Shown here in pieces: positions 1-64,000 of a stretch of 64,000 nucleotides of DNA. Every line of letters starts with the position of its first letter. Position 1 is the first letter of the stretch. This DNA comes from Candidatus Omnitrophota bacterium (GTDB taxonomy: Bacteria; Hinthialibacterota; Hinthialibacteria; Hinthialibacterales; JAKPRU01). The stretch spans positions 1 through 64,000 of the forward strand of contig JAKQSI010000021.1 of NCBI GenBank assembly GCA_029570205.1, written 5' to 3'. A model generated the notes under the pieces. The model searched no databases. It was not told the origin of the DNA and was given only the letters and a program-made list of their open reading frames with translations. The translations under genes were made by a program, and so were the position numbers.

Positions 1-1110
1 CCAATGTGCGCGGCTATCTCCGGAGTACACAGAAACGGCCCGACGTCGTCCGAAATTTCTTTCACGCACCTTCGGTTCGCTACGCGATGGAGTAAGCGAC
101 ATTACTACAGTATGCCTACTATTTAGGGTTCGGAGTAATAATGCCGTGTAGAGGCTTGTTGTTTTTCCGCTGCCCGTGGGGCCGGTGACCAGTACGATGC
201 CGTGCGGCAATTCCAAGATGTGCCGAAACAGATTATATTCACGTTCGGCCATCCGGAGCTGCGCCAGATTCAACAGGGTCGAGTCCTGGCGCAGAAGACG
301 CATGACTACCGCTTCGCCGTGCAGCATGGGAATAACGGAAACGCGGACATCTACTTCGCTGTGTTTAATGGAGAGTTTAATTCGTCCATCCTGCGGGAGA
401 CGTTTTTCGGCGATGTTGAGATGACTGAGTATTTTCACACGGGAAACGATGGCGGGCTGAAACCGTTTCAACTGCATGGGGATTGGAACCTCCTGCAAAA
501 CGCCGTCGATGCGGTAGCGGATCCGGAGCTCATCTTCGAACGGTTCGAGGTGGATATCGGTAGCCCGCAATTCAATAGCGTCATTCAAAATCTGGTTTAC
601 GAACTTAATAATGGAGGCATCTTCGGCTCCCTGGTCGAGATCGACCTCTTCATCACGGCTTTCATCCACTACCTGAAAAGAGAACTCTTCCAAGGAATCG
701 ATGGTATCCGCGCCGACGCCGAGGCGATTTTTCAGTTCGCGCAGAATGTCTTCTCGCGGGGAGAGGACCGGCTTCAGCTTCAGTCCGGTAAGGGATCGAA
801 GCATGTCCAGTCCGTGGGTATTGAAAAGACGGCTCGTGGCGACCTCCACGGAGCCGTTTACCGAGCGGATCGGCAGGAGTTCTTCTTTTAGCAAAACGCG
901 CGCGGGAAATTGAGAAAGCAGCCGGCGGTCGACGGGATGATCCTCGAGTCTCTCAAAGGGGAGATTGTATTCGACCGCCAGCCACTTCAGTACGTCTTCT
1001 TCCGAGTTCACCGTGTCGGAGCCGTCACGATCGATGGAATTCTGCAGAATCCCGGCATCCGTCGAGGATATCTGCTTTTGTTCGATCATCCGTTCCAATA
1101 ATTCAATCAT
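1..1110 (-). CDS. PilB/GspE-type pilus/secretion assembly ATPase, N-terminal part (runs off the window edge)
   Basis: Hexameric ATPase of the inner-membrane platform that powers assembly of type IV pili or type II pseudopili. The frame opens at ATG 1110 (MIELLERM) and stays open to base 1. An N-terminal MshEN/T2SSE-type region covers about residues 40-130. The ATPase core starts near residue 163 with the family signature ATDIHLEP (183-190), then RIRYRIDG, KRLPQDGRI and the Walker A GPTGSGKTT (310-318, about 157-183 on the plus strand). After residue about 330 (base 120) the translation no longer resembles the family: the expected Walker B and Asp/His boxes are missing. So only the first half is recognisable. 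PilB and GspE cannot be told apart here; the two pilin genes in the window make either useful. No other pilus-machinery gene is adjacent. Confidence 0.9.
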   Translation of the reverse strand, partial: MIELLERMIEQKQISSTDAGILQNSIDRDGSDTVNSEEDVLKWLAVEYNLPFERLEDHPVDRRLLSQFPARVLLKEELLPIRSVNGSVEVATSRLFNTHGLDMLRSLTGLKLKPVLSPREDILRELKNRLGVGADTIDSLEEFSFQVVDESRDEEVDLDQGAEDASIIKFVNQILNDAIELRATDIHLEPFEDELRIRYRIDGVLQEVPIPMQLKRFQPAIVSRVKILSHLNIAEKRLPQDGRIKLSIKHSEVDVRVSVIPMLHGEAVVMRLLRQDSTLLNLAQLRMAEREYNLFRHILELPHGIVLVTGPTGSGKTTSLYTALLLRTLNSRHTVVMSLTPSRSEPKVRERNFGRRRAVSVYSGDSRAHW

Positions 1111-1144
1111 GACGATACCCACGCAAGATAGTTTTTACAGTGAA

Positions 1145-1756
1145 TCAGTCCAACGTGCCCAACAGAACCAGAATGGCTTCCTGCCGAACTGTGAGAACTT
1201 TGCGCAATTCCTCGCGGGCTGCCTGCAATTCCGCTTCTTTCTTTTTGCGGGCCTCGCGAAAAGCCGTCAGCTTTGCCTGAATCTCTTCCGGAGTAGCGGT
1301 AGAGGAATCCAGGACTTCCTGAAGAGCCTTGGATTCGGCGCTCTCTTCGGCTCGGAAACCAACCGGGCGATCCCGCCCCGGGTCGCCTTCACGATCGGCG
1401 CCTTGCACGGCGGGGCGATTTTCACCCGACCTTCCCTGCCGACCTTCGCCGCCCGGTCTTCCCTCGCGCCCTTCACCACCCGGTCCGCCGGACGGGCGGA
1501 AGAATCCCGGACCCATACCGCCTGCCCGCGATTCCCGCTGCAGATCCCAGACTTTGATGATCAGAGGTTCCATGACCGTCCATTCGTCGTCTGTTGCGCC
1601 GAGGCGCTCTTTCATCTGCTGCATGACCATCTGGCGCATTTGTCCGGGATCGCCGCCAGCCCTTCGCTGGCGATCCTGCGCCATACACACCAGGCTTCCA
1701 CCAATCAATAAAAGACCCAATGTTACGATGCCAACCGTGGATAGTTTTCGAGACAT
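1145..1756 (-). CDS. Exported Gly-rich protein of unknown function
   Basis: About 203 residues. I chose ATG 1756 over the longer frame (to 1828) because a clear AGGAGGT lies just upstream on the minus strand and a good Sec signal peptide follows at once (MSRKLSTVG, then a Leu/Gly/Val core ending near CMAQ). The mature part begins with a helical segment (QMVMQQMKERLGATDDEW), then a Gly/Arg/Glu/Pro-rich low-complexity stretch from about residue 80 to 130, and ends with a charged coiled-coil-like helix (ARKKKEAELQAAREEL, KVLTVRQEAILV). The last part recalls small periplasmic proteins annotated only as hypothetical in planctomycete-like genomes, with a loose Spy/CpxP-like look. I do not assign a function. 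It lies upstream of the PilB/GspE gene on the same strand, 34 bases away, so the two may be co-transcribed. Confidence 0.7.
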   Translation of the reverse strand: MSRKLSTVGIVTLGLLLIGGSLVCMAQDRQRRAGGDPGQMRQMVMQQMKERLGATDDEWTVMEPLIIKVWDLQRESRAGGMGPGFFRPSGGPGGEGREGRPGGEGRQGRSGENRPAVQGADREGDPGRDRPVGFRAEESAESKALQEVLDSSTATPEEIQAKLTAFREARKKKEAELQAAREELRKVLTVRQEAILVLLGTLD

Positions 1757-1990
1757 GAACCATACCTCCTGTGCTTTTTTTGAAATGCCATCCATGATTT
1801 GATTTGGCAACATGCTCCAAAAGCACAAAACATACCAAGAAAAAACATCGCGAAATCAACGCGATTTCCATTCAAATGAGAAATTATTTCGCAGGAGAGA
1901 AAAACTCCCTGCGCAAGAAATGCGCAGATGGGACGTGAATTAAAGAAGGAAAAGAGAGGGATTGGGGAATGCAGGAGGAAAACCTCCCGG

Positions 1991-2050
1991 AGTAGGACAG
2001 GTTTCCGTGCCTGTCATGGCGAATCGCCAGGCAGGGACGCCTGTCCTACT
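1991..2050. repeat. Inverted pair of a dispersed ~20-bp repeat (GTAGGNCAGGCGTCCCTGCC family)
   Basis: Left arm AGTAGGACAGG at 1991-2001 and right arm CCTGTCCTACT at 2040-2050 are exact inverse complements. The likeness continues inward (gtttccgtgcctg against caggcagggacgc), making a hairpin of about 24-bp arms. The right arm, read on the minus strand, is TAGGACAGGCGTCCCTGCC. Relatives lie at 48787-48814 and 54963-54982. The arm includes the TAG stop codon of the DUF4434 gene that ends at 2046. No T-run follows, so it is not a classic terminator. Confidence 0.75.
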
Positions 2051-4064
2051 CTGTTTGGAGGGATTGGAACCAGCTTTTGTAAGCCTCATAAAACGGGCGA
2101 TTGCGCTGCGCGATGGAGGAATTGGCATACACGGGGCTGAAATAATGCGGGAAATCGAACTGTATCATTTTTACCGCTTCCTGCGCCGCATACAGAACCT
2201 GAAGTTTGACTCGCTCGAAGTCGGCGGTAGTCGCAGCCCAGTTTTCCTGGTCAATCGGATGCCCGTGGGTCTGCCGGAAAGTCTCGATATTCCACCAGAA
2301 CTGAACACCGCTTCGGGAACAGATTCCGGAAATCATAGAAATATAGTGCGGCAGACATTGGATTCGAAACGTCTCCGCTCCGGAAACGTTCAGCGCGCCC
2401 ACGCTGTCCTGCATGGCTACAATATCGACGCCGCTTTGAGAAATTGTCTCTTCCCAGATGGTTGTGAATGTCTCATCCGGCAGATACGTTGTAAAATAGG
2501 GGGAAATCAGGACGGGTTTTCCGGGGGCCAGCCGATGACAAATGTCTACCATTTGATGAAACGCACCCGCGATTCGTTTTCGATGTGAGGAATCTCCCAG
2601 AAACGCATCGCACAATTCATACGGCATGTACCAACCTGCAAAAGCCGGACGATTTCCATAAAGACTATGCAGTTCCTCCACAACGGGTTGGACCTTCTGC
2701 ACAAAGGCATCCGTATCCGAGTTGAAAGTCCACACCCAGGAATAGTCGAAGTGAGGCAGGGAGAGAAACATCTGCATTTCGCGCTTCCCGGCTTCGTCCA
2801 GAATTGTGCCGACTGCATCTCCCTCCGCCTCGCGTCCGGTAACGATTTGCGACGGATAATAGGCTTTGTCCAGAAAGGTGGAATCCGGAATAATCAGTTC
2901 GATTCCGACGGCTTTCATGTGGTCCAGCTCCCTGCCGACATAAACGGGATCGGAGTAATAGCGCGCCGCCCCGATGATCTGGGCGAAACTGCCCTGGATT
3001 GTTTTGGAGGGCGGCTCGGAAGGGATGTGCGGCATGATCGGTGTCAAATACGAGAAGCTTGTGCGCTGCTGCCGGCGCCAGTTCTGATAATCCTGATACA
3101 GCCGCTCCGTGTTTTCTTTCGATGGCGAATCGGCGGTATCGGGGAGAAAATATCGTGTGGCGGGAAAAGCCACGAGGTGTTCGGCATATTTTCTGAGAAA
3201 TGTGACTTGTGTTTGTAGAGATGCAAACGTGGCCGCCTGGGTGGATTCGCTTTCCTTCGAGAACGTGTCAATGGTTGCCCACAGGCGCACGGATTGCTCG
3301 TCGGCGGCACGGGTAACAGCCCACAGGTGTTCGTTGACCGCCGGATGAACGGTTTCCGATACACCTCGCAGAATAAGGATATCGAGATGGACGGCTTCCA
3401 GGAATCCGGTCCATTGTTCCTTGACTGCGAGTGTCTCACTCTCGAAAGACAGGCGACCGAAACCGGCAATAACATGGGTCGGATCGAGACGTTGAAGGGC
3501 GGAGACCAGTGAAGAGTAGAACTCCGTTAGACGTGCCCGCTTCGCCTCATCTGCCAGGCAGGAGTCGGGGATTTCGTAAGGGATCACCCATCCCGCAAAG
3601 GCGCTTTTCGTACCGAAGCGTGCGCAGGTTTCTTCTGCGTACCCAAGCATTGCGGCGCAAAGCTTCCCTAGGCCGTTGCTGTCCAGAGAAAGCCAATTCG
3701 GTTCCTCTCTCGGTAACATCACAAGAATCTCAAGGGATTCGGCGGCATCAAATATCTCCGCCAGGGGATCATTGGATTGCAGGCTCACCGCTGCAAATGG
3801 CCGCCCCGCGTTCACAAGAACAGCCGGGATACCCAGTGTTCGGAGCTGGTCCAGCTGGGAGGCGCAGTCTATGGAGGAGGAAAAAACTGTGGGGGCCGAT
3901 CCGGTCTCAAGAAGAGCCACCGACAGGCCGATGTTGCGGTTGGGCAAAGGAGGGGAGAAATTGTTTTTCATGGCAAATCCTGTCGGCGCTGAGAGGATCA
4001 GGCCCAATAATCCGATCACTATTCCTTTCGGGAAGTTTCGGCGTGAACCGTGGTGAATATCCAT
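2046..4064 (-). CDS. Secreted protein with two tandem DUF4434-type TIM-barrel domains
   Basis: About 672 residues. Start: ATG 4064 has AAAGGTG five bases upstream; the alternative ATG 4079 overlaps the lacI stop (ATGA) but has no ribosome site. A signal peptide follows (basic MDIHHGSRRNFPKG, hydrophobic GIVIGLLGLILSA). Two copies of the same domain are visible. The C-terminal copy (about 340-670) has the full set GWYMPYELCD, ISPYFTTY, VDIVAMQDSVG and WWNIETF. The N-terminal copy (about 45-335) has weaker counterparts GWVIPYEIPD, LDILILRGVS and LWATIDTF. DUF4434 proteins are glycoside-hydrolase-like barrels of unproven substrate. A single-domain cytoplasmic relative is encoded at 7956. It follows lacI at 11 bases, so it probably belongs to the LacI transcription unit. 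The N-terminal copy may be non-catalytic. A dispersed repeat supplies the stop codon. Confidence 0.82.
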   Translation of the reverse strand: MDIHHGSRRNFPKGIVIGLLGLILSAPTGFAMKNNFSPPLPNRNIGLSVALLETGSAPTVFSSSIDCASQLDQLRTLGIPAVLVNAGRPFAAVSLQSNDPLAEIFDAAESLEILVMLPREEPNWLSLDSNGLGKLCAAMLGYAEETCARFGTKSAFAGWVIPYEIPDSCLADEAKRARLTEFYSSLVSALQRLDPTHVIAGFGRLSFESETLAVKEQWTGFLEAVHLDILILRGVSETVHPAVNEHLWAVTRAADEQSVRLWATIDTFSKESESTQAATFASLQTQVTFLRKYAEHLVAFPATRYFLPDTADSPSKENTERLYQDYQNWRRQQRTSFSYLTPIMPHIPSEPPSKTIQGSFAQIIGAARYYSDPVYVGRELDHMKAVGIELIIPDSTFLDKAYYPSQIVTGREAEGDAVGTILDEAGKREMQMFLSLPHFDYSWVWTFNSDTDAFVQKVQPVVEELHSLYGNRPAFAGWYMPYELCDAFLGDSSHRKRIAGAFHQMVDICHRLAPGKPVLISPYFTTYLPDETFTTIWEETISQSGVDIVAMQDSVGALNVSGAETFRIQCLPHYISMISGICSRSGVQFWWNIETFRQTHGHPIDQENWAATTADFERVKLQVLYAAQEAVKMIQFDFPHYFSPVYANSSIAQRNRPFYEAYKSWFQSLQTE

Positions 4065-4075
4065 AACGACACCTT

Positions 4076-5113
4076 TCATTTCGGGGCCGGGCCGCTGGAA
4101 TCCCGTTTGCGAAGTTCCGGGGTGCAGGTCAGATCATCCTCCGGCAATCCTTCGATCTGGTTCAGGATTTTTTTTGCGGCGAAGCGGCCCATATCCAGCT
4201 TGGGTTGCGCAATCGAAGTCAGCGGCGGATAAACCAGCGAGGCAAAGTCGATATCATCGAATCCGACAAAGGAAAGATCCGTCGGCACACGGTATCCCCA
4301 GGACAAGGACGCCTGCATTGCGGAGATGGCGAGCCGATCGGAATAAGCGAAAAATGCGGTCGGCGCATTCTTTTTTTTCAGGATATCCCTCAGGGGGGTC
4401 ATATCCTGCACATCAGGGTCGATTTCGATTGTGGAGATTTCCGAATCCAGGCCGAAATCTTTCATGGCGCGGAGATACCCCCGATACCGTTGCGCATTCT
4501 CCAAACCGAAACGATGCCGTTCGGAGTGAAGGTCCTCCTTTGAGGGCGTGATATAGATAATCCTTCGATGTCCCAGGTCGAGGAGATGTCTGGCAGCGAG
4601 ATAACCGCCCTGTTCATTGTCGGTTCCGATCATGGGGGCATTGACCTCCTTTTTGCGCGTTCCGACGATGACGATGGGGATGTGCAGGTCTTGCGCCTGA
4701 CGAATCACACGGCTGTTGGTTCCGCAGCTGGTAACCGGCAGAAGGATAATTCCCTCCACCTGTTTATCAATAAGAGTCTCCAGGTGCGCCCGTTCTGCGG
4801 CGGGGTTCTTGTGTGAGCAGCAAAGAAGGATGCTGTATCGCCGTTTGTCGAGGACCGACTGCGCACCGTCGATGACATCGGCAAAGAAAGATCCCCGCAC
4901 ATTACTGGTTAAAATGCCGATCAGGCTGGTGCGGTTATGGACAAGTCCGCAGGCGAGGATATTCGGGCGATATCCGATTCGTTCGGCCACGCGACGGACA
5001 TTTTCAACGGTTGTGGAAGAGATCCGTTTATCGCCGCGCAAGGCACGTGAGACGGTGCTGTGAGAAACGCCCAGTTGGGCCGCGATATCTTTGATAGTGG
5101 TTCTGCGATTCAT
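4076..5113 (-). CDS. LacI-family transcriptional regulator
   Basis: 345 residues. ATG 5113 (MNRRTTIKDIA) is chosen because LacI proteins begin almost directly with the helix-turn-helix; the longer frame to 5209 adds 32 unrelated residues and would cover the operator. HTH: TIKDIAAQLGVSHSTVSRAL, then the hinge helix region RRVAERIGYRPN. The periplasmic-binding-protein-like effector domain follows (SLIGILTSNVRGSFFADV, GTDNEQGGYLAARHLLDLGH, FVGFDDIDFASLVYPPLTSI). The protein should bind a sugar-like effector. Operator-like palindromes centred on CAAACG lie in its own leader (5155) and at the start of the divergent unit (5321), so autoregulation plus control of the discoidin/pilin genes is likely (inference). 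The stop overlaps the alternative ATG of the DUF4434 gene. Confidence 0.93.
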   Translation of the reverse strand: MNRRTTIKDIAAQLGVSHSTVSRALRGDKRISSTTVENVRRVAERIGYRPNILACGLVHNRTSLIGILTSNVRGSFFADVIDGAQSVLDKRRYSILLCCSHKNPAAERAHLETLIDKQVEGIILLPVTSCGTNSRVIRQAQDLHIPIVIVGTRKKEVNAPMIGTDNEQGGYLAARHLLDLGHRRIIYITPSKEDLHSERHRFGLENAQRYRGYLRAMKDFGLDSEISTIEIDPDVQDMTPLRDILKKKNAPTAFFAYSDRLAISAMQASLSWGYRVPTDLSFVGFDDIDFASLVYPPLTSIAQPKLDMGRFAAKKILNQIEGLPEDDLTCTPELRKRDSSGPAPK

Positions 5114-5154
5114 CGTCACAATCTCGTAATATGTTGCGAACAGGGTAACCTTAA

Positions 5155-5168
5155 AACAAACGTTTGCA
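5155..5168. promoter_or_regulatory. LacI-type operator O1 in the lacI leader
   Basis: AACAAACGTTTGCA contains the perfect 10-bp palindrome CAAACGTTTG (5157-5166) and matches an ideal TGCAAACGTTTGCA at 12 of 14 positions. LacI-family operators typically are palindromes with a central CG. It lies about 55 bases downstream of the predicted lacI start point and 41 bases before its ATG, where a bound repressor would act as a roadblock. Confidence 0.7.
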
Positions 5169-5227
5169 CAAGCTCCCGATTCCCTGTTTTTCGGACGGAA
5201 ATTGCTCAAGGTTGAGATATCCTGTTG

Positions 5228-5256
5228 ATTGTATTGAAGATCGGTGATTCTTTCAA
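5228..5256 (-). promoter_or_regulatory. lacI promoter: Sigma-70-type promoter of lacI-DUF4434
   Basis: On the minus strand TTGAAA (5256-5251), a 17-base spacer and TACAAT (5233-5228). Each hexamer matches consensus at 5 of 6. The predicted start is near 5221, giving a leader of about 108 bases that contains operator O1. Confidence 0.6.
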
Positions 5257-5283
5257 AATTTACGATTTTTTTGCTTCAGGGGA

Positions 5284-5311
5284 TTGACAGGGGTTGGAAG
5301 TATGGTATAAG
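5284..5311 (+). promoter_or_regulatory. Sigma-70-type promoter of the discoidin/pilin unit
   Basis: Perfect -35 TTGACA (5284-5289), 16-base spacer, -10 TATAAG (5306-5311, 5 of 6); TAAGAT at 5308 with an 18-base spacer is an alternative. The predicted start is near 5318, directly in front of operator O2, so repressor binding would block initiation. It is back to back with the lacI promoter. Confidence 0.7.
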
Positions 5312-5320
5312 ATAGTTTTG

Positions 5321-5334
5321 TGCAAACGTGTGCA
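5321..5334. promoter_or_regulatory. LacI-type operator O2 at the transcription start
   Basis: TGCAAACGTGTGCA differs from the ideal palindrome TGCAAACGTTTGCA at one position. Its centre is 166 bases from that of O1, close to a whole number of helical turns (15.8 at 10.5 bp), so a loop between two repressor dimers is possible (inference). Confidence 0.75.
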
Positions 5335-5358
5335 TCGTACCAAGTCTCGGAGGTCACC

Positions 5359-6465
5359 ATGAAATATTCCATCACAGCTGTTTCCCTTTGTATGGTTGTG
5401 TGTGCGGCAATGGCGCAGGATGAGTTTCTGTTCCCTTATGAATCTCCTGACGATATTACGGTGCGCACAGGGTGGGAGGACGTGGCGCTTGGAGCCTTTG
5501 TGAAGGTTTCTCCGGAGGGGTCGCAATCGGCGGAGATTCTTACGGACGGCTTGAATCGTGAGAACGAGGGCGAGCGATTTATTGCCTGGCAGGGTCTTGC
5601 CGAGCCTTTGGAGATCGTTGTGGACTTGGGGGAGACAAGGAATGACCTTCTGTCGTTCCGGGCGTTCTGGGCGGTGGATTACACGGGCCTGGGCGGGCCG
5701 GTGGCGGACTGGGTCGCTGAAACCCAGGTTTCGGTTTCGACAAACGGCACGAATTACACGGTGTTGGGCAACGCCCGCAGCGAGGACATGTCAGAACCGA
5801 ACGCGAACGACTATACCATCCGTCATTCCATCAATGACTTGACGCTTACCCAGCCGGTGTCGGGTCGGTACGTGCGATTTTATGTCGAGAATCCCCCTGC
5901 GAATGTGATGTGTTCGGAGGTAACGGTGTTACGGGAAATAGCCATTCCGGCGGATGCAACGAACGTGGCGGTTGGGAAACCTTATGTGACCGATCCGCCC
6001 GGCAACGATGGGAGTCGCCCGGACGACGGCATTCGCCTGACAGATGGGCGGCTGGCGGCAGACGCATCAACCGATGTGACCGGCTGGGGCAGTTTCCCGG
6101 GTACCGAGGCGCTCAATATCACGATTGATTTGGGCGCTGTCGCGCACAATCTGGTAGCATTTCGGGCCTGGTACGCGGCTTGGGAGAGAGCGTTTGTTTT
6201 TGTTGTGGGGACGATGTACGTAGAGGTTTCGGATAATGGAACAGATTTTACGCGCCTGGGGATGGTGCCGAAGCTCTACGATCACGATGACGATCCGCCG
6301 TTCAGCAATGTCCCGTATCTCCTGATTCCCCAACAGCCGGTGAGCGCGCGCTATGTTCGGTTTATCACCATGGGAAGCGATTCAAATACATTTACAACAT
6401 TTGCGTGTGAACTCGAGGTTTACCAGGGCGCTCCCACCGGTGTGTCGAGTTGGGAGATGTTCTGA
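5359..6465 (+). CDS. Secreted protein with two discoidin (F5/8 type C)-like domains
   Basis: 368 residues. ATG 5359 follows CGGAGGTC at the right distance and opens a signal peptide (MKYSITAVSLCMVVCAAMAQ). Two similar jelly-roll halves follow. Each has the pattern of a discoidin carbohydrate-binding domain: a D-G start (ILTDGLN, IRLTDGRL), VVDLG/TIDLG, LVAFRAWYA-like, a VSTNGTNYT/VSDNGTDFT strand and a closing SARYVRF with a final strand. The domains are about residues 35-190 and 195-355. It ends in a short tail, GVSSWEMF. It probably binds glycan at the cell surface or in the periplasm. It is the first gene behind the O2-controlled promoter, with a pilin gene 16 bases after its stop. Binding specificity is unknown. 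Confidence 0.85.
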   Translation: MKYSITAVSLCMVVCAAMAQDEFLFPYESPDDITVRTGWEDVALGAFVKVSPEGSQSAEILTDGLNRENEGERFIAWQGLAEPLEIVVDLGETRNDLLSFRAFWAVDYTGLGGPVADWVAETQVSVSTNGTNYTVLGNARSEDMSEPNANDYTIRHSINDLTLTQPVSGRYVRFYVENPPANVMCSEVTVLREIAIPADATNVAVGKPYVTDPPGNDGSRPDDGIRLTDGRLAADASTDVTGWGSFPGTEALNITIDLGAVAHNLVAFRAWYAAWERAFVFVVGTMYVEVSDNGTDFTRLGMVPKLYDHDDDPPFSNVPYLLIPQQPVSARYVRFITMGSDSNTFTTFACELEVYQGAPTGVSSWEMF

Positions 6466-6481
6466 GATCCGGAGGTCGATC

Positions 6482-7048
6482 ATGAAAGCCGGGCGTGGAT
6501 TTACGTTGATTGAATTGCTGATCGTTGTGGCCATCATCGGCATTCTGGCGGCAATTGCGGTGCCGAATTTTCTGAACGCGCGTCTGCGGGCCACAATCTC
6601 GCGAGTTTACTCCGAACAGCGTTCCATTGAGGACTCGCTGACGGCGTACAAGATCGACCATAATGCCTATCCCGTGGATAACGGAACCGGCTTGATTGCC
6701 CCGCCACGAAATACGATCAATTTAAATGGGGTGGAGCAGACCGTTACGGGAATCGTTGTTCTCACGACACCGGTAGCCTATATGACTTCGATTCCAAAGG
6801 ACCCTTTTGTTCCGCCAAATGACGAGAAGATCGGGTGGTACCAGTGTTATGTGTATTACGGTTCGAATGCGCCGTTTAATTATGGCGAGTTCAATGAGCG
6901 GGCGCATTACATTCTCTATTCCGTTGGACCGGACAAACAACTACAATGGGGGTTCGGTGACAACCGATACGATGTGAGCAATGGGCTTGTCAGTTCTGGG
7001 GACATTATTCGAGTCGGACCCGGCTTGCGCAATAGCGCGGCCGGATAA
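6482..7048 (+). CDS. Type IV pilin-like protein (class III signal peptide), pilin 1
   Basis: 188 residues. ATG 6482 with CCGGAGGTC in front; the open frame extends further upstream but lacks a site there. Prepilin leader MKAGRG, cleavage expected before FTLIELLIVVAIIG, which forms the hydrophobic N-terminal helix; the conserved Glu5 of the mature protein is present. The globular part has the planctomycete-style YKIDHNAYP segment and ends with YDVSNGLVSSGDIIR, shared almost word for word with pilin 2 at 45695. Such proteins are pilins or pseudopilins assembled by a PilB/GspE machine. Its place between two discoidin-domain genes suggests a glycan-binding fibre or pseudopilus rather than motility (inference). 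Confidence 0.88.
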   Translation: MKAGRGFTLIELLIVVAIIGILAAIAVPNFLNARLRATISRVYSEQRSIEDSLTAYKIDHNAYPVDNGTGLIAPPRNTINLNGVEQTVTGIVVLTTPVAYMTSIPKDPFVPPNDEKIGWYQCYVYYGSNAPFNYGEFNERAHYILYSVGPDKQLQWGFGDNRYDVSNGLVSSGDIIRVGPGLRNSAAG

Positions 7049-7107
7049 GAATGGTTTCTTGCGCATTGTCGCAAGCCAACATCTCACCCGAAAGGAGAGA
7101 CAGGCAG

Positions 7108-7683
7108 ATGAGGAAGTTTTGGTTTTCAATTCCGGTAGCCGTTTTGGTTCTGGTGGTGGCAGGTAGTATCCCGGCGCAGCCGGTGAACTATGCGGCCGGG
7201 ATGACCTACACGGCAGACCCACCGTTGCGTACCGACTGGCTGGGCGATTCAGGCGGGGAGCTGACGGACGGGGTCAAGGATTGGGCCTGGGGACCAGTGA
7301 CCGGCTGGGATGGTATGACCGCGACAAATCCCCGCACCATCGTGCTCGACCTGGCCTCGGCGAAAAGCGATATCGGTTCGGTTGTGGTCACGGTATTCGT
7401 TTCGATCAGTTCCGCGGTGCCGCCGCAGAAGCAGATCCTGGTTTCCGGTTCCAGCACAAGTGCGACAGCGGGCTTTGCCGAATGGGGCGAAGCGGTTACG
7501 AAAGATACCGGCGATGAAGCGAATTACACGTACACATGGACCGGCGGCCCGTTCGCAGCGCGGTGGGTAAAAGTTATCCTGGATTCGCAGACACCCGGAT
7601 CTCATAGTCTTCTTTCCGAGATTGAGGTTTTCAAGGCTGAAGGAAGCTCCGCCGTGGGAGACGAGTGGATGCTGTATCAATAA
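7108..7683 (+). CDS. Secreted single discoidin (F5/8 type C)-like domain protein
   Basis: 191 residues. ATG 7108 has AAAGGAGAG upstream; the frame back to 7051 adds residues without a signal. Signal peptide MRKFWFSIPVAVLVLVVAG...PAQ. One domain of about 155 residues with the family pattern GELTDGV, TIVLDLAS, a long strand, AARWVKVILDS, and a last strand LLSEIEVF. It ends AVGDEWMLYQ, a tail resembling the WEMF end of the two-domain protein at 5359. Third gene of the O2 unit, 59 bases after the pilin. Likely a glycan-binding partner of the pilin or of the ABC importer downstream; substrate unknown. Confidence 0.8.
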   Translation: MRKFWFSIPVAVLVLVVAGSIPAQPVNYAAGMTYTADPPLRTDWLGDSGGELTDGVKDWAWGPVTGWDGMTATNPRTIVLDLASAKSDIGSVVVTVFVSISSAVPPQKQILVSGSSTSATAGFAEWGEAVTKDTGDEANYTYTWTGGPFAARWVKVILDSQTPGSHSLLSEIEVFKAEGSSAVGDEWMLYQ

Positions 7684-7955
7684 TCGGTCGGGTATATCCC
7701 GGAGGGACAGGAAGAAGAATACGGGGTGTCCCCGAGGGAGGACAGTGGTTCTATTCTGGGTGGGCGGGTCATAGACTCGCCCATGCATAATGACACCGGC
7801 GGAGAGTCTTGAGCCTGTGTGAGGATTTTAGACAGATACTCCTGCCGAGCCGTTCGTCATAAAAGGATCGGCTCGGCAGGAGATAGGCCTCCCCAATGCC
7901 GATTAGTTAGTCGATGTGATTTGTTGCCCGCCGGTCCGTTAGTAGAGGTTTGTTT
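7684..7955. repeat. Intergenic stretch with a 14-bp perfect inverted repeat (7839-7882)
   Basis: CTCCTGCCGAGCCG (7839-7852) pairs exactly with CGGCTCGGCAGGAG (7869-7882) around a 16-base loop. There is no T-run on either side, so it is not a typical intrinsic terminator; it could attenuate between the discoidin/pilin genes and the importer genes, or be a REP-like element. Nothing else convincing in these 272 bases. Confidence 0.6.
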
Positions 7956-9143
7956 ATGTCACAGTGCGATGAAACATTTGTCGGTCCGGGCGAGACAGTC
8001 TCGCAGAGCCTTCACGATCAGATACTCGTCCCGCCGAACCTGAGAAAACGTCACCAAGATATGATCTTTCGTTCTCTACGTAATGGTTCGCAGAAGTCGG
8101 CTGTCGCCGACCGATATGGCCGGCCTTCTGCCGGAGGACGAACGCTTCCCATCGCCGGGACTTTTGTCCCGTTTCATGAGCGCGATCTTTGCCGGCGCTG
8201 GAGCGATCCGTCTTATCGCGCCACACAGTATCATCTTCTTAAGGAGATCGGGCTGAACACGTTGATCCTGTTGACGGGCAACCTGGGAGGCGTTTGTTAT
8301 GATTCACGCTATTATGCACATATTTGCGATACGGACTTGGTAGACACTGTTCTAAAAGAGTCCTCCAGGCTGGGGATGGAGATCTGGATCGGTTTGCCCC
8401 ATGTAGAAATTGCCTGGATGCTGCAACCAAGAATCCGGCTCACTCGCCTGCTGGAAACCAGCCGCCTTCTCATTGAAGAGATTCAGCAACAATATGGGCA
8501 GTACGACAACTTCCACGGCTGGTATATCCCGTATGAACTGTGCAACGTTTTCGTAGAGGAATCCGAAGATCCCTCGTGTCTACCACACTGGGTGAACTCG
8601 ATCGCGATGGGCTGCAAGCTCATGCCCGGCGATCGACCGACGGCTATTGCGCCATATTTTACCGTTACAGACGGACCGGACGCATTCGCACGTCTGTGGG
8701 AAAACATTGTTCGACGGCTTTCTATGGTCGATGTTATTATGATGCAGGACAGTGTGGGCATTTTTAAAGAGGATCGGCTGTTGGAATTGCCCTTGTGTTT
8801 CCGTATGTTGAAAAGCCTTGCCGAAACCCATGGGAAGCGACTGTGGGCAGACATTGAAATTTTCGACCAGCAGGCCGGAGTGCCCCTGGATTGGGAACCC
8901 TGGACCGCCGATCCCGCCCCATACGAGAGAGTGATTCGGCAGATGCAACTGGTCTCGGAGTATGTCGAGCGGATTGTGACGTTCAGCTATTTCGACTATA
9001 TGAACCCTGCCGCCGGTCCCGTAGCCGGACAACTCTATCGGCAGTATCATCAGTACCTGACTTCGTACGATTCGAACACGGCGGGTCGTGCGGAGGAAAC
9101 TAAGGTATCCTCTGCCGGGGAATCTGTCCGGCAAGAAACATGA
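7956..9143 (+). CDS. DUF4434-type TIM-barrel protein, no signal peptide
   Basis: 395 residues from ATG 7956 (AGAGG seven bases upstream; TTG 7950 is two codons earlier). About 70 N-terminal residues of no clear fold precede the domain, which begins at LPIAGTFVPFHERDL. It carries the family marks GWYIPYELCN, IAPYFTVT, VDVIMMQDSVG and LWADIEIFD, closely parallel to the C-terminal domain of the secreted protein at 2046. I see no signal peptide, so it likely acts in the cytoplasm on material brought in by the importer. Its stop overlaps the start of the binding-protein gene (ATGA at 9140), so the two are translationally coupled. Enzyme activity is not established for the family; a glycoside-hydrolase-like role is inferred. 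Confidence 0.8.
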   Translation: MSQCDETFVGPGETVSQSLHDQILVPPNLRKRHQDMIFRSLRNGSQKSAVADRYGRPSAGGRTLPIAGTFVPFHERDLCRRWSDPSYRATQYHLLKEIGLNTLILLTGNLGGVCYDSRYYAHICDTDLVDTVLKESSRLGMEIWIGLPHVEIAWMLQPRIRLTRLLETSRLLIEEIQQQYGQYDNFHGWYIPYELCNVFVEESEDPSCLPHWVNSIAMGCKLMPGDRPTAIAPYFTVTDGPDAFARLWENIVRRLSMVDVIMMQDSVGIFKEDRLLELPLCFRMLKSLAETHGKRLWADIEIFDQQAGVPLDWEPWTADPAPYERVIRQMQLVSEYVERIVTFSYFDYMNPAAGPVAGQLYRQYHQYLTSYDSNTAGRAEETKVSSAGESVRQET

Positions 9144-10483
9144 ATGGCCTCCAACGGATCTTCGACACAGCACGTGCCATTTGTCATCCCCAAATCGGAC
9201 TGACGAGTTTCGCTATTCTGTTGATGATGACCGGGTGCGGTAACCGGCAGGCAGATTCTCTAATCGAACTGACCTTCTGGCACGCCTGGGGCGGCTACGA
9301 AGGGAAGTACCTTGAAGATCTGGTCCGGGAATTCAATGACACGCACACGCAGATCCGGGTGAAACCGGCGTTTTTCATTATCGGCGATAAGTTAATGGCC
9401 GCGATTGCCGGAGGGATCCCGCCGGACATCGCAACCGTGTGGGACTGGATGTTGCCCACTATGGGCGAGGCCGGATGTTTTCTTCCCCTGAATGACTACC
9501 TCCAGCGCGCCGGGCTTGGGCCGGAGGATTACCTGCCGAATGTCTGGGATTACGGCATGTTCAGCGAAAAGAAATTCGGCGTTCCCACCGCACTGAACGT
9601 ATGGATGATCTTTTACAATAAGCGTCTGTTTACCGAGGCGGGGCTGGACCCGAAATCTCCCCCTGCCGATATTGCTTCTCTTACAGAATGTGCCCGTCGC
9701 CTTACACGCCGCGATGCGACCGGGAAATTGGAACGGATCGGATTCATTCCCGAATTCCAGTACTCTTATATTTGGATGTGGAACTTCGGAGGGGACCTGT
9801 ATGATCGGGAGTCCAGACACTTTATTATCGACTCGCCTGAAAATGTGCAGGCCGTGAAATGGATCGCATCCCTGTATCGGGAGTACGGAATCGATAATTA
9901 CCGCCGATTTGTTGCCACATTCGGAGAATACGACAGCCCGAACAATCCATTTTACAAAGAGAAACTGGCCATGCGCGAAGACGGGCAGTGGCAGATCTCC
10001 TTTATCCGGCATAACGCTCCCGATTTGGATTATGGCCTGATTCCTTTTGTCAGTGCCGTTCGGGACCGAGAGAGTCAGAGCGCGATGACCGGAAGTTTCT
10101 GGGTCATCCCCGAGGGATGCCGCAATCCCGACGCGGCATGGACCTTTTTATCCTGGCTCATTGCGCCCGCGCAATCCGCCCGGTTTGCGTCAACACTGTA
10201 CAATGTTCCACCCTTGCGTGCCGCGCTGAACGATCCGGCTTACGCCGATGTCTACCGGTCGCGGATGCGGGTCTTTATTGATTTCCTGCTTGAGGGGCGC
10301 GCCCGCCCACTGCCTGCCCTTCCCATCGGGCAGTTTTTCTACAACGAATTTAACAATATCATGGAAGAAATCTGTTCCGGCGCGCTGGAGCCGGAGGCCG
10401 GTTTACCGATTTTGGACAATCGCTTGCAGAGAGAACTGGATCGCTCGCTGCGACATCTCGGCATTACAGAAGAGCATACATGA
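9140..10483 (+). CDS. Sugar ABC transporter substrate-binding lipoprotein (UgpB/MalE type)
   Basis: 447 residues. Lipoprotein signal with lipobox LMMTGC (Cys33). The mature part begins IELTFWHAWGG, the usual opening of family-1 solute-binding proteins (TFWHxWGG), followed by GGIPPDIATVWDW, GVPTALNVWMIFYNKRLF and GSFWVIPEGC. It captures an oligosaccharide or sugar derivative outside the inner membrane and passes it to the permeases at 10480 and 11408. Start and stop overlap with both neighbours by ATGA, so it is a tightly coupled operon with the DUF4434 gene. The substrate cannot be read from the sequence. Confidence 0.93.
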   Translation: MNGLQRIFDTARAICHPQIGLTSFAILLMMTGCGNRQADSLIELTFWHAWGGYEGKYLEDLVREFNDTHTQIRVKPAFFIIGDKLMAAIAGGIPPDIATVWDWMLPTMGEAGCFLPLNDYLQRAGLGPEDYLPNVWDYGMFSEKKFGVPTALNVWMIFYNKRLFTEAGLDPKSPPADIASLTECARRLTRRDATGKLERIGFIPEFQYSYIWMWNFGGDLYDRESRHFIIDSPENVQAVKWIASLYREYGIDNYRRFVATFGEYDSPNNPFYKEKLAMREDGQWQISFIRHNAPDLDYGLIPFVSAVRDRESQSAMTGSFWVIPEGCRNPDAAWTFLSWLIAPAQSARFASTLYNVPPLRAALNDPAYADVYRSRMRVFIDFLLEGRARPLPALPIGQFFYNEFNNIMEEICSGALEPEAGLPILDNRLQRELDRSLRHLGITEEHT

Positions 10484-11394
10484 CCCGACAGGAACGACTA
10501 CACCTCAAAAACGGCCTTCTCTTCGCGGCGCCCTGGATTGTGGGATTCTGCGTATTCACATTCGCGCCGATCCTTGCCAGTTTTTACTATTCCCTGTGCA
10601 GTTACAATGTTGTACGCGAGCCGATCTGGATCGGATTGGAAAACTACCGGACTTTGCTTTTTGAGGACCCGCATTTTCTCAAAACATTATATAACACCCT
10701 GTATATGATGGTGTTCGGAGTTCCGCTTTCTCTCGCGCTTGCATTTTGCCTCGCCGCACTGCTGAACACGGATGTCTCATTCCTGTCTTTCTTTCGTACC
10801 GTGTTTTATCTTCCGAGTGTTGTGCCGGTTGTAGCCGTGTCTATCCTCTGGGTGTGGATTCTGAATCCGGAGTATGGCTGTATCAATGCTCTTCTCGCCT
10901 CGCTCGGTGTTCATGGCCCCGGCTGGCTGACGGATCCCCGCTGGTCTAAACCGGCTCTGATTCTAACAAACCTCTGGGGCGTCGGCAACATTATGATCAT
11001 CTTTCTGGCAGGGTTGCAGCAGGTTCCGCGAAGTCTTTACGAGGCGGCTGTGGTAGACGGCGCAAATCGGCTGCAACGCTTGTGGAACATTACGTTGCCG
11101 TGTGTGAGTCCCGTGATATTCTTTAATCTGATTATGGGGGTTATTGCCTCGTTTCAATATTTCACGCAGGTCTATATCATGACAACCGGCATTTCGCCGG
11201 AGTATGGCGGGCGGGCCGGTGGGCCGGAAGGCTCCACATTGGTGTACGCCTTGTATCTCTATCAGAATGCATTTCAGCATTTCAAAATGGGCTACGCGAG
11301 CGCGATGGCATGGATTCTATTTTTGCTCTCCGTGGCGGTGATCTATGTCATACTGAAAACAAGCGGCTGGGTGCATTACGCGGAGGAGCAATAA
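10480..11394 (+). CDS. Sugar ABC transporter permease, MalF/UgpA type
   Basis: 304 residues with six predicted membrane helices; the first is APWIVGFCVFTFAPILASFYYSL, typical of the UgpA/LacF group. The cytoplasmic EAA loop that docks to the ATPase is EAAVVDGANRLQRLWNITLP. Starts at ATG 10480 overlapping the binding-protein stop and precedes the second permease by 13 bases. Forms the heterodimeric channel with the 11408 product. Confidence 0.94.
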   Translation: MTRQERLHLKNGLLFAAPWIVGFCVFTFAPILASFYYSLCSYNVVREPIWIGLENYRTLLFEDPHFLKTLYNTLYMMVFGVPLSLALAFCLAALLNTDVSFLSFFRTVFYLPSVVPVVAVSILWVWILNPEYGCINALLASLGVHGPGWLTDPRWSKPALILTNLWGVGNIMIIFLAGLQQVPRSLYEAAVVDGANRLQRLWNITLPCVSPVIFFNLIMGVIASFQYFTQVYIMTTGISPEYGGRAGGPEGSTLVYALYLYQNAFQHFKMGYASAMAWILFLLSVAVIYVILKTSGWVHYAEEQ

Positions 11395-11407
11395 GGGGCA
11401 GAAAACA

Positions 11408-12235
11408 ATGCTTGGAAAAAAAAACGACTGTGTCTGGATTTATGCCGCGCTTCTCGCGGGGTCGTTCTTGTTTTTCATGCCGTTTTGGTGGATGCTGATT
11501 TCTTCCTTGAAAACAAATGAGCAGATATTTACCGTTCCACCCGATTGGTTCCCCCGGCCCATCCATTGGCAAAACTACCTGGATGCCGTCACCTTTATTC
11601 CATTTGTACGATATCTTTGGAATACCCTGATTATTTCCTTGGGCAATACGGTAGGGAACGTATTGAGCGCCTCCCTGGTAGCATATAGCTTCAGTCGGAT
11701 TCCCTGGCGAGGACGGGATGTCTGCTTCTATTTGATGCTGGGAACGATGCTGCTCCCACCGCAGGTGACCATGATTCCCGTATTTGTCATATTCCGAACC
11801 ATGCGCCTGATCGACACATTTGCGCCGTTGATTATTCCCTCCTTTCTGGGTACACCTTTTTTCATCTTTCTCTTGCGTCAATTGTTCCGCGGGATACCGG
11901 AGGCGCTCAGTGAGGCGGCACGGATTGACGGGTGTTCGGAATGGCAAATCTACGCGCGAATTATTATGCCGCTTTCCATCACCGGCCTGGTGACCGTTGT
12001 TGTGTTTTCATTTTTGTGGAGTTGGGTCGATTATTTGAACCCGCTGATTTACTTGCAAACTCCGGAGAAGTTTACTCTGTCGCTCGGATTGCAGCAATTT
12101 CAGAGTAGCCATGCGTTGGAGTGGGGAATGCTGATGGCGGCCGGTACGCTGATGGTGCTGCCGGTTGTGCTGTTGTTTTTCGTTGCGCAGAAAGCCTTCA
12201 TTCGCGGTATCATTACCGGCGGGCTGAAAGAGTAA
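11408..12235 (+). CDS. Sugar ABC transporter permease, MalG/UgpE type
   Basis: 275 residues, six predicted membrane helices, with family marks PFWWMLISSLKTNEQIF near the N-terminus and the EAA loop EAARIDGCSEWQIYARIIMP. Last gene of the importer operon. No ATP-binding subunit (MalK/MsmK/UgpC type) is encoded in the window; many sugar importers share one encoded elsewhere. The next gene is on the opposite strand. Confidence 0.94.
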   Translation: MLGKKNDCVWIYAALLAGSFLFFMPFWWMLISSLKTNEQIFTVPPDWFPRPIHWQNYLDAVTFIPFVRYLWNTLIISLGNTVGNVLSASLVAYSFSRIPWRGRDVCFYLMLGTMLLPPQVTMIPVFVIFRTMRLIDTFAPLIIPSFLGTPFFIFLLRQLFRGIPEALSEAARIDGCSEWQIYARIIMPLSITGLVTVVVFSFLWSWVDYLNPLIYLQTPEKFTLSLGLQQFQSSHALEWGMLMAAGTLMVLPVVLLFFVAQKAFIRGIITGGLKE

Positions 12236-12314
12236 TCCGTATATTACCTTAATTTATTATACCTCATTCACGGACATGGTCGAGTCATCAATGTTGCAAA
12301 TTCGGGATTCCGCC

Positions 12315-13271
12315 TCAGACAGTTTCCTGTCCGATCTTTCTTTGGTTGCGCTCGATGACTCTCGCCAGCCACCACCACATCGCCCACCCCAGAAGAACCA
12401 TCGCCACGAACAGCGCGCCATAAGAGATACGCCAATCGATGCCCTGTGTAAATACGCTATACTCCGACATTCCGCCGATACTGGCAATAAGATTCAGCGG
12501 AAGAAACACCACGTTGATGATCGTTAGATTTTTCATCAGGACGTTCATGTTGTTGTTAATGATCGTTCCGCGAGCGTCCATGAGGCCGGAGAGTACCGTG
12601 GAGTAGATGCCCGCCTGTTTGTTGGCCTGTTGATTCTCAATGATAACATCGTCCAGAAAACTGAGTTGTTCCTCGGTCAGCGCCCATCTTCCGGGGGCGC
12701 TGCGCAGTTTCAACAGAACCGTAAGGTTGGCTTCCAGCGCGTTGTGGTAGTAGACAAGACTTTCGCCCAGCGCGAACATTTGCAAGAGAAAGCGGTTCTC
12801 CATCGATGTAACGATTCTGGCCTGGAGTTCCTGAGACATCTGCTTGATGGCTTTCAAATGGCCCTGGTAGTGATGTATGGTTTGGAGAAGAACACGAAGA
12901 ACGCAGTCCTCTACGGACTCGACCCGCTTGAATTCACGTCCGGTCATCGGGAGTTCGCCCCGGGGCACGATAATAATCGCCCGGTTATCCATAATTACAA
13001 TGCCGATTGAAGATACCTGGAATTGAACGGCCTCCTCGACGACGACATTCTCGGGGTGTTTCCAGATAAGAAACGTCCCGTTTTGGTAACTTTCTATTCG
13101 TGGAACCTCATCGGGGTCAAAGACGGCATCCAAGTCAAGTGGTTCCAACGCGGACATGCGGAGCAAGTCTTCCTTTTCCGTGTCCGAGGGTTGGTAATAT
13201 ACGAACATACTTGCCGTATCTCGGTCACATCGCGCGAGTTGTCCGGACTCAATTCGGTATGTCAATATCAT
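12315..13271 (-). CDS. CorA-family divalent-cation transporter
   Basis: 318 residues. ATG 13271 with AGGAGA upstream. The long N-terminal cytoplasmic domain (1-255) ends in the extended stalk helix; two C-terminal membrane helices follow (about 258-280 and 291-312). CorA pentamers carry Mg2+ or Co2+ inward, and the ion-selecting loop between the helices normally reads GMN. Here it reads IGGMSEYSVF, i.e. GMS, a variant known in some CorA-like subgroups. Transport specificity may therefore differ. It stands alone; the genes at 13383 and 14006 lie on the same strand but with longer gaps. Confidence 0.88.
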   Translation of the reverse strand: MILTYRIESGQLARCDRDTASMFVYYQPSDTEKEDLLRMSALEPLDLDAVFDPDEVPRIESYQNGTFLIWKHPENVVVEEAVQFQVSSIGIVIMDNRAIIIVPRGELPMTGREFKRVESVEDCVLRVLLQTIHHYQGHLKAIKQMSQELQARIVTSMENRFLLQMFALGESLVYYHNALEANLTVLLKLRSAPGRWALTEEQLSFLDDVIIENQQANKQAGIYSTVLSGLMDARGTIINNNMNVLMKNLTIINVVFLPLNLIASIGGMSEYSVFTQGIDWRISYGALFVAMVLLGWAMWWWLARVIERNQRKIGQETV

Positions 13272-13382
13272 AGGCGTTCTCCTGGTTGATTCATTCCATG
13301 CTCGGAACCGGTTGCTTCGGCACGGGCAGTTTCCCCTCTTTTTATAGCATGTCGCCGCGCCATGCGGGCTTCAAGGTACGGT

Positions 13383-13745
13383 TCAGCAGGTGATATGGAA
13401 CAGACCGGCGGTGGACGGTTTCCGCTTGTTGAAGATTTCAACGGCTTCGGGAGTCGGGGAAAGGATGACCGCGACCCCTTTCTTCTCGAAATACTCGCTC
13501 GCCTCCTCGGAGAGGTGAAGAACGCCTTCGTGGCCGTTGCCGATCACGATGGTTTGGAGGCCTTCTTCGTAACAATGCTTGGCTTCATCTTTGGAGAGGG
13601 TGTGGGAGGTGCCGTAGACCTGCTTGGAGAGTTTTTTCTTGCGTTTCTCGATTTCGCCGGTGGAGCGGATGAGAACATCGAAGTCATAGGTTGTTCCGTT
13701 GATTGTGATGGAGCCGAAAGTGACGCTGTCGATTGTGGTAGTCAT
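13383..13745 (-). CDS. Mth938-like (DUF498) domain protein
   Basis: 120 residues with a strong GAGGAGAGG before ATG 13745. The sequence shows the Mth938 fold pattern: SVTFGSITINGTTYDFDVLI, a KKLSKQVYGTSHTLS segment, then a Rossmann-like half with TIVIGNGHEGVLHLSEEASEYFEKKGVAVIL and PTPEAVEIFNK. Relatives are small single-domain proteins of unknown biochemical role (also found in the NDUFAF3 and AMMECR1 neighbourhood families). Complete in length. No operon partner is obvious. Confidence 0.82.
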   Translation of the reverse strand: MTTTIDSVTFGSITINGTTYDFDVLIRSTGEIEKRKKKLSKQVYGTSHTLSKDEAKHCYEEGLQTIVIGNGHEGVLHLSEEASEYFEKKGVAVILSPTPEAVEIFNKRKPSTAGLFHITC

Positions 13746-13919
13746 GGCCGTAACCTCTCCTCAAGTAGTGTATCACAAAAAGGTGGCGACAGACCGGACG
13801 GTTGGAACCGATAGAACCGATGGGACCAATGAGGGTTCGCGGACAAGAGGGATCCCCCGACCCTCCGTGTCAACGGACAGGCAGAAGAAACGATCCGTCA
13901 GGGAAGAGCGAGGAAAAAG

Positions 13920-13952
13920 CGATGCAACGGACCGTGGTGGCCCGTTGCATCG
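13920..13952 (-). terminator. Rho-independent terminator behind the corrinoid-protein gene
   Basis: CGATGCAACGG (13920-13930) and CCGTTGCATCG (13942-13952) form an 11-bp perfect stem with an 11-base loop. On the minus strand it is followed by GCTTTTTCC. It lies 54 bases past the stop of the corrinoid protein. The remaining 13746-14005 interval holds only degenerate GGAACCGATA/GGGACCAATG-type short repeats (13800-13835). Confidence 0.75.
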
Positions 13953-14005
13953 CCTGATGATTCTATCCCGGGTCGGATGGGATTCTGTGCAGAGATGTAA
14001 TGCGG

Positions 14006-14641
14006 TTATGCGGCAATCAACGAGTCGGCCAGTTCGACGGCGGAGGCGGCATCGGGGGCATAGCCATCTGCGCCGATTTCATCGCACCATTTCTGGGTGA
14101 CCGGCGCACCGCCGACCATGACCTTGATGTTCTCGCGGATTCCGGCCTGCTCGAAAGCCTGCAGGGCATCCCGCATGGCGAGCATGGTTGTAGTCAGAAG
14201 CGAGGACATCCCGATCAGGCGAACCCCCTTCTCCTTGTTTGCCTGGATGAACTTTTCGGGGGGGACATCCACGCCAAGGTCAATGACCTCATAGCCGGCC
14301 CCTTCCAGCATCATCCCGACCAGGTTCTTGCCGATATCGTGGAGATCGCCCTTCACGGTTCCGATTGCCACGCGGCCTTTCGGTTCCACTTTCTCCTCGA
14401 CAATTCTGGGACGGAGAATGGCCATGCCACTTTTCATCGCGCGGGCTGCGATCAGGACCTCCGGGACATAAACCCGGTTGTTCTTGAAGTCGATCCCGAT
14501 CCGATTCATGCCCTGAATAAGCCCTTGTTCGAGGATTTCCTTGGCGCTGTGACCTTCGCTGATTGCGGCCTTCACCAGTTCCTCGACCTTGTCTTTCTTA
14601 CCGCCATACACACTGTCTGCAAGTTCCTGAAAATCGACCAT
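14006..14641 (-). CDS. Corrinoid (B12-binding) methyltransferase subunit, MtaC/MtbC-like
   Basis: 211 residues. ATG 14641 (MVDFQELAD) with AGAGGGA upstream is preferred to ATG 14659. An N-terminal helical cap (1-85, including GLIQGMNRIGIDF and VPEVLIAARAMKSG) is followed by the Rossmann-type B12 domain with the diagnostic D-x-H-x-x-G (GDLHDIGKN, His101), SSLLTTT and GGAPVTQKWCDEIGADGYAPDA. His101 would be the lower cobalt ligand. Such proteins shuttle a methyl group between a substrate-specific methyltransferase and a second enzyme. A candidate partner of the uroporphyrinogen-decarboxylase-like type is encoded 25 kb away at 39304; no reductive activator is visible here. Confidence 0.92.
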   Translation of the reverse strand: MVDFQELADSVYGGKKDKVEELVKAAISEGHSAKEILEQGLIQGMNRIGIDFKNNRVYVPEVLIAARAMKSGMAILRPRIVEEKVEPKGRVAIGTVKGDLHDIGKNLVGMMLEGAGYEVIDLGVDVPPEKFIQANKEKGVRLIGMSSLLTTTMLAMRDALQAFEQAGIRENIKVMVGGAPVTQKWCDEIGADGYAPDAASAVELADSLIAA

Positions 14642-14821
14642 GTTATTCCCTCTGGTCATGAATATCGTGGGGGCATCCGATGCGGGGTTGCCGCCTCACC
14701 GCGTGCCACCCGAATTGCCTAACTCTATCAGACAGGTCTTTACAGAGTCAACCAAAGCCGCTGGAAATAATTTGAAATCCGGTCCACAATAGAAGACCAT
14801 TTTCCTTAAGGAGCGCACAGC

Positions 14822-17800
14822 ATGAGAAATCGATCTGCCTATAGGACATTCATCCTGGTTATCCTTTCCGGGTTTATCCCGGGATCCGCGATGCAGGCAA
14901 TCGCAGACCCTGCGGGGGAAATACGGATGGCCAATCTCGCGGAACCGAAACCGGCCCAGGAACCGGTCGGAGACCGTCCCTATGAAATGGTGAGGGCCAA
15001 CCGGAAACCGGACCGGACCCCGCTGGTCAATTTCGATTCGCTGGATGGATGGTCGCTGGAATGCCTTGGGGGCGCTGTGGCGCGTGCGCATCCATCCTCG
15101 GAACAGCGAGTCTGGGAATCGAACACGGCAAAACTGATCTATCGCGGTACGGGCAAGGACAGCGCGGTAATCCTTCGACCGCCCGCTCCCATTCCGCTGG
15201 GAAACGAAGTGGAGTGCGTGCATCTCTGGGTTTACGGGAACAACTGGGGGTATAGCGAGGACCCAAAGACGCCATCCGTGCGCGTGTATTTTCTCGCGGA
15301 AGATGCCGAAAAGAACACCTGCGAGATTGACCTGGCCCAAGTCCAATGGAAAGAGTGGTGGCTGATCCACCGGAAAATTGCCAAAGAGACTGTTGCGAAA
15401 CTGGGTGACAAAGGGGTTTTCACAGGACTGAAGATTGTGGGCGGTTCGAATTCGGAAGACCGGGCGATTTTCCTGGAGGATTTGACGGTTTTCAAAGAGG
15501 ACCTGAAACCGCTTCAGTTCGATCCGCGCCCGAAACGCGGGATTGAGCCGTTCCCCGGTCAGTCTGTCGGGGCGAACACGGGGCCGGGACAGCTTCCCTT
15601 TCCTGCTCGGAAAGAAACAATTCTTCCGAAGAATTACCGGGCGAAATATCGAAACACAATTCAAAAGGATGAGGATGGGACATTCCGGTTTATCTACAAG
15701 GGGAAAGATGCCGAGCTGGAATACCGTCTCCATCCCGGGCACAAAGACCTTGGGTATGTGGAGATATTTCTGGACGGAACCAAGGTGGCCAACGGGCTTG
15801 TGGGAGCAGGGGTTCTGTTTGAGGAAGAGCCCAAGTCTGCGCAGTTGACCGGGGCGACGCTGGAGAATGACGTTGTTCGACTTGTCTGGTCGCACGGTGT
15901 GGAAAGCCATTTGCGGATTTGGCAGAAGTCGCTGGTCGTGGACTTTTTCTGCCAAGGGGGAAAGGCAACTGAACTGGCCTACGGGAAATTGACCGAGGGG
16001 ACGGAACCGGAATTGTTTCAGCTGCCCTACATCAACTACGGGCAGCATCATCTGTGTGTGCTTGCGCTGAGAGGAGAAGCGCCCTGTTTTGCCTCGGTGT
16101 GGATGGACTGGTATCAGTCGAACGGCTCCAAACCGTACGCAACGGATGAAATTAAAGAAGATGGGATTTACCTGAACGGCGGGGTGAGATACCTCCCGCG
16201 AACGGATGGAGTGCGTAACGACCTGTTTGAACGGGTATTCTTCACGGTTTCGCCGATGTTTGAGGAAACCCTGTGCACTATTCCGAATCCGCCCGCCAAA
16301 GAGGGATATATGGCAGGGCAGCGGCTCTGGCAGGAGAGTTGGGGACCGTCGAATTACGAAGATGAGATGAAACGGTCGGAAAAACTGCGGGCGTACGGGA
16401 TCGAAATGCTGACGCAATGCAACCATGAAATCACATGGCGAGACGAAGGAGAGAGTTTCACATTCCGCACGGAGGCTGCTCCCGGAAAAGGCGGCGATGA
16501 AGCGCTAAAGAAGTATATCGCACATCAGAAGTCTCTCGGCTGGCGGGCCGGTTTGTACACAAATTACTGTGATTTTTCGCCGGTAAACGCCTATTGGAAT
16601 GAGGATTGGGTGATGCGGGATTCAAGCGGCGAGTGGATTCGGGCGTGGTATCGCTGTTACTCCCCCAAGGCGCTTCGCGCCGTGGAGACGGACGCAAAAA
16701 TCGCGCCGATTGTGCAGGAAAAGTTCGGAACCGATGCGGCATACACGGATGTGCATACCTCTGTCTCGCCATGGGACCGCACAGATTATGATGCCCGTGT
16801 GCCCGGCGCGGGAACGTTCGCATCAACGTTCTATGCTTACGGCGAACTGCTGTTGCACGACCAGGATGTCTACAAGAATCACTGCTGGTCGGAAGGCAAT
16901 CACCAGTGGCTCTACACGGGACTGACCACGGGGAATTACGGGCTGACATACAGCAATCTGAACCTGTGGGAATATCCGTACCTGCCGCATTTCGATCTGC
17001 TGAAGATGCACCCGCTGACGGTGGACATCGGAATGCCCTGGACCGCCGGATTTTTCCAACGCTGCGAAGGGTGGAACAAACCGGAACGGATCGTGAAAAG
17101 TATCGACCAGTTTATCGCGGCGACCATTGCTTACGGACATATCGGCTGGCTGGTAGAAGAGGGCCACGGGATTCGTCAAACTTGCCGGTCGTATTACATG
17201 CTTCAGCAACTCCAGAGCCGGTATGTGATGCAGGAGCCGGAAGTGATTCTGTACGGCACGAATGAAGATTTGATCTCCTCATCGGAGGCATTTTTGACAG
17301 GCCAGTGGCGGAACAGCCGCCTGTTTATCCGGTATCCGAACGGACTGCGTATTTGGGTGAACGGGAACGACAAGAGATACTGGACAGTCGATGCAGGGAA
17401 AGAACAGGTGACCCTTTCGCCGTTCGGATGGGTTGCGATAAAAGGCAGGGAATTCTTCGAGAAATCGAGTGTCCATGAGGGCCATCGGGCGGACCTGGTG
17501 GGATCGCCGATGTATGTGTATGTAGATGGACGCGGGCAGGAAACGGAGTACGCGGGGATACGGACCTCCGGTGCGGTGGCGGTGCGCCCGGCGGCAGATG
17601 GCGAAACGGGTCTTTCGATAATCGCGGTCGAGGGCGTTGAAAAGATCAAGATCAGCAAACCCGAAGGCCGGTATAGCCGGGGGGATGTGCGCCACATGAT
17701 CGGGGAGATTGCGCGCGCAGAGAGCCTGGAGGTTGAGGCTTATGATGTGGAAGGGAATACAGTCGGACAGGCTTCGGTAGAACGGATTGAGGGAGGGTGG

Positions 17801-17875
17801 AGGATTACCGCACAGACAAAGGCGGTGAGGTATGAAGTGGGAATTAAGAATCAAGAATTAAAAATTAAGAATTGA
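14822..17875 (+). CDS. Large secreted glycoside-hydrolase-like protein
   Basis: 1017 residues. ATG 14822 with AAGGAGCG 9 bases upstream; signal peptide MRNRSAYRTFILVILSGFI to about residue 28. The N-terminal region (60-230) reads as a beta-sandwich, probably carbohydrate binding (FDSLDGWSLE, VHLWVYGNNWGY). A second beta-rich supersandwich (about 270-480) precedes a likely TIM barrel (about 490-780) with CNHEITWRDEGESF, GLYTNYCDFSPVNAYW, AAYTDVHTSVSPWDR and HCWSEGNHQWLY. A C-terminal beta domain closes it. The arrangement recalls GH101-like retaining glycosidases, but I cannot name the family or catalytic residues with certainty. The last residues (GIKNQELKIKN) are translated from an A/T-rich dispersed repeat and are probably not part of the fold. 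Confidence 0.72.
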   Translation: MRNRSAYRTFILVILSGFIPGSAMQAIADPAGEIRMANLAEPKPAQEPVGDRPYEMVRANRKPDRTPLVNFDSLDGWSLECLGGAVARAHPSSEQRVWESNTAKLIYRGTGKDSAVILRPPAPIPLGNEVECVHLWVYGNNWGYSEDPKTPSVRVYFLAEDAEKNTCEIDLAQVQWKEWWLIHRKIAKETVAKLGDKGVFTGLKIVGGSNSEDRAIFLEDLTVFKEDLKPLQFDPRPKRGIEPFPGQSVGANTGPGQLPFPARKETILPKNYRAKYRNTIQKDEDGTFRFIYKGKDAELEYRLHPGHKDLGYVEIFLDGTKVANGLVGAGVLFEEEPKSAQLTGATLENDVVRLVWSHGVESHLRIWQKSLVVDFFCQGGKATELAYGKLTEGTEPELFQLPYINYGQHHLCVLALRGEAPCFASVWMDWYQSNGSKPYATDEIKEDGIYLNGGVRYLPRTDGVRNDLFERVFFTVSPMFEETLCTIPNPPAKEGYMAGQRLWQESWGPSNYEDEMKRSEKLRAYGIEMLTQCNHEITWRDEGESFTFRTEAAPGKGGDEALKKYIAHQKSLGWRAGLYTNYCDFSPVNAYWNEDWVMRDSSGEWIRAWYRCYSPKALRAVETDAKIAPIVQEKFGTDAAYTDVHTSVSPWDRTDYDARVPGAGTFASTFYAYGELLLHDQDVYKNHCWSEGNHQWLYTGLTTGNYGLTYSNLNLWEYPYLPHFDLLKMHPLTVDIGMPWTAGFFQRCEGWNKPERIVKSIDQFIAATIAYGHIGWLVEEGHGIRQTCRSYYMLQQLQSRYVMQEPEVILYGTNEDLISSSEAFLTGQWRNSRLFIRYPNGLRIWVNGNDKRYWTVDAGKEQVTLSPFGWVAIKGREFFEKSSVHEGHRADLVGSPMYVYVDGRGQETEYAGIRTSGAVAVRPAADGETGLSIIAVEGVEKIKISKPEGRYSRGDVRHMIGEIARAESLEVEAYDVEGNTVGQASVERIEGGWRITAQTKAVRYEVGIKNQELKIKN

Positions 17876-18015
17876 AGAAGGAGATTGCGGATTGGGGATT
17901 GGAAGATGGTGGACAAGGATGGAGGAAGCGGGTAATAAACTATGGGACGGAGGGGACCAATAGGACGAATGGATGAAAGGTGAAGGGTGAAGGGTGAAAG
18001 GTGAAAGGAGGAGGG
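17842..18015. repeat. Intergenic repeat cluster: AATTAAAAATTAAG element and 7-bp tandem units
   Basis: An A/T-rich element (GAATTAAGAATCAAGAATTA onwards, 17842-17873) overlaps the 3' end of the preceding gene. Then GATTGCGGATTGGGGATTGG (17881-17900) shows a GGGATTG heptad. At 17975-18009 GAAAGGT/GAAGGGT 7-base units stand five in a row. A plus-strand A/T element of similar sequence is found, inverted, at 57028-57048, and the GGATTG heptad recurs inverted inside the glycosyltransferase gene at about 62468-62500. Confidence 0.7.
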
Positions 18016-18045
18016 AGGAAATGAAGAAAGGGGAGATGAGTAGGC

Positions 18046-18729
18046 TCAGGTGGTGTTCGGGTTGGGGAACTTGGCGAGAAATGCGGCCATGTGCTGCACA
18101 TCGCCGATCAGAATCAGGAGATCGTTCGCATTAAGAACAGTTGAGGGGGGAGGCGTGATTTTGATTTCCCCTTTTTCTCCGGTGGCGGATCGGATTCCGA
18201 TGATGGTAACCTGGAACCGTTGTCGAACATTGAGCTCCAGGATGGATTTTCCGGCAAATTCCTTCGGGCAGGGGATTTCGACAAGGCCGATATCCTTGGA
18301 AAGGGCGATACGATCCATCAGTCCGGGGAGGGCGAATTCCTTAACCAGGCGGTCGGCGGCATCGCGTTCCGGGAAAACGGCATGTGTGGCTCCGACAGCG
18401 CGAATGGCTTCCAGCTCATCGAGGCTGTCCACTTGGGCAATAATGTTCTTGACACCGCTTTGTACGAGAAATCGGACCGCGAGAACAGTGAGATCGAAAT
18501 GATGGCGGAGACCGAGAATCACGACATCGCAGTCGAGAACCCCCAGGCTTCGCAGCACATCGCGATGGCGAACATCGGCGCAGACCGCCCGGGTAACCTC
18601 ATCGCTGATCTGTTGAATAAGAGACTCATCGCTGTCGATCGCGAGGACCGTTGCGCCCAGAGAGAACAGCGAGGTTGCGGCACGCTGGCTGAATGTGCTC
18701 AATCCAAGTATTGCAAACGAACGGTTCAT
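18046..18729 (-). CDS. ktrA: KtrA/TrkA-type potassium-uptake regulatory protein
   Basis: 227 residues, usual for KtrA. ATG 18729 with AAGGAG upstream. The N-terminal RCK Rossmann domain binds NAD(H) or ATP/ADP: FAILGLSTFSQRAATSL, acidic end of the second strand AIDSD, then CDVVILGL. The C-terminal RCK_C domain (about 140-220) has VEIPCPKEFAGKSILELNVR and NANDLLILIGD. The nucleotide loop reads GLSTFS instead of the usual GxGxFG, a deviation. It lies 12 bases after the ktrB stop, so one transcript. The octameric ring gates the KtrB channel. Confidence 0.92.
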   Translation of the reverse strand: MNRSFAILGLSTFSQRAATSLFSLGATVLAIDSDESLIQQISDEVTRAVCADVRHRDVLRSLGVLDCDVVILGLRHHFDLTVLAVRFLVQSGVKNIIAQVDSLDELEAIRAVGATHAVFPERDAADRLVKEFALPGLMDRIALSKDIGLVEIPCPKEFAGKSILELNVRQRFQVTIIGIRSATGEKGEIKITPPPSTVLNANDLLILIGDVQHMAAFLAKFPNPNTT

Positions 18730-18741
18730 TTTCGATACTCC

Positions 18742-20109
18742 TTATCCGACCATAATCCGTTCTTCCGGCAGTGTGTAACGTAATACATGTCGCTGCCCAA
18801 TAAAGGAAGAGGCTACCGCGAGCGGCCCGACACGTCCGAAGAACATAATGACAACAAGTACCAGCCGACTGCCGGGTTGCAGTGTGGGTGTGATCCCCAC
18901 AGACAGACCGACTGTGCCAAGCGCGGAAGTGACCTCGAACAGCATATCCAAAACACTTCCCGAAGAAACTTTATGGGACGCAAATCCGAACTCGAAATAT
19001 TCCAACCCGGTCACTCCGATGAGAACCAGAACAATAAAAGCCGCCCAAGTGACTACCGCTTTTGCTACAAGAGATTCCGGCACGGTGCGGCCGAACATTT
19101 CGGTTCGGGGTCGATTAAACAAACGTGATCGAAAGAGAGCGATCAGAAGGGCAAAGGTGGTTGTTTTTATGCCGCCGCCGGTCGATCCGGGCGAGGCTCC
19201 CACAAACATCAGGAAAATCACCAGCAGAAGTGTGAGATTGGTCAATTGGCCGGTGTCCACGGTGTTAAATCCGGCGGTCCGGCTTGTTATAGAGAGAAAC
19301 AGGGCAGGGAGAAGCCGTTGATGAATGGGCATCTCCTTCATCAGATTCTCACTCTCGAAGAGAGCGACCAGCAATGCTCCGGCGAAAATCAGAATGCCGG
19401 TGGTGATGAGAGTAACTTTGCTGTGAAGGGTGATCCGATGCCAGGCGAGAAACCATCGTCTGGTTCGTCTTTTCAGGACACTGTTCAGCACAAAAACCAC
19501 ATCCGAGCAGACCATGAACCCGATACCGCCCAGGACAATCAGGGCCATAATGGTGATATTGATTACCCAGTCGTCCCGATAGGACATGAGGTTATCCGGG
19601 AAAAGGGAGAATCCCGCGTTGCAGAAAGCAGCAACGGAATGGAAAACCGCCAGCCAAAACGCTCTTGGAAACGGATAATCCACAATGAACCGGAGAAACA
19701 ATATGAAAGCGCCGATGCCCTCCGAAAGAATGGTGAATCGAATGATCCGCTTCAGCAGGCCGGTCGGTTCGATTCGGTAATGTACTCCGTGCGTCTCTTC
19801 CAGAATGAACCGGCCTGACAGCGAGACCCGGGAGCCGGACAGAACCACCAGAAGCCAGTTCGATATGGTCAACATTCCCAGACCGCCGGCCTGGATGAGA
19901 ATCAAAATGATGATTTGTCCGCCAAGGGAGAAGTTTGTGCCGGTGTCGACTACAGTGAGGCCGGTCACACAGACAGCGGAAGTGGATGTGAAGAGGGCAT
20001 CTATCCAGCCGAGTTCATACCCCTCCGGGATACAGCCCGGCATCCGAAGAGCCAGAGCGCCAAACAGGATCAAAATCAAAAAGGATAGCAAAAGCTGATA
20101 GCGAGGCAT
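18742..20109 (-). CDS. ktrB: KtrB/TrkH-type potassium transporter membrane subunit
   Basis: 455 residues with the four membrane-pore-membrane repeats of the superfamily of K+ transporters. The four selectivity-filter loops can be read: SAVCVTGLTVVDT, AAFCNAGFSLF, SRTAGFNTVDT and SALGTVGLSVG, each with the central glycine. An SPGSTGGGIKT loop stands before the last part, as in KtrB. Starts at ATG 20109, 8 bases after the stop of the GH2 gene with no strong ribosome site of its own, suggesting translational coupling. Works with KtrA (18046) in Na+- or H+-coupled K+ uptake and osmoadaptation. Confidence 0.93.
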   Translation of the reverse strand: MPRYQLLLSFLILILFGALALRMPGCIPEGYELGWIDALFTSTSAVCVTGLTVVDTGTNFSLGGQIIILILIQAGGLGMLTISNWLLVVLSGSRVSLSGRFILEETHGVHYRIEPTGLLKRIIRFTILSEGIGAFILFLRFIVDYPFPRAFWLAVFHSVAAFCNAGFSLFPDNLMSYRDDWVINITIMALIVLGGIGFMVCSDVVFVLNSVLKRRTRRWFLAWHRITLHSKVTLITTGILIFAGALLVALFESENLMKEMPIHQRLLPALFLSITSRTAGFNTVDTGQLTNLTLLLVIFLMFVGASPGSTGGGIKTTTFALLIALFRSRLFNRPRTEMFGRTVPESLVAKAVVTWAAFIVLVLIGVTGLEYFEFGFASHKVSSGSVLDMLFEVTSALGTVGLSVGITPTLQPGSRLVLVVIMFFGRVGPLAVASSFIGQRHVLRYTLPEERIMVG

Positions 20110-20117
20110 GAGCAGTA

Positions 20118-22310
20118 TTATAGCTTCGATGCAGCCTGAATCTCCACCCTGCTCTCGCTTGCACCAATTGTGCCGGCTCGGATAGTCACGCGGCCGGATT
20201 CGCCGCTGGACTGGACTGCAAACCGCCCAACCCCGGCGGACAAAAGCACGACGGGCAACCCGCCGACCGTCCTGAGCGCGGCCGGGCCGTCAATCGCAAG
20301 GGCGACAGCCCGATTCTCGGGAACCCGCCGGCCCTGTGCATCCACCAGGCAAACCGTGACTAACGCGGCATCCTGGGCATCCGCGAGGATTTCGTCCGGG
20401 TCGGCAGTCAAAAGCAATGCGGAGGCAGGTCCGCCAGTTTCCAAGATATGCTCCACGGTCTCTTGTCCTCGCCAAGCTCTTGCAACAAGTTTTCCCGGTT
20501 GGTAGGGGACATTCCATTCCAGCATTCGGCCTCCGCTTTTCGCACCCAGAGAGGTATTGTTCAGGCACAGTTCCACCCAATCTCCATTGCTCAGCACACG
20601 AACGGTTTTCTCTCGGCCCTCCTCCCCAGGGAAGGTCCAATGACCGGCAATATGTACATTCAGATCGGTACGCCACCAGGCGCGGAGAAGGTATGCCGGT
20701 TCCTTGTACAGCCTGACATGATCCATGACACCGGAAAAATGATGCGGCCATGTGGGGGCGTAATCGGTTGCGTAATCATGCATACACCAGAGTGTCCCGC
20801 CCGCCATGAACGGATGGGCGGCCAGGATCTCCAGGTCGGCCTCCAAGCGGGTGAGGTAGCGATCTTCCAGCTCCCAGTTGCCACGTTTGCAGAAATCGGC
20901 ATTAGTGTGTTCGCTGCTGAACAGTTTTTTGTCCGGCAGCATGGCGCGAAGCTCATCCAGATGGGGGAGTTTGTAATTAAGCCCCAGGACATCGGGGATA
21001 TCCACCGTGCCGAGCCGAAGGCCCTCTTCCGGTTCGTTTTCGGCATAGACCGTGGGACGAGTGGGATCGCACTCATGAGCGACGATATGGAGGCGCTCAA
21101 ACAGGGATTTCGACCGTCCCTCGTTCAGCAATCCCCAGAGGAGGATGGAGGCATGATTGCGGTCGCGGCGGATCATGGCACGCATCATGCTCTCGGCATT
21201 GGACATGAAGCGCGCGCCGCCGATATGTTGCCAGGAAGCAATTTCCGCATAAGCCAGAATGCCGAGACGGTCGCAGGCATCCAGGAAATCGGGGTGCTGT
21301 GGATAATGCGACAGGCGAACGAAATTGCCGCCTAGATCCTTGATGAGTTCCGCATCAAGCGCCTGGAGCCGTTTCGGCATGGCATTCCCCAATCCACCGA
21401 TATCCTGATGCCGATTGACGCCTCTCAGCAGGACCTTCTTCCCGTTCAGCAGGAAATCACCGTTGACCTGAAATTCAAAGAAGCGGATACCGACCGGGGT
21501 TTCCATCCGGTCAATGAGGGTCCACCCCTGCGAAGTCTGCGCCTGCAATTCGGAGATCAACATATACAGTTGCGGTTCGTCCACCGACCAGAGGCGGGGA
21601 TTGCGGAGGTGGATATCCTGGTGGATTGTGCCGGGGGTGTGAAAATCGGTGGAGATTTCGCCCGCTGGATTCCCGTCGGGGTCGAGAAGGATGCAATGGA
21701 TTTTGTGGACAGAATGGACAGGGAGAGTATCCGGCGCTAGGCCGGTGATTTCAGTGGCGATGCGGCAGAGGGCGTGTTCAGGAGAAACCTCCGGGGTGGT
21801 GAAGGAAATCCCCTGTTCTGCGATATGGGTGTGGCTTGTGAGATGGAGTCTGACCTCGCGGTAAATCCCGCCATACAGCAGATAATCCGGGACCTCCCGG
21901 CCGGGGAGCAGCTCGGGATCATGGCGGCTGTCGATGCGAATCGCCAGCGTGTTTTCCTGACCGGCAGGATTCAGGAACTGAGTCAGATCGTAGAATTGGC
22001 CCGTAAATCCGTCTTCGTCATAGCGGATACATTTCTGATTCAGCCACACCTGGGCGGTACAGAAAAAACCTGCCAGTTCGAGCAGGACACGTCGACCGCG
22101 CCACTCCTTTTGTGTCAAAAAGGTCTTCCGATACCAGCCGACACCGCGCCAGTACCCCCGACTGGGCGTAAACGAGTCTGTCGCGTTCCAGGTATGGGGC
22201 AGATTGACCGAAAGCGGTTGGTCCGGTCGGAAATCGGGGAAGATCATGGTTTGCTGGTCTTCGAGGGACAGAGTCCAGTTACGGCACAGATCCATACATT
22301 CACGGGTCAT
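20118..22310 (-). CDS. Glycoside hydrolase family 2 enzyme (beta-galactosidase/glucuronidase-like)
   Basis: 730 residues from ATG 22310, which has AAGGA eight bases upstream (ATG 22319 is too close to it). Sugar-binding jelly roll (about 10-165: NLPHTWNATD, GWYRKTF, VWLNQKCI, NTLAIRIDSR), an Ig-like domain (about 185-285), and the TIM barrel from LLNGKKVLLRGVNRHQD. Acid/base Glu lies in LLWGLLNEG (residue 397 in this numbering) and the nucleophile candidate in LFSSEHTNAD (467). A C-terminal Ig-like Big-1/DUF4982-type region follows. No signal peptide, so cytoplasmic. It is first in a tight operon with ktrB and ktrA, an unusual partnership. Confidence 0.9.
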   Translation of the reverse strand: MTRECMDLCRNWTLSLEDQQTMIFPDFRPDQPLSVNLPHTWNATDSFTPSRGYWRGVGWYRKTFLTQKEWRGRRVLLELAGFFCTAQVWLNQKCIRYDEDGFTGQFYDLTQFLNPAGQENTLAIRIDSRHDPELLPGREVPDYLLYGGIYREVRLHLTSHTHIAEQGISFTTPEVSPEHALCRIATEITGLAPDTLPVHSVHKIHCILLDPDGNPAGEISTDFHTPGTIHQDIHLRNPRLWSVDEPQLYMLISELQAQTSQGWTLIDRMETPVGIRFFEFQVNGDFLLNGKKVLLRGVNRHQDIGGLGNAMPKRLQALDAELIKDLGGNFVRLSHYPQHPDFLDACDRLGILAYAEIASWQHIGGARFMSNAESMMRAMIRRDRNHASILLWGLLNEGRSKSLFERLHIVAHECDPTRPTVYAENEPEEGLRLGTVDIPDVLGLNYKLPHLDELRAMLPDKKLFSSEHTNADFCKRGNWELEDRYLTRLEADLEILAAHPFMAGGTLWCMHDYATDYAPTWPHHFSGVMDHVRLYKEPAYLLRAWWRTDLNVHIAGHWTFPGEEGREKTVRVLSNGDWVELCLNNTSLGAKSGGRMLEWNVPYQPGKLVARAWRGQETVEHILETGGPASALLLTADPDEILADAQDAALVTVCLVDAQGRRVPENRAVALAIDGPAALRTVGGLPVVLLSAGVGRFAVQSSGESGRVTIRAGTIGASESRVEIQAASKL

Positions 22311-22478
22311 ATTTGTCATCCTTAAGAGAAGATCAAAAACCTGTGGAAATTAGCGTAAAGTGCGGGAAATACCAAGCAACGCCTGCTCCGTTGACGATTT
22401 GAGGTCCCCACCCAGTTATCATAGACAAAGATCCCTGATAAAATCCGGTCGACAACATAATCCATCAAAGAACACGTT

Positions 22479-24317
22479 TTGGAAATATCGAAGAAGGTAA
22501 AGGGGGCAGTCAAGGCATCAACCCAGAAAGATGAGAGGACTTTTCTCCATTGGAAGGAAGTCCTTATTGCCGTGGGAGTATCTGTGGTGATTACCGTGAT
22601 TCTTGCAGGAATTGTGGGGAAAACCGAGAAGTTCAATGGGGATGAATACCGATATCTCAATCAGTCAGTGAATCCCCTGTCGGTTCATCTTCCGCCGCAT
22701 GGTATGAGGATTCTGACTCCGCGCATTGTGACCATCCTGCCGTTGGATTTTCGAAACGGATTTCGCGTTGTCACCGTGACCGCGATTTCCGGGACGCTGG
22801 CCGTGGGGTATCTCATTCTCCGGACACTCGGATGCAGCATCCTTGCCGCTTTGGCCTGTCTGAGCGGCCTTGTTTTTCACAGCGGGATTCGTCAGGCGCT
22901 TTACCATTATCCCATGGCAGACCCGCTGTCATATCTGTTGATCGAACTCAGCATCCTGGGTGTCCTGTTAAAGAGCGACAGATTGTTTTCGTGTTCTCTT
23001 TTGCTCGGCGTTCTGAATCGCGAGAGTTCCATGTTCCTGATACCTTTTTTTCACTTCAGTCGGTGGAAACGCTGGTGGTCCTGGCGGGCCATGGCAGGAA
23101 CGGGATTGATCTGTTCAATGGGGATCATCGGATTCATTTTGACGCGATTTGTTTTGTACTCCATGAGCGATGAAGCCTATTTCACGGAAACGTTGATCCG
23201 TCTTCATTTGTTGCAGAGACCCGAATTCGGGCGGTTTGACAAGTTTTATATGCAGGAGATTCGACAGATCTTATCCGATCCCGAGAAGTTGGGTGTGGCG
23301 CTTTCGTTAAACACGCTGACATCAGGATTCGGGATTCTTGCACCGCTTTCCATTCTCGGATGGATATGGGGGCGGAGGGAATCACGAATGCTGATATTCT
23401 ACCTGTTATGTGTCTGGATGCAGCCGTTCGTGGCTCATCAAGCGGAACGCCTTGTGTTTTATGTGTTTCCCGCCTTTCTTGTGTTGAGCGGAGAGGCCAC
23501 TCGTCGTGCGGATGAATTACCCCCTCGAATGCGGTATATTTTTCTGGCCTGTCAGGCCATCATGGGATTCTTGCGACCCTCGTGGATGTATGCCGGTGTG
23601 GGACTGGCCATTTTGCTTGTGTTTTTTCTATGGTATTCCCGCAAGAATCTTTATGAGAAAGCCACGCAGATTTTCCCTGAGGAGTCGGTTCCGACGAATT
23701 TCCCTGCTCTTCTCCGAACGGGTTGTTCTTATTTGAATACAACCATTGTTTTGCTCGTCATGGTGAACCTGCTTCTCATATATGATGCTCGTCCAGTTCT
23801 GCTTGGAAGACTCCAGGATCATTTTTCAAATCTGCAGAAAAGCAACACTCTGGTGATCGGCTCCTCTCAGCCGTGTATCGCAGGCAATCACGAGATCCAG
23901 CTTTATCAGGAAAGAGGTCTCAATCTACGAGTTCTGGTTCCCAAGGAAGAAGGGGTACGGCTCGCGGTTCCGGCGCTTTGCTCCCTTTTTCAGGGCCAGG
24001 ATCGGTTTCTTATTATCCCGCTGACTTATCCGGCCAGAGAAAGCGAACTCACTATCGGAGTGATCAGCGCCCCGGACAGATCGGGAGAGGTCCGGCTCCA
24101 AAGCGCGGGGGGTGTGACATACAAGTTTCTGAAACCCCAATTGGGTTCGTTAAACAAGTCTGCTGCAGTTCCATTCCAATTCCAGACTCCCAGAAAGGAC
24201 TGGCTTTATCTGTCTTTCACGGAAGGAGTTTATCTTATCGATCTTCTGGTCTTTGAGAGAGAAAAGTACGATCGGTTCTCGCGTGACTTCCGGATTCGGT
24301 TCGACGAAGTCTATTGA
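22479..24317 (+). CDS. Polytopic membrane protein, GT-C glycosyltransferase-like
   Basis: 612 residues. The only start near the N-terminus is TTG 22479 (no ATG until residue 76), with a weak ribosome site. One membrane helix (VLIAVGVSVVITVILAGIV) is followed by a first periplasmic loop with GDEYRYLNQ, the acidic motif expected in GT-C enzymes that use lipid-linked sugars. Eight or more further helices follow to about residue 430, then a soluble C-terminal domain of about 170 residues that I do not recognise (GSSQPCIAGNHEIQL, VPFQFQTPRKDWLYL). A role in glycosylation of exported protein or polysaccharide is inferred. It is divergent from the GH2 operon with 168 bases between; no clear promoter was read there. 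Confidence 0.65.
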   Translation: MEISKKVKGAVKASTQKDERTFLHWKEVLIAVGVSVVITVILAGIVGKTEKFNGDEYRYLNQSVNPLSVHLPPHGMRILTPRIVTILPLDFRNGFRVVTVTAISGTLAVGYLILRTLGCSILAALACLSGLVFHSGIRQALYHYPMADPLSYLLIELSILGVLLKSDRLFSCSLLLGVLNRESSMFLIPFFHFSRWKRWWSWRAMAGTGLICSMGIIGFILTRFVLYSMSDEAYFTETLIRLHLLQRPEFGRFDKFYMQEIRQILSDPEKLGVALSLNTLTSGFGILAPLSILGWIWGRRESRMLIFYLLCVWMQPFVAHQAERLVFYVFPAFLVLSGEATRRADELPPRMRYIFLACQAIMGFLRPSWMYAGVGLAILLVFFLWYSRKNLYEKATQIFPEESVPTNFPALLRTGCSYLNTTIVLLVMVNLLLIYDARPVLLGRLQDHFSNLQKSNTLVIGSSQPCIAGNHEIQLYQERGLNLRVLVPKEEGVRLAVPALCSLFQGQDRFLIIPLTYPARESELTIGVISAPDRSGEVRLQSAGGVTYKFLKPQLGSLNKSAAVPFQFQTPRKDWLYLSFTEGVYLIDLLVFEREKYDRFSRDFRIRFDEVY

Positions 24318-24535
24318 CTTTTTCTCGTCATGCCATGCAGTTGCGGGAAAAAGACAGCAAAATCCCGACCTTACGTAACCGATCCTATGAACAATTCGTC
24401 GGAAGTTCAGACTGGAGATATTCCGGACATTTTTCACCCTCTGCCTGTTGTTTCCCATTCCCGGCCTTGAAGAGCCGGTTGTCGTGTGTCATGCTCAGGA
24501 TGTCCCGAAGACCGGGGGCATACGGTCAGCCGACA

Positions 24536-25108
24536 CGGGGGAGGGTGGGGAACCTGGAGGTGAACCTGCGCACCACGTTCGCCCTCTGTACACCCGCCAT
24601 TTTCAGCGGGATGGTAGCACCGACCGTGGCGGAACTTTCTCCCGAACGCCTGGACCTCCACCGTCGCTACGTCCGGCTCTATCGAAATTTCATGCAGCCT
24701 CTGCTGCCGAAATGCAGGATGTACCATCACGCGCCGGTCTCCTCGCGCGGCGGGGTGGATTCCAGCGGCTGGTTCGCCGTAGAATACGCCGACCCGGAAG
24801 GATCGAAAGCATGGGCCTTCGTTGCCCGCATCGGTGACACCGATTCCGATACCTATACGTTGATCCCCAGGGGATTGAAAAAGGGAAAACCATATCATGT
24901 CACACTCGATAACTCCGGGCAGACCCTGATGCTCAACGGATGGGAATTGCGCCAGAAAGGAATTTCGATCCGCCTGGAGTCCATTGCCTCGTCGGAGTTG
25001 ATTCTCTTTGAGAGACGGTACGGACTGCGGATAAAAAGCGGGATCCGCAACGTTCCACTGCACTCGACAAACCTCTCCTTTTCCTGCAACACTCTTTCCC
25101 GCAGCTGA
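24536..25108 (+). pseudogene. C-terminal fragment of a GH36/GH27-like alpha-galactosidase-type gene
   Basis: The frame opened at TTG 24314 has no recognisable sequence for about 75 codons. From GRVGNLEVNLRTTFAL onward it reads like the last third of a GH36-like enzyme: end of the barrel (FSGMVAPTVAEL, YRNFMQPLLP, RMYHHAPVSS) and the C-terminal beta domain (WFAVEYADPE, RIGDTDSDTYTLIP, GKPYHVTLDNSGQT, IRLESIASSELILFERR). The barrel with both catalytic acids is missing, and none of the other frames upstream supplies it. I therefore read it as the remnant of a 5'-deleted gene. A short independent gene starting at TTG 24314 is the less likely alternative. Confidence 0.6.
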
Positions 25109-25153
25109 CAAGGATCAGCGAAAAATCGTTCAGAACGAACGGGGGTAATAGCA

Positions 25154-26692
25154 ATGAGTAAACGCAAGGTTCTCTATTTGGTCGTGTGTATGGCGGTTGC
25201 GGCGTCCGGTGTGTATGCGGATGTGAAACTGCCATCCGTGATAGGAAGTAACATGGTTCTGCAGCAGGGCAAGTCGCTTCCGATCTGGGGCTGGGCAGCG
25301 TCCGGTGAGCAGGTGACGGTTCAATTCGCCAAGCAGAAGAAAAGCGCCATCGCAGATTCGGATGGGCATTGGCGGGTGGACCTCAAGGCGGTCAAAGCGG
25401 GCGGTCCGCACACTATGACCATCTCCGGCAAGAATACGGTCACACTCGACAATATTCTGATCGGTGAGGTGTGGGTGTGCAGCGGGCAATCGAACATGCA
25501 GTGGTCGGTGGCCGCCTCGGATAATTCGAAACAGGAAATCGCCCAGGCGAATTTCCCCGGCATCCGTCTCTTCACAGCAGAACGAACTGTTGCGGATACG
25601 CCGCAATGCAATGTCAAAGGAAGTTGGGTAGAATGCTCTCCCGCCACCGTCGGGGACTTCTCGGCAGTGGGCTATTTCTTCGGACGCAATCTCCACAAGG
25701 ATCTTGGTATCCCCATCGGATTGATCAACAGCTCCTGGGGCGGCACAATCGCCGAGGCCTGGACCAGCGATGCCACACTGAAAGCAGACCCGGATTACAG
25801 CGAGATCCTTAAGCGCGGCGCCGATCTGATCGAAACGTTCAAAAAAGATTTCGACAAATATGAAAAGGACTACGCAGCCTGGAAAGAGCAGCTGAAACAG
25901 ACCGTAACCAAAGGCGTACCGCTCTCCGAGATGCCGGCGCCTCCGAAAAACCCATATCGAAATCCGAATCGTCCCTCCGTGTTGTACAATGGCATGATTG
26001 CCCCGCTCATTCCGTTCGCGGTTCAGGGCGCAATCTGGTACCAGGGCGAGTCGAATGCTACACGGGCTTATCAATATCGAAAACTGTTCTCCGATATGAT
26101 TCGGGATTGGCGGAAAAACTGGGGTTCGGAGGACTTTTCGTTCTTATTCGTTCAACTCGCGAATTTCGATCAGGCCGGTCCCGCAAACTGCTGGGCGGAA
26201 TTGCGTGAGGCGCAGAATATGGCCCTGTCCCTCCCGAAGACCGGCATGGCTGTAACCATCGATATCGGTAACCCGAAAGACATTCATCCGAGGAACAAAC
26301 AAGAGGTCGGGCGACGGCTCGCGCTGGCCGCGGAGGGTGTGACGTACGGACGCGACGTTGTCTACTCCGGGCCGATGTACAAATCCATGGTTTCCGAAGC
26401 CGGAAAAATCCGCGTAAGCTTCGATCACCTCGACGGTGGGTTGATCTGCGGCGATGCGGGAGAACTAAAAGGATTTACCATCGCGGGACCTGACAAACAA
26501 TTCGTCCCGGCACAGGCAAAAATTGACGGGGATACGGTTGTCGTGTGGGCAGATGGCGTCGCAAACCCGGTCGCGGTTCGCTACGGCTGGGCGGATAACC
26601 CGGATTACTGCAATCTCTACAACAAGGCAGGTCTTCCGGCTTCCCCATTCCGCACGGATGATTGGCCGGGCGTTACTGTGGACGCCAGGTAA
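25154..26692 (+). CDS. Secreted sialate O-acetylesterase-like SGNH esterase
   Basis: 512 residues. Signal peptide MSKRKVLYLVVCMAVAASGVYA. An N-terminal beta domain (24-100: VIGSNMVLQQGK, PIWGWAASGEQVTV) is followed by the SGNH hydrolase with the nucleophile block VWVCSGQSNMQWS (Ser113), WYQGESNA and the Asp/His pair IDIGNPKDIHPRN (Asp376, His378). This is the layout of 9-O-acetylesterases that remove acetyl groups from sialic or other sugars in the periplasm or outside. Complete length. It follows the GH36-like fragment, and the gene at 26894 points the opposite way. Actual ester substrate unknown. Confidence 0.92.
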   Translation: MSKRKVLYLVVCMAVAASGVYADVKLPSVIGSNMVLQQGKSLPIWGWAASGEQVTVQFAKQKKSAIADSDGHWRVDLKAVKAGGPHTMTISGKNTVTLDNILIGEVWVCSGQSNMQWSVAASDNSKQEIAQANFPGIRLFTAERTVADTPQCNVKGSWVECSPATVGDFSAVGYFFGRNLHKDLGIPIGLINSSWGGTIAEAWTSDATLKADPDYSEILKRGADLIETFKKDFDKYEKDYAAWKEQLKQTVTKGVPLSEMPAPPKNPYRNPNRPSVLYNGMIAPLIPFAVQGAIWYQGESNATRAYQYRKLFSDMIRDWRKNWGSEDFSFLFVQLANFDQAGPANCWAELREAQNMALSLPKTGMAVTIDIGNPKDIHPRNKQEVGRRLALAAEGVTYGRDVVYSGPMYKSMVSEAGKIRVSFDHLDGGLICGDAGELKGFTIAGPDKQFVPAQAKIDGDTVVVWADGVANPVAVRYGWADNPDYCNLYNKAGLPASPFRTDDWPGVTVDAR

Positions 26693-26714
26693 TTCGAACG
26701 AACAAAGAACCGAC

Positions 26715-26751
26715 AAGGGCTTGGCAGGACGGATTATCCCGCCAGGCCCTT
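26715..26751. terminator. Hairpin between convergent genes, probable terminator
   Basis: AAGGGCTTGGC (26715-26725) pairs with GCCAGGCCCTT (26741-26751) with one G-T wobble. It lies 23 bases after the esterase stop and before the 3' end of the convergent DUF6259 gene. The following TCTCTATTC is only weakly T-rich, so efficiency is uncertain. The rest of 26693-26893 shows nothing clear. Confidence 0.5.
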
Positions 26752-26893
26752 CTCTATTCACTGTCGCCGATTCTGCATCGCTATTACTCGCCCCATCTCT
26801 TTTCAGGACACGCTCTGCCCTCCATTCGGGTAGACATTTCAGGTAGCGGGTCTTGCTCACCATGTACCGGAAGTCGAATTCGTTCCGGTTCGA

Positions 26894-29020
26894 TTACAGT
26901 ATTTCCAACACGATCGCATCGCGTGCGTCGAGCGTAACCGCACCGCTCCACTTCCCGGTATCCTCTTTCAGCGGGGTGGTCTCGCCGGTCGGCATCCTTC
27001 GAAATGTAGCCGTTTTCGCGGTATTTCCACCGAAATGCCTGCGGTCCAGAGTTAATGTAACGGTTCGCGCATCATCGGCTACATTGGCAAGAGCGAGAAT
27101 TCGTTTCCCTTCGGGCGTAAGCCATGCGGATGCGACCACAGCGGGCTGCGTAGATTCTATTTCCTTGCCTCCGTCTTTATACTTCCATGAGACCGTGCCG
27201 CCGCTTTCCAGAATCACCGGGGCAAGCAATTCTCCATATTGAAGGGCTTCGCGGGCGCTGTGTCGAACCTCGCATAGTCGTTTCAGAAACTCCGCTTCGT
27301 CTTGATGTTTCGGATCAAGTACTCCGGCCCCGACCCAACCGAGCTGGGACCCAAAAACAAATGCGCGCGCCATTTTTAACCGAAACGGGTAACGGTCAGG
27401 CAGATCATTGCCCAAAATGTACTGAAACCCGAACGAGATCGCCCGTCCGCCGTATACCGCCGGGTACAGCGGCACAATCTCACCGCCACGCTCCTGGGTA
27501 TTGACCATCAGCCAGGCGTGAAGCAGATCGTTCCAGGGATCGGCGTTCTCTTCTGTTGTCAGCGCCGCGTCGTGGGGAAGGCATTTCAAACACTTTTTCA
27601 GCAGCTGACGATAGCCTTGAATCCAATAGGTTCCGCCGCCGATGGGATGCCCGTGATTCTTCGCGAAACATCGCTTCGCCGAAGCCGCGGAAATCTGGTC
27701 AATATAAACCGCTTTCACACCGACCTCATTTACCAACCGATCCACAAGATCTCTTACCGTGTTTTGCCAGAGTTCGGTATAGGGGCACATCGGCGAAAGC
27801 GGAACTTTTGATCCGTACACTTCGACATACTTTTCGCCCTTCTCATTCAGCGAACATGCCGTCTGCGCGTTCTTTTCCTTCCAGCTCTCGGTCGCCGGAT
27901 CCCACAATCGCCCGTTGATATACGGCATCGCGGGAATTCCGGCTTTCTGAATCTTTTGAATCGCGGCCTTGAATCCGGGCTTGGCAGGGAAATACTCGGG
28001 ATAATGATCGTCGAACGGAATCTCATGCCAGGTATAGATATGCGCGGCAGTGGGGACATTGAAAAATTGGGCGAACTTGATCGCCTGGTCTGCCGTTGCA
28101 TCGTCGTGACACGAACCGATATACCAGAGGTCGGTTGCTTTCATCCACTCAGGAATATCCTTCCGTTCTGCCAGCGGGGGAATCCCACCCCACGGAGTAT
28201 CCATAGCAGCCTTGCGGTAAATCCGCCCGGCCTCATACCAGCCGCCTCGGAACGGAACCGTCACAACCGAGTAGGGCAGGGAATACTTCTTCGCGATTCC
28301 CATTCCCTCGACATCATGCCGAATCGCGAACGTCGCCGCCTCCTCATTTTCGTGACGACCGATGATGAAGTGCATTGAGTATCCCTCTCGGTCGTGTGTG
28401 CCCAGATACAGACCGCTCGTCCCATCCGACACCGCCAGGAACGGCATGGCCTGTGCCGCCCCCGGATAGGTCCGTTCATCGTGACGGCTCAGAAAATCCT
28501 TCCGAACAACTCCCCATCCCCACGGCTCAACCGAATACATGTTTTCCTGAACCGCCAGAGGACCGATTTCGGGATAGACAACATCAAACAGGGTAAAACC
28601 TTCTTCCGTCGCCTCCACTTTCAGCTTCCAGGTCACGGTCTCTGCATCGACCGAGATATCCGCCAGGACATTCAAGCCACCCGGCTGGACTCCCTTCCAT
28701 CCCAGCTGAATTTCGCGTTGAGACAATGCCCGAACAGTTCCGGTTCCCTGAAGCGCTGTCACCGTTCGCTTGCTTCCACTGTCATCCAAAAGCGTGATCG
28801 TCCAGAGCGGAACATCCGGTTTCGAGAGAACCCAGGCCCGTTTCCCCTCCGGGTAAATCGTCTCCACCTTGCCCAGCGAAACTCTTCCATCCTGTTCCTC
28901 AAACACAAGCCGCCCGTCCTGTGTGAACAACGGAAAAGCCACACTTGCAGCGGATATACCCACTGCCGGGCAAATGAGAAAAACAACGATGACTGATAAG
29001 AAAATCCGTACACGACGCAT
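26894..29020 (-). CDS. Secreted DUF6259-type glycoside-hydrolase-like protein
   Basis: 708 residues. CAGGAGGAAC precedes ATG 29020; signal peptide MRRVRIFLSVIVVFLICPAVGISA. A beta-supersandwich (about 30-265) is followed by a barrel with the DUF6259 features: YIGSCHDDAT, HIYTWHEIPFD, AMPYINGRLWDP, VKAVYIDQISAA, an NHGHPIGGG segment, and TTEENADPWND. A C-terminal beta domain includes TPEGKRILALANVADDA. The Asp in YIDQ and Glu in TTEEN are plausible active-site acids by position (inference). Probably attacks a plant or microbial polysaccharide outside the cytoplasm. Its start is 30 bases from the 3' end of the membrane gene at 29051 on the same strand. Confidence 0.82.
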   Translation of the reverse strand: MRRVRIFLSVIVVFLICPAVGISAASVAFPLFTQDGRLVFEEQDGRVSLGKVETIYPEGKRAWVLSKPDVPLWTITLLDDSGSKRTVTALQGTGTVRALSQREIQLGWKGVQPGGLNVLADISVDAETVTWKLKVEATEEGFTLFDVVYPEIGPLAVQENMYSVEPWGWGVVRKDFLSRHDERTYPGAAQAMPFLAVSDGTSGLYLGTHDREGYSMHFIIGRHENEEAATFAIRHDVEGMGIAKKYSLPYSVVTVPFRGGWYEAGRIYRKAAMDTPWGGIPPLAERKDIPEWMKATDLWYIGSCHDDATADQAIKFAQFFNVPTAAHIYTWHEIPFDDHYPEYFPAKPGFKAAIQKIQKAGIPAMPYINGRLWDPATESWKEKNAQTACSLNEKGEKYVEVYGSKVPLSPMCPYTELWQNTVRDLVDRLVNEVGVKAVYIDQISAASAKRCFAKNHGHPIGGGTYWIQGYRQLLKKCLKCLPHDAALTTEENADPWNDLLHAWLMVNTQERGGEIVPLYPAVYGGRAISFGFQYILGNDLPDRYPFRLKMARAFVFGSQLGWVGAGVLDPKHQDEAEFLKRLCEVRHSAREALQYGELLAPVILESGGTVSWKYKDGGKEIESTQPAVVASAWLTPEGKRILALANVADDARTVTLTLDRRHFGGNTAKTATFRRMPTGETTPLKEDTGKWSGAVTLDARDAIVLEIL

Positions 29021-29050
29021 GATCCGTTCCTCCTGTTGAATAAGAGTTTC

Positions 29051-30187
29051 TTAAAATCGATAAAGACAAATTGAAAGAACCTGCATGGTTTCCGACGGGT
29101 TGCGGTCGCCGATCGGTCCGATCAACATAGAATACATCGAGCGAACCCCGAACAGCCAGGCTATCAGGAATACGATCATCCGATGGCGTGGATGTCGGAT
29201 AGTCAACGCAAATGCCGGAACCAGCATCAGGTGCCAATCTTGCGTCACAGGTGAACTTTTGAGAAGGCAGATGAACAGCAACTGCGGCGCGTAATCCAGG
29301 ATGCAATCGAGCTGCGCTTGAAAGGTATCCTCCCCGGCCTTGCGGATCGCCCGATATCGGAAATAGGAGAACCCTGCCAATAACAGAAGCGTTCCCTTTG
29401 ACACGACGGCATTGAGATAGATCAACCACAGCGGCTGCGGACGGAACTGTCTCAGGTCCGAGATGTTCCACGGAATATGATTAATGTGGGGAATGTAAGC
29501 AGGAGAGAAAAGTTTCGCCAGGTAATCGCCGGTCAATGCAAACACAATGCTGGGCAGGAAACCGACAGCAAAAGCCGATATGTCCGTCACCCATTGTTTC
29601 AGTGGGCGACGGCAATCCCAAAGGAAAAATGTGGGGACGAGGAACACCGGAAATAGCTTGGCCTGGATCGCAATGGCCAGGCAAAACATGGCCCAGGGGG
29701 ATTTCTTCTGCAAGAGCCAAATTCCCAGAATCATCCAGGTCGCCACATAGGGTTCGAACTGCCCCTCGTGCGATCCGAACCAGACCGAAATCGGGTTCGC
29801 CCAATACAGGAGCGCTATCCACCGGTCCTTCGTGATCCGCCAGGTCATCCAGGTATTGAACGCAGAAAGAATTGTCAGGATGACCTTGGCATGAACAAGC
29901 CCCGCGCAAATCGGCGCAATCAGGGCGAAAAATAAAATCGTGGCGGCGGGATAGGTATATCCGTGTGTGCTCCAGAAAAACTGGTACGGGGCCGGGGAAA
30001 AATCCTCCGGCATGGCGCTGTAGATGTCTGCGCCAAGACGCCAGAACTCCCGCCCGTATCCCAAATTTCGAAACAGGTCCGTCGTATAAAGAGGAACCTG
30101 AAAACAGTAATATAAACGCAGAATCCCCACAGCTACGAAAGCGACAATGAGGAATATCTGCGTTCGATTCTCTTGCACAATCTTCAT
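29051..30187 (-). CDS. Polytopic membrane protein, GT87/mannosyltransferase-like
   Basis: 378 residues with about nine membrane helices. The first loop has YTTDLFRNLGYGREFWRLGADIYSA, the acidic loop (TD) expected for GT-C enzymes using polyprenyl-phosphate sugars; later segments include LLYWANPISVWFGSHEGQFEPY, IAIQAKLFPVFLVPTF and SPVTQDWHLMLVPAFAL, which are like the DUF2029/GT87 group. Start ATG 30187 has no strong ribosome site, and its first 41 bases overlap the first codons of the divergent SUMF1 gene. Downstream DUF6259 gene follows at 30 bases. Substrate unknown. Confidence 0.7.
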   Translation of the reverse strand: MKIVQENRTQIFLIVAFVAVGILRLYYCFQVPLYTTDLFRNLGYGREFWRLGADIYSAMPEDFSPAPYQFFWSTHGYTYPAATILFFALIAPICAGLVHAKVILTILSAFNTWMTWRITKDRWIALLYWANPISVWFGSHEGQFEPYVATWMILGIWLLQKKSPWAMFCLAIAIQAKLFPVFLVPTFFLWDCRRPLKQWVTDISAFAVGFLPSIVFALTGDYLAKLFSPAYIPHINHIPWNISDLRQFRPQPLWLIYLNAVVSKGTLLLLAGFSYFRYRAIRKAGEDTFQAQLDCILDYAPQLLFICLLKSSPVTQDWHLMLVPAFALTIRHPRHRMIVFLIAWLFGVRSMYSMLIGPIGDRNPSETMQVLSICLYRF

Positions 30188-31073
30188 GCTGATTGCCGGA
30201 ATGGGAACAGACGGTTTCTCCCAATCCCAACCGGCCCCATCCGATCTTCATATCCCGGCTGTCGTGATCGTCCCCGGAACGGACTGTATCATACCGGAGC
30301 GGGTGCGGCAGGGTTTGCCGGAATGTCCCCCCATGGTCCCACTGCCGACTTATGCCATCGGGAAATACGAGGTCACCAATGAGGAATACCTCGATTTTGT
30401 GCAATCAGGAGGCTACCAGGTCGAGGAGTTCTGGTCACCCGAAGGGTGGTATTACCGGCAAAAAAACAATTGGACCGCTCCGATCAACTGGCCGTTCAAA
30501 AAGATTTACCGGCAACAGCAGGAAAAAATGCCCGTGGCCGGTATCAGCTGGTACGAGGCGCAGGCCTATTGCTGTTGGTTGACTTACAAAGATCCCGGTC
30601 ATGTCTACCGTCTGCCGACCGAACTCGAATGGCTCTATGCCGCAACAGGGCCGGACTTCACCGCGTGGCCGTGGGGCGATGATTGGCATCCGAAACGGTG
30701 CAATTTCTGTGACCGACTGAACAACTCCTGGTATCCCAGCGGTGAGATTGACGGATTCAAACCGCTCGCTCCCGTGGGATCATTTGAGAACGGCAAGAGC
30801 CGGTTCGGGTGCTATGACATGGTGGGGAACGCTGAGGAATGGTGTTTGGATTGGTATGACCGTCACGGCCTGTCGGAAATCGAGCTCGCGCGACGGATTA
30901 TCGAGGACCCGCATGATCTCTACAAGGTCTTTCGGGGTGGCAGCTGGATCACTGCCCGTCCCGAAAATCTTCTCCCGTCTCGACGCGCGGGAACTTATCC
31001 TTTTGTGCGACGGATATTCTTCGACTCAACCGGATTCCGCGTCTCTTACACGGTCGGGCAGACTTTGAAATGA
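30147..31073 (+). CDS. Exported SUMF1/FGE-sulfatase-domain protein (probably not an active FGE)
   Basis: 308 residues. The N-terminus has a signal-peptide look (MRNICVRFSCTIFMLIAGMG...FSQ). The SUMF1 fold is clear: IGKYEVTNEEYLDFV, MPVAGISWYEAQAYCCWL, YRLPTELEWLYAA, GCYDMVGNAEEWCLDWY and VFRGGSW with final STGFRVS. Catalytic formylglycine-generating enzymes carry two cysteines in the segment after RGGSW; here that segment (ITARPENLLPSRRAG) has none. So a lectin-like or structural role is more likely. No sulfatase is encoded nearby. Start ATG 30147 overlaps the opposite gene; ATG 30186 would avoid almost all overlap but shortens the signal. It converges with the GTPase gene, 2 bases between stops. 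Confidence 0.82.
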   Translation: MRNICVRFSCTIFMLIAGMGTDGFSQSQPAPSDLHIPAVVIVPGTDCIIPERVRQGLPECPPMVPLPTYAIGKYEVTNEEYLDFVQSGGYQVEEFWSPEGWYYRQKNNWTAPINWPFKKIYRQQQEKMPVAGISWYEAQAYCCWLTYKDPGHVYRLPTELEWLYAATGPDFTAWPWGDDWHPKRCNFCDRLNNSWYPSGEIDGFKPLAPVGSFENGKSRFGCYDMVGNAEEWCLDWYDRHGLSEIELARRIIEDPHDLYKVFRGGSWITARPENLLPSRRAGTYPFVRRIFFDSTGFRVSYTVGQTLK

Positions 31074-31075
31074 CG

Positions 31076-32062
31076 TCAAATCGACAGCTCCACAATATCC
31101 CCATCCTGAAGAACGTAGTCCCGCTGAACGACCTGCCCGTCGAACCGGGCGCTTCCCCATACCCGCGCTTCCTTAAGTTGATCCGCAAAATCCTTGTGCA
31201 CCATTCCAGCAAAATCGATCACCGTCGTGCCGATGGCGGTCGTGAACGGCGCATCCAGGTCCGGCGCTTTACCCGGCTGCTTGGAATACACCCGAATCAC
31301 CCGAAGGAGATCAAACATATCCTGCGCCAGCGTCTCCATACCGATTCGCTTTTGCGCAGAGATCACGCGGATCGGCAGGTCCGTCTCGATTATCTCGCGC
31401 ACCAGCTCCAGCAGCTCTCCATCGGGGTCCTGGTCGCATTTGTTGAGCAATAGCAAGGCTTGGATATAGGCAATACCCAGCTCAGGATTTTCGGGTTTAC
31501 CCTGTGGCGGAACAAGATAAATCTTCTTTTCCTTCAGTAATTCCAGAGTTTGATTCAAATCATGTACCGGGTCTCCCGATACGAGGTCGATTATCAGCAG
31601 AGCGCCGTCGCTTGCCTTGATATTGTCGAACACAAAACTCTCGCAGTATTCCGGGCAAACCGGCGGAAGATCCACCAGCTGGATCTGAATGTCCTTAAAC
31701 GGAACCATGCCGGGAATCGGCTCCCGTGTGGTAAACGCATATTCGGCGATTTCCGGTTCCGCGTTGGTCACTGCGGCGAGCAGAGAGGATTTACCGCTGT
31801 TCGGTGGACCGATCAGCATAATCTGGCCTGCCCCTTCGGGTTTTACCCGATAGGATGGGCCTTTCTTCTTAGTGCGCTGTTCGAGACGTTCCTTGAGTTG
31901 GGCGATTTTCCGTTTGAGATCGCCCTGAAGGTGGTCGGTTCCCTTGTGTTTGGGAATAACCGACAACATACGTTGAAGGCACAGCAGTTTCTCTTCCGGC
32001 GTTTTTGCCGCCTTGTATTCCTTTTCTGCTGCCATGTATTCCGGGGTCAAATTCGCCGGCAC
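31076..32062 (-). CDS. DRG/Obg-like GTPase with C-terminal TGS domain
   Basis: 328 residues. GTG 32062 (reads PANLTPEYMAAEKEYK) is chosen because relatives begin there and AGAGGGTGG lies just upstream; the frame to 32158 adds 32 unrelated residues. A helical N-terminus (KAAKTPEEKLLCLQRMLSVIPKHKGTDHL) is followed by the G domain with P-loop GPPNSGKSS, switch TREPIPGMVPF, and NKCD (G4). The G3 box reads VDLPPV where DRG and Obg have DLPG, so the glycine that contacts the gamma phosphate is replaced. TGS domain at about 250-328 (FTTAIGTTVIDFAGMVHKDF, LQDGDIVEL). Likely ribosome- or RNA-linked regulation, not proven. Confidence 0.88.
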   Translation of the reverse strand: MPANLTPEYMAAEKEYKAAKTPEEKLLCLQRMLSVIPKHKGTDHLQGDLKRKIAQLKERLEQRTKKKGPSYRVKPEGAGQIMLIGPPNSGKSSLLAAVTNAEPEIAEYAFTTREPIPGMVPFKDIQIQLVDLPPVCPEYCESFVFDNIKASDGALLIIDLVSGDPVHDLNQTLELLKEKKIYLVPPQGKPENPELGIAYIQALLLLNKCDQDPDGELLELVREIIETDLPIRVISAQKRIGMETLAQDMFDLLRVIRVYSKQPGKAPDLDAPFTTAIGTTVIDFAGMVHKDFADQLKEARVWGSARFDGQVVQRDYVLQDGDIVELSI

Positions 32063-32205
32063 TGTCCACCCTCTGTTCGCATTCAGCGTCGTTGGAATTG
32101 AAGATTCGCAAGCCGTTTCGCTTGCGCCAAGGATACAATCCCTGCCGTATCCGTTCAATGAATCCGATGCTATGACGGCAGAGAGGATGAATAGGGAAGA
32201 TCCCG

Positions 32206-32283
32206 GGTGCCACAGCCTTCCAGCCTGTGGACATCTTCGAAAAAAAAGTGCGCCAGACGACTGCCTGACGCAAACGGGGCACC
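32206..32283. repeat. Structured intergenic element with nested hairpins
   Basis: Outer arms GGTGCC (32206-32211) and GGCACC (32278-32283) enclose a hairpin CACAG/CTGTG (32211-32229) and a second GCGCCAG/CTGACGC (32250-32271) with one G-T pair. It sits in the 292-base space upstream of the GTPase. The sequence type (gtgccacagccttccagcc) resembles dispersed REP-like elements in planctomycete-like genomes. A pair of further copies was not found in this window. Confidence 0.5.
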
Positions 32284-32354
32284 AGGCCCCCAGGGTTGAG
32301 GGCTATGAGGGAGGAGTTTTTCTATTTTGTCAAGCCCCCATGGGGGGAGCCTGC

Positions 32355-32669
32355 TTAGACTCGATCACCACGTTTATTTCGGTTCCGACAAAGCGCCTCC
32401 AGGTATCGCTGCAACTCGATAATTGTTGCCTGGGTTTTTTCTTTCGATTCCGTCAGGTCCGATTGGGTTCCGTAAAATGTCTCAACCGAACGCCGACTGA
32501 GCGGCGGTTCAATTTCCACTCCGCTGTATGGAGCATCATCCGTTCGTTCGTCCTTGTGTCTTTCCGGATCCCATCGATAAAGGAGAATCAATGCGCCGCC
32601 CAACAATCCGCAGGTCAGAATCCGTATCCAGGGACTGACCGAGTATTCCAGAAACTCCAGCAGTCTCAC
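32355..32669 (-). CDS. Small single-pass membrane protein, unknown
   Basis: 104 residues from GTG 32669, which has AAAAGGAGA seven bases upstream. ATG 32726 gives 123 residues but its GGAGG touches the start codon. One membrane helix (about residues 14-33: VSPWIRILTCGLLGGALILLY) then a charged cytoplasmic tail with ESKEKTQATIIELQRYLEAL, which may form a short coiled coil. No family recognised. It stands alone between two repeat-rich spaces. Confidence 0.5.
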   Translation of the reverse strand: MRLLEFLEYSVSPWIRILTCGLLGGALILLYRWDPERHKDERTDDAPYSGVEIEPPLSRRSVETFYGTQSDLTESKEKTQATIIELQRYLEALCRNRNKRGDRV

Positions 32670-32881
32670 GGCCCACTCTCCTTTTCCTGTCTCCGTCTCG
32701 GCTTTCTCTTTCCGCCTTGACGTCATCCTCCCTGAGCAACAGCAATGCCAATTCTGAAAAAGGTATCATAAGTAGTTGATAACATGACACTTATAGGTTA
32801 CACCACAGTCATTTTCCTGTCCCGAATCTCAGGACAGACTTTTCCTTTTCGACCGAAAAATGAGGAAGTTATTTCCCAAAC

Positions 32882-33106
32882 ATCGGCAGGAATTGAGAAA
32901 AGAGTTCACAAACTGCATGGGGAATGAGAAGAAACCGTACCAATAGAATGAATGTCTGTATGAATGCCCCCTTGTTGATCCGCATTCGAGCTTGTTTCGG
33001 AATGACGGACTCAGGTTCGCACGGCTGTGTGCCCTTGGAGTGCGGGAGCGCAGCTCCCGCCCTGGAGTTTGGACGTTTTTCTGAGTTGCGGGAGCGCAGC
33101 TCCCGC
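32882..33106. repeat. Duplicated block, copy A, with two hairpin palindromes
   Basis: Bases 32882-32912 are identical (31 of 31) to 36832-36862. Likeness continues with gaps up to CTTGGAGTG...TTTGG (33034-33072), which matches the decayed 36950-36988. Copy A carries two perfect hairpins GCGGGAGC-GCA-GCTCCCGC at 33042-33060 and 33088-33106, each followed by CCTG. The surrounding gene-free interval 32727-33224 has no convincing ORF. Confidence 0.8.
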
Positions 33107-33224
33107 CCTGCGCCTGACGGCTTCTGCCGGAAAGACAGTTGGCGGTGGCCTTTCCGCGAAAGAAGCCGGTAGCCAATTCACTTCAGCATGTCGAAATACT
33201 TGTGCAAAAAAAACTAAAAATTAC

Positions 33225-33253
33225 TTGACGCCGCAATGATGAGTCGATACACT
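33225..33253 (+). promoter_or_regulatory. Sigma-70-type promoter before the 30-codon ORF
   Basis: TTGACG (33225-33230), exactly 17 bases, TACACT (33248-33253); an A/T-rich tract lies directly upstream. Between the expected start (about 33260) and the tiny ORF there is a hairpin-prone GGTCCGCCTGTCGCACAGGACC-like sequence (33267-33288). Confidence 0.6.
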
Positions 33254-33306
33254 TATTGATGGTGGTGGTCCGCCTGTCGCACAGGACCTGCAAAAGGAGG
33301 AACGTC

Positions 33307-33399
33307 ATGAGGAAATTACCCCGAACCTGGAGGGCCGGAAGCGGAAAGATGTCCGCATCCGGGTCCCCCCGTGCGAGCAAACAAGACAAAACAACCTGA
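33307..33399 (+). CDS. 30-residue small ORF with near-perfect Shine-Dalgarno site
   Basis: ATG 33307 stands 6 bases after AAAAGGAGGA, the best ribosome site in this region, and the frame stops at TGA 33397. The product begins MRKLPRTWRAGSG, is basic (11 Lys/Arg of 30) and ends KQDKTT. It follows a good promoter and a hairpin. It could be a leader peptide for the frameshifted secreted gene at 33637, a small basic protein, or the stump of a decayed gene. I do not recognise it. Confidence 0.4.
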   Translation: MRKLPRTWRAGSGKMSASGSPRASKQDKTT

Positions 33400-33636
33400 A
33401 GAAGAGCGTTAAGGATGTGTCCCCGTAAGGTAGGTTTGTCCTCATTGTATATCCCTGGCGGAAACAGAGCCTCAGAATGCCATTAAGAATGGCGGAGATA
33501 GTGGTGTGTATGGAGGTGATGAATATAGTGAACACGATATTTCCTCTTGTGTCGGACGTCGGAGTCATTTCGCATTGGCGAAAGTCAAAACGAGACCATT
33601 TATTCGGACAAACGTATATCAAGGGAGAACACCATC

Positions 33637-34838
33637 TTGAAAACAAATCAGGCAATTTCCTGTTCGATGTGCGGAAAAACGAATCTGTTCGTTGTTGCGG
33701 CAATGATCTGCCTGTTTTTGTGCGCAGAAAACGTGGCGGGACAGATCACGGCGGAAATTACCAAACTCAATCTGAATTCCGCGAACAATTACAACATGAA
33801 GTGGGGCGGGGACAATCGCGTGATTGTCGCTCCCCATTGGGTGAAGGACACCACATCGGAACCCGTGTTTTATCCGATGACCAGCGCAATCAATGTGCGT
33901 CCGAAGTTCGAGTTGAGCGAACCCTGGGGCTCGGTTGAGGGGATTGCTCTTGTATGTGCGCAACGGATACCATCAGCGGCATCACCGTCCCGGTGAGTTC
34001 TACACCGATTCCCGCGTACGCCACTGAGTTTTCGATTGAGACCCAGACAATTGCTCATGCCAACCAGTTGACCGATTCCAAAATTGGAACGGTCTCTCTG
34101 AACTTCAATTGGAAGTACTCGTTCGATTACGGAGATACCTGGGAAGATGCCGGTACGACGAGCAATGTATGTTACGTGATCCTGTACTACCCTGCCGAAC
34201 CCTGGTCAGTGGACGGATATAGTGGGATTCCCGTGTATGTCGAGATGATGGATTACGCCTGTTCCGCAATGTCGGGAGCCACGGACGAGTTCAGTGCGAT
34301 TCAGAAACTCACCACGGCAACCGCCGGTTTCATGATCTATAACGGATCGATGCATTACACAGGCGAGGACTATGTCGATGATTTCTATGTGCGGGATTTT
34401 GTTTTACTATGCAATGGATCCCAAGGGCCTAATGAGAGGAATGATTGCAGGGATTTTTCCTGTGTTTCAGATTGTCTCGATGCGGCGGTCGGAATCGATT
34501 GGATTCACTTTGCTGGCATGGCTAACGAGGAAGGTGGTACCTTTGTCACAAAATACATAAAGGCGGCGAATATCAGCTCCGGGACAACGGAGTGGGTTTA
34601 TCACGAAATGAGTTACACAGAGAAACCGAGTACTTGGAACATGGGAGACGCGAGTCTGCTTCTCGACAGCAATGAAGGTGATTCGGGATGGACCTCCCCA
34701 GGTATCCAAGTCAAATACAACATGGATTGGGAAGACTATGAACCGAAGCTAACAGATGCCACGCTGGATTGGGTATATTTGAACAGCGAGTGGTCAGCCT
34801 GTGTGTTGAATGAAGGGCCAAGACCTTGGGCGCAATAG
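33637..34838 (+). pseudogene. Secreted protein of unknown family, interrupted by a frameshift
   Basis: Starts at TTG 33637 with AAGGGAGA upstream and a signal peptide (NLFVVAAMICLFLCAENVAGQ). The first frame reads to SEPWGSVEGIAL at about 33950; the second continues as CATDTISGITVPVS and runs to 34838. The two parts join smoothly if one base is missing near 33951-33965. There is no slippery heptamer, so programmed shifting is unlikely; decay or a sequence error is. The whole would be about 400 residues with many aromatic and Asp/Thr/Ser residues, as in extracellular beta-rich proteins (WKYSFDYGDTWED, IQVKYNMDWEDY). No family recognised. The two paralogous secreted genes downstream share no obvious similarity with it. 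Confidence 0.65.
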
Positions 34839-34896
34839 ATGTTGGTGTGGACTGATGCTTACGAAAGACCAGGAAGGGCACAAAAGGAGACCAATC

Positions 34897-35811
34897 ATGA
34901 CAAAACTAATGAGAATCTCGCGTCTTATCTGCACTGCGATGTTTGTCTCTGTCTTTATTTGGCCTGCATCTAGTGCGGAGCCTGAAGATATCCAGGACTC
35001 CGGATTTATGAAAGTGGGTCATGATGTTGTACCGGTCAGGCATTCCGACAGACAATTGGTCACCGGGATCGACCTGGATAAAGTATTCAGCCGGTATATT
35101 CCCGACTATGAGAGATATGGAAGATCGCCACAAGACCTCGGGACACTGTGGCGATGGAGTGAAAGGCGGGATCAGGATCATAGTAAGTATCTGCGGCGAA
35201 CTGTGAGAGTATTCCGCTCACACGAGGCTGCCCTTTCGGGGGCTTCTCGCTATCTTTTGTCCATCCAAGCGGTACTCCGATGCGATCCGCCGAATCCAAA
35301 TGATCCCGGATTCATTTCATGGGGTGAAAAGACCTTCGTATGCGACAATGTCTTTGTTTCGCTTCTTCTGTCCGATCACTACAAGTCGATTCCGGAATGG
35401 TTTCAACGCGATCTCAGGAACGGGGCGGATGGGATCTACAAAGGACCGGAGGTGCAACCGCCGGTAATCCTGGGTGACGACTTTCCGGACGATATGACGC
35501 TTCTCAAAATAGACGGCAAGCCGACAGCTCAGCTTAGGGTGATCAGTCCCGATCAACGCCCGGTTTATACGAGCATATCGGCGACTCCAAGGGGTTATAT
35601 CTTTTCAAGAATCGGCCAGCCGGGCAATGCCTCCCGTCCCGCCAATGTGGAATGGGTTGCTCCCGGGCATGTAGTTGTTGTAGATCCAGGAAGCGCCACC
35701 ATAGTCGATCTCGAGGCGGTGGCGGTGAATGACTTGTGTGTGGTATCTGATTATTGGACCAAGAAGGCAGTCCGCATCGCGCCGCCGCAAGAAGTCCAGC
35801 CTCAGGAATAA
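34897..35811 (+). CDS. Secreted protein of unknown family, paralogue 1
   Basis: 304 residues. ATG 34897 with AAAAGGAGA upstream; signal peptide MTKLMRISRLICTAMFVSVFIWPASSA. It shares with the next gene a clear set of motifs in the same order: GIDLDKVFSRY with a DYER motif, GTLWRW against MIWRW, PPNPNDPGFISWG, DNVFVSLLL, LRNGADGIYKG, PVILGDDFPDDMTLLKIDGKP and RPVY. So the two are recent or constrained duplicates of one family, which I do not recognise. No catalytic motif stands out. It follows the frameshifted gene by 58 bases on the same strand. Confidence 0.7.
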   Translation: MTKLMRISRLICTAMFVSVFIWPASSAEPEDIQDSGFMKVGHDVVPVRHSDRQLVTGIDLDKVFSRYIPDYERYGRSPQDLGTLWRWSERRDQDHSKYLRRTVRVFRSHEAALSGASRYLLSIQAVLRCDPPNPNDPGFISWGEKTFVCDNVFVSLLLSDHYKSIPEWFQRDLRNGADGIYKGPEVQPPVILGDDFPDDMTLLKIDGKPTAQLRVISPDQRPVYTSISATPRGYIFSRIGQPGNASRPANVEWVAPGHVVVVDPGSATIVDLEAVAVNDLCVVSDYWTKKAVRIAPPQEVQPQE

Positions 35812-35919
35812 CAGGCCGGATTTCTTGCGACAGGCGGACATTGTGCCCGCCAAGCGAGGAGCGAAGGTCCCATGACTCAGCGGGATCTTCGCCCTCCCGA
35901 ATAGGAAAAGACAAAGAAG
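35812..35919. repeat. Intergenic hairpin-rich element between the two paralogues
   Basis: GGCGG/CCGCC (about 35832-35851) and GCGAAG/CTTCGC (35858-35892) make two small hairpins. Resembles the REP-like elements elsewhere in the window rather than a terminator, as no T-run follows. Confidence 0.4.
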
Positions 35920-36846
35920 GTGAGGCCATTGAACATAGCATTTCACATTCTTCTCATATCAATCACAACGCTTGTTCCTATGGCCGTTCTCTGTCAAAGC
36001 GCCCCGGCAGAAGATATTGAGGCGCTTTATGAACGGAAGTCGAATTTCGTGCGGAGATTCGATGAATCGGCTAACGCTGTTCATATCAGTGGTGTGACAA
36101 TACCCATACAAGATTCCGGCAGACCGCTCGTGACAGGGATCGACCTGGATAAGGTGTTCAGCCGGTATGTCGCGGATTACGACCGATTCGAGAGAGGCTC
36201 AATGGGACCTTTCCCTTCCGGCATGATCTGGCGGTGGCGTGTCAAACCGCTCCCGGATGATCCGGAGACCAAGTTCTATTGGGGATCGAAACGCAACGAC
36301 CCCTATTACAGGAGATTCATCAGACTGGATGTCGGTGTCTTCAGCTCTCACGGTCAAGCCCTGCTTGCGGCTGAGCATCGTCTCACTCATCAGCAAGCCT
36401 CGGTTCCTATCGACCCTTTGAATCCCAACGATCCCGGCTTAGTGTCCTGGGGCGGGGCATATTTTGTTCGTGATAATGTGTTTTATTGTCTTCAGATATC
36501 CTCGGAGTTCAACACGGCGCAGATGTTGGAGCGGTTTCACACAGATCTGCTCAATGGCGGGGATGGGATCACGAAAGGTGAAAAGGTCCCCGTTCCCATC
36601 ATCCTGGGTGATGCTTTTCCTTCCGACATGACCCTGTTCGCCATAGGTGGGAAGCCCATGGCTCCCCTTAATGTCAAAGATCCAAATGGACGTCCGGTTT
36701 ATTGCGACGTGTGGGTGGAGGACAGCGACATCCGCTCGATGCAGAGGATCATGTCCAAGGAAAAGTCTGGCCCCGGCGGACTTCAGGAAATCTCCCCGGC
36801 TATTAGTTGGATAGAGCCCAACATGCTGGTTATCGGCAGGAATTGA
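35920..36846 (+). CDS. Secreted protein of unknown family, paralogue 2
   Basis: 308 residues from GTG 35920; TTG 35929, with AAGGTGAGG five bases before it, is an equal candidate. Signal peptide (LNIAFHILLISITTLVPMAVLCQ). Shares GIDLDKVFSRY, PLNPNDPGLVSWG, RDNVFYCLQIS, LLNGGDGITKG, IILGDAFPSDMTLFAIGGKP and RPVY with the product of 34897. The sequence diverges fully only at the N- and C-termini. The final codons and stop (IGRN) lie inside the duplicated block that recurs at 32882. Function unknown; the pair may be periplasmic or surface proteins. Confidence 0.7.
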   Translation: MRPLNIAFHILLISITTLVPMAVLCQSAPAEDIEALYERKSNFVRRFDESANAVHISGVTIPIQDSGRPLVTGIDLDKVFSRYVADYDRFERGSMGPFPSGMIWRWRVKPLPDDPETKFYWGSKRNDPYYRRFIRLDVGVFSSHGQALLAAEHRLTHQQASVPIDPLNPNDPGLVSWGGAYFVRDNVFYCLQISSEFNTAQMLERFHTDLLNGGDGITKGEKVPVPIILGDAFPSDMTLFAIGGKPMAPLNVKDPNGRPVYCDVWVEDSDIRSMQRIMSKEKSGPGGLQEISPAISWIEPNMLVIGRN

Positions 36847-36990
36847 GAAAAGAGTTCACAAATCCGGTCGGAGATGAGAAAAATTCGCATCCAAGAACAA
36901 AATGCCTGTGCGAATGTCCGCTTCTCGCCCCGCTGTTCGGGCTTTCCTCTTGGAGTGGGGGAACGCAGATACCGCCTTGCATTGGAACAT
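36832..36990. repeat. Duplicated block, copy B (decayed)
   Basis: Begins with 31 bases identical to 32882-32912 and overlaps the last codons of paralogue 2. Then GAGATGAGAAAAA against GGAATGAGAAGAAA, and CCTCTTGGAGTGGGGGAACG against CCCTTGGAGTGCGGGAGCG; the hairpin arms of copy A are broken here (ACGCAGATACCGCC). The rest of the 262-base gap before 37109 shows nothing more. Confidence 0.75.
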
Positions 36991-37108
36991 TATTCGCGAA
37001 ATTCATGTTCTTCGTGGTTCACCGCATCTTCACCCCCTTTTCCCATTGACAAATCCCCTTCCATCGCACAAGGTTTCAGGCACAAAACTCGCTCCTGGAG
37101 GTTTATCC

Positions 37109-39283
37109 ATGAGAACAACCATGCTCGGCTTTGTTCTGGCGATGTCCGCGCTGGTGGCGTATGCCGGCCAACCACACGTCACGCGCGTTCCGATGACCTA
37201 CACTATCGGATACAAGAATCACCTGAACGAAGCGAAAGACGATACCGAGAAGATACTTGAGGCTCCACCGGATATTTTCCATACCGGCAATCGGGAAATC
37301 CCCTTCAATGCGCGAGTCGGCCCGATGGAAGGCGATACATACAGGCTGATCCCCCCTGAAGAAGTCCGAGAAAAAATCCGGCGTATTCAGCAATTTACCG
37401 AGCATGTGCGCTCGTCCGGTGTCCGCTGGATCATTCCGTATATCTGCAACCAGACCATTTTCGGCGATGCCGAAAAGCGTATCGGATTCTGGCAATTCTA
37501 CGACCACTGGGACGAGTATTCCGAATTCGGCTTGCCTCCAAAACCGGCACGCGATCCCATTGAGTGGATGCAGCGTTGCAGCAACGGCGAACTGCATACG
37601 ACCTACCCATTCCATTTCCCCATGGCCGAACCCGGATTCCGGTATCAGCCATGTCCCAACAGTCCGGACTGGCGCGAGTTTCTCAAGTTCATGGTGCGGA
37701 GTATTGTCCGTTGCGGATACAATGGCGTTTTTGTCGATAACTGTATTCTTCACTCCTACGATGTCTACAGCCAACAGGACTTCGACACATATCTGAAAGA
37801 ACAATATGGCGACCGTCTCAAGGAACTCTTCGGAACGGACGATCTCTCCGAGTTGAATCTGGTGGACCCGCAGACGGGATCATCTACAGAAGGATATGGA
37901 AAATCCGGCTTGATCGGCAGCTCCCAGTGGACCCCGCAACTGGCCCTGCTCTGGGCGGAGACTCAACGTTTCTGGGTCTGGAGCGTATGTAGACAACTCC
38001 GCGAACTGAAAGAAACTGGCAAACAGGAAAGCGGCCGGGAATTCTTAATCGTCCCCAATTACGGAACCACCCAACGAGTCGGGGCAATCGACGGGCGACG
38101 TCAGGATGGAAAGGATCTCAAGCGCTACGCGGAGGTCTCGGATGTTATTATGCTGGAGGAAGGCAGCGATGTCGGTCAAATCGCGCCGGGACTTACCCTC
38201 GACTACCACCTCCAATACAAAATGGGGCTGGCCTATGGCGCTCCGGTAGCCGTTCTTCCTTACACACGATTCCATCCCGTAACTTTCGAGATGTGCATGG
38301 CGGAGGCTTTTGCCGGCGCCGGCGCGGCCTTTATTGAAATGGAAACCGGATTTCCCGACCTGCGGGCGAGGTATCAGCGATTCGTTCGCGAGAATCTGGA
38401 CATATTTGACGGTTCGGTCTCGACGACTCCGATAGCCGTCGTATTTGACTATGAGCAATTGTTTTTTGAGAACCGAACGCACCTGGACTATCTGTATGTC
38501 ATCGGACAGTTCTTAGCTGACCGCGGTTACCTGTTTGATCTGGTTACCCCGGAAGATTCCGAGCGTCTTGCGCAATACGATCTCGTGATTGTCCCGAATG
38601 TGACATACATCAGCGAGGAAGTGCATCAGCGAATCGCCGACATTCCGCCGGAATCTCTGATCATTATCGGTGAATATGCCACACACGATGAATTGGCGCG
38701 ACCGAAGCACCGCCGTCTCCCCCACGGAACACACGTGCCCACACCCGACCCGTTATTCCCGCCCCGTGGTATTTCGCGGGACAGTATGATCCAGCTCGCT
38801 TTTCGTTCCTCGGATCTGCTCAAGGAAAAACAGAACCTTGGCGAAAATGCGTTGATGTACCGGGTCGATCAAGTAATGCATGGGAGCCGAAATGATGGAC
38901 GCTGCCGCTTCGATGCCGTCGTCGAACAGGCCGGAAAAGGCCGACCCATGACCGTGTTTGTCGATGACAATGTCCGACCGCTTAAAGTGAACACCTACAT
39001 GAAAAAAGATGGATCAGAAATGTTCGCGCATCTGGTAAACTACCAGGTCCCGCTGGTCGATTCCGATGGAAAAGCTCTGGAAACCAGGACCCTTGAGCCG
39101 ATTCGGGACACCACCCTGCAATTCCCGATCCGACAAGGCTCCGGCGTGCAAACCGTAACGCTTTGTTCACCGAATCGCAGCGAACCCATGAAATTGAAGT
39201 CGGAGGTAGTCGATAATACGATCCTGGTTACTGTCCCGGAAATCGGGCCGTACGAAATCCTCCGGATACGCTGGAAATCCTGA
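37109..39283 (+). CDS. Secreted glycoside-hydrolase-like protein with GH42-type middle domain
   Basis: 724 residues. ATG 37109 with TGGAGGT upstream and a signal peptide (MRTTMLGFVLAMSALVAYAG). A TIM-barrel-like N-terminal two thirds: VRWIIPYICNQTIFGD, CPNSPDWREFLKFM, YNGVFVDNCILHSYD, FLIVPNYGTTQ, VSDVIMLEEGSD. Then a flavodoxin-like fold that resembles the GH42 trimerisation domain (LDYLYVIGQFLADRGYLFDLV, YDLVIVPNVTYIS, LIIIGEYATHDE) and a C-terminal beta domain (MFAHLVNYQVPL, EIGPYEILRIRW). Probable glycosidase on exported or environmental glycan; family and active residues not assigned. It precedes the methyltransferase gene by 20 bases, likely co-transcribed. Confidence 0.7.
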   Translation: MRTTMLGFVLAMSALVAYAGQPHVTRVPMTYTIGYKNHLNEAKDDTEKILEAPPDIFHTGNREIPFNARVGPMEGDTYRLIPPEEVREKIRRIQQFTEHVRSSGVRWIIPYICNQTIFGDAEKRIGFWQFYDHWDEYSEFGLPPKPARDPIEWMQRCSNGELHTTYPFHFPMAEPGFRYQPCPNSPDWREFLKFMVRSIVRCGYNGVFVDNCILHSYDVYSQQDFDTYLKEQYGDRLKELFGTDDLSELNLVDPQTGSSTEGYGKSGLIGSSQWTPQLALLWAETQRFWVWSVCRQLRELKETGKQESGREFLIVPNYGTTQRVGAIDGRRQDGKDLKRYAEVSDVIMLEEGSDVGQIAPGLTLDYHLQYKMGLAYGAPVAVLPYTRFHPVTFEMCMAEAFAGAGAAFIEMETGFPDLRARYQRFVRENLDIFDGSVSTTPIAVVFDYEQLFFENRTHLDYLYVIGQFLADRGYLFDLVTPEDSERLAQYDLVIVPNVTYISEEVHQRIADIPPESLIIIGEYATHDELARPKHRRLPHGTHVPTPDPLFPPRGISRDSMIQLAFRSSDLLKEKQNLGENALMYRVDQVMHGSRNDGRCRFDAVVEQAGKGRPMTVFVDDNVRPLKVNTYMKKDGSEMFAHLVNYQVPLVDSDGKALETRTLEPIRDTTLQFPIRQGSGVQTVTLCSPNRSEPMKLKSEVVDNTILVTVPEIGPYEILRIRWKS

Positions 39284-39303
39284 TCGGAAAGGACCTCAAC
39301 ACC

Positions 39304-40353
39304 ATGCCGATGACACCCCGCGAGCGCTGGCTGGCCGTACTGAATCGACAAACACCCGACCGAATCCCCTGCGATTTCTGGGGAACACCGGAAGTGATTA
39401 AACACCTCATGAAGGAGCTTGGATGTGCGGCGGAGGACGATCTGTGGCGCACATTACAGATCGACAAAACTCATGCCGTCCAGCCGAAATACATCGGACC
39501 GCCGATACCCGAAGACGGCGATGTGTGGGGAATCCGCTACAAAACTCAATCTTATGCGGACGGTTTGGGGAGTTACCGGGAAGTATTCCATTACCCCCTG
39601 GCCGGAATGAGCGATCCCGCCGAGTTGGAGGATCATCCCTGGCCGGATCCGAATTGGTTTGACTACTCTGTGATACCCGAACAACTGGCGGAATGGACCG
39701 AATGGCCTGTTATGGCCGGGCATTACGAGGCGTTCTATTTCTACTCAAACATGCGTGGAATCGAGTCGGCGCTGGAGGATCTCGCGCTCCATCCCGAATT
39801 TGCCGACCGTGCGCTACAAAAAATTTTTGAGTTCTGCTATGAACACAATCGCCGGATGTTCGAAGCGGCGGGAAAGGATGGTGGGATTCTTTACACGTAT
39901 GTAGCCGAAGACCTCGGCAGCCAGTGCGGTCTCCGCATGAGCCTGGACATGATGGATCGTTTTCTGCTCCCGCGTATGAAAGCGATGGTAGACTTGGCCC
40001 GTGTGTATGGAATCAAAGCCTTCCATCATGACGATGGAGCCTGTTTTCCGGTTCTTCCACGAATGGTCGAGATCGGGATCGACATCCTGAATCCCATCCA
40101 GTGGCGATGTCCCGGCATGGAGCGGGAGAAGCTCAAAAAAGAGTTCGGGGATCATTTTGTATTCCACGGCGCCGTCGATAATCAGGAAACGTTACCTTTC
40201 GGAACGCCGGAGGATGTTCGTAATGAGGTAAAGGAAAACATCCGTATTCTCGGCGCTGGCGGCGGCTATATTGTGGCCCCGTGTCATAACATTCAGCCGA
40301 ATACACCAACCGAAAACATTCTGGCTCTCTATGAAACTGTCGTGACTTGCTGA
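39304..40353 (+). CDS. Uroporphyrinogen-decarboxylase-like (MtaA/CmuA-type) methyltransferase
   Basis: 349 residues, start ATG 39304 after GGAAAGGACC. Opening MTPRERWLAVLNRQTPDRIPCDFWGT is typical of the URO-D superfamily members that are not heme enzymes. Later: VMAGHYEAFYFYSNMRG, AEDLGSQCGLRMSLDMMDRFLLPRMK, AFHHDDGACFPVLPRMVEIGIDILNPIQ, FHGAVDNQETLPFGT and APCHNIQPNTPTENI. The HHDDG and C-H residues could hold the metal that activates a methyl acceptor or donor. Relatives transfer methyl groups to or from corrinoid proteins; the corrinoid protein at 14006 is a possible partner. Substrate unknown; it follows a glycosidase gene, hinting at O-methylated sugars (inference). Confidence 0.88.
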   Translation: MPMTPRERWLAVLNRQTPDRIPCDFWGTPEVIKHLMKELGCAAEDDLWRTLQIDKTHAVQPKYIGPPIPEDGDVWGIRYKTQSYADGLGSYREVFHYPLAGMSDPAELEDHPWPDPNWFDYSVIPEQLAEWTEWPVMAGHYEAFYFYSNMRGIESALEDLALHPEFADRALQKIFEFCYEHNRRMFEAAGKDGGILYTYVAEDLGSQCGLRMSLDMMDRFLLPRMKAMVDLARVYGIKAFHHDDGACFPVLPRMVEIGIDILNPIQWRCPGMEREKLKKEFGDHFVFHGAVDNQETLPFGTPEDVRNEVKENIRILGAGGGYIVAPCHNIQPNTPTENILALYETVVTC

Positions 40354-40456
40354 TTCCGCAGCATGACCGTTACCGAAGATCATCGATTAACGGAAAGCAA
40401 TATCGCGAACAGTGTTCGCCTCCATGATCGCAACCGGCTGGCCGAGATGAGAATCT

Positions 40457-41221
40457 TTACTTGGGGCTGCGGACCAGGTTGCCGAGGACCTCTTTCAGGA
40501 GGTCTTTTTTGGGGAAACCGTGGCCGCGATGCTGGCGGAACCCCTCGGCGAACGGCACACCCACTTCCTCGCCGCGCTTTTTCGCCATGCGTTGCATAGC
40601 CAGGAGATACTCGTCCACCCCGTGATGGGCACGCAGCCAGCTCCGTTGGCTTTCGTGGCAGGCCAGCATCGTGCGCTTGGTTTCAAGAGTCTCCGTGATA
40701 TCGACATAGATATGGGGGATGACCGGTTCACCGAACAGATTGGTACCCTCAAGCGGGTCGGTGTAATACAGTGTCGGGATAGATTGCAAAATCGGCGCGT
40801 GATTCTCCGCGTGGGTGTCGTAATTCTTGATCGGCGCGTTGAAACAGGCATTTCGGACCAGGAGGCTGGTGTATTCGTGATCGGACATATAATCCTGTGG
40901 GGAACCGGTAATCACGATGTCCGGTTTCGAGGCTCGAATGGCTTCCGTGACTTTCTCCTGTGTGCGGTCATTGTGGTAAATCCGCAGATCGCGTTCCTCC
41001 ATGCAGCGATACCGTGCGCCGATCACCGCCGCCGAATCGGCGGCCTCTTTTCGGCGAATGGCGGAGATTTCCTCCGCGCTGCGATCCGCCGTGCCGCAAT
41101 CGCCGGGAGCCATGGTGATGATCTCCGCCGTCCAGCCGTGTCGGATCAAAAGCGCGACCGTGCCGGCGGCGAGGATTTCAATGTCGTCAGGATGGGCATG
41201 AATGGCAAGAACATGTGGCAT
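40457..41221 (-). CDS. LmbE/PIG-L family deacetylase
   Basis: 254 residues. The metal and catalytic block AIHAHPDDIEI stands at residues 6-16; the second block is YMSDHEYTS (His of the Asp-His-Glu type), and AENHAP may hold a third ligand. Enzymes of this family remove N-acetyl groups from sugars such as GlcNAc conjugates by zinc catalysis. No signal peptide: cytoplasmic. ATG 41221 has only a weak ribosome site. It is convergent with the methyltransferase gene. Likely substrate an N-acetyl sugar derivative; BshB-like bacillithiol chemistry is possible but no partner gene is here. Confidence 0.9.
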   Translation of the reverse strand: MPHVLAIHAHPDDIEILAAGTVALLIRHGWTAEIITMAPGDCGTADRSAEEISAIRRKEAADSAAVIGARYRCMEERDLRIYHNDRTQEKVTEAIRASKPDIVITGSPQDYMSDHEYTSLLVRNACFNAPIKNYDTHAENHAPILQSIPTLYYTDPLEGTNLFGEPVIPHIYVDITETLETKRTMLACHESQRSWLRAHHGVDEYLLAMQRMAKKRGEEVGVPFAEGFRQHRGHGFPKKDLLKEVLGNLVRSPK

Positions 41222-41541
41222 GATCTTTGAACCTGTTTTCTTTGGATTTGTAACTGGGACTTCGACATATTAGCCAAATCCTCTCTCCATTGCCATCCTT
41301 CTATGACACCGTTTGTATCTCTCGTGGAATCAAGACATCGGATGATTCCTGGCCCCGTCTGTTCTCTTCACGAACGCATTATCCCGGTTGACGGATCGGT
41401 GTCGGGAGGGTATCCTGTATGTTGTTCAAGAATGGATTTGTTGTATCCGGAACAAGGACCGACCGGAGTGTCTCTGGAGACCTCGAGTCATCCGTCGGAA
41501 CGCATATTTCAGAACACATTTGACAGACAGGGAGAAACGTC
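41222..41541 (+). promoter_or_regulatory. Upstream region of the TRAP lipoprotein with a promoter candidate
   Basis: In these 320 gene-free bases a TTGACG (41388-41393), 17-base spacer, TATCCT (41411-41416) stands out; the leader would be about 120 bases. No riboswitch or operator palindrome was recognised. A GGGAGAAACG site precedes ATG 41542. Confidence 0.45.
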
Positions 41542-42603
41542 ATGAAAACACAGAGAAGTTCCATTGTGGCATGGCTTGCTTGCGTTGCGCTGCTTGGCGG
41601 CCTTGTGGGCTGCGGCCCGAAACCGGGAACGGAAACGACCACGGAGGAACCGACAGCTGTGCAACAGCCTGCAGTTAAGGCAGTTCCCGAGCAGCCGGTT
41701 CTGACCCTGACCTGCGCCAGTTTCGCTCCTCCCTCCACGTTTCCGTGTGTGCAGATGGAGCACTGGAAAACGCAAATTGAAACCTGGACCAATGGAAAGG
41801 TGAAAGTGGAGACCCAATCGGGGAAGCCGGATGTCCTGAATGCAGTCATTGCCGGTCAGGTGGATATCGGCAATTTCCCAATCTGGGATGCGCGGCACCG
41901 GTTTCCGGTTTCGGAAGTCATTGATCTTCCGGTCGGGTTTTCCAGCGCGAAAGCGGCAACGCTGACATTTTATCATCTTATTATGAAGTACAACCCGAAG
42001 GAGTTTGAGAACGTTAAAATTATCACCGTCTTCACATGCCCTCCCTGCAATCTGATGAGCTCCACGCCGATTCGATCCCTGGAGGAATTAAAGGGCATGG
42101 AAATTTTTACCTCCGGTTCGGGAAACGATATTTTGAAATGCCTGGGGGCTGTCCCGCTTGACATGTCGCCGGGTAGCGGTTTCGGGACAGGCGCGGCCAA
42201 AGCGCTCCATTCTTCGTTGGACCTCTTGAAAGACAGGGGATATGCCGAGCAATTCTCGAATGTAACCATGCTCAACCTGCCGGTAACCGCATTCGCCGTG
42301 GTAATGAATGCGGAGAAATGGACCTCGCTGCCGGAGGAACTGAAACCGATCATAGACAATCTTCGGCTGGAGCACGCGATTTGGACGGCGGACTATGTGG
42401 ATGCGCACGCCAAAGAGTCCCTGGAGTGGGCAAAACAACAGCACAACGTACAGGTATTCGATCTGTCCGCAGAGGACCAGGCAAAACTCCCCGAACTGGT
42501 GAAACCTGTAATCGACGACTACATTGCCCGCGCCAACGCGGCCGGCCTCCCTGGCGAGCCGATTCTCCAGGATGTCCTGGCGGCAAAGGAGCAGTTTAAG
42601 TAG
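41542..42603 (+). CDS. TRAP-transporter (DctP-like) substrate-binding lipoprotein
   Basis: 353 residues. Lipoprotein signal with LVGC lipobox near residue 24, followed by a Thr/Glu/Pro-rich linker. The binding fold follows: LTLTCASFAPPSTFPCVQMEHWKTQIETWTNGKVKVETQSG (DctP opening, read in two parts), NAVIAGQVDIGNFP, STPIRSLEELKGMEIFTSG, and LNLPVTAFAVVMNAEKWTSLPEELKPII. Binds an organic acid or similar solute outside the inner membrane. The usual membrane partners DctQ and DctM are not adjacent; upstream and downstream genes are unrelated. So the binding protein is an orphan here. Confidence 0.88.
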   Translation: MKTQRSSIVAWLACVALLGGLVGCGPKPGTETTTEEPTAVQQPAVKAVPEQPVLTLTCASFAPPSTFPCVQMEHWKTQIETWTNGKVKVETQSGKPDVLNAVIAGQVDIGNFPIWDARHRFPVSEVIDLPVGFSSAKAATLTFYHLIMKYNPKEFENVKIITVFTCPPCNLMSSTPIRSLEELKGMEIFTSGSGNDILKCLGAVPLDMSPGSGFGTGAAKALHSSLDLLKDRGYAEQFSNVTMLNLPVTAFAVVMNAEKWTSLPEELKPIIDNLRLEHAIWTADYVDAHAKESLEWAKQQHNVQVFDLSAEDQAKLPELVKPVIDDYIARANAAGLPGEPILQDVLAAKEQFK

Positions 42604-42744
42604 GAGTAAAGGCAGGATTGGCCCTCTAGCCGTTGAATGCGCATGTTGTCCTTGGACTGCATCCGCATTTTCACATACTCATCCGCCATCGCCATGAAAT
42701 TGTCGTGCCGGATCTTGCGGGCGATGGAGCGGCTCAGGATCGGT

Positions 42745-43659
42745 TTACAGCATCGCGCATGTCTGCATCCATCGGATGGCGCGTTCCAGGGATTGCTCGG
42801 GGGTGTATTTCGGTTCATAGCCGAGTAATCGAGCGGCCTTGCGGATGTCGGGGCATGTATGTGCTTTGAAATGCCAGTACGCGCCGATATCGGTAGAGAC
42901 CTCGGTCGTGTACTTTTCCCATGGCACGTATTCGATGGGAATCTCTGCCTTATAGATCTCCGCGATGGTGCGGATAAACTGGGTTGCAGTAAGCGAGTAG
43001 GCCGACCCGACATTGACAATCTCCGCTGAGGCGGGTTTGGGATTTGTGGCGGCGGCCACGAAGAGTTCCGCGATATCATCGGCATCGCAGGGTCCGATGA
43101 GAGACTCGGCACCTTCGGGCAGAACAACGGTTTCCCCGGCGGCATGAGCGCGATGAACCGCCAGGCTTCGACCGCCCATCCCTTCCAGGGGAATCTTGCC
43201 GGGACCGCAAATATTCGGCGGCATGATGGCGGTGAATTGAATGCCTTCCCTCTTGGCGTTTCGAATATCCCGCCGGATATGGTCAAACCGTCGCGCATAA
43301 GAGGGAAACGGGCAGGGGATAGTCTGCGCCTGTTCCGGAGTCGGCACAACTTTCGGCTCGCCGTACATCCACGTCGAGCCGCAGACGAGGATGTGTTTGG
43401 CGTGGGTATGAAAAAGTCTATAGGTATGCTCTTTGCCGAGCATGTCGATAACCGTGTCAAAGAACACATCCTTTATTTCCATTGGGAGAGAATCGCACGA
43501 ATAATCATGTCGGACATATTGTGCGCGTTCCCAGACAGGATCGTCCGGCATCCGGGTCCGTCCGGAACTGAGTACCGTTACCTGAATTCCCCTGGCGAGA
43601 AGTTTCGGGACCAGATGCAAACCGACATGGCCTGTTCCGCCGACGACAAGGACTTTCAT
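42745..43659 (-). CDS. NAD(P)-dependent nucleotide-sugar epimerase/dehydratase-like protein
   Basis: 304 residues. ATG 43659 with GGGAGGT upstream; GTG 43677 would overlap the previous gene. Extended SDR fold: MKVLVVGGTGHVGLHLV (NAD loop GGTGHVG), TVIDMLG, ILVCGSTWMYGEP, MPPNICGPG, DADDIAELFVAAAT, and a C-terminal substrate part. The catalytic YxxxK is not found at its normal place (YARRFDHIRRD has Arg), so classic epimerase chemistry is doubtful; it may be a reductase or binding protein. Last gene of an operon of three with the isomerase at 43674 (14-base gap) and oxidoreductase at 44450. The space 42604-42744 shows nothing clear. Confidence 0.85.
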   Translation of the reverse strand: MKVLVVGGTGHVGLHLVPKLLARGIQVTVLSSGRTRMPDDPVWERAQYVRHDYSCDSLPMEIKDVFFDTVIDMLGKEHTYRLFHTHAKHILVCGSTWMYGEPKVVPTPEQAQTIPCPFPSYARRFDHIRRDIRNAKREGIQFTAIMPPNICGPGKIPLEGMGGRSLAVHRAHAAGETVVLPEGAESLIGPCDADDIAELFVAAATNPKPASAEIVNVGSAYSLTATQFIRTIAEIYKAEIPIEYVPWEKYTTEVSTDIGAYWHFKAHTCPDIRKAARLLGYEPKYTPEQSLERAIRWMQTCAML

Positions 43660-43673
43660 CGTTACCTCCCGGT

Positions 43674-44450
43674 TCACCCCTCGGCTTTGGTTATATATCC
43701 TTCAATTAAAGATTTCGCCTCGGTGATATACGCCTCACTGTTTTCGTAATCGGCAACCTCCAATTCCAGCGAAATGTATCCGGTATAGCCCTTTTGATGA
43801 AGGCGCCTTAAAATACCCGGATTGTCGGTCCGGCCTTTACCGATCATTACGGATTGAGTACCGATATGATCTTTCAGATGCACGTGGCGGACCCGGTCGG
43901 CAAATCGCTCGATCAATGCGGGAATATCTACCTGCGAGGATGTGAAATGCCCTGTGTCGATAGTCATTCCGATATTCGGCGAGTCGATGGCTTTGAAAAT
44001 GGCTTCGTAGTCTTCGGGAAATTCGATCTGATTGTTGTAGTGGTTCTCAAGGCAAAGAGTTACATTAGCCGCCTGGAGATAGGGAACCAGCGTTCGATAG
44101 GCCTTAATCGCCGCATCCAGCGGTTCTTCGCGACGGCTTCCGGTGAACACAATGCGGGAGACCCCGAGCTCGCTGGCTGTCGAAATCGCTCGTTGGATGT
44201 AATTCAGGCTTTTCGCGATGGTTTCATCGGATTGTGTATCAACTCCGCCGGGATATAAGGCGATCAGTTTCATCCCGTGGGCGGAGACGGCCTTTTCCAG
44301 CGCGTTGGGGGACATTTTGTTGAGATCAACATGAATCCAGGTTGGGATTGCGATCAATTCCAGATCCCTGTACCCGGCTTTGGATGCAATGGACAGCATC
44401 TGTTCAAAAGGATGTTTGTGCAGACAGACAGAGCAGAATGCAAGTTTCAT
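43674..44450 (-). CDS. Sugar phosphate isomerase/epimerase (AP-endonuclease-2 fold), cytoplasmic
   Basis: 258 residues. TIM barrel with the metal-ligand pattern of xylose-isomerase-like enzymes: LCLENHYNNQ, GMTIDTGHFT, RVRHVHLKDHIG, YISLELEVADYENS. Start ATG 44450 has AGGA six bases upstream and shares one base with the stop of the preceding oxidoreductase gene. Likely isomerises or epimerises a keto sugar made by the neighbour Gfo/Idh/MocA enzyme. A Tat-exported member of the same fold is encoded at 46312. Confidence 0.9.
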   Translation of the reverse strand: MKLAFCSVCLHKHPFEQMLSIASKAGYRDLELIAIPTWIHVDLNKMSPNALEKAVSAHGMKLIALYPGGVDTQSDETIAKSLNYIQRAISTASELGVSRIVFTGSRREEPLDAAIKAYRTLVPYLQAANVTLCLENHYNNQIEFPEDYEAIFKAIDSPNIGMTIDTGHFTSSQVDIPALIERFADRVRHVHLKDHIGTQSVMIGKGRTDNPGILRRLHQKGYTGYISLELEVADYENSEAYITEAKSLIEGYITKAEG

Positions 44451-45460
44451 CAGGATTCCTCCACTTGGGGTAATTCGAGGGGATGGGTAGGGTCATGTTC
44501 CAACCAGTCCACAATGCGCATCACCGCCACACCGTCATCCGCATTGGGAACAGGGCATCGACCGGCCAGTACGGATTCCGCGAAATGAATCACCTCTCCG
44601 GCATAGCCCTGGAACCAGAGATTGTTCTGGTTGAGATTGGGGATGGAGAAGTCGGGGCGGTAAGTTTGGATGTCGGACAGTTCGATATTTCGATCCAGCC
44701 CATTGCAAGATGAACGGTGGACTTCAAGATTCACGAGATTGTCTACAACGATCAGCTGCCTCTCGCCGGTAATCTCGACACGCTCCTGGACACGCGGCTG
44801 CTGAGCGGTGGAAACCAGGTTGCCGACCGCACCGGAATGGAATCGGGCGGAAATGGCAAATGAATATTGCCCGCTCCGAATGTTCATCTCTGCCGTAAGA
44901 CGCACATAGTCCCCCATGAAAAACCGCACCAGGTCGATGAGATGAACGCTCATATAGACAAGGTGGTCGTGCAGACAATTCATATTCCAGTGCCCGTAGC
45001 GTGCAAAAATGTGTGTGGGGTAACCGAACGCCGTTTCCGACATCAGCGTTTTTGCCCGGGAATAGGTGTCGGCAAACCGCTTCATAAATCCGATCATGCA
45101 GGCCCGTCCGGTTTCGCGGGCCGTTTCTTGAATCTGCCGGGCCTGGACCAGGTTGTCTCCAGGAGGTTTCTCCATGAATACGTGTTTCCCGGCACGCATG
45201 GCAGAAATTGCCACAGAGGTGTGAAGCGAAGGCGGTCCGACAACAAATACGGCGTCGATATCCTTCCGGCCCGCAAGGTCATCCGCTGTCGGGACAATTT
45301 CTTTTGCCCCAAACCGGCGGGCAGCCTGCTCGGCCCGTCCCCGATTCAGGTCGCATACCGCGACCAGCTCAATCGGCGCGAACCGGAGGCTGGGCAGGAT
45401 GTTCAGGCTCGCGTGATATCCGCATCCGACAAATCCGACACGAACAAGGGATTGAGGCAC
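44450..45460 (-). CDS. Gfo/Idh/MocA-family oxidoreductase, cytoplasmic
   Basis: 336 residues from GTG 45460, which has AGGAGA ten bases upstream and places the NAD loop (RVGFVGCGYHAS) at the N-terminus; TTG 45514 would add 18 residues. VAVCDLNRGRAEQAARRFG, VVGPPSLHTSVAISAMRAGKHVFMEKPPG (EKP motif with catalytic Lys), and the C-terminal beta sheet domain (RYGHWNMNCLHDHLVYMSVHLIDLVRFFMG). NAD-dependent oxidation of a sugar or inositol to a keto form. First gene of the three-gene minus-strand operon ending at 42745. The intergenic space to the pilin holds a divergent promoter (45586). Confidence 0.9.
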   Translation of the reverse strand: MPQSLVRVGFVGCGYHASLNILPSLRFAPIELVAVCDLNRGRAEQAARRFGAKEIVPTADDLAGRKDIDAVFVVGPPSLHTSVAISAMRAGKHVFMEKPPGDNLVQARQIQETARETGRACMIGFMKRFADTYSRAKTLMSETAFGYPTHIFARYGHWNMNCLHDHLVYMSVHLIDLVRFFMGDYVRLTAEMNIRSGQYSFAISARFHSGAVGNLVSTAQQPRVQERVEITGERQLIVVDNLVNLEVHRSSCNGLDRNIELSDIQTYRPDFSIPNLNQNNLWFQGYAGEVIHFAESVLAGRCPVPNADDGVAVMRIVDWLEHDPTHPLELPQVEES

Positions 45461-45585
45461 CGTCGGTACATCTCCTGATTTCGTAACTGGCAACCGTGGA
45501 GGAGTGTATGTCAAAACCCGGCGGTGTCAATGCAGTCAAGACATTTCTCCGAAGCCGAGGTCGGAGGAAATCTCCTCATATCGGC

Positions 45586-45614
45586 TTGACGGGCGCAGGT
45601 CGGTGTTGTATTAT
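45586..45614 (+). promoter_or_regulatory. Sigma-70-type promoter of pilin 2
   Basis: TTGACG (45586-45591), 17 bases, TATTAT (45609-45614); each one or two mismatches from consensus. Predicted start near 45621, leader about 74 bases, with CGGAGG in front of the ATG. Confidence 0.65.
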
Positions 45615-45694
45615 ATGTGGTAATCCTGGCAGCGGTTTCGCTGTTGTCAAAGGATTTTGTGGGACAAATCGTGGCGCAAACGGAGGACCCGGCG

Positions 45695-46264
45695 ATGCGT
45701 CGAGCGTTTACCCTGATCGAACTCCTGATTGTGGTGGCCATTATCGGGATTCTGGCGGCAATTGCCGTCCCGAACTTCATGAACGCCCGAATCCGTGCGC
45801 AGATTTCCCGTGCGCAGGCGGACATGAATGCCATTGACTTGGCGCTGACTTCCTACCGGATGGATACGAACACCAAAAGCTATCCCCGCTTCAACAACAT
45901 CACCTGGCCCGGACGCTGGTCATATCTCACAACCCCTGTTGCTTATATCTCCAGTGGAGCCTTTACCGATCCGTTTTTCCCCAAGGGACGTTTGACAAAT
46001 GACGGCGATAAACCAATTTATTATTACGAAACCTTCGACCCATTCTACGGGCAGACATTCAAGCGGGATCTCTTCTACCAGGTCTTCGGACGATACAAAA
46101 ACATAGACGGGTATGATTATTGGATCGGCTCAGCGGGACCGAATGGCTATATCAATGGGGATGCCGGGCCACCGGCTGAGTTCTGCCCCTGCGACATCTA
46201 TTTTGAATACGATCCCTCAAACGGCTTGAAAAGCAATGGAGACATCACAAGGCTGGGAAAATAG
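45695..46264 (+). CDS. Type IV pilin-like protein, pilin 2
   Basis: 189 residues. ATG 45695 with CGGAGG 8 bases before. Very short leader MRRA, then FTLIELLIVVAIIGILAA; the residue before the cleavage site is Ala rather than the usual Gly, as is common in planctomycete-like prepilins. Then NFMNARIRAQISRAQADMNAIDLALTSYRMDTN, closely like pilin 1 in layout. Ends YDPSNGLKSNGDITRLGK, parallel to pilin 1. Monocistronic by its own promoter and a terminator at 46301. A pilus or pseudopilus subunit; no assembly genes next to it. Confidence 0.9.
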   Translation: MRRAFTLIELLIVVAIIGILAAIAVPNFMNARIRAQISRAQADMNAIDLALTSYRMDTNTKSYPRFNNITWPGRWSYLTTPVAYISSGAFTDPFFPKGRLTNDGDKPIYYYETFDPFYGQTFKRDLFYQVFGRYKNIDGYDYWIGSAGPNGYINGDAGPPAEFCPCDIYFEYDPSNGLKSNGDITRLGK

Positions 46265-46300
46265 CCAGGCCTGGTGGCGGACAGGTTTTCGATCTTCCTT

Positions 46301-46326
46301 ATGGCTGCCGGTCACCCGGCAGCCAT
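46301..46326 (+). terminator. Rho-independent terminator behind pilin 2
   Basis: ATGGCTGCCGG (46301-46311) and CCGGCAGCCAT (46316-46326), an 11-bp perfect stem with loop TCAC, followed by TTTTCTCG. It overlaps the last codons and stop of the convergent isomerase-like gene. Confidence 0.8.
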
Positions 46327-47193
46327 TTTCTCGAATAATTCCCGTTGTCGGATCAGTGCCTGCACGCGGTCTTTCCTGACTTCCGGTGTGTTGCTGCTGG
46401 CCTCCAGCAATATCCAGCCGCTGTATTGGATCCCTTTGAATAAGTCCAGGAGTTTCTGGAACGGATAGTCCGCAGTATCCAATTCCCGAACGTGAGCGGT
46501 TGATCCAAAAAGGTCCTTGACCAGATTGAAATTGTATTCGAGTCCCTGCCCTTCGAGATCTTGCCGATTACTGTTCCAGCAGATTCGCACATTGGGGTGG
46601 TCAGCCACATCCATGATCGCCTTCATCGTCGGCAATTCAGCGCATTCGCCGTGGACTTCCAGACGAATCTGCTGTCCGTAATCCTGCGCGAAAGTCCCCA
46701 GCTGATTCAGGCTCTTGCCGATTTGCTCGATGGTTTTTTCGTGTGGGACCCCGACATGGAACGAGTTCGGTTTGACCTTGACACCGGAGCCGCCGACATC
46801 GCGGCTGAGGATTACAAAGGCTTTTGACGCTTCGATGGATTTTTTCAGTGTCTCCGGATCGGGAGAGTCGAAGTTCTCATTGCTGCCGATGCCGACCAGA
46901 GTGATCGGGCTGTCCTCAAACCGTTTTTTGACCTCGCGACGCTGTTGGTCGTTGAGAGAGGGTTCCACCCCATGTGCGTGGGTAGTGCGCAGTTCTACAC
47001 CAAAAACTTTGGCTTTCTCCAGGTTGGCGAGCAAAGTCGGCAAATCCCAGTCCTTACCCCATTGGTAAGTTACCATGCCGAACCTCATTTTCGATTCGGC
47101 AGCATAAGCGGAATGCTTACTGCAAACGCCTGCCAGGGTGGCAGCGCAGGCGGAAGCCAGGAAATCGCGGCGATTAAGAGAGTTCCGGGCCAT
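46312..47193 (-). CDS. Tat-exported sugar phosphate isomerase/epimerase-fold protein
   Basis: 293 residues. ATG 47193 with AAAGGA upstream. Twin-arginine signal NRRDFLASACAATLAG at the N-terminus. TIM barrel of the AP-endonuclease-2 type: MRFGMVTYQWGKDWDLPTLL, KVFGVELRTTHAHG, IRLEVHGECAEL, RICWNSNRQD, HVRELDTADYP, SGWILLEASSN. Metal-ligand positions (E in LEVHGE, N/D in NSNRQD, H/E in HVRE, E in LLEAS) are in place but not all match the usual E-D-H-E set. Probably isomerises or binds a sugar in the periplasm. Forms with the Tat-exported genes at 47429 and 48947 a cluster. Start divergent from 47429. Confidence 0.88.
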   Translation of the reverse strand: MARNSLNRRDFLASACAATLAGVCSKHSAYAAESKMRFGMVTYQWGKDWDLPTLLANLEKAKVFGVELRTTHAHGVEPSLNDQQRREVKKRFEDSPITLVGIGSNENFDSPDPETLKKSIEASKAFVILSRDVGGSGVKVKPNSFHVGVPHEKTIEQIGKSLNQLGTFAQDYGQQIRLEVHGECAELPTMKAIMDVADHPNVRICWNSNRQDLEGQGLEYNFNLVKDLFGSTAHVRELDTADYPFQKLLDLFKGIQYSGWILLEASSNTPEVRKDRVQALIRQRELFEKMAAG

Positions 47194-47428
47194 CTTGAGT
47201 CCTTTCTTAAGCAGTGCAAAGTTCTTTTCTCCCCCATCTTAATCCAAACCCCGCGCTTGCCAAGGCAGGTATGTTCAAGCAGGTCATCTTTTTTCTCCTT
47301 ATGGCCTTTGGAGCATTCGATTTCCGCGCCGCCCACAGTGGCCTGAACCGCGACGGGATGGAAGATCTCGCCAAGTTGCTTCAACCGGGTATAATGTCCG
47401 CTCAGATTCAAAACACAGGAGTGCGTAA

Positions 47429-48760
47429 ATGATACAAAAAATCGATCCAAAGAACGACCGACGTCATTTTTTGAAAACAAGCGCGACCGCTCTCGCCGCC
47501 GCACAACTGATGGGAACCGGGGCTTGGGCCGGTGCGAATGAAAAAGTTCGGGTAGCTGTCGTTGGAGTCCACGGTCAGGGGCGGACCCATATCCGGAAAT
47601 ACCTGGAAATCAACGAGGCGGAACTCGTGGCTCTCTGCGATGTGGATCAAAGTGTTCTCGACAAAGCCTGTGAGGAATTGATTGTCAGCAAAGGTTTTCC
47701 GAAGCCGAAGCTCTTCTGGAATTACCGGGAACTGCTGGAAGACCCCTCTATTGACGCGGTCAGTTTTGCCACCCCGAACCATTGGCATTCGCTTCAGGCA
47801 ATCTGGGGCTGCCAGGCCGGGAAACATGTGTACGTGGAAAAACCTCTGTCGCACAATATCTGGGAAGGGCGACAACTGGTGAAAGCCGCGCGCAAATACA
47901 ACCGCATCGTTCAGCACGGGACAAACTCTCGATCTTCCGACGGAGTTCGGGAGGCCGTTCGCCTTCTCCGGGAGGGAGTCATCGGCGATGTCTATATGGC
48001 GAAAGGCCTTTGCTATAAGTGGCGGGATACGATCGGGCACACTCCGGATGAGCCGGTTCCGCCCGGAGTTCATTACGACCAGTGGATCGGCCCCGCCCCG
48101 GAACGCCCTTTCAGCCGCAACCGGTTCCATTACAACTGGCACTGGCAGTGGCCCTACGGAAATGGAGATATCGGCAACCAGGGAATCCACCAGATGGATG
48201 TCGCCCGGTGGGGACTCGGAGTGAAATTGCCCGGCAAAGTTCAGGCAATGGGGCGCCATTTCATGTTCGATGATGACCAGACAACGCCGAATGTTCTCCT
48301 GACCTCGATGGAATACCCCGAGGAGGAAAAGATGCTGGTGTTCGAGGTTCGCCATTGGATTACAAATCATGAGGGCCAAATCGGCAAAGGCCCAGACAAC
48401 ACAACCGGTAATCTCTTTTATGGTTCGGAGGGCTATATGGTTATTGAGGGCGATTCATATCGAACCTGCCTGGGCAAGGAACGCAAGCCGGGTCCCAGTG
48501 GAAGTGGCGGTGGCAATAACTGGCAAAACTTCATCGATGCCGTCCTGAGTGGAAATCCCATAAAGCAGAATGTGGATGTCGAAGATGGGCATCTTTCCTG
48601 CGTCTTGTTCCACTTGGCGAATATCGCCTATCGGGTGGGACGAACGATTGAAGTCGATGTCCAGAACGAAACTGTGAAGAACGACACCGATGCCCAGCGG
48701 CTGGTCAATGATGGAGATCGTGGGTATCGGGAGCCATACATCGTTCCGAACGAGGTATAG
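47429..48760 (+). CDS. Tat-exported Gfo/Idh/MocA-family oxidoreductase
   Basis: 443 residues. AGGAG seven bases before ATG 47429. Tat signal NDRRHFLKTSATALAAAQLMG. NAD domain with VRVAVVGVHGQGRTHI, VALCDVDQSVLDKACEE, DAVSFATPNHWHSLQAIWGCQAGKHVYVEKP (EKP). C-terminal domain with NWHWQWPYGNGDIGNQGIHQMDVARWGL, the signature of the large secreted group of this family in planctomycete-, Verrucomicrobia- and Bacteroidetes-type genomes. As cofactor must come folded across the Tat system, tightly bound NAD(P) is expected. Oxidises an unknown sugar; may work with 46312. Upstream, TATAAT at 47390 is a possible -10 without a clear -35. Confidence 0.92.
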   Translation: MIQKIDPKNDRRHFLKTSATALAAAQLMGTGAWAGANEKVRVAVVGVHGQGRTHIRKYLEINEAELVALCDVDQSVLDKACEELIVSKGFPKPKLFWNYRELLEDPSIDAVSFATPNHWHSLQAIWGCQAGKHVYVEKPLSHNIWEGRQLVKAARKYNRIVQHGTNSRSSDGVREAVRLLREGVIGDVYMAKGLCYKWRDTIGHTPDEPVPPGVHYDQWIGPAPERPFSRNRFHYNWHWQWPYGNGDIGNQGIHQMDVARWGLGVKLPGKVQAMGRHFMFDDDQTTPNVLLTSMEYPEEEKMLVFEVRHWITNHEGQIGKGPDNTTGNLFYGSEGYMVIEGDSYRTCLGKERKPGPSGSGGGNNWQNFIDAVLSGNPIKQNVDVEDGHLSCVLFHLANIAYRVGRTIEVDVQNETVKNDTDAQRLVNDGDRGYREPYIVPNEV

Positions 48761-48786
48761 CAAGGCCAACAGACACAGAGACCTGT

Positions 48787-48814
48787 CCTGCCGGCAGGTC
48801 AGGCGTCCCTCCCT
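48787..48814. repeat. Dispersed repeat copy with 12-bp palindrome
   Basis: CCTGCCGGCAGG (48787-48798) is a perfect palindrome, and its right half runs into GGTCAGGCGTCCCTCCC (48797-48813), a relative of the repeat arms at 2029-2050 and 54963. It lies 27 bases behind the stop of the oxidoreductase gene. Confidence 0.6.
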
Positions 48815-48946
48815 GACAATTCCCCCGCCTGACAATTTGCCCACGACAGGGAGTGTGATATCATACCTCGCTTTATCTCAGAATACCCCTTGGCAACGAT
48901 CCTGTGTCAGCCGCAGGAAATGGCAACAAGGGAGGAGGACAGACGA

Positions 48947-50938
48947 ATGGTAGAACATGAACATCACGATGGGTGCTGCCTTTGCTCGATTTCGCGGCGG
49001 AATTTTCTGGCCGCGTCCGGAGCGATCCTGGCCGGGCCGATGATCGCCGCCGCCGCGCGGGGCGGGGCCGGGGATTCCGATTTGGGGGCGTATATCGACT
49101 TGGCTGAATTTCGACCGAAGCCAAAAGTGCGCATTATGGGCGTGGTGGTCCGTCAGAAGCCTCCCTATTGGCTTGGCTGGCCGGGCACCTCCTATGACCT
49201 GGAGGGTCACCGCAAGGAATACCGCAAGGCGTTCACAGAAGCAGCCGAACGGCTCGGCGTGGAATACACCGAAGACGATCAACCGAAAGAGAGCGATCAG
49301 GCGGTTGCCGCCTGTGTGGAGCAACTCAAACAGGCAAAGCCGGATGCCGTATTGGTTCATATTCAGCATCTGAGCTATTGGCATTGGGCGGGTGCCATCG
49401 CGGATGCCGGTCTCCCAACGATTATTTTCGCGCCCATCGGCACGGCCTTTACCGGACAGGTCCTGGAAATCTCCCGCCATCCCAAGGTGCATGTGGTTTC
49501 CTCTCTGGAAGTCGGCGCCGTAGAGCAGGCTTTCCGCATGATTCGCGCGAAAAAACAGCTGGAGGAAACACGGCTGCTTGTTGTTGCGGGAGAGAACCGC
49601 AGCGAGCAGGTTCTCGAGCGACTGGGAATTACGGTGAAATACATTCCAAGACGGTCTCTTCACGAGTTGTTTGAACAGATGCCGGAGACGGACGAGGTCC
49701 GTGATGTGGCCCGCAGGATGCGACGCGGTGCGGAAAAAGTGGTCGAACCCTCCAAACAGGATATTCTCAATGCCGCGCGGTCGTACATTACAGCCAAGCG
49801 CTTGCTGAAAGATGAGGGCTGCAACGCCATCACAACCGACTGTCTCGGCATGGTCACCACCAAGGTCGTCCCAACCCCTCCCTGCATGGCGGCGACTCTG
49901 TTCCAGGATGCCGGAATCACTTACGGCTGCGAGGCGGACGTCTTCGCGGCGGTCTCGCTGCTGCTGGTCAGCTACCTGTTCGACAAGCCGGGATTCATGC
50001 AGGACCCGGTTCCGGAAACGGTCAAGAATCTTCTGATAGGCGCGCACTGTACATGCGGCACGCGCTTGAATGGATTCGATCAACCCCAGGAGCCATATAT
50101 TTTGCGATCCCATTCCGAATCGAACATTGGGGTAGCGACACAGATTCTGTGGAAAGTGGGACAGCCGGTGACCCTGGTTCGATTCCAGAATCCCAATGAG
50201 CTGATTCTGGATACCGGCACGGTGGTCGGGAATGTGCAGACCCCTCCCGCAGGCGGCTGTCGCACCAGCGTCGAAATCAAGATGGACCGTATAGAAGACG
50301 CCCGCGATGTGATGGGATTTCATCAGGCGATCTTCTATGGCAACCATCGTCGGGATGTTGAGGCCTTCTGCCAGATGTATGGAATTCGGTTTGTCAATTC
50401 TCCTGAAAAGGCTCCGAGTTGGATGGGAAATCTCAATACGATTACCTCGTGGAATATCATCGGTCCGTTCGATAATACCGATCGAAAGGGACACAATACG
50501 GTTTATCCGCCGGAGCAGGAAATCGATCTCGGCATGACCTGCCAGGGAGTTGATGGCCCCGCGAAATGGAAACAAATTTCCGCACCGGAAGGGCGGGGAT
50601 ATGTCAATCTGCTTCCTTACTTCAAGACAACCGAATGGACCACCGCGTTTGCTCTGGCTTACCTGCACGCAGACAAGGATATGGACGCCCAACTTCGGGT
50701 AGGAAGCAACGACAGCATCAAGGTCTGGCTTGCGGGCCAACTGGTCCTGGATCGTCCGCAGGAACGAGGCGCTGTTCTTGATGACGATATCATCGCGGTG
50801 CGAATCAAGGCCGGCTGGACTCCGGTTCTGCTCAAAGTCTCCAATACCGAGCATGGCTGGGGTTTCTATTTCCGTGTAACAGATCAGCAGGGCAATCCGT
50901 GCAAAGGGGTGAAATGCGCCTTGTCTCCCCAAGTGTGA
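48947..50938 (+). CDS. Tat-exported L-fucose/arabinose isomerase-like protein with C-terminal beta-sandwich
   Basis: 663 residues. ATG 48947 with GGAGGAGG upstream. N-terminus MVEHEHHDGCCLCSISRRNFLAASG: a His/Cys-rich stretch before the twin-arginine motif SRRNFL. Residues about 45-470 read like the FucI/AraA fold: VRIMGVVVRQKPPYW, AKPDAVLVHIQHLSYWHW, NAITTDCLGM, TPPCMAATLFQDAGITYGCEADVFAAVSL, GAHCTCGTRLNGF. From about 500 a separate domain (SWNIIGPFDNTDRKG, YPPEQEIDLG, RVGSNDSIKVWLAGQLV, WGFYFRVTD) common as an appendage in secreted proteins of this group. Isomerases of this fold are normally cytoplasmic and bare; export and fusion suggest a periplasmic sugar-processing or sugar-sensing role. 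Confidence 0.85.
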   Translation: MVEHEHHDGCCLCSISRRNFLAASGAILAGPMIAAAARGGAGDSDLGAYIDLAEFRPKPKVRIMGVVVRQKPPYWLGWPGTSYDLEGHRKEYRKAFTEAAERLGVEYTEDDQPKESDQAVAACVEQLKQAKPDAVLVHIQHLSYWHWAGAIADAGLPTIIFAPIGTAFTGQVLEISRHPKVHVVSSLEVGAVEQAFRMIRAKKQLEETRLLVVAGENRSEQVLERLGITVKYIPRRSLHELFEQMPETDEVRDVARRMRRGAEKVVEPSKQDILNAARSYITAKRLLKDEGCNAITTDCLGMVTTKVVPTPPCMAATLFQDAGITYGCEADVFAAVSLLLVSYLFDKPGFMQDPVPETVKNLLIGAHCTCGTRLNGFDQPQEPYILRSHSESNIGVATQILWKVGQPVTLVRFQNPNELILDTGTVVGNVQTPPAGGCRTSVEIKMDRIEDARDVMGFHQAIFYGNHRRDVEAFCQMYGIRFVNSPEKAPSWMGNLNTITSWNIIGPFDNTDRKGHNTVYPPEQEIDLGMTCQGVDGPAKWKQISAPEGRGYVNLLPYFKTTEWTTAFALAYLHADKDMDAQLRVGSNDSIKVWLAGQLVLDRPQERGAVLDDDIIAVRIKAGWTPVLLKVSNTEHGWGFYFRVTDQQGNPCKGVKCALSPQV

Positions 50939-50959
50939 TGAACCCCTTTCAACAGTCAC

Positions 50960-51001
50960 TCCGCCCATCTTCTTGTCAAAAGGGATGGGCGGATTTGTTT
51001 T
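50960..51001 (+). terminator. Rho-independent terminator behind the isomerase-like gene
   Basis: TCCGCCCATC (50960-50969) pairs with GATGGGCGGA (50984-50993), a 10-bp stem with a 14-base loop, followed at once by TTTGTTTT. It lies 22 bases after the stop. Confidence 0.82.
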
Positions 51002-51092
51002 GAGGGGATGATTGTTATGGAGACCTTCCTGTGCGAATATGCAGCGATTCGCAATTTGCCTCCGCATTCTCTCATCACGTAAGGAATGGGCC

Positions 51093-53930
51093 ATGCAAAC
51101 ACTCTCTTTCTTTCTCACCGCGATAATGCTCGCTGTTCCTCAGCCATCGCCACGGGAACGAATCGATACATTTCTGGACACCACTCTCAAAGAATGGCGA
51201 TTCTATCCCGGTGAATTCCATGGTGCTGAACAACCCGATATTGACGATTCATCCTGGGAACAGGTGTCCATCGGGCATTGCTGGTTTCCGCATGATTCCA
51301 CATGCTGGTTTCGCACACGCATCCAGGTCCCGGAAACGATCATGGGATTCCCGACGAAAGGCAAACGACTCCGACTGCTTTGCGGGATCGACAATGAAGG
51401 GGTTGCGTACGTCAACGGAGAGAAGAAAGGGCAGTTTATTTGGGGAGATGGGGACATTGTTCTGACCGAACAGGGAAATCCCGGTGAGACAATCACCATC
51501 GCTCTGCATGGAATCAACCGTGCGGGATACGGGAAATTCATCCATGCCTATATCGGCTCCGACGAAAGCCTTCAGGTTTACAGGGCGTTCAAGAAAATCC
51601 TGGGCGACATCGATCTGATTGAAACCCACCTGACTGAACAGGACACGGCATGGCGGACAGCCATTCAGAAAGTATATGAAACAATAGATGTCGATCGGAT
51701 CGACAAATCCGACTCCCGACTCGAATCGATGCTCGCAATGCTGAATGATGCCGATGGGATTCTGTTGCAGGTGACACAGTCCGTTCCGGAGCGGCTTTCT
51801 TCTCTCGAAAAGGGCCGTGACCAATTGGAAAGCAGGTTGGAGGAAGGGAGATCGAAGGGGCTCGCGATGGATTATGTTCGTCTGAAAGCGCGAGTCCTGA
51901 GGAGTTTTATTGAATATGCGCGAGAGGATTATGCAAAAGAGGGTTTCTGGATGAAAGCGCGCGCGGAACGCACGGTTGCCTGCTTGGAGGGTTTAACACA
52001 GAAGGCGCTTTATGAGGTCGGGGATATCCTGGCTCACCCCGAAAACGACCATCCTGTGCCGCGATATCGAACGGGTGAGATCACCATTCGAGACGGGGCG
52101 TTTTGGCAGGGGGATCGCCCGGTCTATTTCAACGGGATGGGGCATTTCGGGCAGGTGCGTAAAGACATCCCGATTTTCCAGGACTATGGGATGAATATCA
52201 TTCAGACCGAAATCGGCCCGAACAGCGTTGTTATGGAGGATGGGTCCCTCAAACTGGATCGACTGAAGGAGACCATTCTGAAACCCCTGGAACAGGCAGA
52301 GCAGTATAATGTGGCCGTCTGTGTGTTGCTTTCGCCGCATTATTTTCCCGAATGGGCAATGAAAAAATATCCCGAACTGGCAGAGGCCGGTCACGGCTTT
52401 ATAGAGTATGACATTGACCATCCGGTTGCCCGCGAAATTATCGAGAAGTTCCTGCGCGCAGTCGTGCCGGAAATGGCCCGCTACAACTCGCTTCACAGTC
52501 TCTGTTTGTCGAATGAACCGGAATATGTGAGTCGAACCGAGGTCTCCGCGAAACTATTTCATCAGTGGCTCCGGGGTCGCCACGGCAGCATTGAGAAATT
52601 GAATGCACTGTATGGAACGTATTACGAAAGGTTTGAAGATGTCCCGCAGGCAACCCGCGAGTTCTGCAATCCGGCCTTTGTGGACTGGTGCGAGTTCAAC
52701 CAGGAGCGGTTCTGGGGCTGGCATAAATGGATGGCAGACATCATTCACAAGTGCGCCCCCGATATTCCCGTTCATGCAAAGAGCATGGCCCATTCCTGGC
52801 GAGGATGGGAGAGTTTTGAACTGGGGGTGAATCACGAGGAGTTTGCCCGCTTGGGACGCATTACCGGAAATGACTGCTTTGTGCAGCCGACCCGCCAACA
52901 GGATTATCCTTATGCACAGCACTGGATCGTTCAGGCGATGCACTATGGTTTCCAGCATAGCGTCGCGCCTGAACAGCCCATCTTCAATTCCGAAAACCAT
53001 TTGATTCCGGATGACAATGCGGTCTTTACACCGGGCGAACATATTTACACAGCTCTCTGGGAGGGGGCGATCCAGGGGATGGGCGCGTCAACAATCTGGG
53101 TCTGGGAGCGCGAGGAAGGGAAGACCCTTTTCGACAATATCCTGACCCGACCGGGCTGCGTGGAGGCTGCCGGACGAGCCGGCCTGGACCTGATGCGCCT
53201 GGCTCCGTTGGTAGCAGCACTGGCGAATGTCCCGCCGCAGATCGGGCTGTTTCATGCATGGCACAGCAATGTCCGCACGAACGACACTCGCGATGCCTCA
53301 ATCATGGCGTATGAGGGATTGGCCAACCTCGGCGTCCCGATTCGAATCGTTACGGAAAAAACAATCCGGCAGGGCGCGTTGAACGACTTGGCCATTGTGG
53401 TCGCCGCCAAAACCGACTGGATCCACCCGGAAACCGCTCCCCATTTTGCCGATTTTGTTTCCAAAGGCGGAGTTCTATTTGTGATCGAACCATGTTTCTC
53501 ACGGGACCAGTACGGACGCACAAATCCGGATTTGTCGGCCTGGATGAATGAACCGGAACAAATGGGGCGAATTGTCCGCCTGGATACGCCGCTAACTGCA
53601 TTGGCGATTCGAGACCTGGTCGGCGGGCAATTGAAAACAATCGGGCGCGGAACCCCGGTTCCTCTGATGGATGCGTACGGGGATCCTCTTTGGGGCGTTT
53701 TGTGGCGGGTACTCGATGATGGAAATCGATATGTTGTCGATGTGGTGAATCAGCGGCGGTCTCCCCAAACGATTCGGCTACCCTTGCAATCGGGAGCGAT
53801 CATAACCGACCTTATATCCGGTAAGTCGTTCGGAAACTCATTTGAATTGCCTCCGCTCCACCCCATGTTGCTTGAGGTAATGAAAGAAGATATCCCTCGA
53901 ATTGTACCGGTTCAAGAACCGATTTTTTGA
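51093..53930 (+). CDS. Secreted GH42/GH2-like beta-glycosidase
   Basis: 945 residues. ATG 51093 with AAGGA 8 bases upstream; short signal MQTLSFFLTAIMLAVPQPSP. A jelly-roll sugar-binding domain (20-160: WEQVSIGHCWFPHD, WFRTRIQV, VAYVNGEKKG) and a helical linker (165-330) are followed by a GH-A clan barrel (about 340-720). Acid/base Glu475 lies in LCLSNEPEY and nucleophile Glu634 in IFNSENHL, the spacing expected of GH42-like enzymes. Then a trimerisation-like domain (DASIMAYEGLANLGVPIRIV, LAIVVAAKTD, GGVLFVIEP) and a C-terminal beta domain. Likely cleaves a beta-linked glycan outside. The exported nitrilase gene follows 28 bases on. Confidence 0.85.
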   Translation: MQTLSFFLTAIMLAVPQPSPRERIDTFLDTTLKEWRFYPGEFHGAEQPDIDDSSWEQVSIGHCWFPHDSTCWFRTRIQVPETIMGFPTKGKRLRLLCGIDNEGVAYVNGEKKGQFIWGDGDIVLTEQGNPGETITIALHGINRAGYGKFIHAYIGSDESLQVYRAFKKILGDIDLIETHLTEQDTAWRTAIQKVYETIDVDRIDKSDSRLESMLAMLNDADGILLQVTQSVPERLSSLEKGRDQLESRLEEGRSKGLAMDYVRLKARVLRSFIEYAREDYAKEGFWMKARAERTVACLEGLTQKALYEVGDILAHPENDHPVPRYRTGEITIRDGAFWQGDRPVYFNGMGHFGQVRKDIPIFQDYGMNIIQTEIGPNSVVMEDGSLKLDRLKETILKPLEQAEQYNVAVCVLLSPHYFPEWAMKKYPELAEAGHGFIEYDIDHPVAREIIEKFLRAVVPEMARYNSLHSLCLSNEPEYVSRTEVSAKLFHQWLRGRHGSIEKLNALYGTYYERFEDVPQATREFCNPAFVDWCEFNQERFWGWHKWMADIIHKCAPDIPVHAKSMAHSWRGWESFELGVNHEEFARLGRITGNDCFVQPTRQQDYPYAQHWIVQAMHYGFQHSVAPEQPIFNSENHLIPDDNAVFTPGEHIYTALWEGAIQGMGASTIWVWEREEGKTLFDNILTRPGCVEAAGRAGLDLMRLAPLVAALANVPPQIGLFHAWHSNVRTNDTRDASIMAYEGLANLGVPIRIVTEKTIRQGALNDLAIVVAAKTDWIHPETAPHFADFVSKGGVLFVIEPCFSRDQYGRTNPDLSAWMNEPEQMGRIVRLDTPLTALAIRDLVGGQLKTIGRGTPVPLMDAYGDPLWGVLWRVLDDGNRYVVDVVNQRRSPQTIRLPLQSGAIITDLISGKSFGNSFELPPLHPMLLEVMKEDIPRIVPVQEPIF

Positions 53931-53958
53931 CATTATCCCATAAAGAGGTAATGAGTAA

Positions 53959-54966
53959 ATGACTCGATTCGGTCGTGGAAGTATTCATCAACAGATCCTT
54001 GCTTTAAGTATCGTTACAATGATGTGCGTATGCCCGACATACGGCGCATCGGACGAAAAAGAAACGCAAGATAAGGAGAAGACCTTGATTACAGTAGCTT
54101 TGCTTCAGATGTTGCCCAAAGAGAATGACCGGCAGGCGAATCTCGTAAAGGGAGAGGAGTATTGCAGGCGGGCCGCCGCCATGGGGGCGGATATTGCTCT
54201 CATGCCGGAGATGTGGAGTAACGGTTATTCCGGCCTGGAAGACAAATCGGAAGAGGCTATTCGGGAATGGCAGTCCCGGTCGGTCCCGCGTGACGGCGAA
54301 TTTGTGGGGCATTTTTTGAAACTGGCCGGGGAACTCAATATGGCTATCGCCGTGACTTACCTGGAAACCTGGGAGAAAGCCCCCAGAAATACGATGACCC
54401 TGATCGACCGGCATGGCAAGATGGCGCTGACCTATGCAAAAGTGCATACCTGTGACTTCGGATTGAACGAGGCTGTCTGTACGCCCGGTGAGGATTTCCC
54501 TGTGTGCGAACTTGGTACGGCACATGGTTCCATTCGGGTAGGCGCGATGATCTGCTATGACCGCGAACAACCCGAAAGCGCGCGCATTCTCATGCTCAAC
54601 GGCGCAGAACTGATCCTGGTTCCGAATGCCTGTACTCTCCGCCACATCTTTGTCGATCAACTTCGGATTCGGGCGCTGGAGAATGCCTTGGCTGTTGCGA
54701 TGACTAATTACCCCGCGCCCAAATTCAACGGCAGTTCCGCAGCGTTCACTGCCGGCGGGGACCTTATTGTCGAGGCAGGAGACGCGGAAGGGATTTATCT
54801 CGCGCCGTTTGATTTTGAGAAAATTCGCGAAAACCGCCGGAAAACCATCTGGGGCAATGCATTCCGCAGACCGCACCGATATCAGGCGCTACTGGAAAAC
54901 CACGGCCCGGATGTCTTCAAAAGAAATAACGCGCTCGACCAACCATTCCGGGTGGAAGAACGGTAG
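53959..54966 (+). CDS. Exported carbon-nitrogen hydrolase (nitrilase superfamily)
   Basis: 335 residues. Signal peptide (HQQILALSIVTMMCVCPTYGA). Catalytic triad is complete: Glu84 in LMPEMWSNGY, Lys161 in YAKVHTCDFG, Cys199 in MICYDREQPE; the additional Glu near 170 is present. The family splits amides, nitriles or ureido bonds. An exported member next to glycosidase genes may remove an amide or N-acyl group from a sugar or peptide part of a glycoconjugate (inference). The TAG stop is the first codon of a dispersed repeat (54963-54982). Confidence 0.9.
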   Translation: MTRFGRGSIHQQILALSIVTMMCVCPTYGASDEKETQDKEKTLITVALLQMLPKENDRQANLVKGEEYCRRAAAMGADIALMPEMWSNGYSGLEDKSEEAIREWQSRSVPRDGEFVGHFLKLAGELNMAIAVTYLETWEKAPRNTMTLIDRHGKMALTYAKVHTCDFGLNEAVCTPGEDFPVCELGTAHGSIRVGAMICYDREQPESARILMLNGAELILVPNACTLRHIFVDQLRIRALENALAVAMTNYPAPKFNGSSAAFTAGGDLIVEAGDAEGIYLAPFDFEKIRENRRKTIWGNAFRRPHRYQALLENHGPDVFKRNNALDQPFRVEER

Positions 54967-54982
54967 GTCAGGCGTCCCTGCC
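54963..54982. repeat. Dispersed repeat copy providing the nitrilase stop codon
   Basis: GTAGGTCAGGCGTCCCTGCC differs at one base from the minus-strand arm at 2029-2048. It starts within the last sense codon; its TAG is the stop. The rest of 54983-55112 shows nothing convincing. Confidence 0.75.
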
Positions 54983-55112
54983 TCACAGTAGGTCTCCCAA
55001 CTCCTTGTTTTTTAACTCCTGATTTTCTCTCCCACTCCGCCTCTGTTGGACGAGTTATCCCTCCGGTATATGATGACTTGTCTTATTCTCCGATAGTTTC
55101 TACGGCAGACAC

Positions 55113-56975
55113 ATGACAGATCTCTTCGATCATAACCTCTCCGCCGTCAGCCGCCTCGACCCGGACCTGGCTCAAGCCCTCCGCTCCGGCAGAGAGGATG
55201 AATCCATCGTTCTCGGCGCGACTTCCGAGAATGTTCCGAGCGTGGGCATTCTGCGGAACGGCAAGACATTTCTTCTGCATCATCCACAGAAGCCTCTCAC
55301 CGACTCCCGCGAAATGATTGCCTCCATTAAGGATGCTCCCGGCGCATGGAACTTCGCCGTTCTGGGTCTCGGCCTCGGATATGTCCCCCTGCTTCTTCTC
55401 GAAGGACGCAAACATCCGCCGGATTTCCTGCTCCTTGTGGAACCGTCCATTTCCGTGTTTCGGGCAGCCTGCCGGCAGGTCGATCTGAGACCCATTTTGC
55501 AGTTGCCGTCCTGCTGTCTCCTCGTGGGAAAACCGTCTGCATTGACTTATGAGGCCCTCATGGCCAACCTGCCGCGCATCCTCGCCAATCGGATCACCGT
55601 CATCCAACATCCGCCGACACGCCACCTGTTTCCCGAATGGATGCAGGAGCAGGAAAACCGGATCCGTGATGTCTGGCGGTTCGGCGAAAGCAGCCTGATC
55701 AGCAAGCATCGCGATGGTCAGCAATATGTCCTGAACCTGCTCGGCAATCTCCCCTCGTTCGCTCAAAGTCGCGGCATTCGCGCTGGACGGTCCACCCTGC
55801 GCAATGTCCCGGCCATCATTGTCGCCGGAGGACCTTCGCTCAAGAAAAACGTAGATCATCTCAGTGAACTCCGCAAACATGCCCTCGTCATCTGCGTGGA
55901 CACCATTCTTGATTATCTCCTTGAGGTCGGCATCCCACCGCACTTGGCGGTCACGGTCGATCCGTCCGAACTCAATCTCCGCCATTACCGAAAACAGTCC
56001 TATGTCGATTTCGGTGTGCGTCTGGCTTTCGATCCCGAATGTTTCCCCGTCTCCGAGCGATTCGGCGATGAAACTCTGACTTACACCACCGACAAATCGG
56101 AGTTCTTCGCCTGGCTGGACAAGATGCTCGGTCCCAAAGGTTCGATCATCAAAGGCGGCATGGTCTCCCAAGCGGGATTTTATCTGGCCCGTTATTGGGG
56201 CTGCGATCCGATTGTCTTCCTGGGCCAGGACCTCGCCCTGGACCCCGACACCGGCGCAACCCACCACACCGGCGCGGCGCTCGTCCGCACTGTCCGATGG
56301 GTTGAGGGCGACCGGAATCATGTCGATTACCCCGCCGTTGACCATGATGAGGTTCTTCGCCGCGAGCAGTTGTTCTGGGTCCCCGGTGCAATGGGAGGTG
56401 AGGTACCCACAGTCCGGAATCTGTATGCGTATCTCCGCCTGGTGGAGCGCGATATCTCCCAGACCCGGGCTTGCGTTATTGATGCCACCGAGGGCGGCGC
56501 GCGGATCGCCGGTACACAGATCATGACCGCCGAGGATGTCCTTGCGTCCATACGCAGCCACCCCTTCGACTTCGAACCCTTCTGGGATCGTCTCGGCCGA
56601 AATCGCCCGACTTCCCCAAAGGCGCTGGAGGCCGCCCGGCGGGATATTCGAAAACAACTTGACCGCTGCCTGGAATACGCCGAGCGAGGAAAACATCTCC
56701 TGGAGGAACTGAGCGAACGCGCGACGGATGTCGACACAATCAGGCAACAACTTGATCCCCTCCGCGCTTATATCTTCGATGACCCGGTCAGCGACTACTT
56801 CATTGAACAAACCGCCTCCGCCACTCTCTTCGAGTTTCTCAAACGCGGCCCTGCCGATGCCGATCCCCAGCGCGAACTCCAGGAAACCCGTCGCCGTTAC
56901 ACCGCCCTCATCAACGCCGCCTTCGAGGCTTGCCATAAACTGCGCCAATTCCTCCCCCCGCCCTCCCTCTCCTGA
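55113..56975 (+). CDS. DUF115 / Maf-type glycosyltransferase-like protein
   Basis: 620 residues, ATG 55113. N-terminal Rossmann-like part (NFAVLGLGLGYVPLLLLE, LLLVEPSISVFRAA) and the central DUF115 domain: AIIVAGGPSLKKNVDHLSELRKHALVICVDTILDYLLEVGIPPHLAVTVDPSE (read in pieces), GGMVSQAGFYLARYWGCDPIVFLGQDLAL. This is the arrangement of motility-associated Maf proteins that add nonulosonic acids to flagellin, and of related proteins beside LPS or glycan genes. No flagellar gene is present here; the two GT4 genes downstream favour surface-glycan assembly. A helical C-terminus (ARRDIRKQLDRCLEYAERGKHLLEEL). A 640-residue antisense frame is a shadow. Confidence 0.88.
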   Translation: MTDLFDHNLSAVSRLDPDLAQALRSGREDESIVLGATSENVPSVGILRNGKTFLLHHPQKPLTDSREMIASIKDAPGAWNFAVLGLGLGYVPLLLLEGRKHPPDFLLLVEPSISVFRAACRQVDLRPILQLPSCCLLVGKPSALTYEALMANLPRILANRITVIQHPPTRHLFPEWMQEQENRIRDVWRFGESSLISKHRDGQQYVLNLLGNLPSFAQSRGIRAGRSTLRNVPAIIVAGGPSLKKNVDHLSELRKHALVICVDTILDYLLEVGIPPHLAVTVDPSELNLRHYRKQSYVDFGVRLAFDPECFPVSERFGDETLTYTTDKSEFFAWLDKMLGPKGSIIKGGMVSQAGFYLARYWGCDPIVFLGQDLALDPDTGATHHTGAALVRTVRWVEGDRNHVDYPAVDHDEVLRREQLFWVPGAMGGEVPTVRNLYAYLRLVERDISQTRACVIDATEGGARIAGTQIMTAEDVLASIRSHPFDFEPFWDRLGRNRPTSPKALEAARRDIRKQLDRCLEYAERGKHLLEELSERATDVDTIRQQLDPLRAYIFDDPVSDYFIEQTASATLFEFLKRGPADADPQRELQETRRRYTALINAAFEACHKLRQFLPPPSLS

Positions 56976-57122
56976 CTTCCCTCCTCGTCCGACTTCTCTC
57001 CCCACCTCCCCCTTGCTTTTCTTTTAATTTTTAATTTTCCTTCCCCCCACCATTCGCCCCCACCCGTCCCATTTTCTTCTTCCCCCGTTGCTTTTCCTCA
57101 CCACCTTTCTTATCTTGTCGTC
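56976..57122. other. Polypyrimidine-rich spacer
   Basis: The plus strand is very rich in C and T for about 150 bases, with few G or A (for example CTCCCCACCTCCCCCTTGC). At 57028-57048 it contains TTTTAATTTTTAATTTTCC, the inverse of the A/T-rich element at 17850. No promoter or hairpin terminator was recognised. Confidence 0.6.
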
Positions 57123-58475
57123 ATGACCAGAAAAAAAATCCCTGTTCCCATTGCGGCCATGCCCTCTGTGGCCATCATCGGCCGCCCCAATGTGGGCAAA
57201 AGCACCTTATTCAACCGTCTCGTCGGGCGACAAGATGCCATTGTGGACGATCAGCCCGGTGTGACACGCGATGCCAAGGAACGGACTGCTTCCTGGAATG
57301 GCCGCGACTTCATCCTGGTCGATACCGGCGGCCTGTTCGGCCCGGAGGATGACCCGTTCTCGGCTGTCATCCAAGCCAAAATCGAGGAGGTTATTTCCGA
57401 GGCGGATATCCTTCTGCTGATGTTGGATGCTCAGGATGGCCCCACTCCCATGGATCATCAGGTCATGGATTTTCTCCGAAAGAGTCGCCGGAAAACAATC
57501 GTCGTCGTCAACAAACTCGATAATCCATCCCGGCTCGATCTCGTTGCCCCGTTTTATGAACTCGGCTGCGAGACACTCTTCCCCATCTCCTCCATGCACG
57601 GGACCGGCACGGGCGATCTGCTGGATGAAATCGTCGCCAACCTGCCCCCGCCTGTCGAAATCCCCGCCTACGAGGATGTCCCTGCCATCTCCATTGTGGG
57701 GCGTCCCAATGTCGGCAAAAGTACTCTGCTTAACCGCCTGGTCGGCCGGGACCGATCCATTGTCTCCTCCATCCCCGGTACCACGCGCGATCCGGTCGAT
57801 ACCCTCGTCGAATACGAGGGGCAGCGGTACTTGCTCATCGACACCGCCGGCATCCGACGTCGAGCCAAAATGCACCAGGGGCTGGACCGCTATGCCCTCA
57901 TGCGCGGTGAGGAGGCCATCGAACGAAGCGATGTCGCTCTCCTGATGATCGATGGAGCCGAGGGACTCACCGAAACCGATGCTCGTGTCTTCTCTTATGC
58001 CCATGATGCCGGCAAAGCCGCTGTTATTTTGGTCAACAAGTGGGACGTCGCCGAGCGAACCAAAGTGACCGGCGATGCCTTTCTCAAGAAACTGCGTGAG
58101 GTTATGCCGTATCTCTCTTATGCTCCCGTCCTGTTCGTTTCGGCGGAAACCGGCTATCACGTGCAGAGAATCTTCCCCGAAATCCGGCGCGTCCTGGAGG
58201 GCCATCAGCTGCGCCCGTCCACCTCAGACCTGAATGATCTCCTGAAGGAAATCCTCTTGCGCCATCCGCCGCCATCTAAGAAGGGAAGGGAATCGAAAGC
58301 CTTCTATTGGACCCAGGTCGCCGTCCAGCCCCCGACCATTGTCCTATTCGTCAATGATCCCGATCTGATACACTTCTCTTACCGACGATTCCTGGTCAAT
58401 CGCCTGTATGAGCGGTTCGCTTTCTACGGGACTCCCATTCGTCTCTTGCTCCGGGCCCGTAAACGCTCCGATTAA
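57123..58475 (+). CDS. der: Ribosome-assembly GTPase Der (EngA)
   Basis: 450 residues, usual length. Two consecutive G domains: G1 VAIIGRPNVGKSTLFNRLVG with VDTGG and VNKLD, and second SIVGRPNVGKSTLLNRLVG with IDTAGI and VNKWD. C-terminal KH-like domain (FYWTQVAVQPPTIVLFVNDPDLIHFSYRRFLVNRL). Der helps 50S subunit maturation. ATG 57123 gives 12 extra residues (TRKKIPVPIAA) before the normal N-terminus; ATG 57159 is a possible shorter start. plsY follows at 13 bases. Confidence 0.97.
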   Translation: MTRKKIPVPIAAMPSVAIIGRPNVGKSTLFNRLVGRQDAIVDDQPGVTRDAKERTASWNGRDFILVDTGGLFGPEDDPFSAVIQAKIEEVISEADILLLMLDAQDGPTPMDHQVMDFLRKSRRKTIVVVNKLDNPSRLDLVAPFYELGCETLFPISSMHGTGTGDLLDEIVANLPPPVEIPAYEDVPAISIVGRPNVGKSTLLNRLVGRDRSIVSSIPGTTRDPVDTLVEYEGQRYLLIDTAGIRRRAKMHQGLDRYALMRGEEAIERSDVALLMIDGAEGLTETDARVFSYAHDAGKAAVILVNKWDVAERTKVTGDAFLKKLREVMPYLSYAPVLFVSAETGYHVQRIFPEIRRVLEGHQLRPSTSDLNDLLKEILLRHPPPSKKGRESKAFYWTQVAVQPPTIVLFVNDPDLIHFSYRRFLVNRLYERFAFYGTPIRLLLRARKRSD

Positions 58476-58488
58476 GAGAAGGTTGTTC

Positions 58489-59118
58489 ATGTTTCTCAGG
58501 TCTTTGTGGATACTTGGTTGCTATATCGTCGGGTCCATCCCTAACGGCTATTGGATTGTCAAGACATTTATGGGTATCGATGTGCGTGAGCATGGCAGCG
58601 GGAATATCGGTTTTACCAATGTCCTTCGGGTCGCCGGCACGAAACTCGGTATCCCGGTTTTTCTCCTGGATATCCTCAAAGGCGCGGTCCCCGTATATTT
58701 GACAATCCGCCTGTTTCCCGGCGAGGAATTGATCTATGTCCTTGCCGGAGCGGCCTGCCTGGCCGGACATAGTTGGTCCTGCTTTCTTCAATTTCGCGGC
58801 GGCAAAATCGTCGCCACGTCCCTTGGAGTGTTTCTGGTTCTCAAATGGGAGGCCATCCTTGTTTGCGTCGCCGTGTTTCTGATCGTTTTCGCCGCCACCC
58901 GCATTGTCTCCCTCGGCTCACTCCTTGCCGCCATGACTCTCGTCCTCGTTCAAATGATCGAGTATTTCTACTTCCCCGCCTGGTCACCCAGTACGGAAAT
59001 CTTTGTCTTTTCGGTTCTCGCTGCCATCCTGGTAGTCATCAAACACCGCTCGAATATCCGACGTCTCCTGGCCGGGCAGGAAAACAAATTGTCCCTCTCG
59101 AAAGGAAATTCATCGTGA
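58489..59118 (+). CDS. plsY: Acyl-phosphate glycerol-3-phosphate acyltransferase PlsY
   Basis: 209 residues. AGAGAAGG before ATG 58489. Polytopic inner-membrane enzyme transferring an acyl group from acyl phosphate to glycerol-3-phosphate, first step of phospholipid synthesis. The three conserved cytoplasmic motifs are present: GSIPNGYWIV with following GSGNIGFTNVLRVAG, GHSWSCFLQFRGGKIVATSLGV (GGKIVATS in place of the common GGKGVAT), and a last one near KHRSNIRRLLAGQENKL. The stop overlaps the GTG of hisA (GTGA). Confidence 0.95.
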   Translation: MFLRSLWILGCYIVGSIPNGYWIVKTFMGIDVREHGSGNIGFTNVLRVAGTKLGIPVFLLDILKGAVPVYLTIRLFPGEELIYVLAGAACLAGHSWSCFLQFRGGKIVATSLGVFLVLKWEAILVCVAVFLIVFAATRIVSLGSLLAAMTLVLVQMIEYFYFPAWSPSTEIFVFSVLAAILVVIKHRSNIRRLLAGQENKLSLSKGNSS

Positions 59119-59882
59119 AAATCATTCCGGCAATCGACGTTCGAGGCGGGCGCTGTGTACGCCTGTACCAGGGTGACTATAACCGCGAACAAATGTATTC
59201 CGAGGACCCCGTCTCTGTCGCCCTCAAATGGCAACATGATGGCGCGGAACTGCTCCACCTCGTCGATCTCGACGGCGCAAGAGATGGAGCCCCCACTAAT
59301 CGAGACATTCTCGCCACCATTGCCGGACAAACCTCCTGCCCCTGCGAGGTCGGCGGAGGCATTCGCGAGGAGGACCATATCCGCTGGTATCTGGACCATG
59401 GTGTCAACCGGATCATCCTGGGAAGCATGGCGATCTCCGATCCCCCCCGCTTCCGACAAATCTGCCGCACTTTCCCCGGGCGCATCGTCCTCGCCCTCGA
59501 TGCCAGGAACGGCTTCGTTTCCACACGCGGGTGGCGTGAGGATTCTGCCCTCCGCGCCGAGGACCTTCTCATCCAGGTCAGCAACCTCCCCCTCGCCGCT
59601 GTGCAATATACCGACATCGCCAAAGACGGCACACTGGAAGGTCCGAACCTCCCCGCCGTTCGCTCCATGGCGGCTCTGTGCCCGTTTACCTTTATTACCG
59701 CCGGCGGAATCGGTACCCTGGATCATATCCGGGCGTTGGAAAAGCTCAATCGAGAATTGGATGGAAAAATCTGGGGAGCCATTGTCGGACAGGCGCTGTA
59801 TCGCGGGGCTTTCACCTTGCCGGAAGCCATTGTGGCGGCGTGCGGCGAAAACCTGCCCGGATTGACCGAAAAAGGATCATGA
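59115..59882 (+). CDS. hisA: ProFAR isomerase HisA
   Basis: 255 residues from GTG 59115, with AAAGGA nine bases upstream. (beta/alpha)8 barrel with the family sequence: KIIPAIDVRGGRCVRLYQGDY (catalytic Asp8), LLHLVDLDGARDG, CEVGGGIREEDHIRWYLDHGVNRIILGS, IVLALDARNG (second catalytic Asp near 130), YTDIAKDGTLEGPN and ITAGGIGTLDHIRAL. Fourth step of histidine synthesis, in the cytoplasm. No other his gene is nearby. panD starts 4 bases after the stop. Confidence 0.95.
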   Translation: MKIIPAIDVRGGRCVRLYQGDYNREQMYSEDPVSVALKWQHDGAELLHLVDLDGARDGAPTNRDILATIAGQTSCPCEVGGGIREEDHIRWYLDHGVNRIILGSMAISDPPRFRQICRTFPGRIVLALDARNGFVSTRGWREDSALRAEDLLIQVSNLPLAAVQYTDIAKDGTLEGPNLPAVRSMAALCPFTFITAGGIGTLDHIRALEKLNRELDGKIWGAIVGQALYRGAFTLPEAIVAACGENLPGLTEKGS

Positions 59883-59886
59883 ACAC

Positions 59887-60276
59887 ATGCTTCGACGAAT
59901 GTTGAAATCAAAAATACAGCAAATCCGAGTCACTCATAAAGAACTGTATTATGCCGGAAGTCTCGCCGTCGATATGGACCTTTACGATGCCGCGGATATC
60001 AAGTCCGGCGAATCCGTCCATATCTACAATATGTCCAACGGCGAACGGCTCGAAACGTATGCCATCCCGGCTCCACGTGGCTCCGGTATCGTTTCCATTA
60101 AAGGAGCCGCATGTCGGAAAATGGAGATCGGCGATGAAATCCTCGTCGTCTCCTTCGCCGACTATTCCGAGGAGGAAGTAAACCGATACCGGCACAAAAT
60201 CGTGTTCGTCGACAGCAACAATAAACTCGACCGTATCGAAGAACGAACCGACAACGATTACCTGCCGAATACGTGA
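59887..60276 (+). CDS. panD: Aspartate 1-decarboxylase proenzyme PanD
   Basis: 129 residues. The self-cleavage site Gly24-Ser25 (YYAGSLAVD) that makes the pyruvoyl group is present, as are Lys9, Thr57 and Tyr58 (ERLETYAI). Makes beta-alanine for pantothenate and coenzyme A. Its stop overlaps the GTG start of the next glycosyltransferase gene (GTGA), so hisA, panD and GT genes are in one tightly packed operon. No panB or panC is near. Confidence 0.97.
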   Translation: MLRRMLKSKIQQIRVTHKELYYAGSLAVDMDLYDAADIKSGESVHIYNMSNGERLETYAIPAPRGSGIVSIKGAACRKMEIGDEILVVSFADYSEEEVNRYRHKIVFVDSNNKLDRIEERTDNDYLPNT

Positions 60277-61433
60277 CCGGCATCGGCTACCGGATGAACA
60301 ACACACGCCCACGGCTTCTTATTGTCTGGCACGGCGCTCTCTTTCCGGAATATCGGAAACCGTTCGATCTGTTGCACCGCTCCACCTGCGATGTCGCACT
60401 CCTCGTCCCGACACACTGGCGACAGGCCCTTCCTCGCGAGCAGGCATATATCCCGGACAGTAACGAATCCTTTCGGACTTGTGTGGAACGTGTCCGCTTC
60501 TCCAACCACGCCGTACTCCACTATTATCCCGATTTGTACCGGATTCTCCGCGAGACTTCGCCCGACGTGCTTCTAGCAATGGAGGAGCCATACAGCCTGC
60601 TTACCGCACGCCTGCTGTTCTGGTGCCGAAAACACAACATCCCATTCCTTTTTCATACCTACCAGGATATTTACAAACGTTACCCGCCCCCGTTCGGCTG
60701 GACTCAATCTTATGTGCTGAAACACGCGGATTTGGCCCTGGCAGCCAATCGCACGGTCGAACAGGTCCTTCGCCGGAAAGGATTTACCCGTCCGATCCTC
60801 CTGTATCCCTACGGGATTGATCCCGTTCAATTCCAGCCTGTCGAAAAGCAATCCTCTACCATGATTCGCATCGGCTATGTCGGCCGATTTGTCCCCGAAA
60901 AAGGCATCGATTTGCTCATTTCCGCTTTCGCAAAACTGCCTTCGAGTACTCAACTGGTCCTGGTCGGCGATGGCCCGGAACGAGGCGCGCTTGTGGAATT
61001 ATCAAATACACTTCGCGTAGCCGATCGGATCGAATGGATCGACCTGGTTCCCCCAAGTCAATTACCGAATATCTACCGAGACATGGATATCTTCGTTCTT
61101 CCATCCCGCACCATGCCGAACTGGCAGGAACAGTTCGGACGGGTTCTTGTCGAGGCCATGGCCTGCGGTGTTCCGGTAGTCGGTTCCAGCTGCGGCGCAA
61201 TCCCCGAAGTAATTGGCGATGCAGGTCTCCTCTTCCCTGAAAACAGCCTGGATCTTCTCGTTTCCTGCCTGAATCGCCTGATGAACTCCGAACCGCTCCG
61301 CCAGGAATACGCGGTACGCGGACGTGAACGAGTGCTGCAATTCTATACACACGAACACTGCGCCCAGGTACTCGATAATGCCTTAAAATCTTCCCTTTCC
61401 AAGTCTGGGGAGGGTCAGGGTGGGGTTGATTGA
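60273..61433 (+). CDS. Family-4 glycosyltransferase (GT-B fold)
   Basis: 386 residues from GTG 60273; ATG 60294 is an equal candidate. N-terminal domain PRLLIVWHGALFPEYRKPFDLL, linker, C-terminal GT4 domain with IRIGYVGRFVPEKGIDLLISAF, LVLVGDGPERGALVE, IYRDMDIFVLPS and EQFGRVLVEAMACGVPVVGSSCGAIPEVIGDAGLLF (the E-x7-E nucleotide-sugar motif). No membrane segment; a peripheral cytoplasmic enzyme of cell-surface polysaccharide synthesis. The final residues (SKSGEGQGGVD) are unlike the fold. The next GT gene starts 43 bases after this stop. Confidence 0.92.
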   Translation: MTGIGYRMNNTRPRLLIVWHGALFPEYRKPFDLLHRSTCDVALLVPTHWRQALPREQAYIPDSNESFRTCVERVRFSNHAVLHYYPDLYRILRETSPDVLLAMEEPYSLLTARLLFWCRKHNIPFLFHTYQDIYKRYPPPFGWTQSYVLKHADLALAANRTVEQVLRRKGFTRPILLYPYGIDPVQFQPVEKQSSTMIRIGYVGRFVPEKGIDLLISAFAKLPSSTQLVLVGDGPERGALVELSNTLRVADRIEWIDLVPPSQLPNIYRDMDIFVLPSRTMPNWQEQFGRVLVEAMACGVPVVGSSCGAIPEVIGDAGLLFPENSLDLLVSCLNRLMNSEPLRQEYAVRGRERVLQFYTHEHCAQVLDNALKSSLSKSGEGQGGVD

Positions 61434-61476
61434 ATTGGGGGTTGGCCGGATAACACGAGACGAATTGTTGACGCCA

Positions 61477-62595
61477 ATGACTAACATCCGCATTGCACTC
61501 AACGCCCTCTCCATTGCCAACCGAAGCGGAACCGGTCGGGCTGTCGAGGGCCTGCTGGATGGCCTGTCTCAACTGGATACGCCCCGGTTCCAATACGACA
61601 TCCTTCTCCCGAAACGTCACCCCGTCAAACAAACCTGGTCCGCCGCCGCCCACCTGTCCTGTCATTCCATCGGTCCCTCTTCCACAATCGCGCGAATCGC
61701 CTGGGAGCAAACCGTCCTGCCCCTTTGCGTCCGACATAAAAAATGCCCGGTTCTCCATTCCCCCGCTTTCATCGCCCCGGTTTATGGCTTGGGCAGGGTC
61801 CGCTCCGTTGTCACCATTCATGACCTGACCTTTCTCAAGTTTCCAGAGACCATTCGGTTCGGTCGAAAGAGTTACTTCCATTGGGCAGTCCTCTCAAGCA
61901 TGGAGAAATCGCATCTCGTCCTCACTGATTGCGAATCCGTCCGAAATGAGTTGATCTGCTTGGGTATTCCCTGCGAAAAGATTTTCTCTCTTCCTCTTGG
62001 CGTCGATGAACGGTTTTTCAGCGTTTCGGCGGAAGAAATCTCCCGTGTTCGCGCAAAATACTTTTTGCCGGAGTCCTATTGTCTTACCGTCGGAACCGTC
62101 GAGCCGCGGAAGAACCTGAAAACGATCCTGGCCGCATTCCGCTTGATTTCCGATGTCCCGCCCTTGGTCATCGCCGGTCGGCTCGGCTGGAAGTACGATT
62201 CTGTTTTCAGCGAAATAAAGCGCGGCGATGTTCCGTTTCTGGATTACGTAGAGGATGCCGATCTCCCCGCTCTCTATGCCGGAGCAAGTCTGTACCTCGC
62301 CTCCTCTTTGTATGAGGGATTCGGCTTGACTGTCCTGGAGGCCATGGCCGCCGGTTGTCCGGTAATTGCCTCCGATATCCGCGCCCACCGCGAAATAGGC
62401 GCGGATTGCATCCAATATCTCCCTCCTGCCGACCCTGTTTCCTGGGCATCCGCCATCTCTTCCTTCTTCAATCCGCAATCCACAATCCCCAATGCGCAGT
62501 CTTCTTCCCGTGCCCGCCAATTTTCCTGGAGACAACACGCCATCAACTTTGAGAGAATCATCTTGAATCATGCTTTCCCCGGCGATAGCCTGTAG
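61477..62595 (+). CDS. Family-4 glycosyltransferase with repeat-derived insertion
   Basis: 372 residues from ATG 61477 (MTNIRIALNALSIANRSGTG, a normal GT4 opening); GTG 61420 would overlap the preceding gene. RSVVTIHDLTFLKFPET, LTDCESVRNEL, YCLTVGTVEPRKNLKTILAAF, LVIAGRLGWKYDS and ASSLYEGFGLTVLEAMAAGCPVIAS (E-x7-E). Near the C-terminus, FFNPQSTIPNAQSSS is translated from an ATCC-heptad repeat (about 62468-62508) known as intergenic DNA elsewhere in the window; it interrupts the final helix. Probable role in surface glycan synthesis with 60273. Confidence 0.9.
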   Translation: MTNIRIALNALSIANRSGTGRAVEGLLDGLSQLDTPRFQYDILLPKRHPVKQTWSAAAHLSCHSIGPSSTIARIAWEQTVLPLCVRHKKCPVLHSPAFIAPVYGLGRVRSVVTIHDLTFLKFPETIRFGRKSYFHWAVLSSMEKSHLVLTDCESVRNELICLGIPCEKIFSLPLGVDERFFSVSAEEISRVRAKYFLPESYCLTVGTVEPRKNLKTILAAFRLISDVPPLVIAGRLGWKYDSVFSEIKRGDVPFLDYVEDADLPALYAGASLYLASSLYEGFGLTVLEAMAAGCPVIASDIRAHREIGADCIQYLPPADPVSWASAISSFFNPQSTIPNAQSSSRARQFSWRQHAINFERIILNHAFPGDSL

Positions 62596-62648
62596 ACCGA
62601 CATGGGGGGTGCTCCGTTAATACAAGGAAACCACTGAAAGGACTTGGC

Positions 62649-64000
62649 ATGATGCCGGAAGAAAACCGCATGGGTTCTTCCCTGCAAGACTTTATGGCCC
62701 GCGTTTCAGCCCTCGCTGCCGTACATCGCCGGAGGGTTCTGCTTCGATGGTCGCTGATCTTCGCAATCTATGGATTGCTTTCGCTGGCCTTTCTCATTCT
62801 TGCCGGGTATCTCACCGGCTTCTCCTTTGCAGGTCTGAATACCGCCGCCTGTGTGGTAATTGCCGGCGCTTTGTGGCTCATGGCCGATATCTCACGAATC
62901 CTTTTCTCCGGAAAACTCTCCAGTCGCGACCTGCTGAAACGATGCCAGGAGAAACACCCGGAAACATTCGACCGCCTTCTCACCGCGCAGGATTTGGTGA
63001 AATCCCCCCAGGAGATTGACCGTTTGGGATATTCCCGCGAATTAGCTCTCCGCACTGTCAATTTCGCCGAGAAATATCTCGAAAATCTCCTGAAAGAGGA
63101 ATGTCGGCGACCTCCCGTTGAACCGCCCGTTGCAATCATCGCCGGGCTGGTCGGCTTCGGTATGGTCGCGCTGCTTCTTCTGCCGACAGGGAATAACGCC
63201 GGACGAGAGTTATGGGATTCGATGAACGCCTGGTGGATGGAGCCGGTTGTGGTAACCGAAGGAAACATTCTCCTGACCGGTCCCGAACGAGTCCCGCGCG
63301 GCTCACCCGCCACACTTACCATCAGCGTGCCCCGACAATCCGCCTCAACACACATAAACACACACCTCTTTCCCTCAAAGATTCGGGGAGACACAGAGGG
63401 GGTTGACTTCCACCCCATCCTCCACATCCAAAAATCCGGCCAGTGGCAACGAATCCCGCTGGAACTCGGCCCCGATGGTTCCGCTCGCTATACTGTGCCC
63501 GCTGTCCAGGAATCGTTTGCCTGCCTGGTCACCGCCGGCGAACTTGCTTCCGAAAGACTCGTCATCCGCCCGGTCGATCCCCCTGTTCTGGCTGGAATCT
63601 CCTGGACTGTCACCCCTCCTGCTTACACATGCCTGCCCGAACGCAAATGGACCGGTGGCCTTACGCAGGTCGTGGTCCCCATGGGTAGCGCTGTCGAGGC
63701 TCTCGTTCGCGCCGACCAGCCTCTCACCGCCGCAACTTGGCTCCTGGGCGATACACGAATCCCCATGAACGCAACGGACACCGTTGCTGTCGCGTCCGTC
63801 CAGGTGTTTTCCCCCTCCCCCTTCGTGTTCGAACTCGTAAATGATCTCGCAATGACCGCGTATTCCGCCACGGAATCCATCACTGTCCTGCCCGACCGCG
63901 CTCCCGAGGCCACCATTCAATCTCCGGCACAGACCGCTGATATCAGCCAGTCGCAGCAGCCTGAGATTCGCGCATCCGCCACGGATGATTACGGACTCCA
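62649..64000 (+). CDS. DUF4175-like large membrane protein, N-terminal part (runs off the window)
   Basis: Open from ATG 62649 (GAAAGGA upstream; a second ATG follows directly) to the window end, 450 codons without a stop. Two membrane helices near residues 37-60 and 65-84 (LIFAIYGLLSLAFLILAGYL), an amphipathic cytoplasmic segment (SSRDLLKRCQEKHPETFDRLLTAQDL), a third helix near 160-178 (VAIIAGLVGFGMVALLLL), then Ig-like periplasmic strands with the PPAYT motif and an ATDDYGL motif at the window end, as in DUF4175/BatD-neighbourhood proteins. Such proteins are often near MoxR ATPase genes. Function unknown; 3' part not visible. Confidence 0.78.
   Translation, partial: MMPEENRMGSSLQDFMARVSALAAVHRRRVLLRWSLIFAIYGLLSLAFLILAGYLTGFSFAGLNTAACVVIAGALWLMADISRILFSGKLSSRDLLKRCQEKHPETFDRLLTAQDLVKSPQEIDRLGYSRELALRTVNFAEKYLENLLKEECRRPPVEPPVAIIAGLVGFGMVALLLLPTGNNAGRELWDSMNAWWMEPVVVTEGNILLTGPERVPRGSPATLTISVPRQSASTHINTHLFPSKIRGDTEGVDFHPILHIQKSGQWQRIPLELGPDGSARYTVPAVQESFACLVTAGELASERLVIRPVDPPVLAGISWTVTPPAYTCLPERKWTGGLTQVVVPMGSAVEALVRADQPLTAATWLLGDTRIPMNATDTVAVASVQVFSPSPFVFELVNDLAMTAYSATESITVLPDRAPEATIQSPAQTADISQSQQPEIRASATDDYGL

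Follow-up and report, generated by a model that had tools for sequence, protein, structure and literature searches.

Gene content and conservation of the locus

A run of nine genes at positions 2046-12235 of the window (the whole stretch of DNA analysed, 64,000 nucleotides, to which all coordinates refer) joins a LacI-family regulator, two DUF4434 proteins, two discoidin proteins, a pilin and sugar transport genes, and raises the question of whether these genes form one system for glycan utilisation and what part the pilin plays in it. Gene calls and Pfam, with a structure model for the second discoidin protein, recovered every gene in the order first described. The nine genes are collinear in a sister species (G001), in which the flanks differ, with protein identities of 76-92%. 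Calculated against this species, the dN/dS values of 0.05-0.15 across all nine genes correspond to purifying selection. Neither discoidin gene was found in 11 other genomes of the class, and the nine-gene locus is restricted to the genus; the conserved neighbourhood on which the first-pass annotation had staked its reading is thus present in the sister species and does not extend beyond the genus.

The right-hand genes fall into two groups, parted by a 272-bp gap containing a hairpin (7839..7882; 17-nt arms, 10-nt loop, about -33 kcal/mol, no T tract), which is kept in the sister species whereas the spacer around it mostly is not. It was rejected as a dispersed REP element, being single-copy in 739 kb of the genome, and had no match in an Rfam search.

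Regulatory region

The repressor (4076..5113, minus strand, 345 aa; PF00356/PF13377) starts at the ATG at 5113 and not at the TTG at 5209; its gene overlaps the start of the adjacent DUF4434 gene by 4 bases. The protein is 91% identical to its counterpart in the sister species and 42% identical to the LacI of a DUF4434 locus in Sumerlaeota (L114). Two operator-like palindromes were located, TGCAAACGTGTGCA just downstream of the rightward -10 hexamer (5321..5334) and AACAAACGTTTGCA in the lacI leader (5155..5168), with 1 and 2 mismatches, respectively, to the symmetric sequence TGCAAACGTTTGCA. They are the only sites with at most 2 mismatches in the 64 kb, for 0.21 expected by simulation, and the pair is kept in two congeners, at spacings of 166, 168 and 166 bp over the three genomes. 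The two good palindromes claimed at the outset were thereby borne out. Since both operators are kept in three genomes, the order is collinear in the sister species and the genes are under purifying selection, the locus can be treated as one unit run by LacI, as had been proposed.

The divergent promoters fared less evenly. Promoter-like hexamers face lacI (TTGAAA-17-TACAAT, 5228..5256, minus strand) and the discoidin-pilin-importer direction (TTGACA ... TATAAGAT, 5284..5313, plus strand), each pair matching the consensus at 10 of 12 positions. The promoter scan as a whole was not above chance (9 found for 5.9 +/- 2.8 expected), so that support comes from the conservation in three genomes of the rightward TTGACA...TATA.GAT, the leftward hexamers being only partly conserved. 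LacI was also considered as a marker of pilin loci and rejected, the genome having just two LacI genes, the second in an unrelated neighbourhood.

Candidate hydrolases and importer

The secreted DUF4434 protein (2046..4079, minus strand, 677 aa) carries the domain in tandem (PF14488, 184.6 bits for a cut-off of 30). Its C-terminal domain retains the PYE, QD and W..E motifs (dN/dS 0.14 for the protein), and its N-terminal domain, which lacks QD and has D in place of the second E, is judged from these residues to be probably non-catalytic. The cytoplasmic DUF4434 protein (about 7956..9143, plus strand, no signal peptide; 158.8 bits, same cut-off) has intact catalytic-type residues and matches the PDB entry 4h41 with an E-value of 2.6e-13. 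With the conserved E of PYE and E of W..E and this PDB relative, the DUF4434 proteins are candidate glycoside hydrolases. The name of 4h41 in the PDB, 'putative alpha-L-fucosidase', is a database label. Our text searches on DUF4434 returned nothing direct, and no assay of any DUF4434 protein was found in the literature searched. A scan of genome contigs for DUF4434 used a 4-row alignment.

Downstream lie, all on the plus strand, a sugar ABC binding protein with a lipobox-like N terminus (9140..10483; PF13416/PF01547), a UgpA/MalF-type permease (10480..11394; PF00528) and a UgpE/MalG-type permease (11408..12235; PF00528). The importer announced by the first-pass annotation therefore has its binding protein and two permeases but no ATPase encoded in the locus. 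One OB_MalK ATPase is found in the genome, at a site (C9) away from the locus and not beside permeases, and we infer that it powers this importer. LacI-regulated ABC-type oligosaccharide utilisation loci consist of a binding protein, a pair of permeases and an MsiK-type ATPase that is shared. The present locus agrees with them in its LacI with conserved palindromes at its own divergent promoters, its carbohydrate-type binding protein and permease pair, its extracellular and intracellular hydrolase candidates, and the lack of a local ATPase, with a single orphan MalK-type ATPase elsewhere in the genome. It differs in that the hydrolase candidates are DUF4434 proteins and that two secreted discoidins and a pilin belong to the unit.

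Probable substrate and related loci

Clues to the substrate come from neighbouring genes. In the sister species, starting 153 nt beyond the final permease gene, the same strand carries genes for a GlcNAc 2-epimerase, a sodium:solute symporter and a BNR protein; the epimerase matches 2gz6 with an E-value of 1e-187, whereas cellobiose 2-epimerases reach about 1e-20. Homologues of this GlcNAc 2-epimerase type were also seen no more than 10 kb from DUF4434 at four other loci (L064, L118, L121, L142) and, as a fragment at the edge of the locus, in Prevotella sp. 10(H) (L138). In the genome under study, a ROK protein but no epimerase or NanE was present in the 739 kb searched (about 17% of the genome). 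The Sumerlaeota locus encodes, beside its LacI, a cytoplasmic DUF4434 protein (35% identity), a secreted DUF4434-discoidin protein, a NanE-ROK fusion and a sodium symporter, and shows an aromatic C-terminal ending, SSVEGWVCF; unlike ours, its discoidin is fused to DUF4434, and the stretch examined contains no pilin or ABC importer. The Prevotella locus likewise unites DUF4434 and discoidin, in a DUF4434x2-discoidin protein next to a further DUF4434 and SusD. It relies on SusD outer-membrane uptake, whereas here we find a binding protein-dependent ABC importer, separate discoidins and a pilin, and Pfam detected no SusC or SusD among the genes of this locus. The idea of an alternative to SusCD thus has a concrete counterpart.

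The fusion proteins in Sumerlaeota and Prevotella support, at the level of domain architecture, a functional link between DUF4434 and discoidin. Fusions and neighbouring genes show association, not substrate; with this proviso, the substrate class would probably be an N-acylhexosamine-containing oligosaccharide. Among solved structures, the binding protein has its best relative in 4r9f 'MBP1' (E-value 7e-53), which we take to be a mannobiose-binding protein, so that the substrate could instead be a glycan of mannose type that lacks N-acyl groups.

Discoidin proteins, pilin and C-terminal tag

Discoidin-1 (5359..6465, plus strand) has a signal peptide and two F5/8 type C domains (PF00754, 61.2 bits) and is 90% identical to its counterpart in the sister species. 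Discoidin-2 (7108..7683, plus strand; 86% identity) has a signal peptide but no Pfam match; its structure model (pLDDT 78.7) gave Foldseek matches to CBM32 modules and discoidin folds, and predicts one discoidin/CBM32-like domain. Between them lies a GspG/PilA-like pilin of 188 aa (6482..7048, plus strand), recognised as a type IV pilin or pseudopilin by its prepilin signal GFTLIELL, which includes the Glu of GFxxxE, and its hydrophobic helix (PF07963, TIGR02532). The GspG profile match is partial, at 59.2 bits for a cut-off of 88.85, and the structure model (pLDDT 39.7) is too low in quality for the head domain to be read.

Both discoidins end in a short aromatic tag, GVSSWEMF in discoidin-1 (6439..6465, plus strand) and VGDEWMLYQ in discoidin-2 (7654..7683, plus strand), the latter disordered in the model. 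The tag has the consensus V-x-[DES]-W-x-[LVI]-[YF]-COOH and exceeds the control about fourfold in this order; the pattern was defined on the genome under study and the sister species, and only the test on other genomes (G003-G008) is independent of that choice. It is carried by about 28 protein groups unrelated by BLAST, mostly with signal peptides; on secreted proteins adjoining pilin genes its frequency is about eight times higher. No NCBIfam model covered it in the ten tagged proteins searched, and no description of it was found in the literature searched. Its presence on both discoidins and its enrichment by pilin genes are new, suggestive support for a link between pilin and lectin; suggestive only, since many tagged proteins lie away from pilins, some far from any, and some pilin-rich genomes show no tag excess. 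We also asked whether pilins regularly stand beside discoidins and rejected the idea, the other Pfam discoidin matches of the genome not being next to pilins.

Possible role of the pilin

The genome, of 4.39 Mb, contains about 82 pilin genes (82-84 N_methyl genes), mostly solo and scattered, and the pilin of the locus has 80 paralogous matches. The first-pass annotation had seen a fibre or pseudopilus for glycan capture. As the pilin has about 82 dispersed counterparts in the genome, itself included, and the majority adjoin unrelated housekeeping genes, presence alone says little and such a device does not follow. That the pilin is a mere passenger in the same sugar operon and takes no part in glycan capture is a less likely reading, with several points in its favour: each genome of the class holds 42-150 pilin genes, some orthologous pilins change neighbours in the sister species (one pair, L167-L091, is 90% identical and shares 0 of 5 neighbours), and no pilin occurs in the stretches examined of the related DUF4434-LacI and SusD loci. 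The pilin nevertheless sits within the run of genes, with 16 nt between it and the preceding discoidin-1 and 59 nt between it and the following discoidin-2, shares 6 of 6 neighbours in the sister species, has a dN/dS of 0.05, and belongs to genes beside which tagged secreted proteins are enriched.

Alternatively, pilin and tag could serve secretion rather than capture: the solo pilins would supply the pseudopilus of a type II secretion system, which would drive tagged proteins through the outer membrane, with the tag acting as a signal for export or surface anchoring. GspG being the pilin's closest profile, and a disordered tag at the extreme C terminus of so many unrelated proteins, would fit; the many tagged proteins away from pilins would not, and we hold this reading about as likely as the passenger one.

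A partnership of pilin and lectin remains plausible, and has precedents. In TcpB-TcpF and CofB-CofJ, a type IVb minor pilin and a secreted soluble protein are encoded side by side and a short aromatic peptide outside the folded domain docks on the pilin, as proven by structures (PMC9565799); that peptide is N-terminal, whereas here it is C-terminal and its docking putative. The glycan-binding minor pilins PilA-PilC of Streptococcus sanguinis also join pilin and lectin functions, with the lectin module within the pilin itself (PMC9934059), whereas in the present locus pilin and lectin-like domains belong to different proteins. Fimbriimonas ginsengisoli, from another phylum, has 79 PulG genes, likewise scores of pilin-like genes in a single genome (PMC4072686); the excerpted text of that report mentions no partner proteins or C-terminal tag, and our text searches on solo-pilin arrays returned nothing direct beyond this precedent. 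Display of the discoidins on a fibre is the weaker part of the proposal. Its most general form seems to us rather improbable: a modular surface display found across the order, built on dozens of solo pilins whose N-terminal helices are near-identical and many of which have as gene neighbour a secreted protein, lectin-like or with repeats, that would be recognised through the shared tag. Here such a module would be wired into a LacI-controlled sugar operon, so that pilin-borne discoidins would capture glycan in place of SusCD.

An adhesion or exopolysaccharide-remodelling locus, in which DUF4434 would trim polysaccharide that the cell itself produces and the discoidin-pilin set would attach cells to surfaces, is very unlikely: discoidins and pilins are classic adhesion parts and DUF4434 also occurs in Proteobacteria with no evident utilisation genes alongside, but the importer, LacI and cytoplasmic DUF4434 in one unit, the epimerase in the sister operon and the NanE-ROK and SusD of related loci point to catabolism.

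Proposed mechanism

We give an even chance to a locus for glycan utilisation repressed by LacI, its most likely substrate being an oligosaccharide that contains N-acylhexosamine (GlcNAc/ManNAc-type), working as follows. Without inducing sugar, LacI would occupy both conserved operators, perhaps looping the 166-168 bp between them, and block the two divergent promoters. On induction, the two secreted CBM32-like discoidins would bind glycan at the cell surface and the secreted DUF4434 protein would trim it with its C-terminal TIM-barrel domain, the N-terminal one being degenerate. Uptake of the product would fall to the lipoprotein binding protein and the two permeases, with energy from the one unlinked MalK-type ATPase of the genome; inside the cell, the cytoplasmic DUF4434 protein would complete hydrolysis. 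The pilin would be drawn from the lineage-wide solo-pilin repertoire and may use the tags of the discoidins to hold or export these proteins, by analogy with TcpF and CofJ. Of this scheme, the gene content, the conservation of the unit, the selection, the operators and the tag statistics are observations; the substrate class, the activity and direction of the enzymes, the sharing of the ATPase and every action of the pilin are inference.

In several phyla, the comparison ties the uncharacterised domain DUF4434 to lectins of the discoidin type and, probably, to the catabolism of amino sugars, with substrates that can be tested. For the roughly 100 scattered pilin genes of some environmental bacteria, the hypothesis arises that their products may serve tagged lectin-like proteins as partners in display or export.

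Gene content and conservation of the locus

Gene calls and Pfam searches recovered all the elements named in the first-pass annotation of block 2046-12235, with corrected starts for lacI (ATG at 5113) and for the pilin (near 6482). Discoidin-2 had no Pfam match, and its predicted structure (pLDDT 78.7) matches CBM32/discoidin modules. Of the ABC importer, the sugar-binding protein and permeases are present but the locus encodes no ABC ATPase. The single OB_MalK-type ATPase of the genome, unlinked to the locus and without adjoining permeases, is a natural candidate to power it. Shortly downstream of the importer, 14822-17875 encodes a large protein (about 1,000 aa) that has no Pfam match; its N terminus is signal-like.

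All nine genes are collinear in the sister species G001 (a MAG deposited as Candidatus Omnitrophota), with 76-92% identity and different flanks, so the block has natural edges. Near-identical pieces were found on two short contigs of the congener G002. The dN/dS values are 0.05-0.15 across the nine genes, the pilin and permease 1 being lowest. Searches of 11 other class genomes matched neither discoidin, and DUF4434 relatives there sit in different neighbourhoods; the gene neighbourhood is thus conserved but restricted to the genus.

Operators and expression

Within the 64 kb, only the two palindromes have at most 2 mismatches from TGCAAACGTTTGCA, against 0.21 such sites expected. Both are conserved in the two congeneric genomes, with a spacing of 166, 168 and 166 bp across the three. 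The interpretation first proposed is upheld for a LacI-controlled glycan-utilisation unit, and as a whole is partly supported.

The right-hand genes form two groups, discoidin-pilin-discoidin and DUF4434-binding protein-permeases, separated by 272 bp. This gap contains a hairpin with 17-nt arms (7839-7882) that is strongly conserved in G001, whereas the rest of the spacer mostly is not. Intercistronic hairpins set relative expression in other sugar operons and, since no T tract is present at this one, we suggest the same role for it.

The pilin and a C-terminal aromatic tag

The genome carries 82-84 N_methyl genes (84 places), and all 14 class genomes examined (this one and 13 relatives) carry 42-150. 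In the 60 contexts read, the majority stand alone next to genes of unrelated function, so that finding a pilin within a given 10-kb locus is uninformative by itself. The locus pilin is notable for its position inside the unit, retained in G001 with 6/6 neighbours. Pilins of these 14 genomes share near-identical N-terminal helices and a common C-terminal NG..S.GDI.R.GP-like motif. The second solo pilin of the window (45617-46264) lies between genes of the opposite strand. At L163:6416-8820, three tandem pilin copies correspond to a single one in the window genome.

Both discoidins end in a short aromatic tag, GVSSWEMF (6439-6465) and VGDEWMLYQ (7654-7683), the latter disordered in the predicted structure. 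The tag, of form V-x-[DES]-W-x-[LVI]-[YF], occurs mostly on secreted proteins of this order, about fourfold over control. Counting the DNA pattern for V..W.[LVIMF][YF]-stop, in which TGG also passes in the stop's place, against the reversed pattern gave 433 versus 103 in nine genomes of the order, 72 versus 47 in the rest of the class and 249 versus 312 in 47 other genomes. In G003, a further genome, 13 of the 15 loci examined were matches ending ORFs of at least 367 codons. The forty tagged proteins in the stretches examined form 28 BLAST-unrelated groups, including LamG, CBM9, FG-GAP, DUF1349 and discoidin types; no NCBIfam model for the tag was seen among ten tagged proteins searched. Besides the two discoidins, tagged proteins lie at L071:6154, L087:8764, L089:2667, L098:5146, L102:6157, L176:6474 and 8629, L204:4599, L209:2014, L213:4886 and L216:3646. 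At L176:5577-11371 of G001, a pair of tagged proteins, each about 560 aa long, stands between two pilin genes.

The tag is commoner on signal-peptide proteins directly adjacent to a pilin than on other signal-peptide proteins, by a crude signal-peptide test on windows picked around high-scoring pilins: 8/47 versus 3/145 in the window genome (p 7e-4), 6/23 versus 0/39 in G001 (p 0.0016) and 11/40 versus 4/91 in the independent set G003-G008 (p 3.6e-4). Many tags are far from any pilin, and some pilin-rich class members lack the tag excess. Docking on a pilin has a parallel in TcpF/CofJ, secreted proteins that dock on a pilin by a peptide likewise short and aromatic, although N-terminal rather than C-terminal (PMC9565799); PilC of S. 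sanguinis is a lectin on a pilin (PMC9934059). By analogy, the tag could dock discoidins on the pilin, or it could serve more generally as a signal for export or anchoring. A glycan-gathering fibre, as first proposed, is possible.

Putative DUF4434 enzymes and proposed substrate

DUF4434 relatives, which include the solved structure 4h41, have three invariant features: the E of GWYxPxE, QD and W..E. We take these to indicate a TIM-barrel hydrolase whose two glutamates are catalytic. All three are kept in the cytoplasmic protein and in the C-terminal domain of the secreted one. The N-terminal domain of the secreted protein has no QD and carries D in place of the second E in the window, so its role is probably in binding or structure.

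In G001, 153 nt past permease 2, the operon continues into a GlcNAc 2-epimerase (2gz6, E 1e-187), a sodium symporter and a BNR protein. A Sumerlaeota contig (L114:2-11745), whose LacI is 42% identical to that of the locus, encodes a DUF4434-discoidin fusion, a cytoplasmic DUF4434, a NanE-ROK kinase fusion, a secreted DUF4434x2, another DUF4434 and a sodium symporter. GlcNAc 2-epimerase homologues also occur near DUF4434 in L064, L118, L121, L142 and partly L138. From these neighbourhoods we infer, with moderate confidence, a role in amino-sugar glycan catabolism; mannose-type sugars are a possible alternative, because the best solved relative of the binding protein is 4r9f 'MBP1'.

In Prevotella sp. 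10(H) (L138:3518-11215), SusD, DUF4434 and a DUF4434x2-discoidin protein are grouped together, with an epimerase fragment at the locus edge. For DUF4434-discoidin pathways, the LacI-controlled unit at 2046-12235 plausibly offers, as had been proposed, an alternative to SusCD.

Follow-up and report, generated by a model that had tools for sequence, protein, structure and literature searches.

A genus-level cluster of putatively exported sugar enzymes in a Candidatus Omnitrophota bacterium includes an unusual relative of arabinose and fucose isomerases

The analysis described here concerns five neighboring genes (A to E) within a 64,000-nucleotide stretch of Candidatus Omnitrophota DNA (the window), which we read, at about even odds, as a cluster particular to the genus, whose exported enzymes would break down a glycoside or oligosaccharide extracytoplasmically, in a manner akin to the periplasmic 3-keto-glycoside route. 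Most parts of the cluster are ordinary for this genome; the unusual part is gene C, a new element of the cluster, whose sequence marks it as an uncharacterized, presumably exported relative of arabinose and fucose isomerases in which an unusual set of cysteines is conserved. The features are as follows (window positions, strand).

46312..47193, minus: gene A, Tat-signal TIM barrel (AP_endonuc_2) of the ketose-epimerase / 3-keto-sugar lyase-hydratase fold (PF01261, 63 bits; AlphaFold model)
47101..47193, minus: Tat leader of A, NRRDFLASACAATLAGVCSKHSAYA, read from the sequence, end approximate
47429..48760, plus: gene B, Tat-signal Gfo/Idh/MocA oxidoreductase (PF01408, 74 bits against a cut-off of 24; NF058561, 168.5 bits; PDB 8tdf/8tdh)
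47429..47533, plus: Tat leader of B, DRRHFLKTSATALAAAQLMGTGAWA, read from the sequence, end approximate
48947..50938, plus: gene C, Tat-signal L-arabinose/L-fucose-isomerase-fold protein, SRRNFLAASGAILAGPMIAAAA (AlphaFold core, extending to about 50415)
48947..49060, plus: Tat leader of C with a Cys-rich stretch ahead, HHDGCCLCSISRRNFLAAS, end approximate
50417..50938, plus: C-terminal beta domain of C (domain search and alignment of relatives)
51090..53930, plus: gene D, GH42/GH167-like clan-A hydrolase (PF02449, 54 bits; PDB 6ptm and 9whd)
53959..54966, plus: gene E, putatively exported nitrilase-superfamily amidase with Glu-Lys-Cys motifs (PF00795, 118 bits; motifs read)

All five genes are present in the window at the coordinates originally predicted, and the families then assigned to them are supported. 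Gene C likely starts at ATG 48947, behind GGGAGGAGG, rather than at TTG 48890, and ATG 51090 is the likely start of gene D. Gene A diverges from B at a distance of 235 bp; lying on the opposite strand, it cannot share one operon with the other four, so that an operon would comprise B-C-D-E at most, with D and E separated by 28 bp. Promoter and terminator scans gave counts at chance level only. Beside gene A lies a prepilin-type N-methylation match (45695-46264), one of 82 in the 4.39-Mb genome, and a similar pilin adjoins an A-B-like pair in another genome (G006, L175). At 42745-45514 on the minus strand, co-directional genes for an NAD-dependent epimerase, a xylose-isomerase-like TIM barrel, and a Gfo/Idh protein, overlapping or adjacent, have no Tat leaders. 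The original prediction held that no import gene is found here, which is true in that no permease gene was seen near the TRAP-type solute-binding protein DctP (41542-42603, plus strand), but the presence of DctP itself, 4 kb from the cluster, means that import genes are not wholly absent.

Convincing standard Tat leaders, each composed of an RR motif, a hydrophobic stretch, and a cleavage-like end, were read on A, B, and C, in agreement with the earlier claim of RR motifs on three neighboring genes, and TatC is encoded in the genome. The leader of E is of the ordinary Sec type. On the basis of these sequences, A, B, and C are predicted to leave the cytoplasm through Tat and E by way of its Sec-type signal, the latter in line with the export previously proposed for the nitrilase. 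The N-terminus of D, though hydrophobic, lacks positive charge, making its signal peptide weak; of the secreted GH42-like hydrolase put forward earlier, the GH42-type family is retained, whereas the secretion is poorly marked. Since RR leaders are routine in this genome, three such genes in a row represent a modest rather than a striking excess. The Tat route is well suited to enzymes folding around a nicotinamide cofactor, as with GFOR of Zymomonas. A Cys-rich stretch stands just ahead of the RR motif in many C-type Tat leaders (CCLCSISRR, CGCCPVSRR, and MCTHCTRR), including that at window positions 48965-48990.

The AlphaFold model of A (mean pLDDT 87) superposes with VIA Z scores of 24-28 on ketose 3-epimerases, YcjR, DgpB-DgpC, and AtHYD, and its profile likewise matches AtHYD, YcjR, and DgpB/C as well as ketose epimerases. 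Because the Z scores are nearly equal for ketose 3-epimerases, a 3-keto-glucoside 4-epimerase, C-glycoside eliminase subunits, and a 3-keto-glucal hydratase, the reaction of A is not readable from its fold. The metal set consists of Glu179, Asn207, His234, and Glu264; throughout the A family, Asn occupies the position where Asp is usual. For B, the top named model is the glycoside 3-dehydrogenase NF058561 (BT_2158), whose curated cut-off of 750 bits is not reached, and the match to PDB 8tdf/8tdh has an E value of about 1e-34; the lysine of the EKP motif and the His are kept, with Asn replacing the Asp of the Asp-His pair of 8tdf. All named-enzyme models (NCBIfam) for the cluster genes scored far below their cut-offs.

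Gene content, leaders, TatC, folds, residue conservation, and genus-level linkage are observations, from which we infer the reactions, substrates, and their order in the predicted pathway. D would act on a polymer or oligosaccharide, taking off a terminal sugar, and B, proposed to be sent through Tat because it is folded with NAD(P) bound, would oxidize a sugar or glycoside, with C3 as the most likely position. The resulting keto-sugar may be eliminated, hydrated, or epimerized by A, the released sugar may be isomerized by C via a metal site, and E may cleave an amide in this or a different substrate. The logic resembles that of the 3-keto-glycoside routes (PMC11300592, PMC9007349, PMC7676230, PMC10628242): BT2158, the characterized member of the family that NF058561 describes, is a periplasmic glycoside 3-dehydrogenase required for disaccharide use (PMC11300592), levoglucosan use involves 3-oxidation, elimination, hydration, and reduction by Gfo/Idh and TIM-barrel enzymes (PMC7676230), and enzymes of the same two types are used in flavonoid glycoside cleavage (PMC10628242).

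The genome (4.39 Mb in 131 contigs) was surveyed by profile searches and reading of gene starts, which gave 73 Gfo/Idh, 31 TIM-barrel, and 10 C-type places. By a strict rule, Tat leaders are present on 44 of the Gfo/Idh, 14 of the TIM-barrel, and nine of the 10 C-type proteins; a few Gfo/Idh and two TIM calls are doubtful by eye, so that about 42 of 73 and about 12 of 31 (range 12-14) are the safer figures. With so many leaders on such families, exported sugar enzymes are a theme of the whole genome. In eight cases, a TIM-barrel and a Gfo/Idh gene are no more than about 1.5 kb apart, against 2.1 expected (P ~0.001, assuming uniform placement and ignoring operon structure and contig ends); three of these pairs are inside the window, one of them consisting of A and an adjoining non-Tat Gfo gene. 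Elsewhere, the two domains are fused in a single reading frame (G000:C109:30583-31698, L073). C-type genes outside the window have no clear linkage to Gfo or TIM genes, their proximity being near chance. The 14 genome matches to DUF1080 (PF06439) are all on contigs other than that of the cluster (C8); one, a 3-keto-disaccharide hydrolase match on contig G000:C42, has a C-type paralogue about 350 bp away on the same strand.

Among the relatives, the congener G001 has the order B, CinA-like gene, C, D, E, with 85-89% identity for B-C-D-E; the inserted CinA-like gene (L045, 10907-12208, minus strand) has a leader-like N-terminus, the gene upstream of B is by eye N-acylglucosamine 2-epimerase-like, and A was not found in this assembly. 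In the congener G002, one short contig carries A together with B, and a second carries C (3′ part) along with D and E. In the rest of the class, every genome searched has an orthologue of A and several have one of C; orthologues of D occur in two genomes (identities of 61% and 37%) and an orthologue of E in a single one. Outside the genus, the A, C, D, and E orthologues occupy separate contigs or unrelated neighborhoods; an RR motif is missing from the start of at least three of those of A (L065, L066, and L068), and the E orthologue in G006 has a Tat leader. The five-gene set is thus a genus-level assembly. The co-occurrence of the three Tat families in related genomes, which the original prediction offered as a check, ends at the genus boundary: further out, orthologues are unlinked and some A proteins are leaderless. 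The lack of linkage there also rules out one pathway unit conserved across relatives. On a Candidatus Chlorohelix plasmid (L184), genes of the same three families, for an SftI-like isomerase-family protein, a Gfo/Idh protein, and a sugar phosphate isomerase, run in one direction with a sugar ABC permease adjoining.

The pathway reading is favored by the three Tat leaders, the Sec-type leader on E, TatC, the best model of B, the excess of TIM-Gfo pairs, and the C109 fusion, and further by the DUF1080 neighbor on C42, the Candidatus Chlorohelix trio, and the congener linkage in G001 and G002. Against it stand the position of A on the other strand and the failure to find it in the G001 assembly, the unlinked orthologues beyond the genus, the lack of DUF1080 in the cluster, the Asn of B for the Asp of 8tdf, the models below cut-offs, and the fact that no route for NADH re-oxidation outside the membrane is visible. 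Nearly as likely, though somewhat short of an even chance, A to E are independent exported enzymes brought together by chance or local shuffling and serving no single pathway. In its favor, Tat leaders abound on all three families in this genome, orthologues or close homologues of each of the five genes are solitary elsewhere in the class, and C-type genes elsewhere in the genome are linked to Gfo or TIM genes only near chance. It is less easily reconciled with the C-D-E order kept in G000, G001, and G002 and the B-C linkage kept in G000 and G001 (85-97% identity), with the 28-bp gap, and with TIM-Gfo pairing above chance.

Gene C had no match in a Pfam search, and a PDB sequence search with C alone returned nothing, but the alignment profile of the C family (24 members, down to about 21% identity to C) did match. 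The AlphaFold core, with pLDDT mostly >90, is modeled close to AraA and FucI (VIA Z 27 over 410-420 residues, rmsd 4.7-4.8, 13-14% identity). The earlier description as fucose-isomerase-like is therefore apt for the L-arabinose/L-fucose-isomerase fold, but C is not a canonical fucose isomerase. Nor is it SftI (NF048012), for which it scores 27.8 bits against a cut-off of 700 (Tat paralogues, 16-61). The RR motif is found in 23 of the 24 aligned members, the remaining row being truncated, and members occur in records labeled Omnitrophota, Planctomycetota, Hydrogenedentota, and Acidobacteriales. The C-terminal beta domain of C, modeled with low confidence, was observed in genus-level orthologues only, and similar domains occur at no fewer than 13 other places in the genome.

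All 24 members share, without exception, Cys318, 332, 347, 387, and 457, together with His386 and His478; E. coli AraA has none of the five Cys at the corresponding positions. Profile alignment to this enzyme equates Glu348 with Glu306 and His386 with His350, and places His478 at or beside His450; in the separate FucI alignment, for which hhalign covered the C-terminal His region only, His478 corresponds to His528. We take the AraA and FucI residues aligned here to be metal ligands. Three of the four AraA ligand positions (Glu306, Glu333, His350, and His450) are thus kept: Glu348 is Glu in 22 members and otherwise Gln or Asp, whereas the Glu333 position is changed to Gln, Asn, Ser, or Gly. All five Cys recur in a Bacteroides finegoldii protein that lacks a recognizable leader, and four of them in a Candidatus Chlorohelix protein, indicating that the Cys set is not simply an export mark; export-linked disulfides are less likely, given the leaderless Bacteroides member. 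Tentatively, we regard the C family as uncharacterized, mainly Tat-exported proteins of isomerase fold, in which Cys residues beside the old metal ligands may support a different, possibly redox or keto-sugar, extracytoplasmic reaction. It is also conceivable, if doubtful, that C is no isomerase at all and that its fold serves a binding or redox function, with the five invariant Cys holding a metal or doing thiol chemistry; their absence from AraA and the altered Glu333 position point that way, but the retention of Glu348, His386, and His478 at the positions of Glu306, His350, and His450 does not. This alternative concerns C alone and is compatible with either reading of the cluster.

The D protein matches PDB 6ptm (E 2.4e-44) and the GH167 structure 9whd (E 4e-38) over about 540 residues, keeping in both alignments the two catalytic Glu of GH167, whose roles are described in PMC6923384. 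That B-C-D-E act on a sulfated or anhydro galactan (carrageenan-like) is improbable: D resembles BovGH167 and another GH167 structure over that length and GH167 releases beta-neocarrabiose (PMC6923384), but the match is distant and confined to the C-terminal part of D, and no sulfatase gene was recognized in the cluster. In E, the motifs MPE, YAKVH, and ICYDRE were read.

To our knowledge, few systems perform nicotinamide-dependent sugar chemistry outside the cytoplasm, and sugar isomerases are normally cytoplasmic; judging from its leaders, the present genome appears to encode dozens of exported oxidoreductases and isomerase-fold proteins. Within it, the C family offers a clear testable target, as a widespread, putatively exported clade with its own invariant residues and no assigned reaction.

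The cluster is worth comparing with known systems. It shares with the Bacteroides 3-keto-glycoside route (BT2157, a DUF1080 hydrolase, and BT2158) an exported Gfo/Idh dehydrogenase among sugar enzymes, but it has no DUF1080 gene, contains an added C-type protein and nitrilase, and its B reaches 168.5 of the 750 bits. In common with levoglucosan LgdA-B1-B2-C and the AtOGE/AtHYD operon, Gfo/Idh enzymes are combined with a TIM-barrel lyase/hydratase; those systems have two TIM barrels and two oxidoreductases, whereas the cluster has one of each, both with export leaders. D matches the GH167 carrageenan exo-beta-galactosidases in the catalytic and C-terminal parts, including both catalytic Glu, although the match is distant, D has an extra N-terminal part, and no carrageenan genes were recognized nearby. 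Finally, C has the whole-core fold of L-arabinose/L-fucose isomerases and the sulfoquinovose isomerase SftI, with three of the four AraA metal-ligand positions, but is set apart from them by its Tat leader, the five invariant Cys, the altered Glu333 position, and the genus-level C-terminal beta domain.
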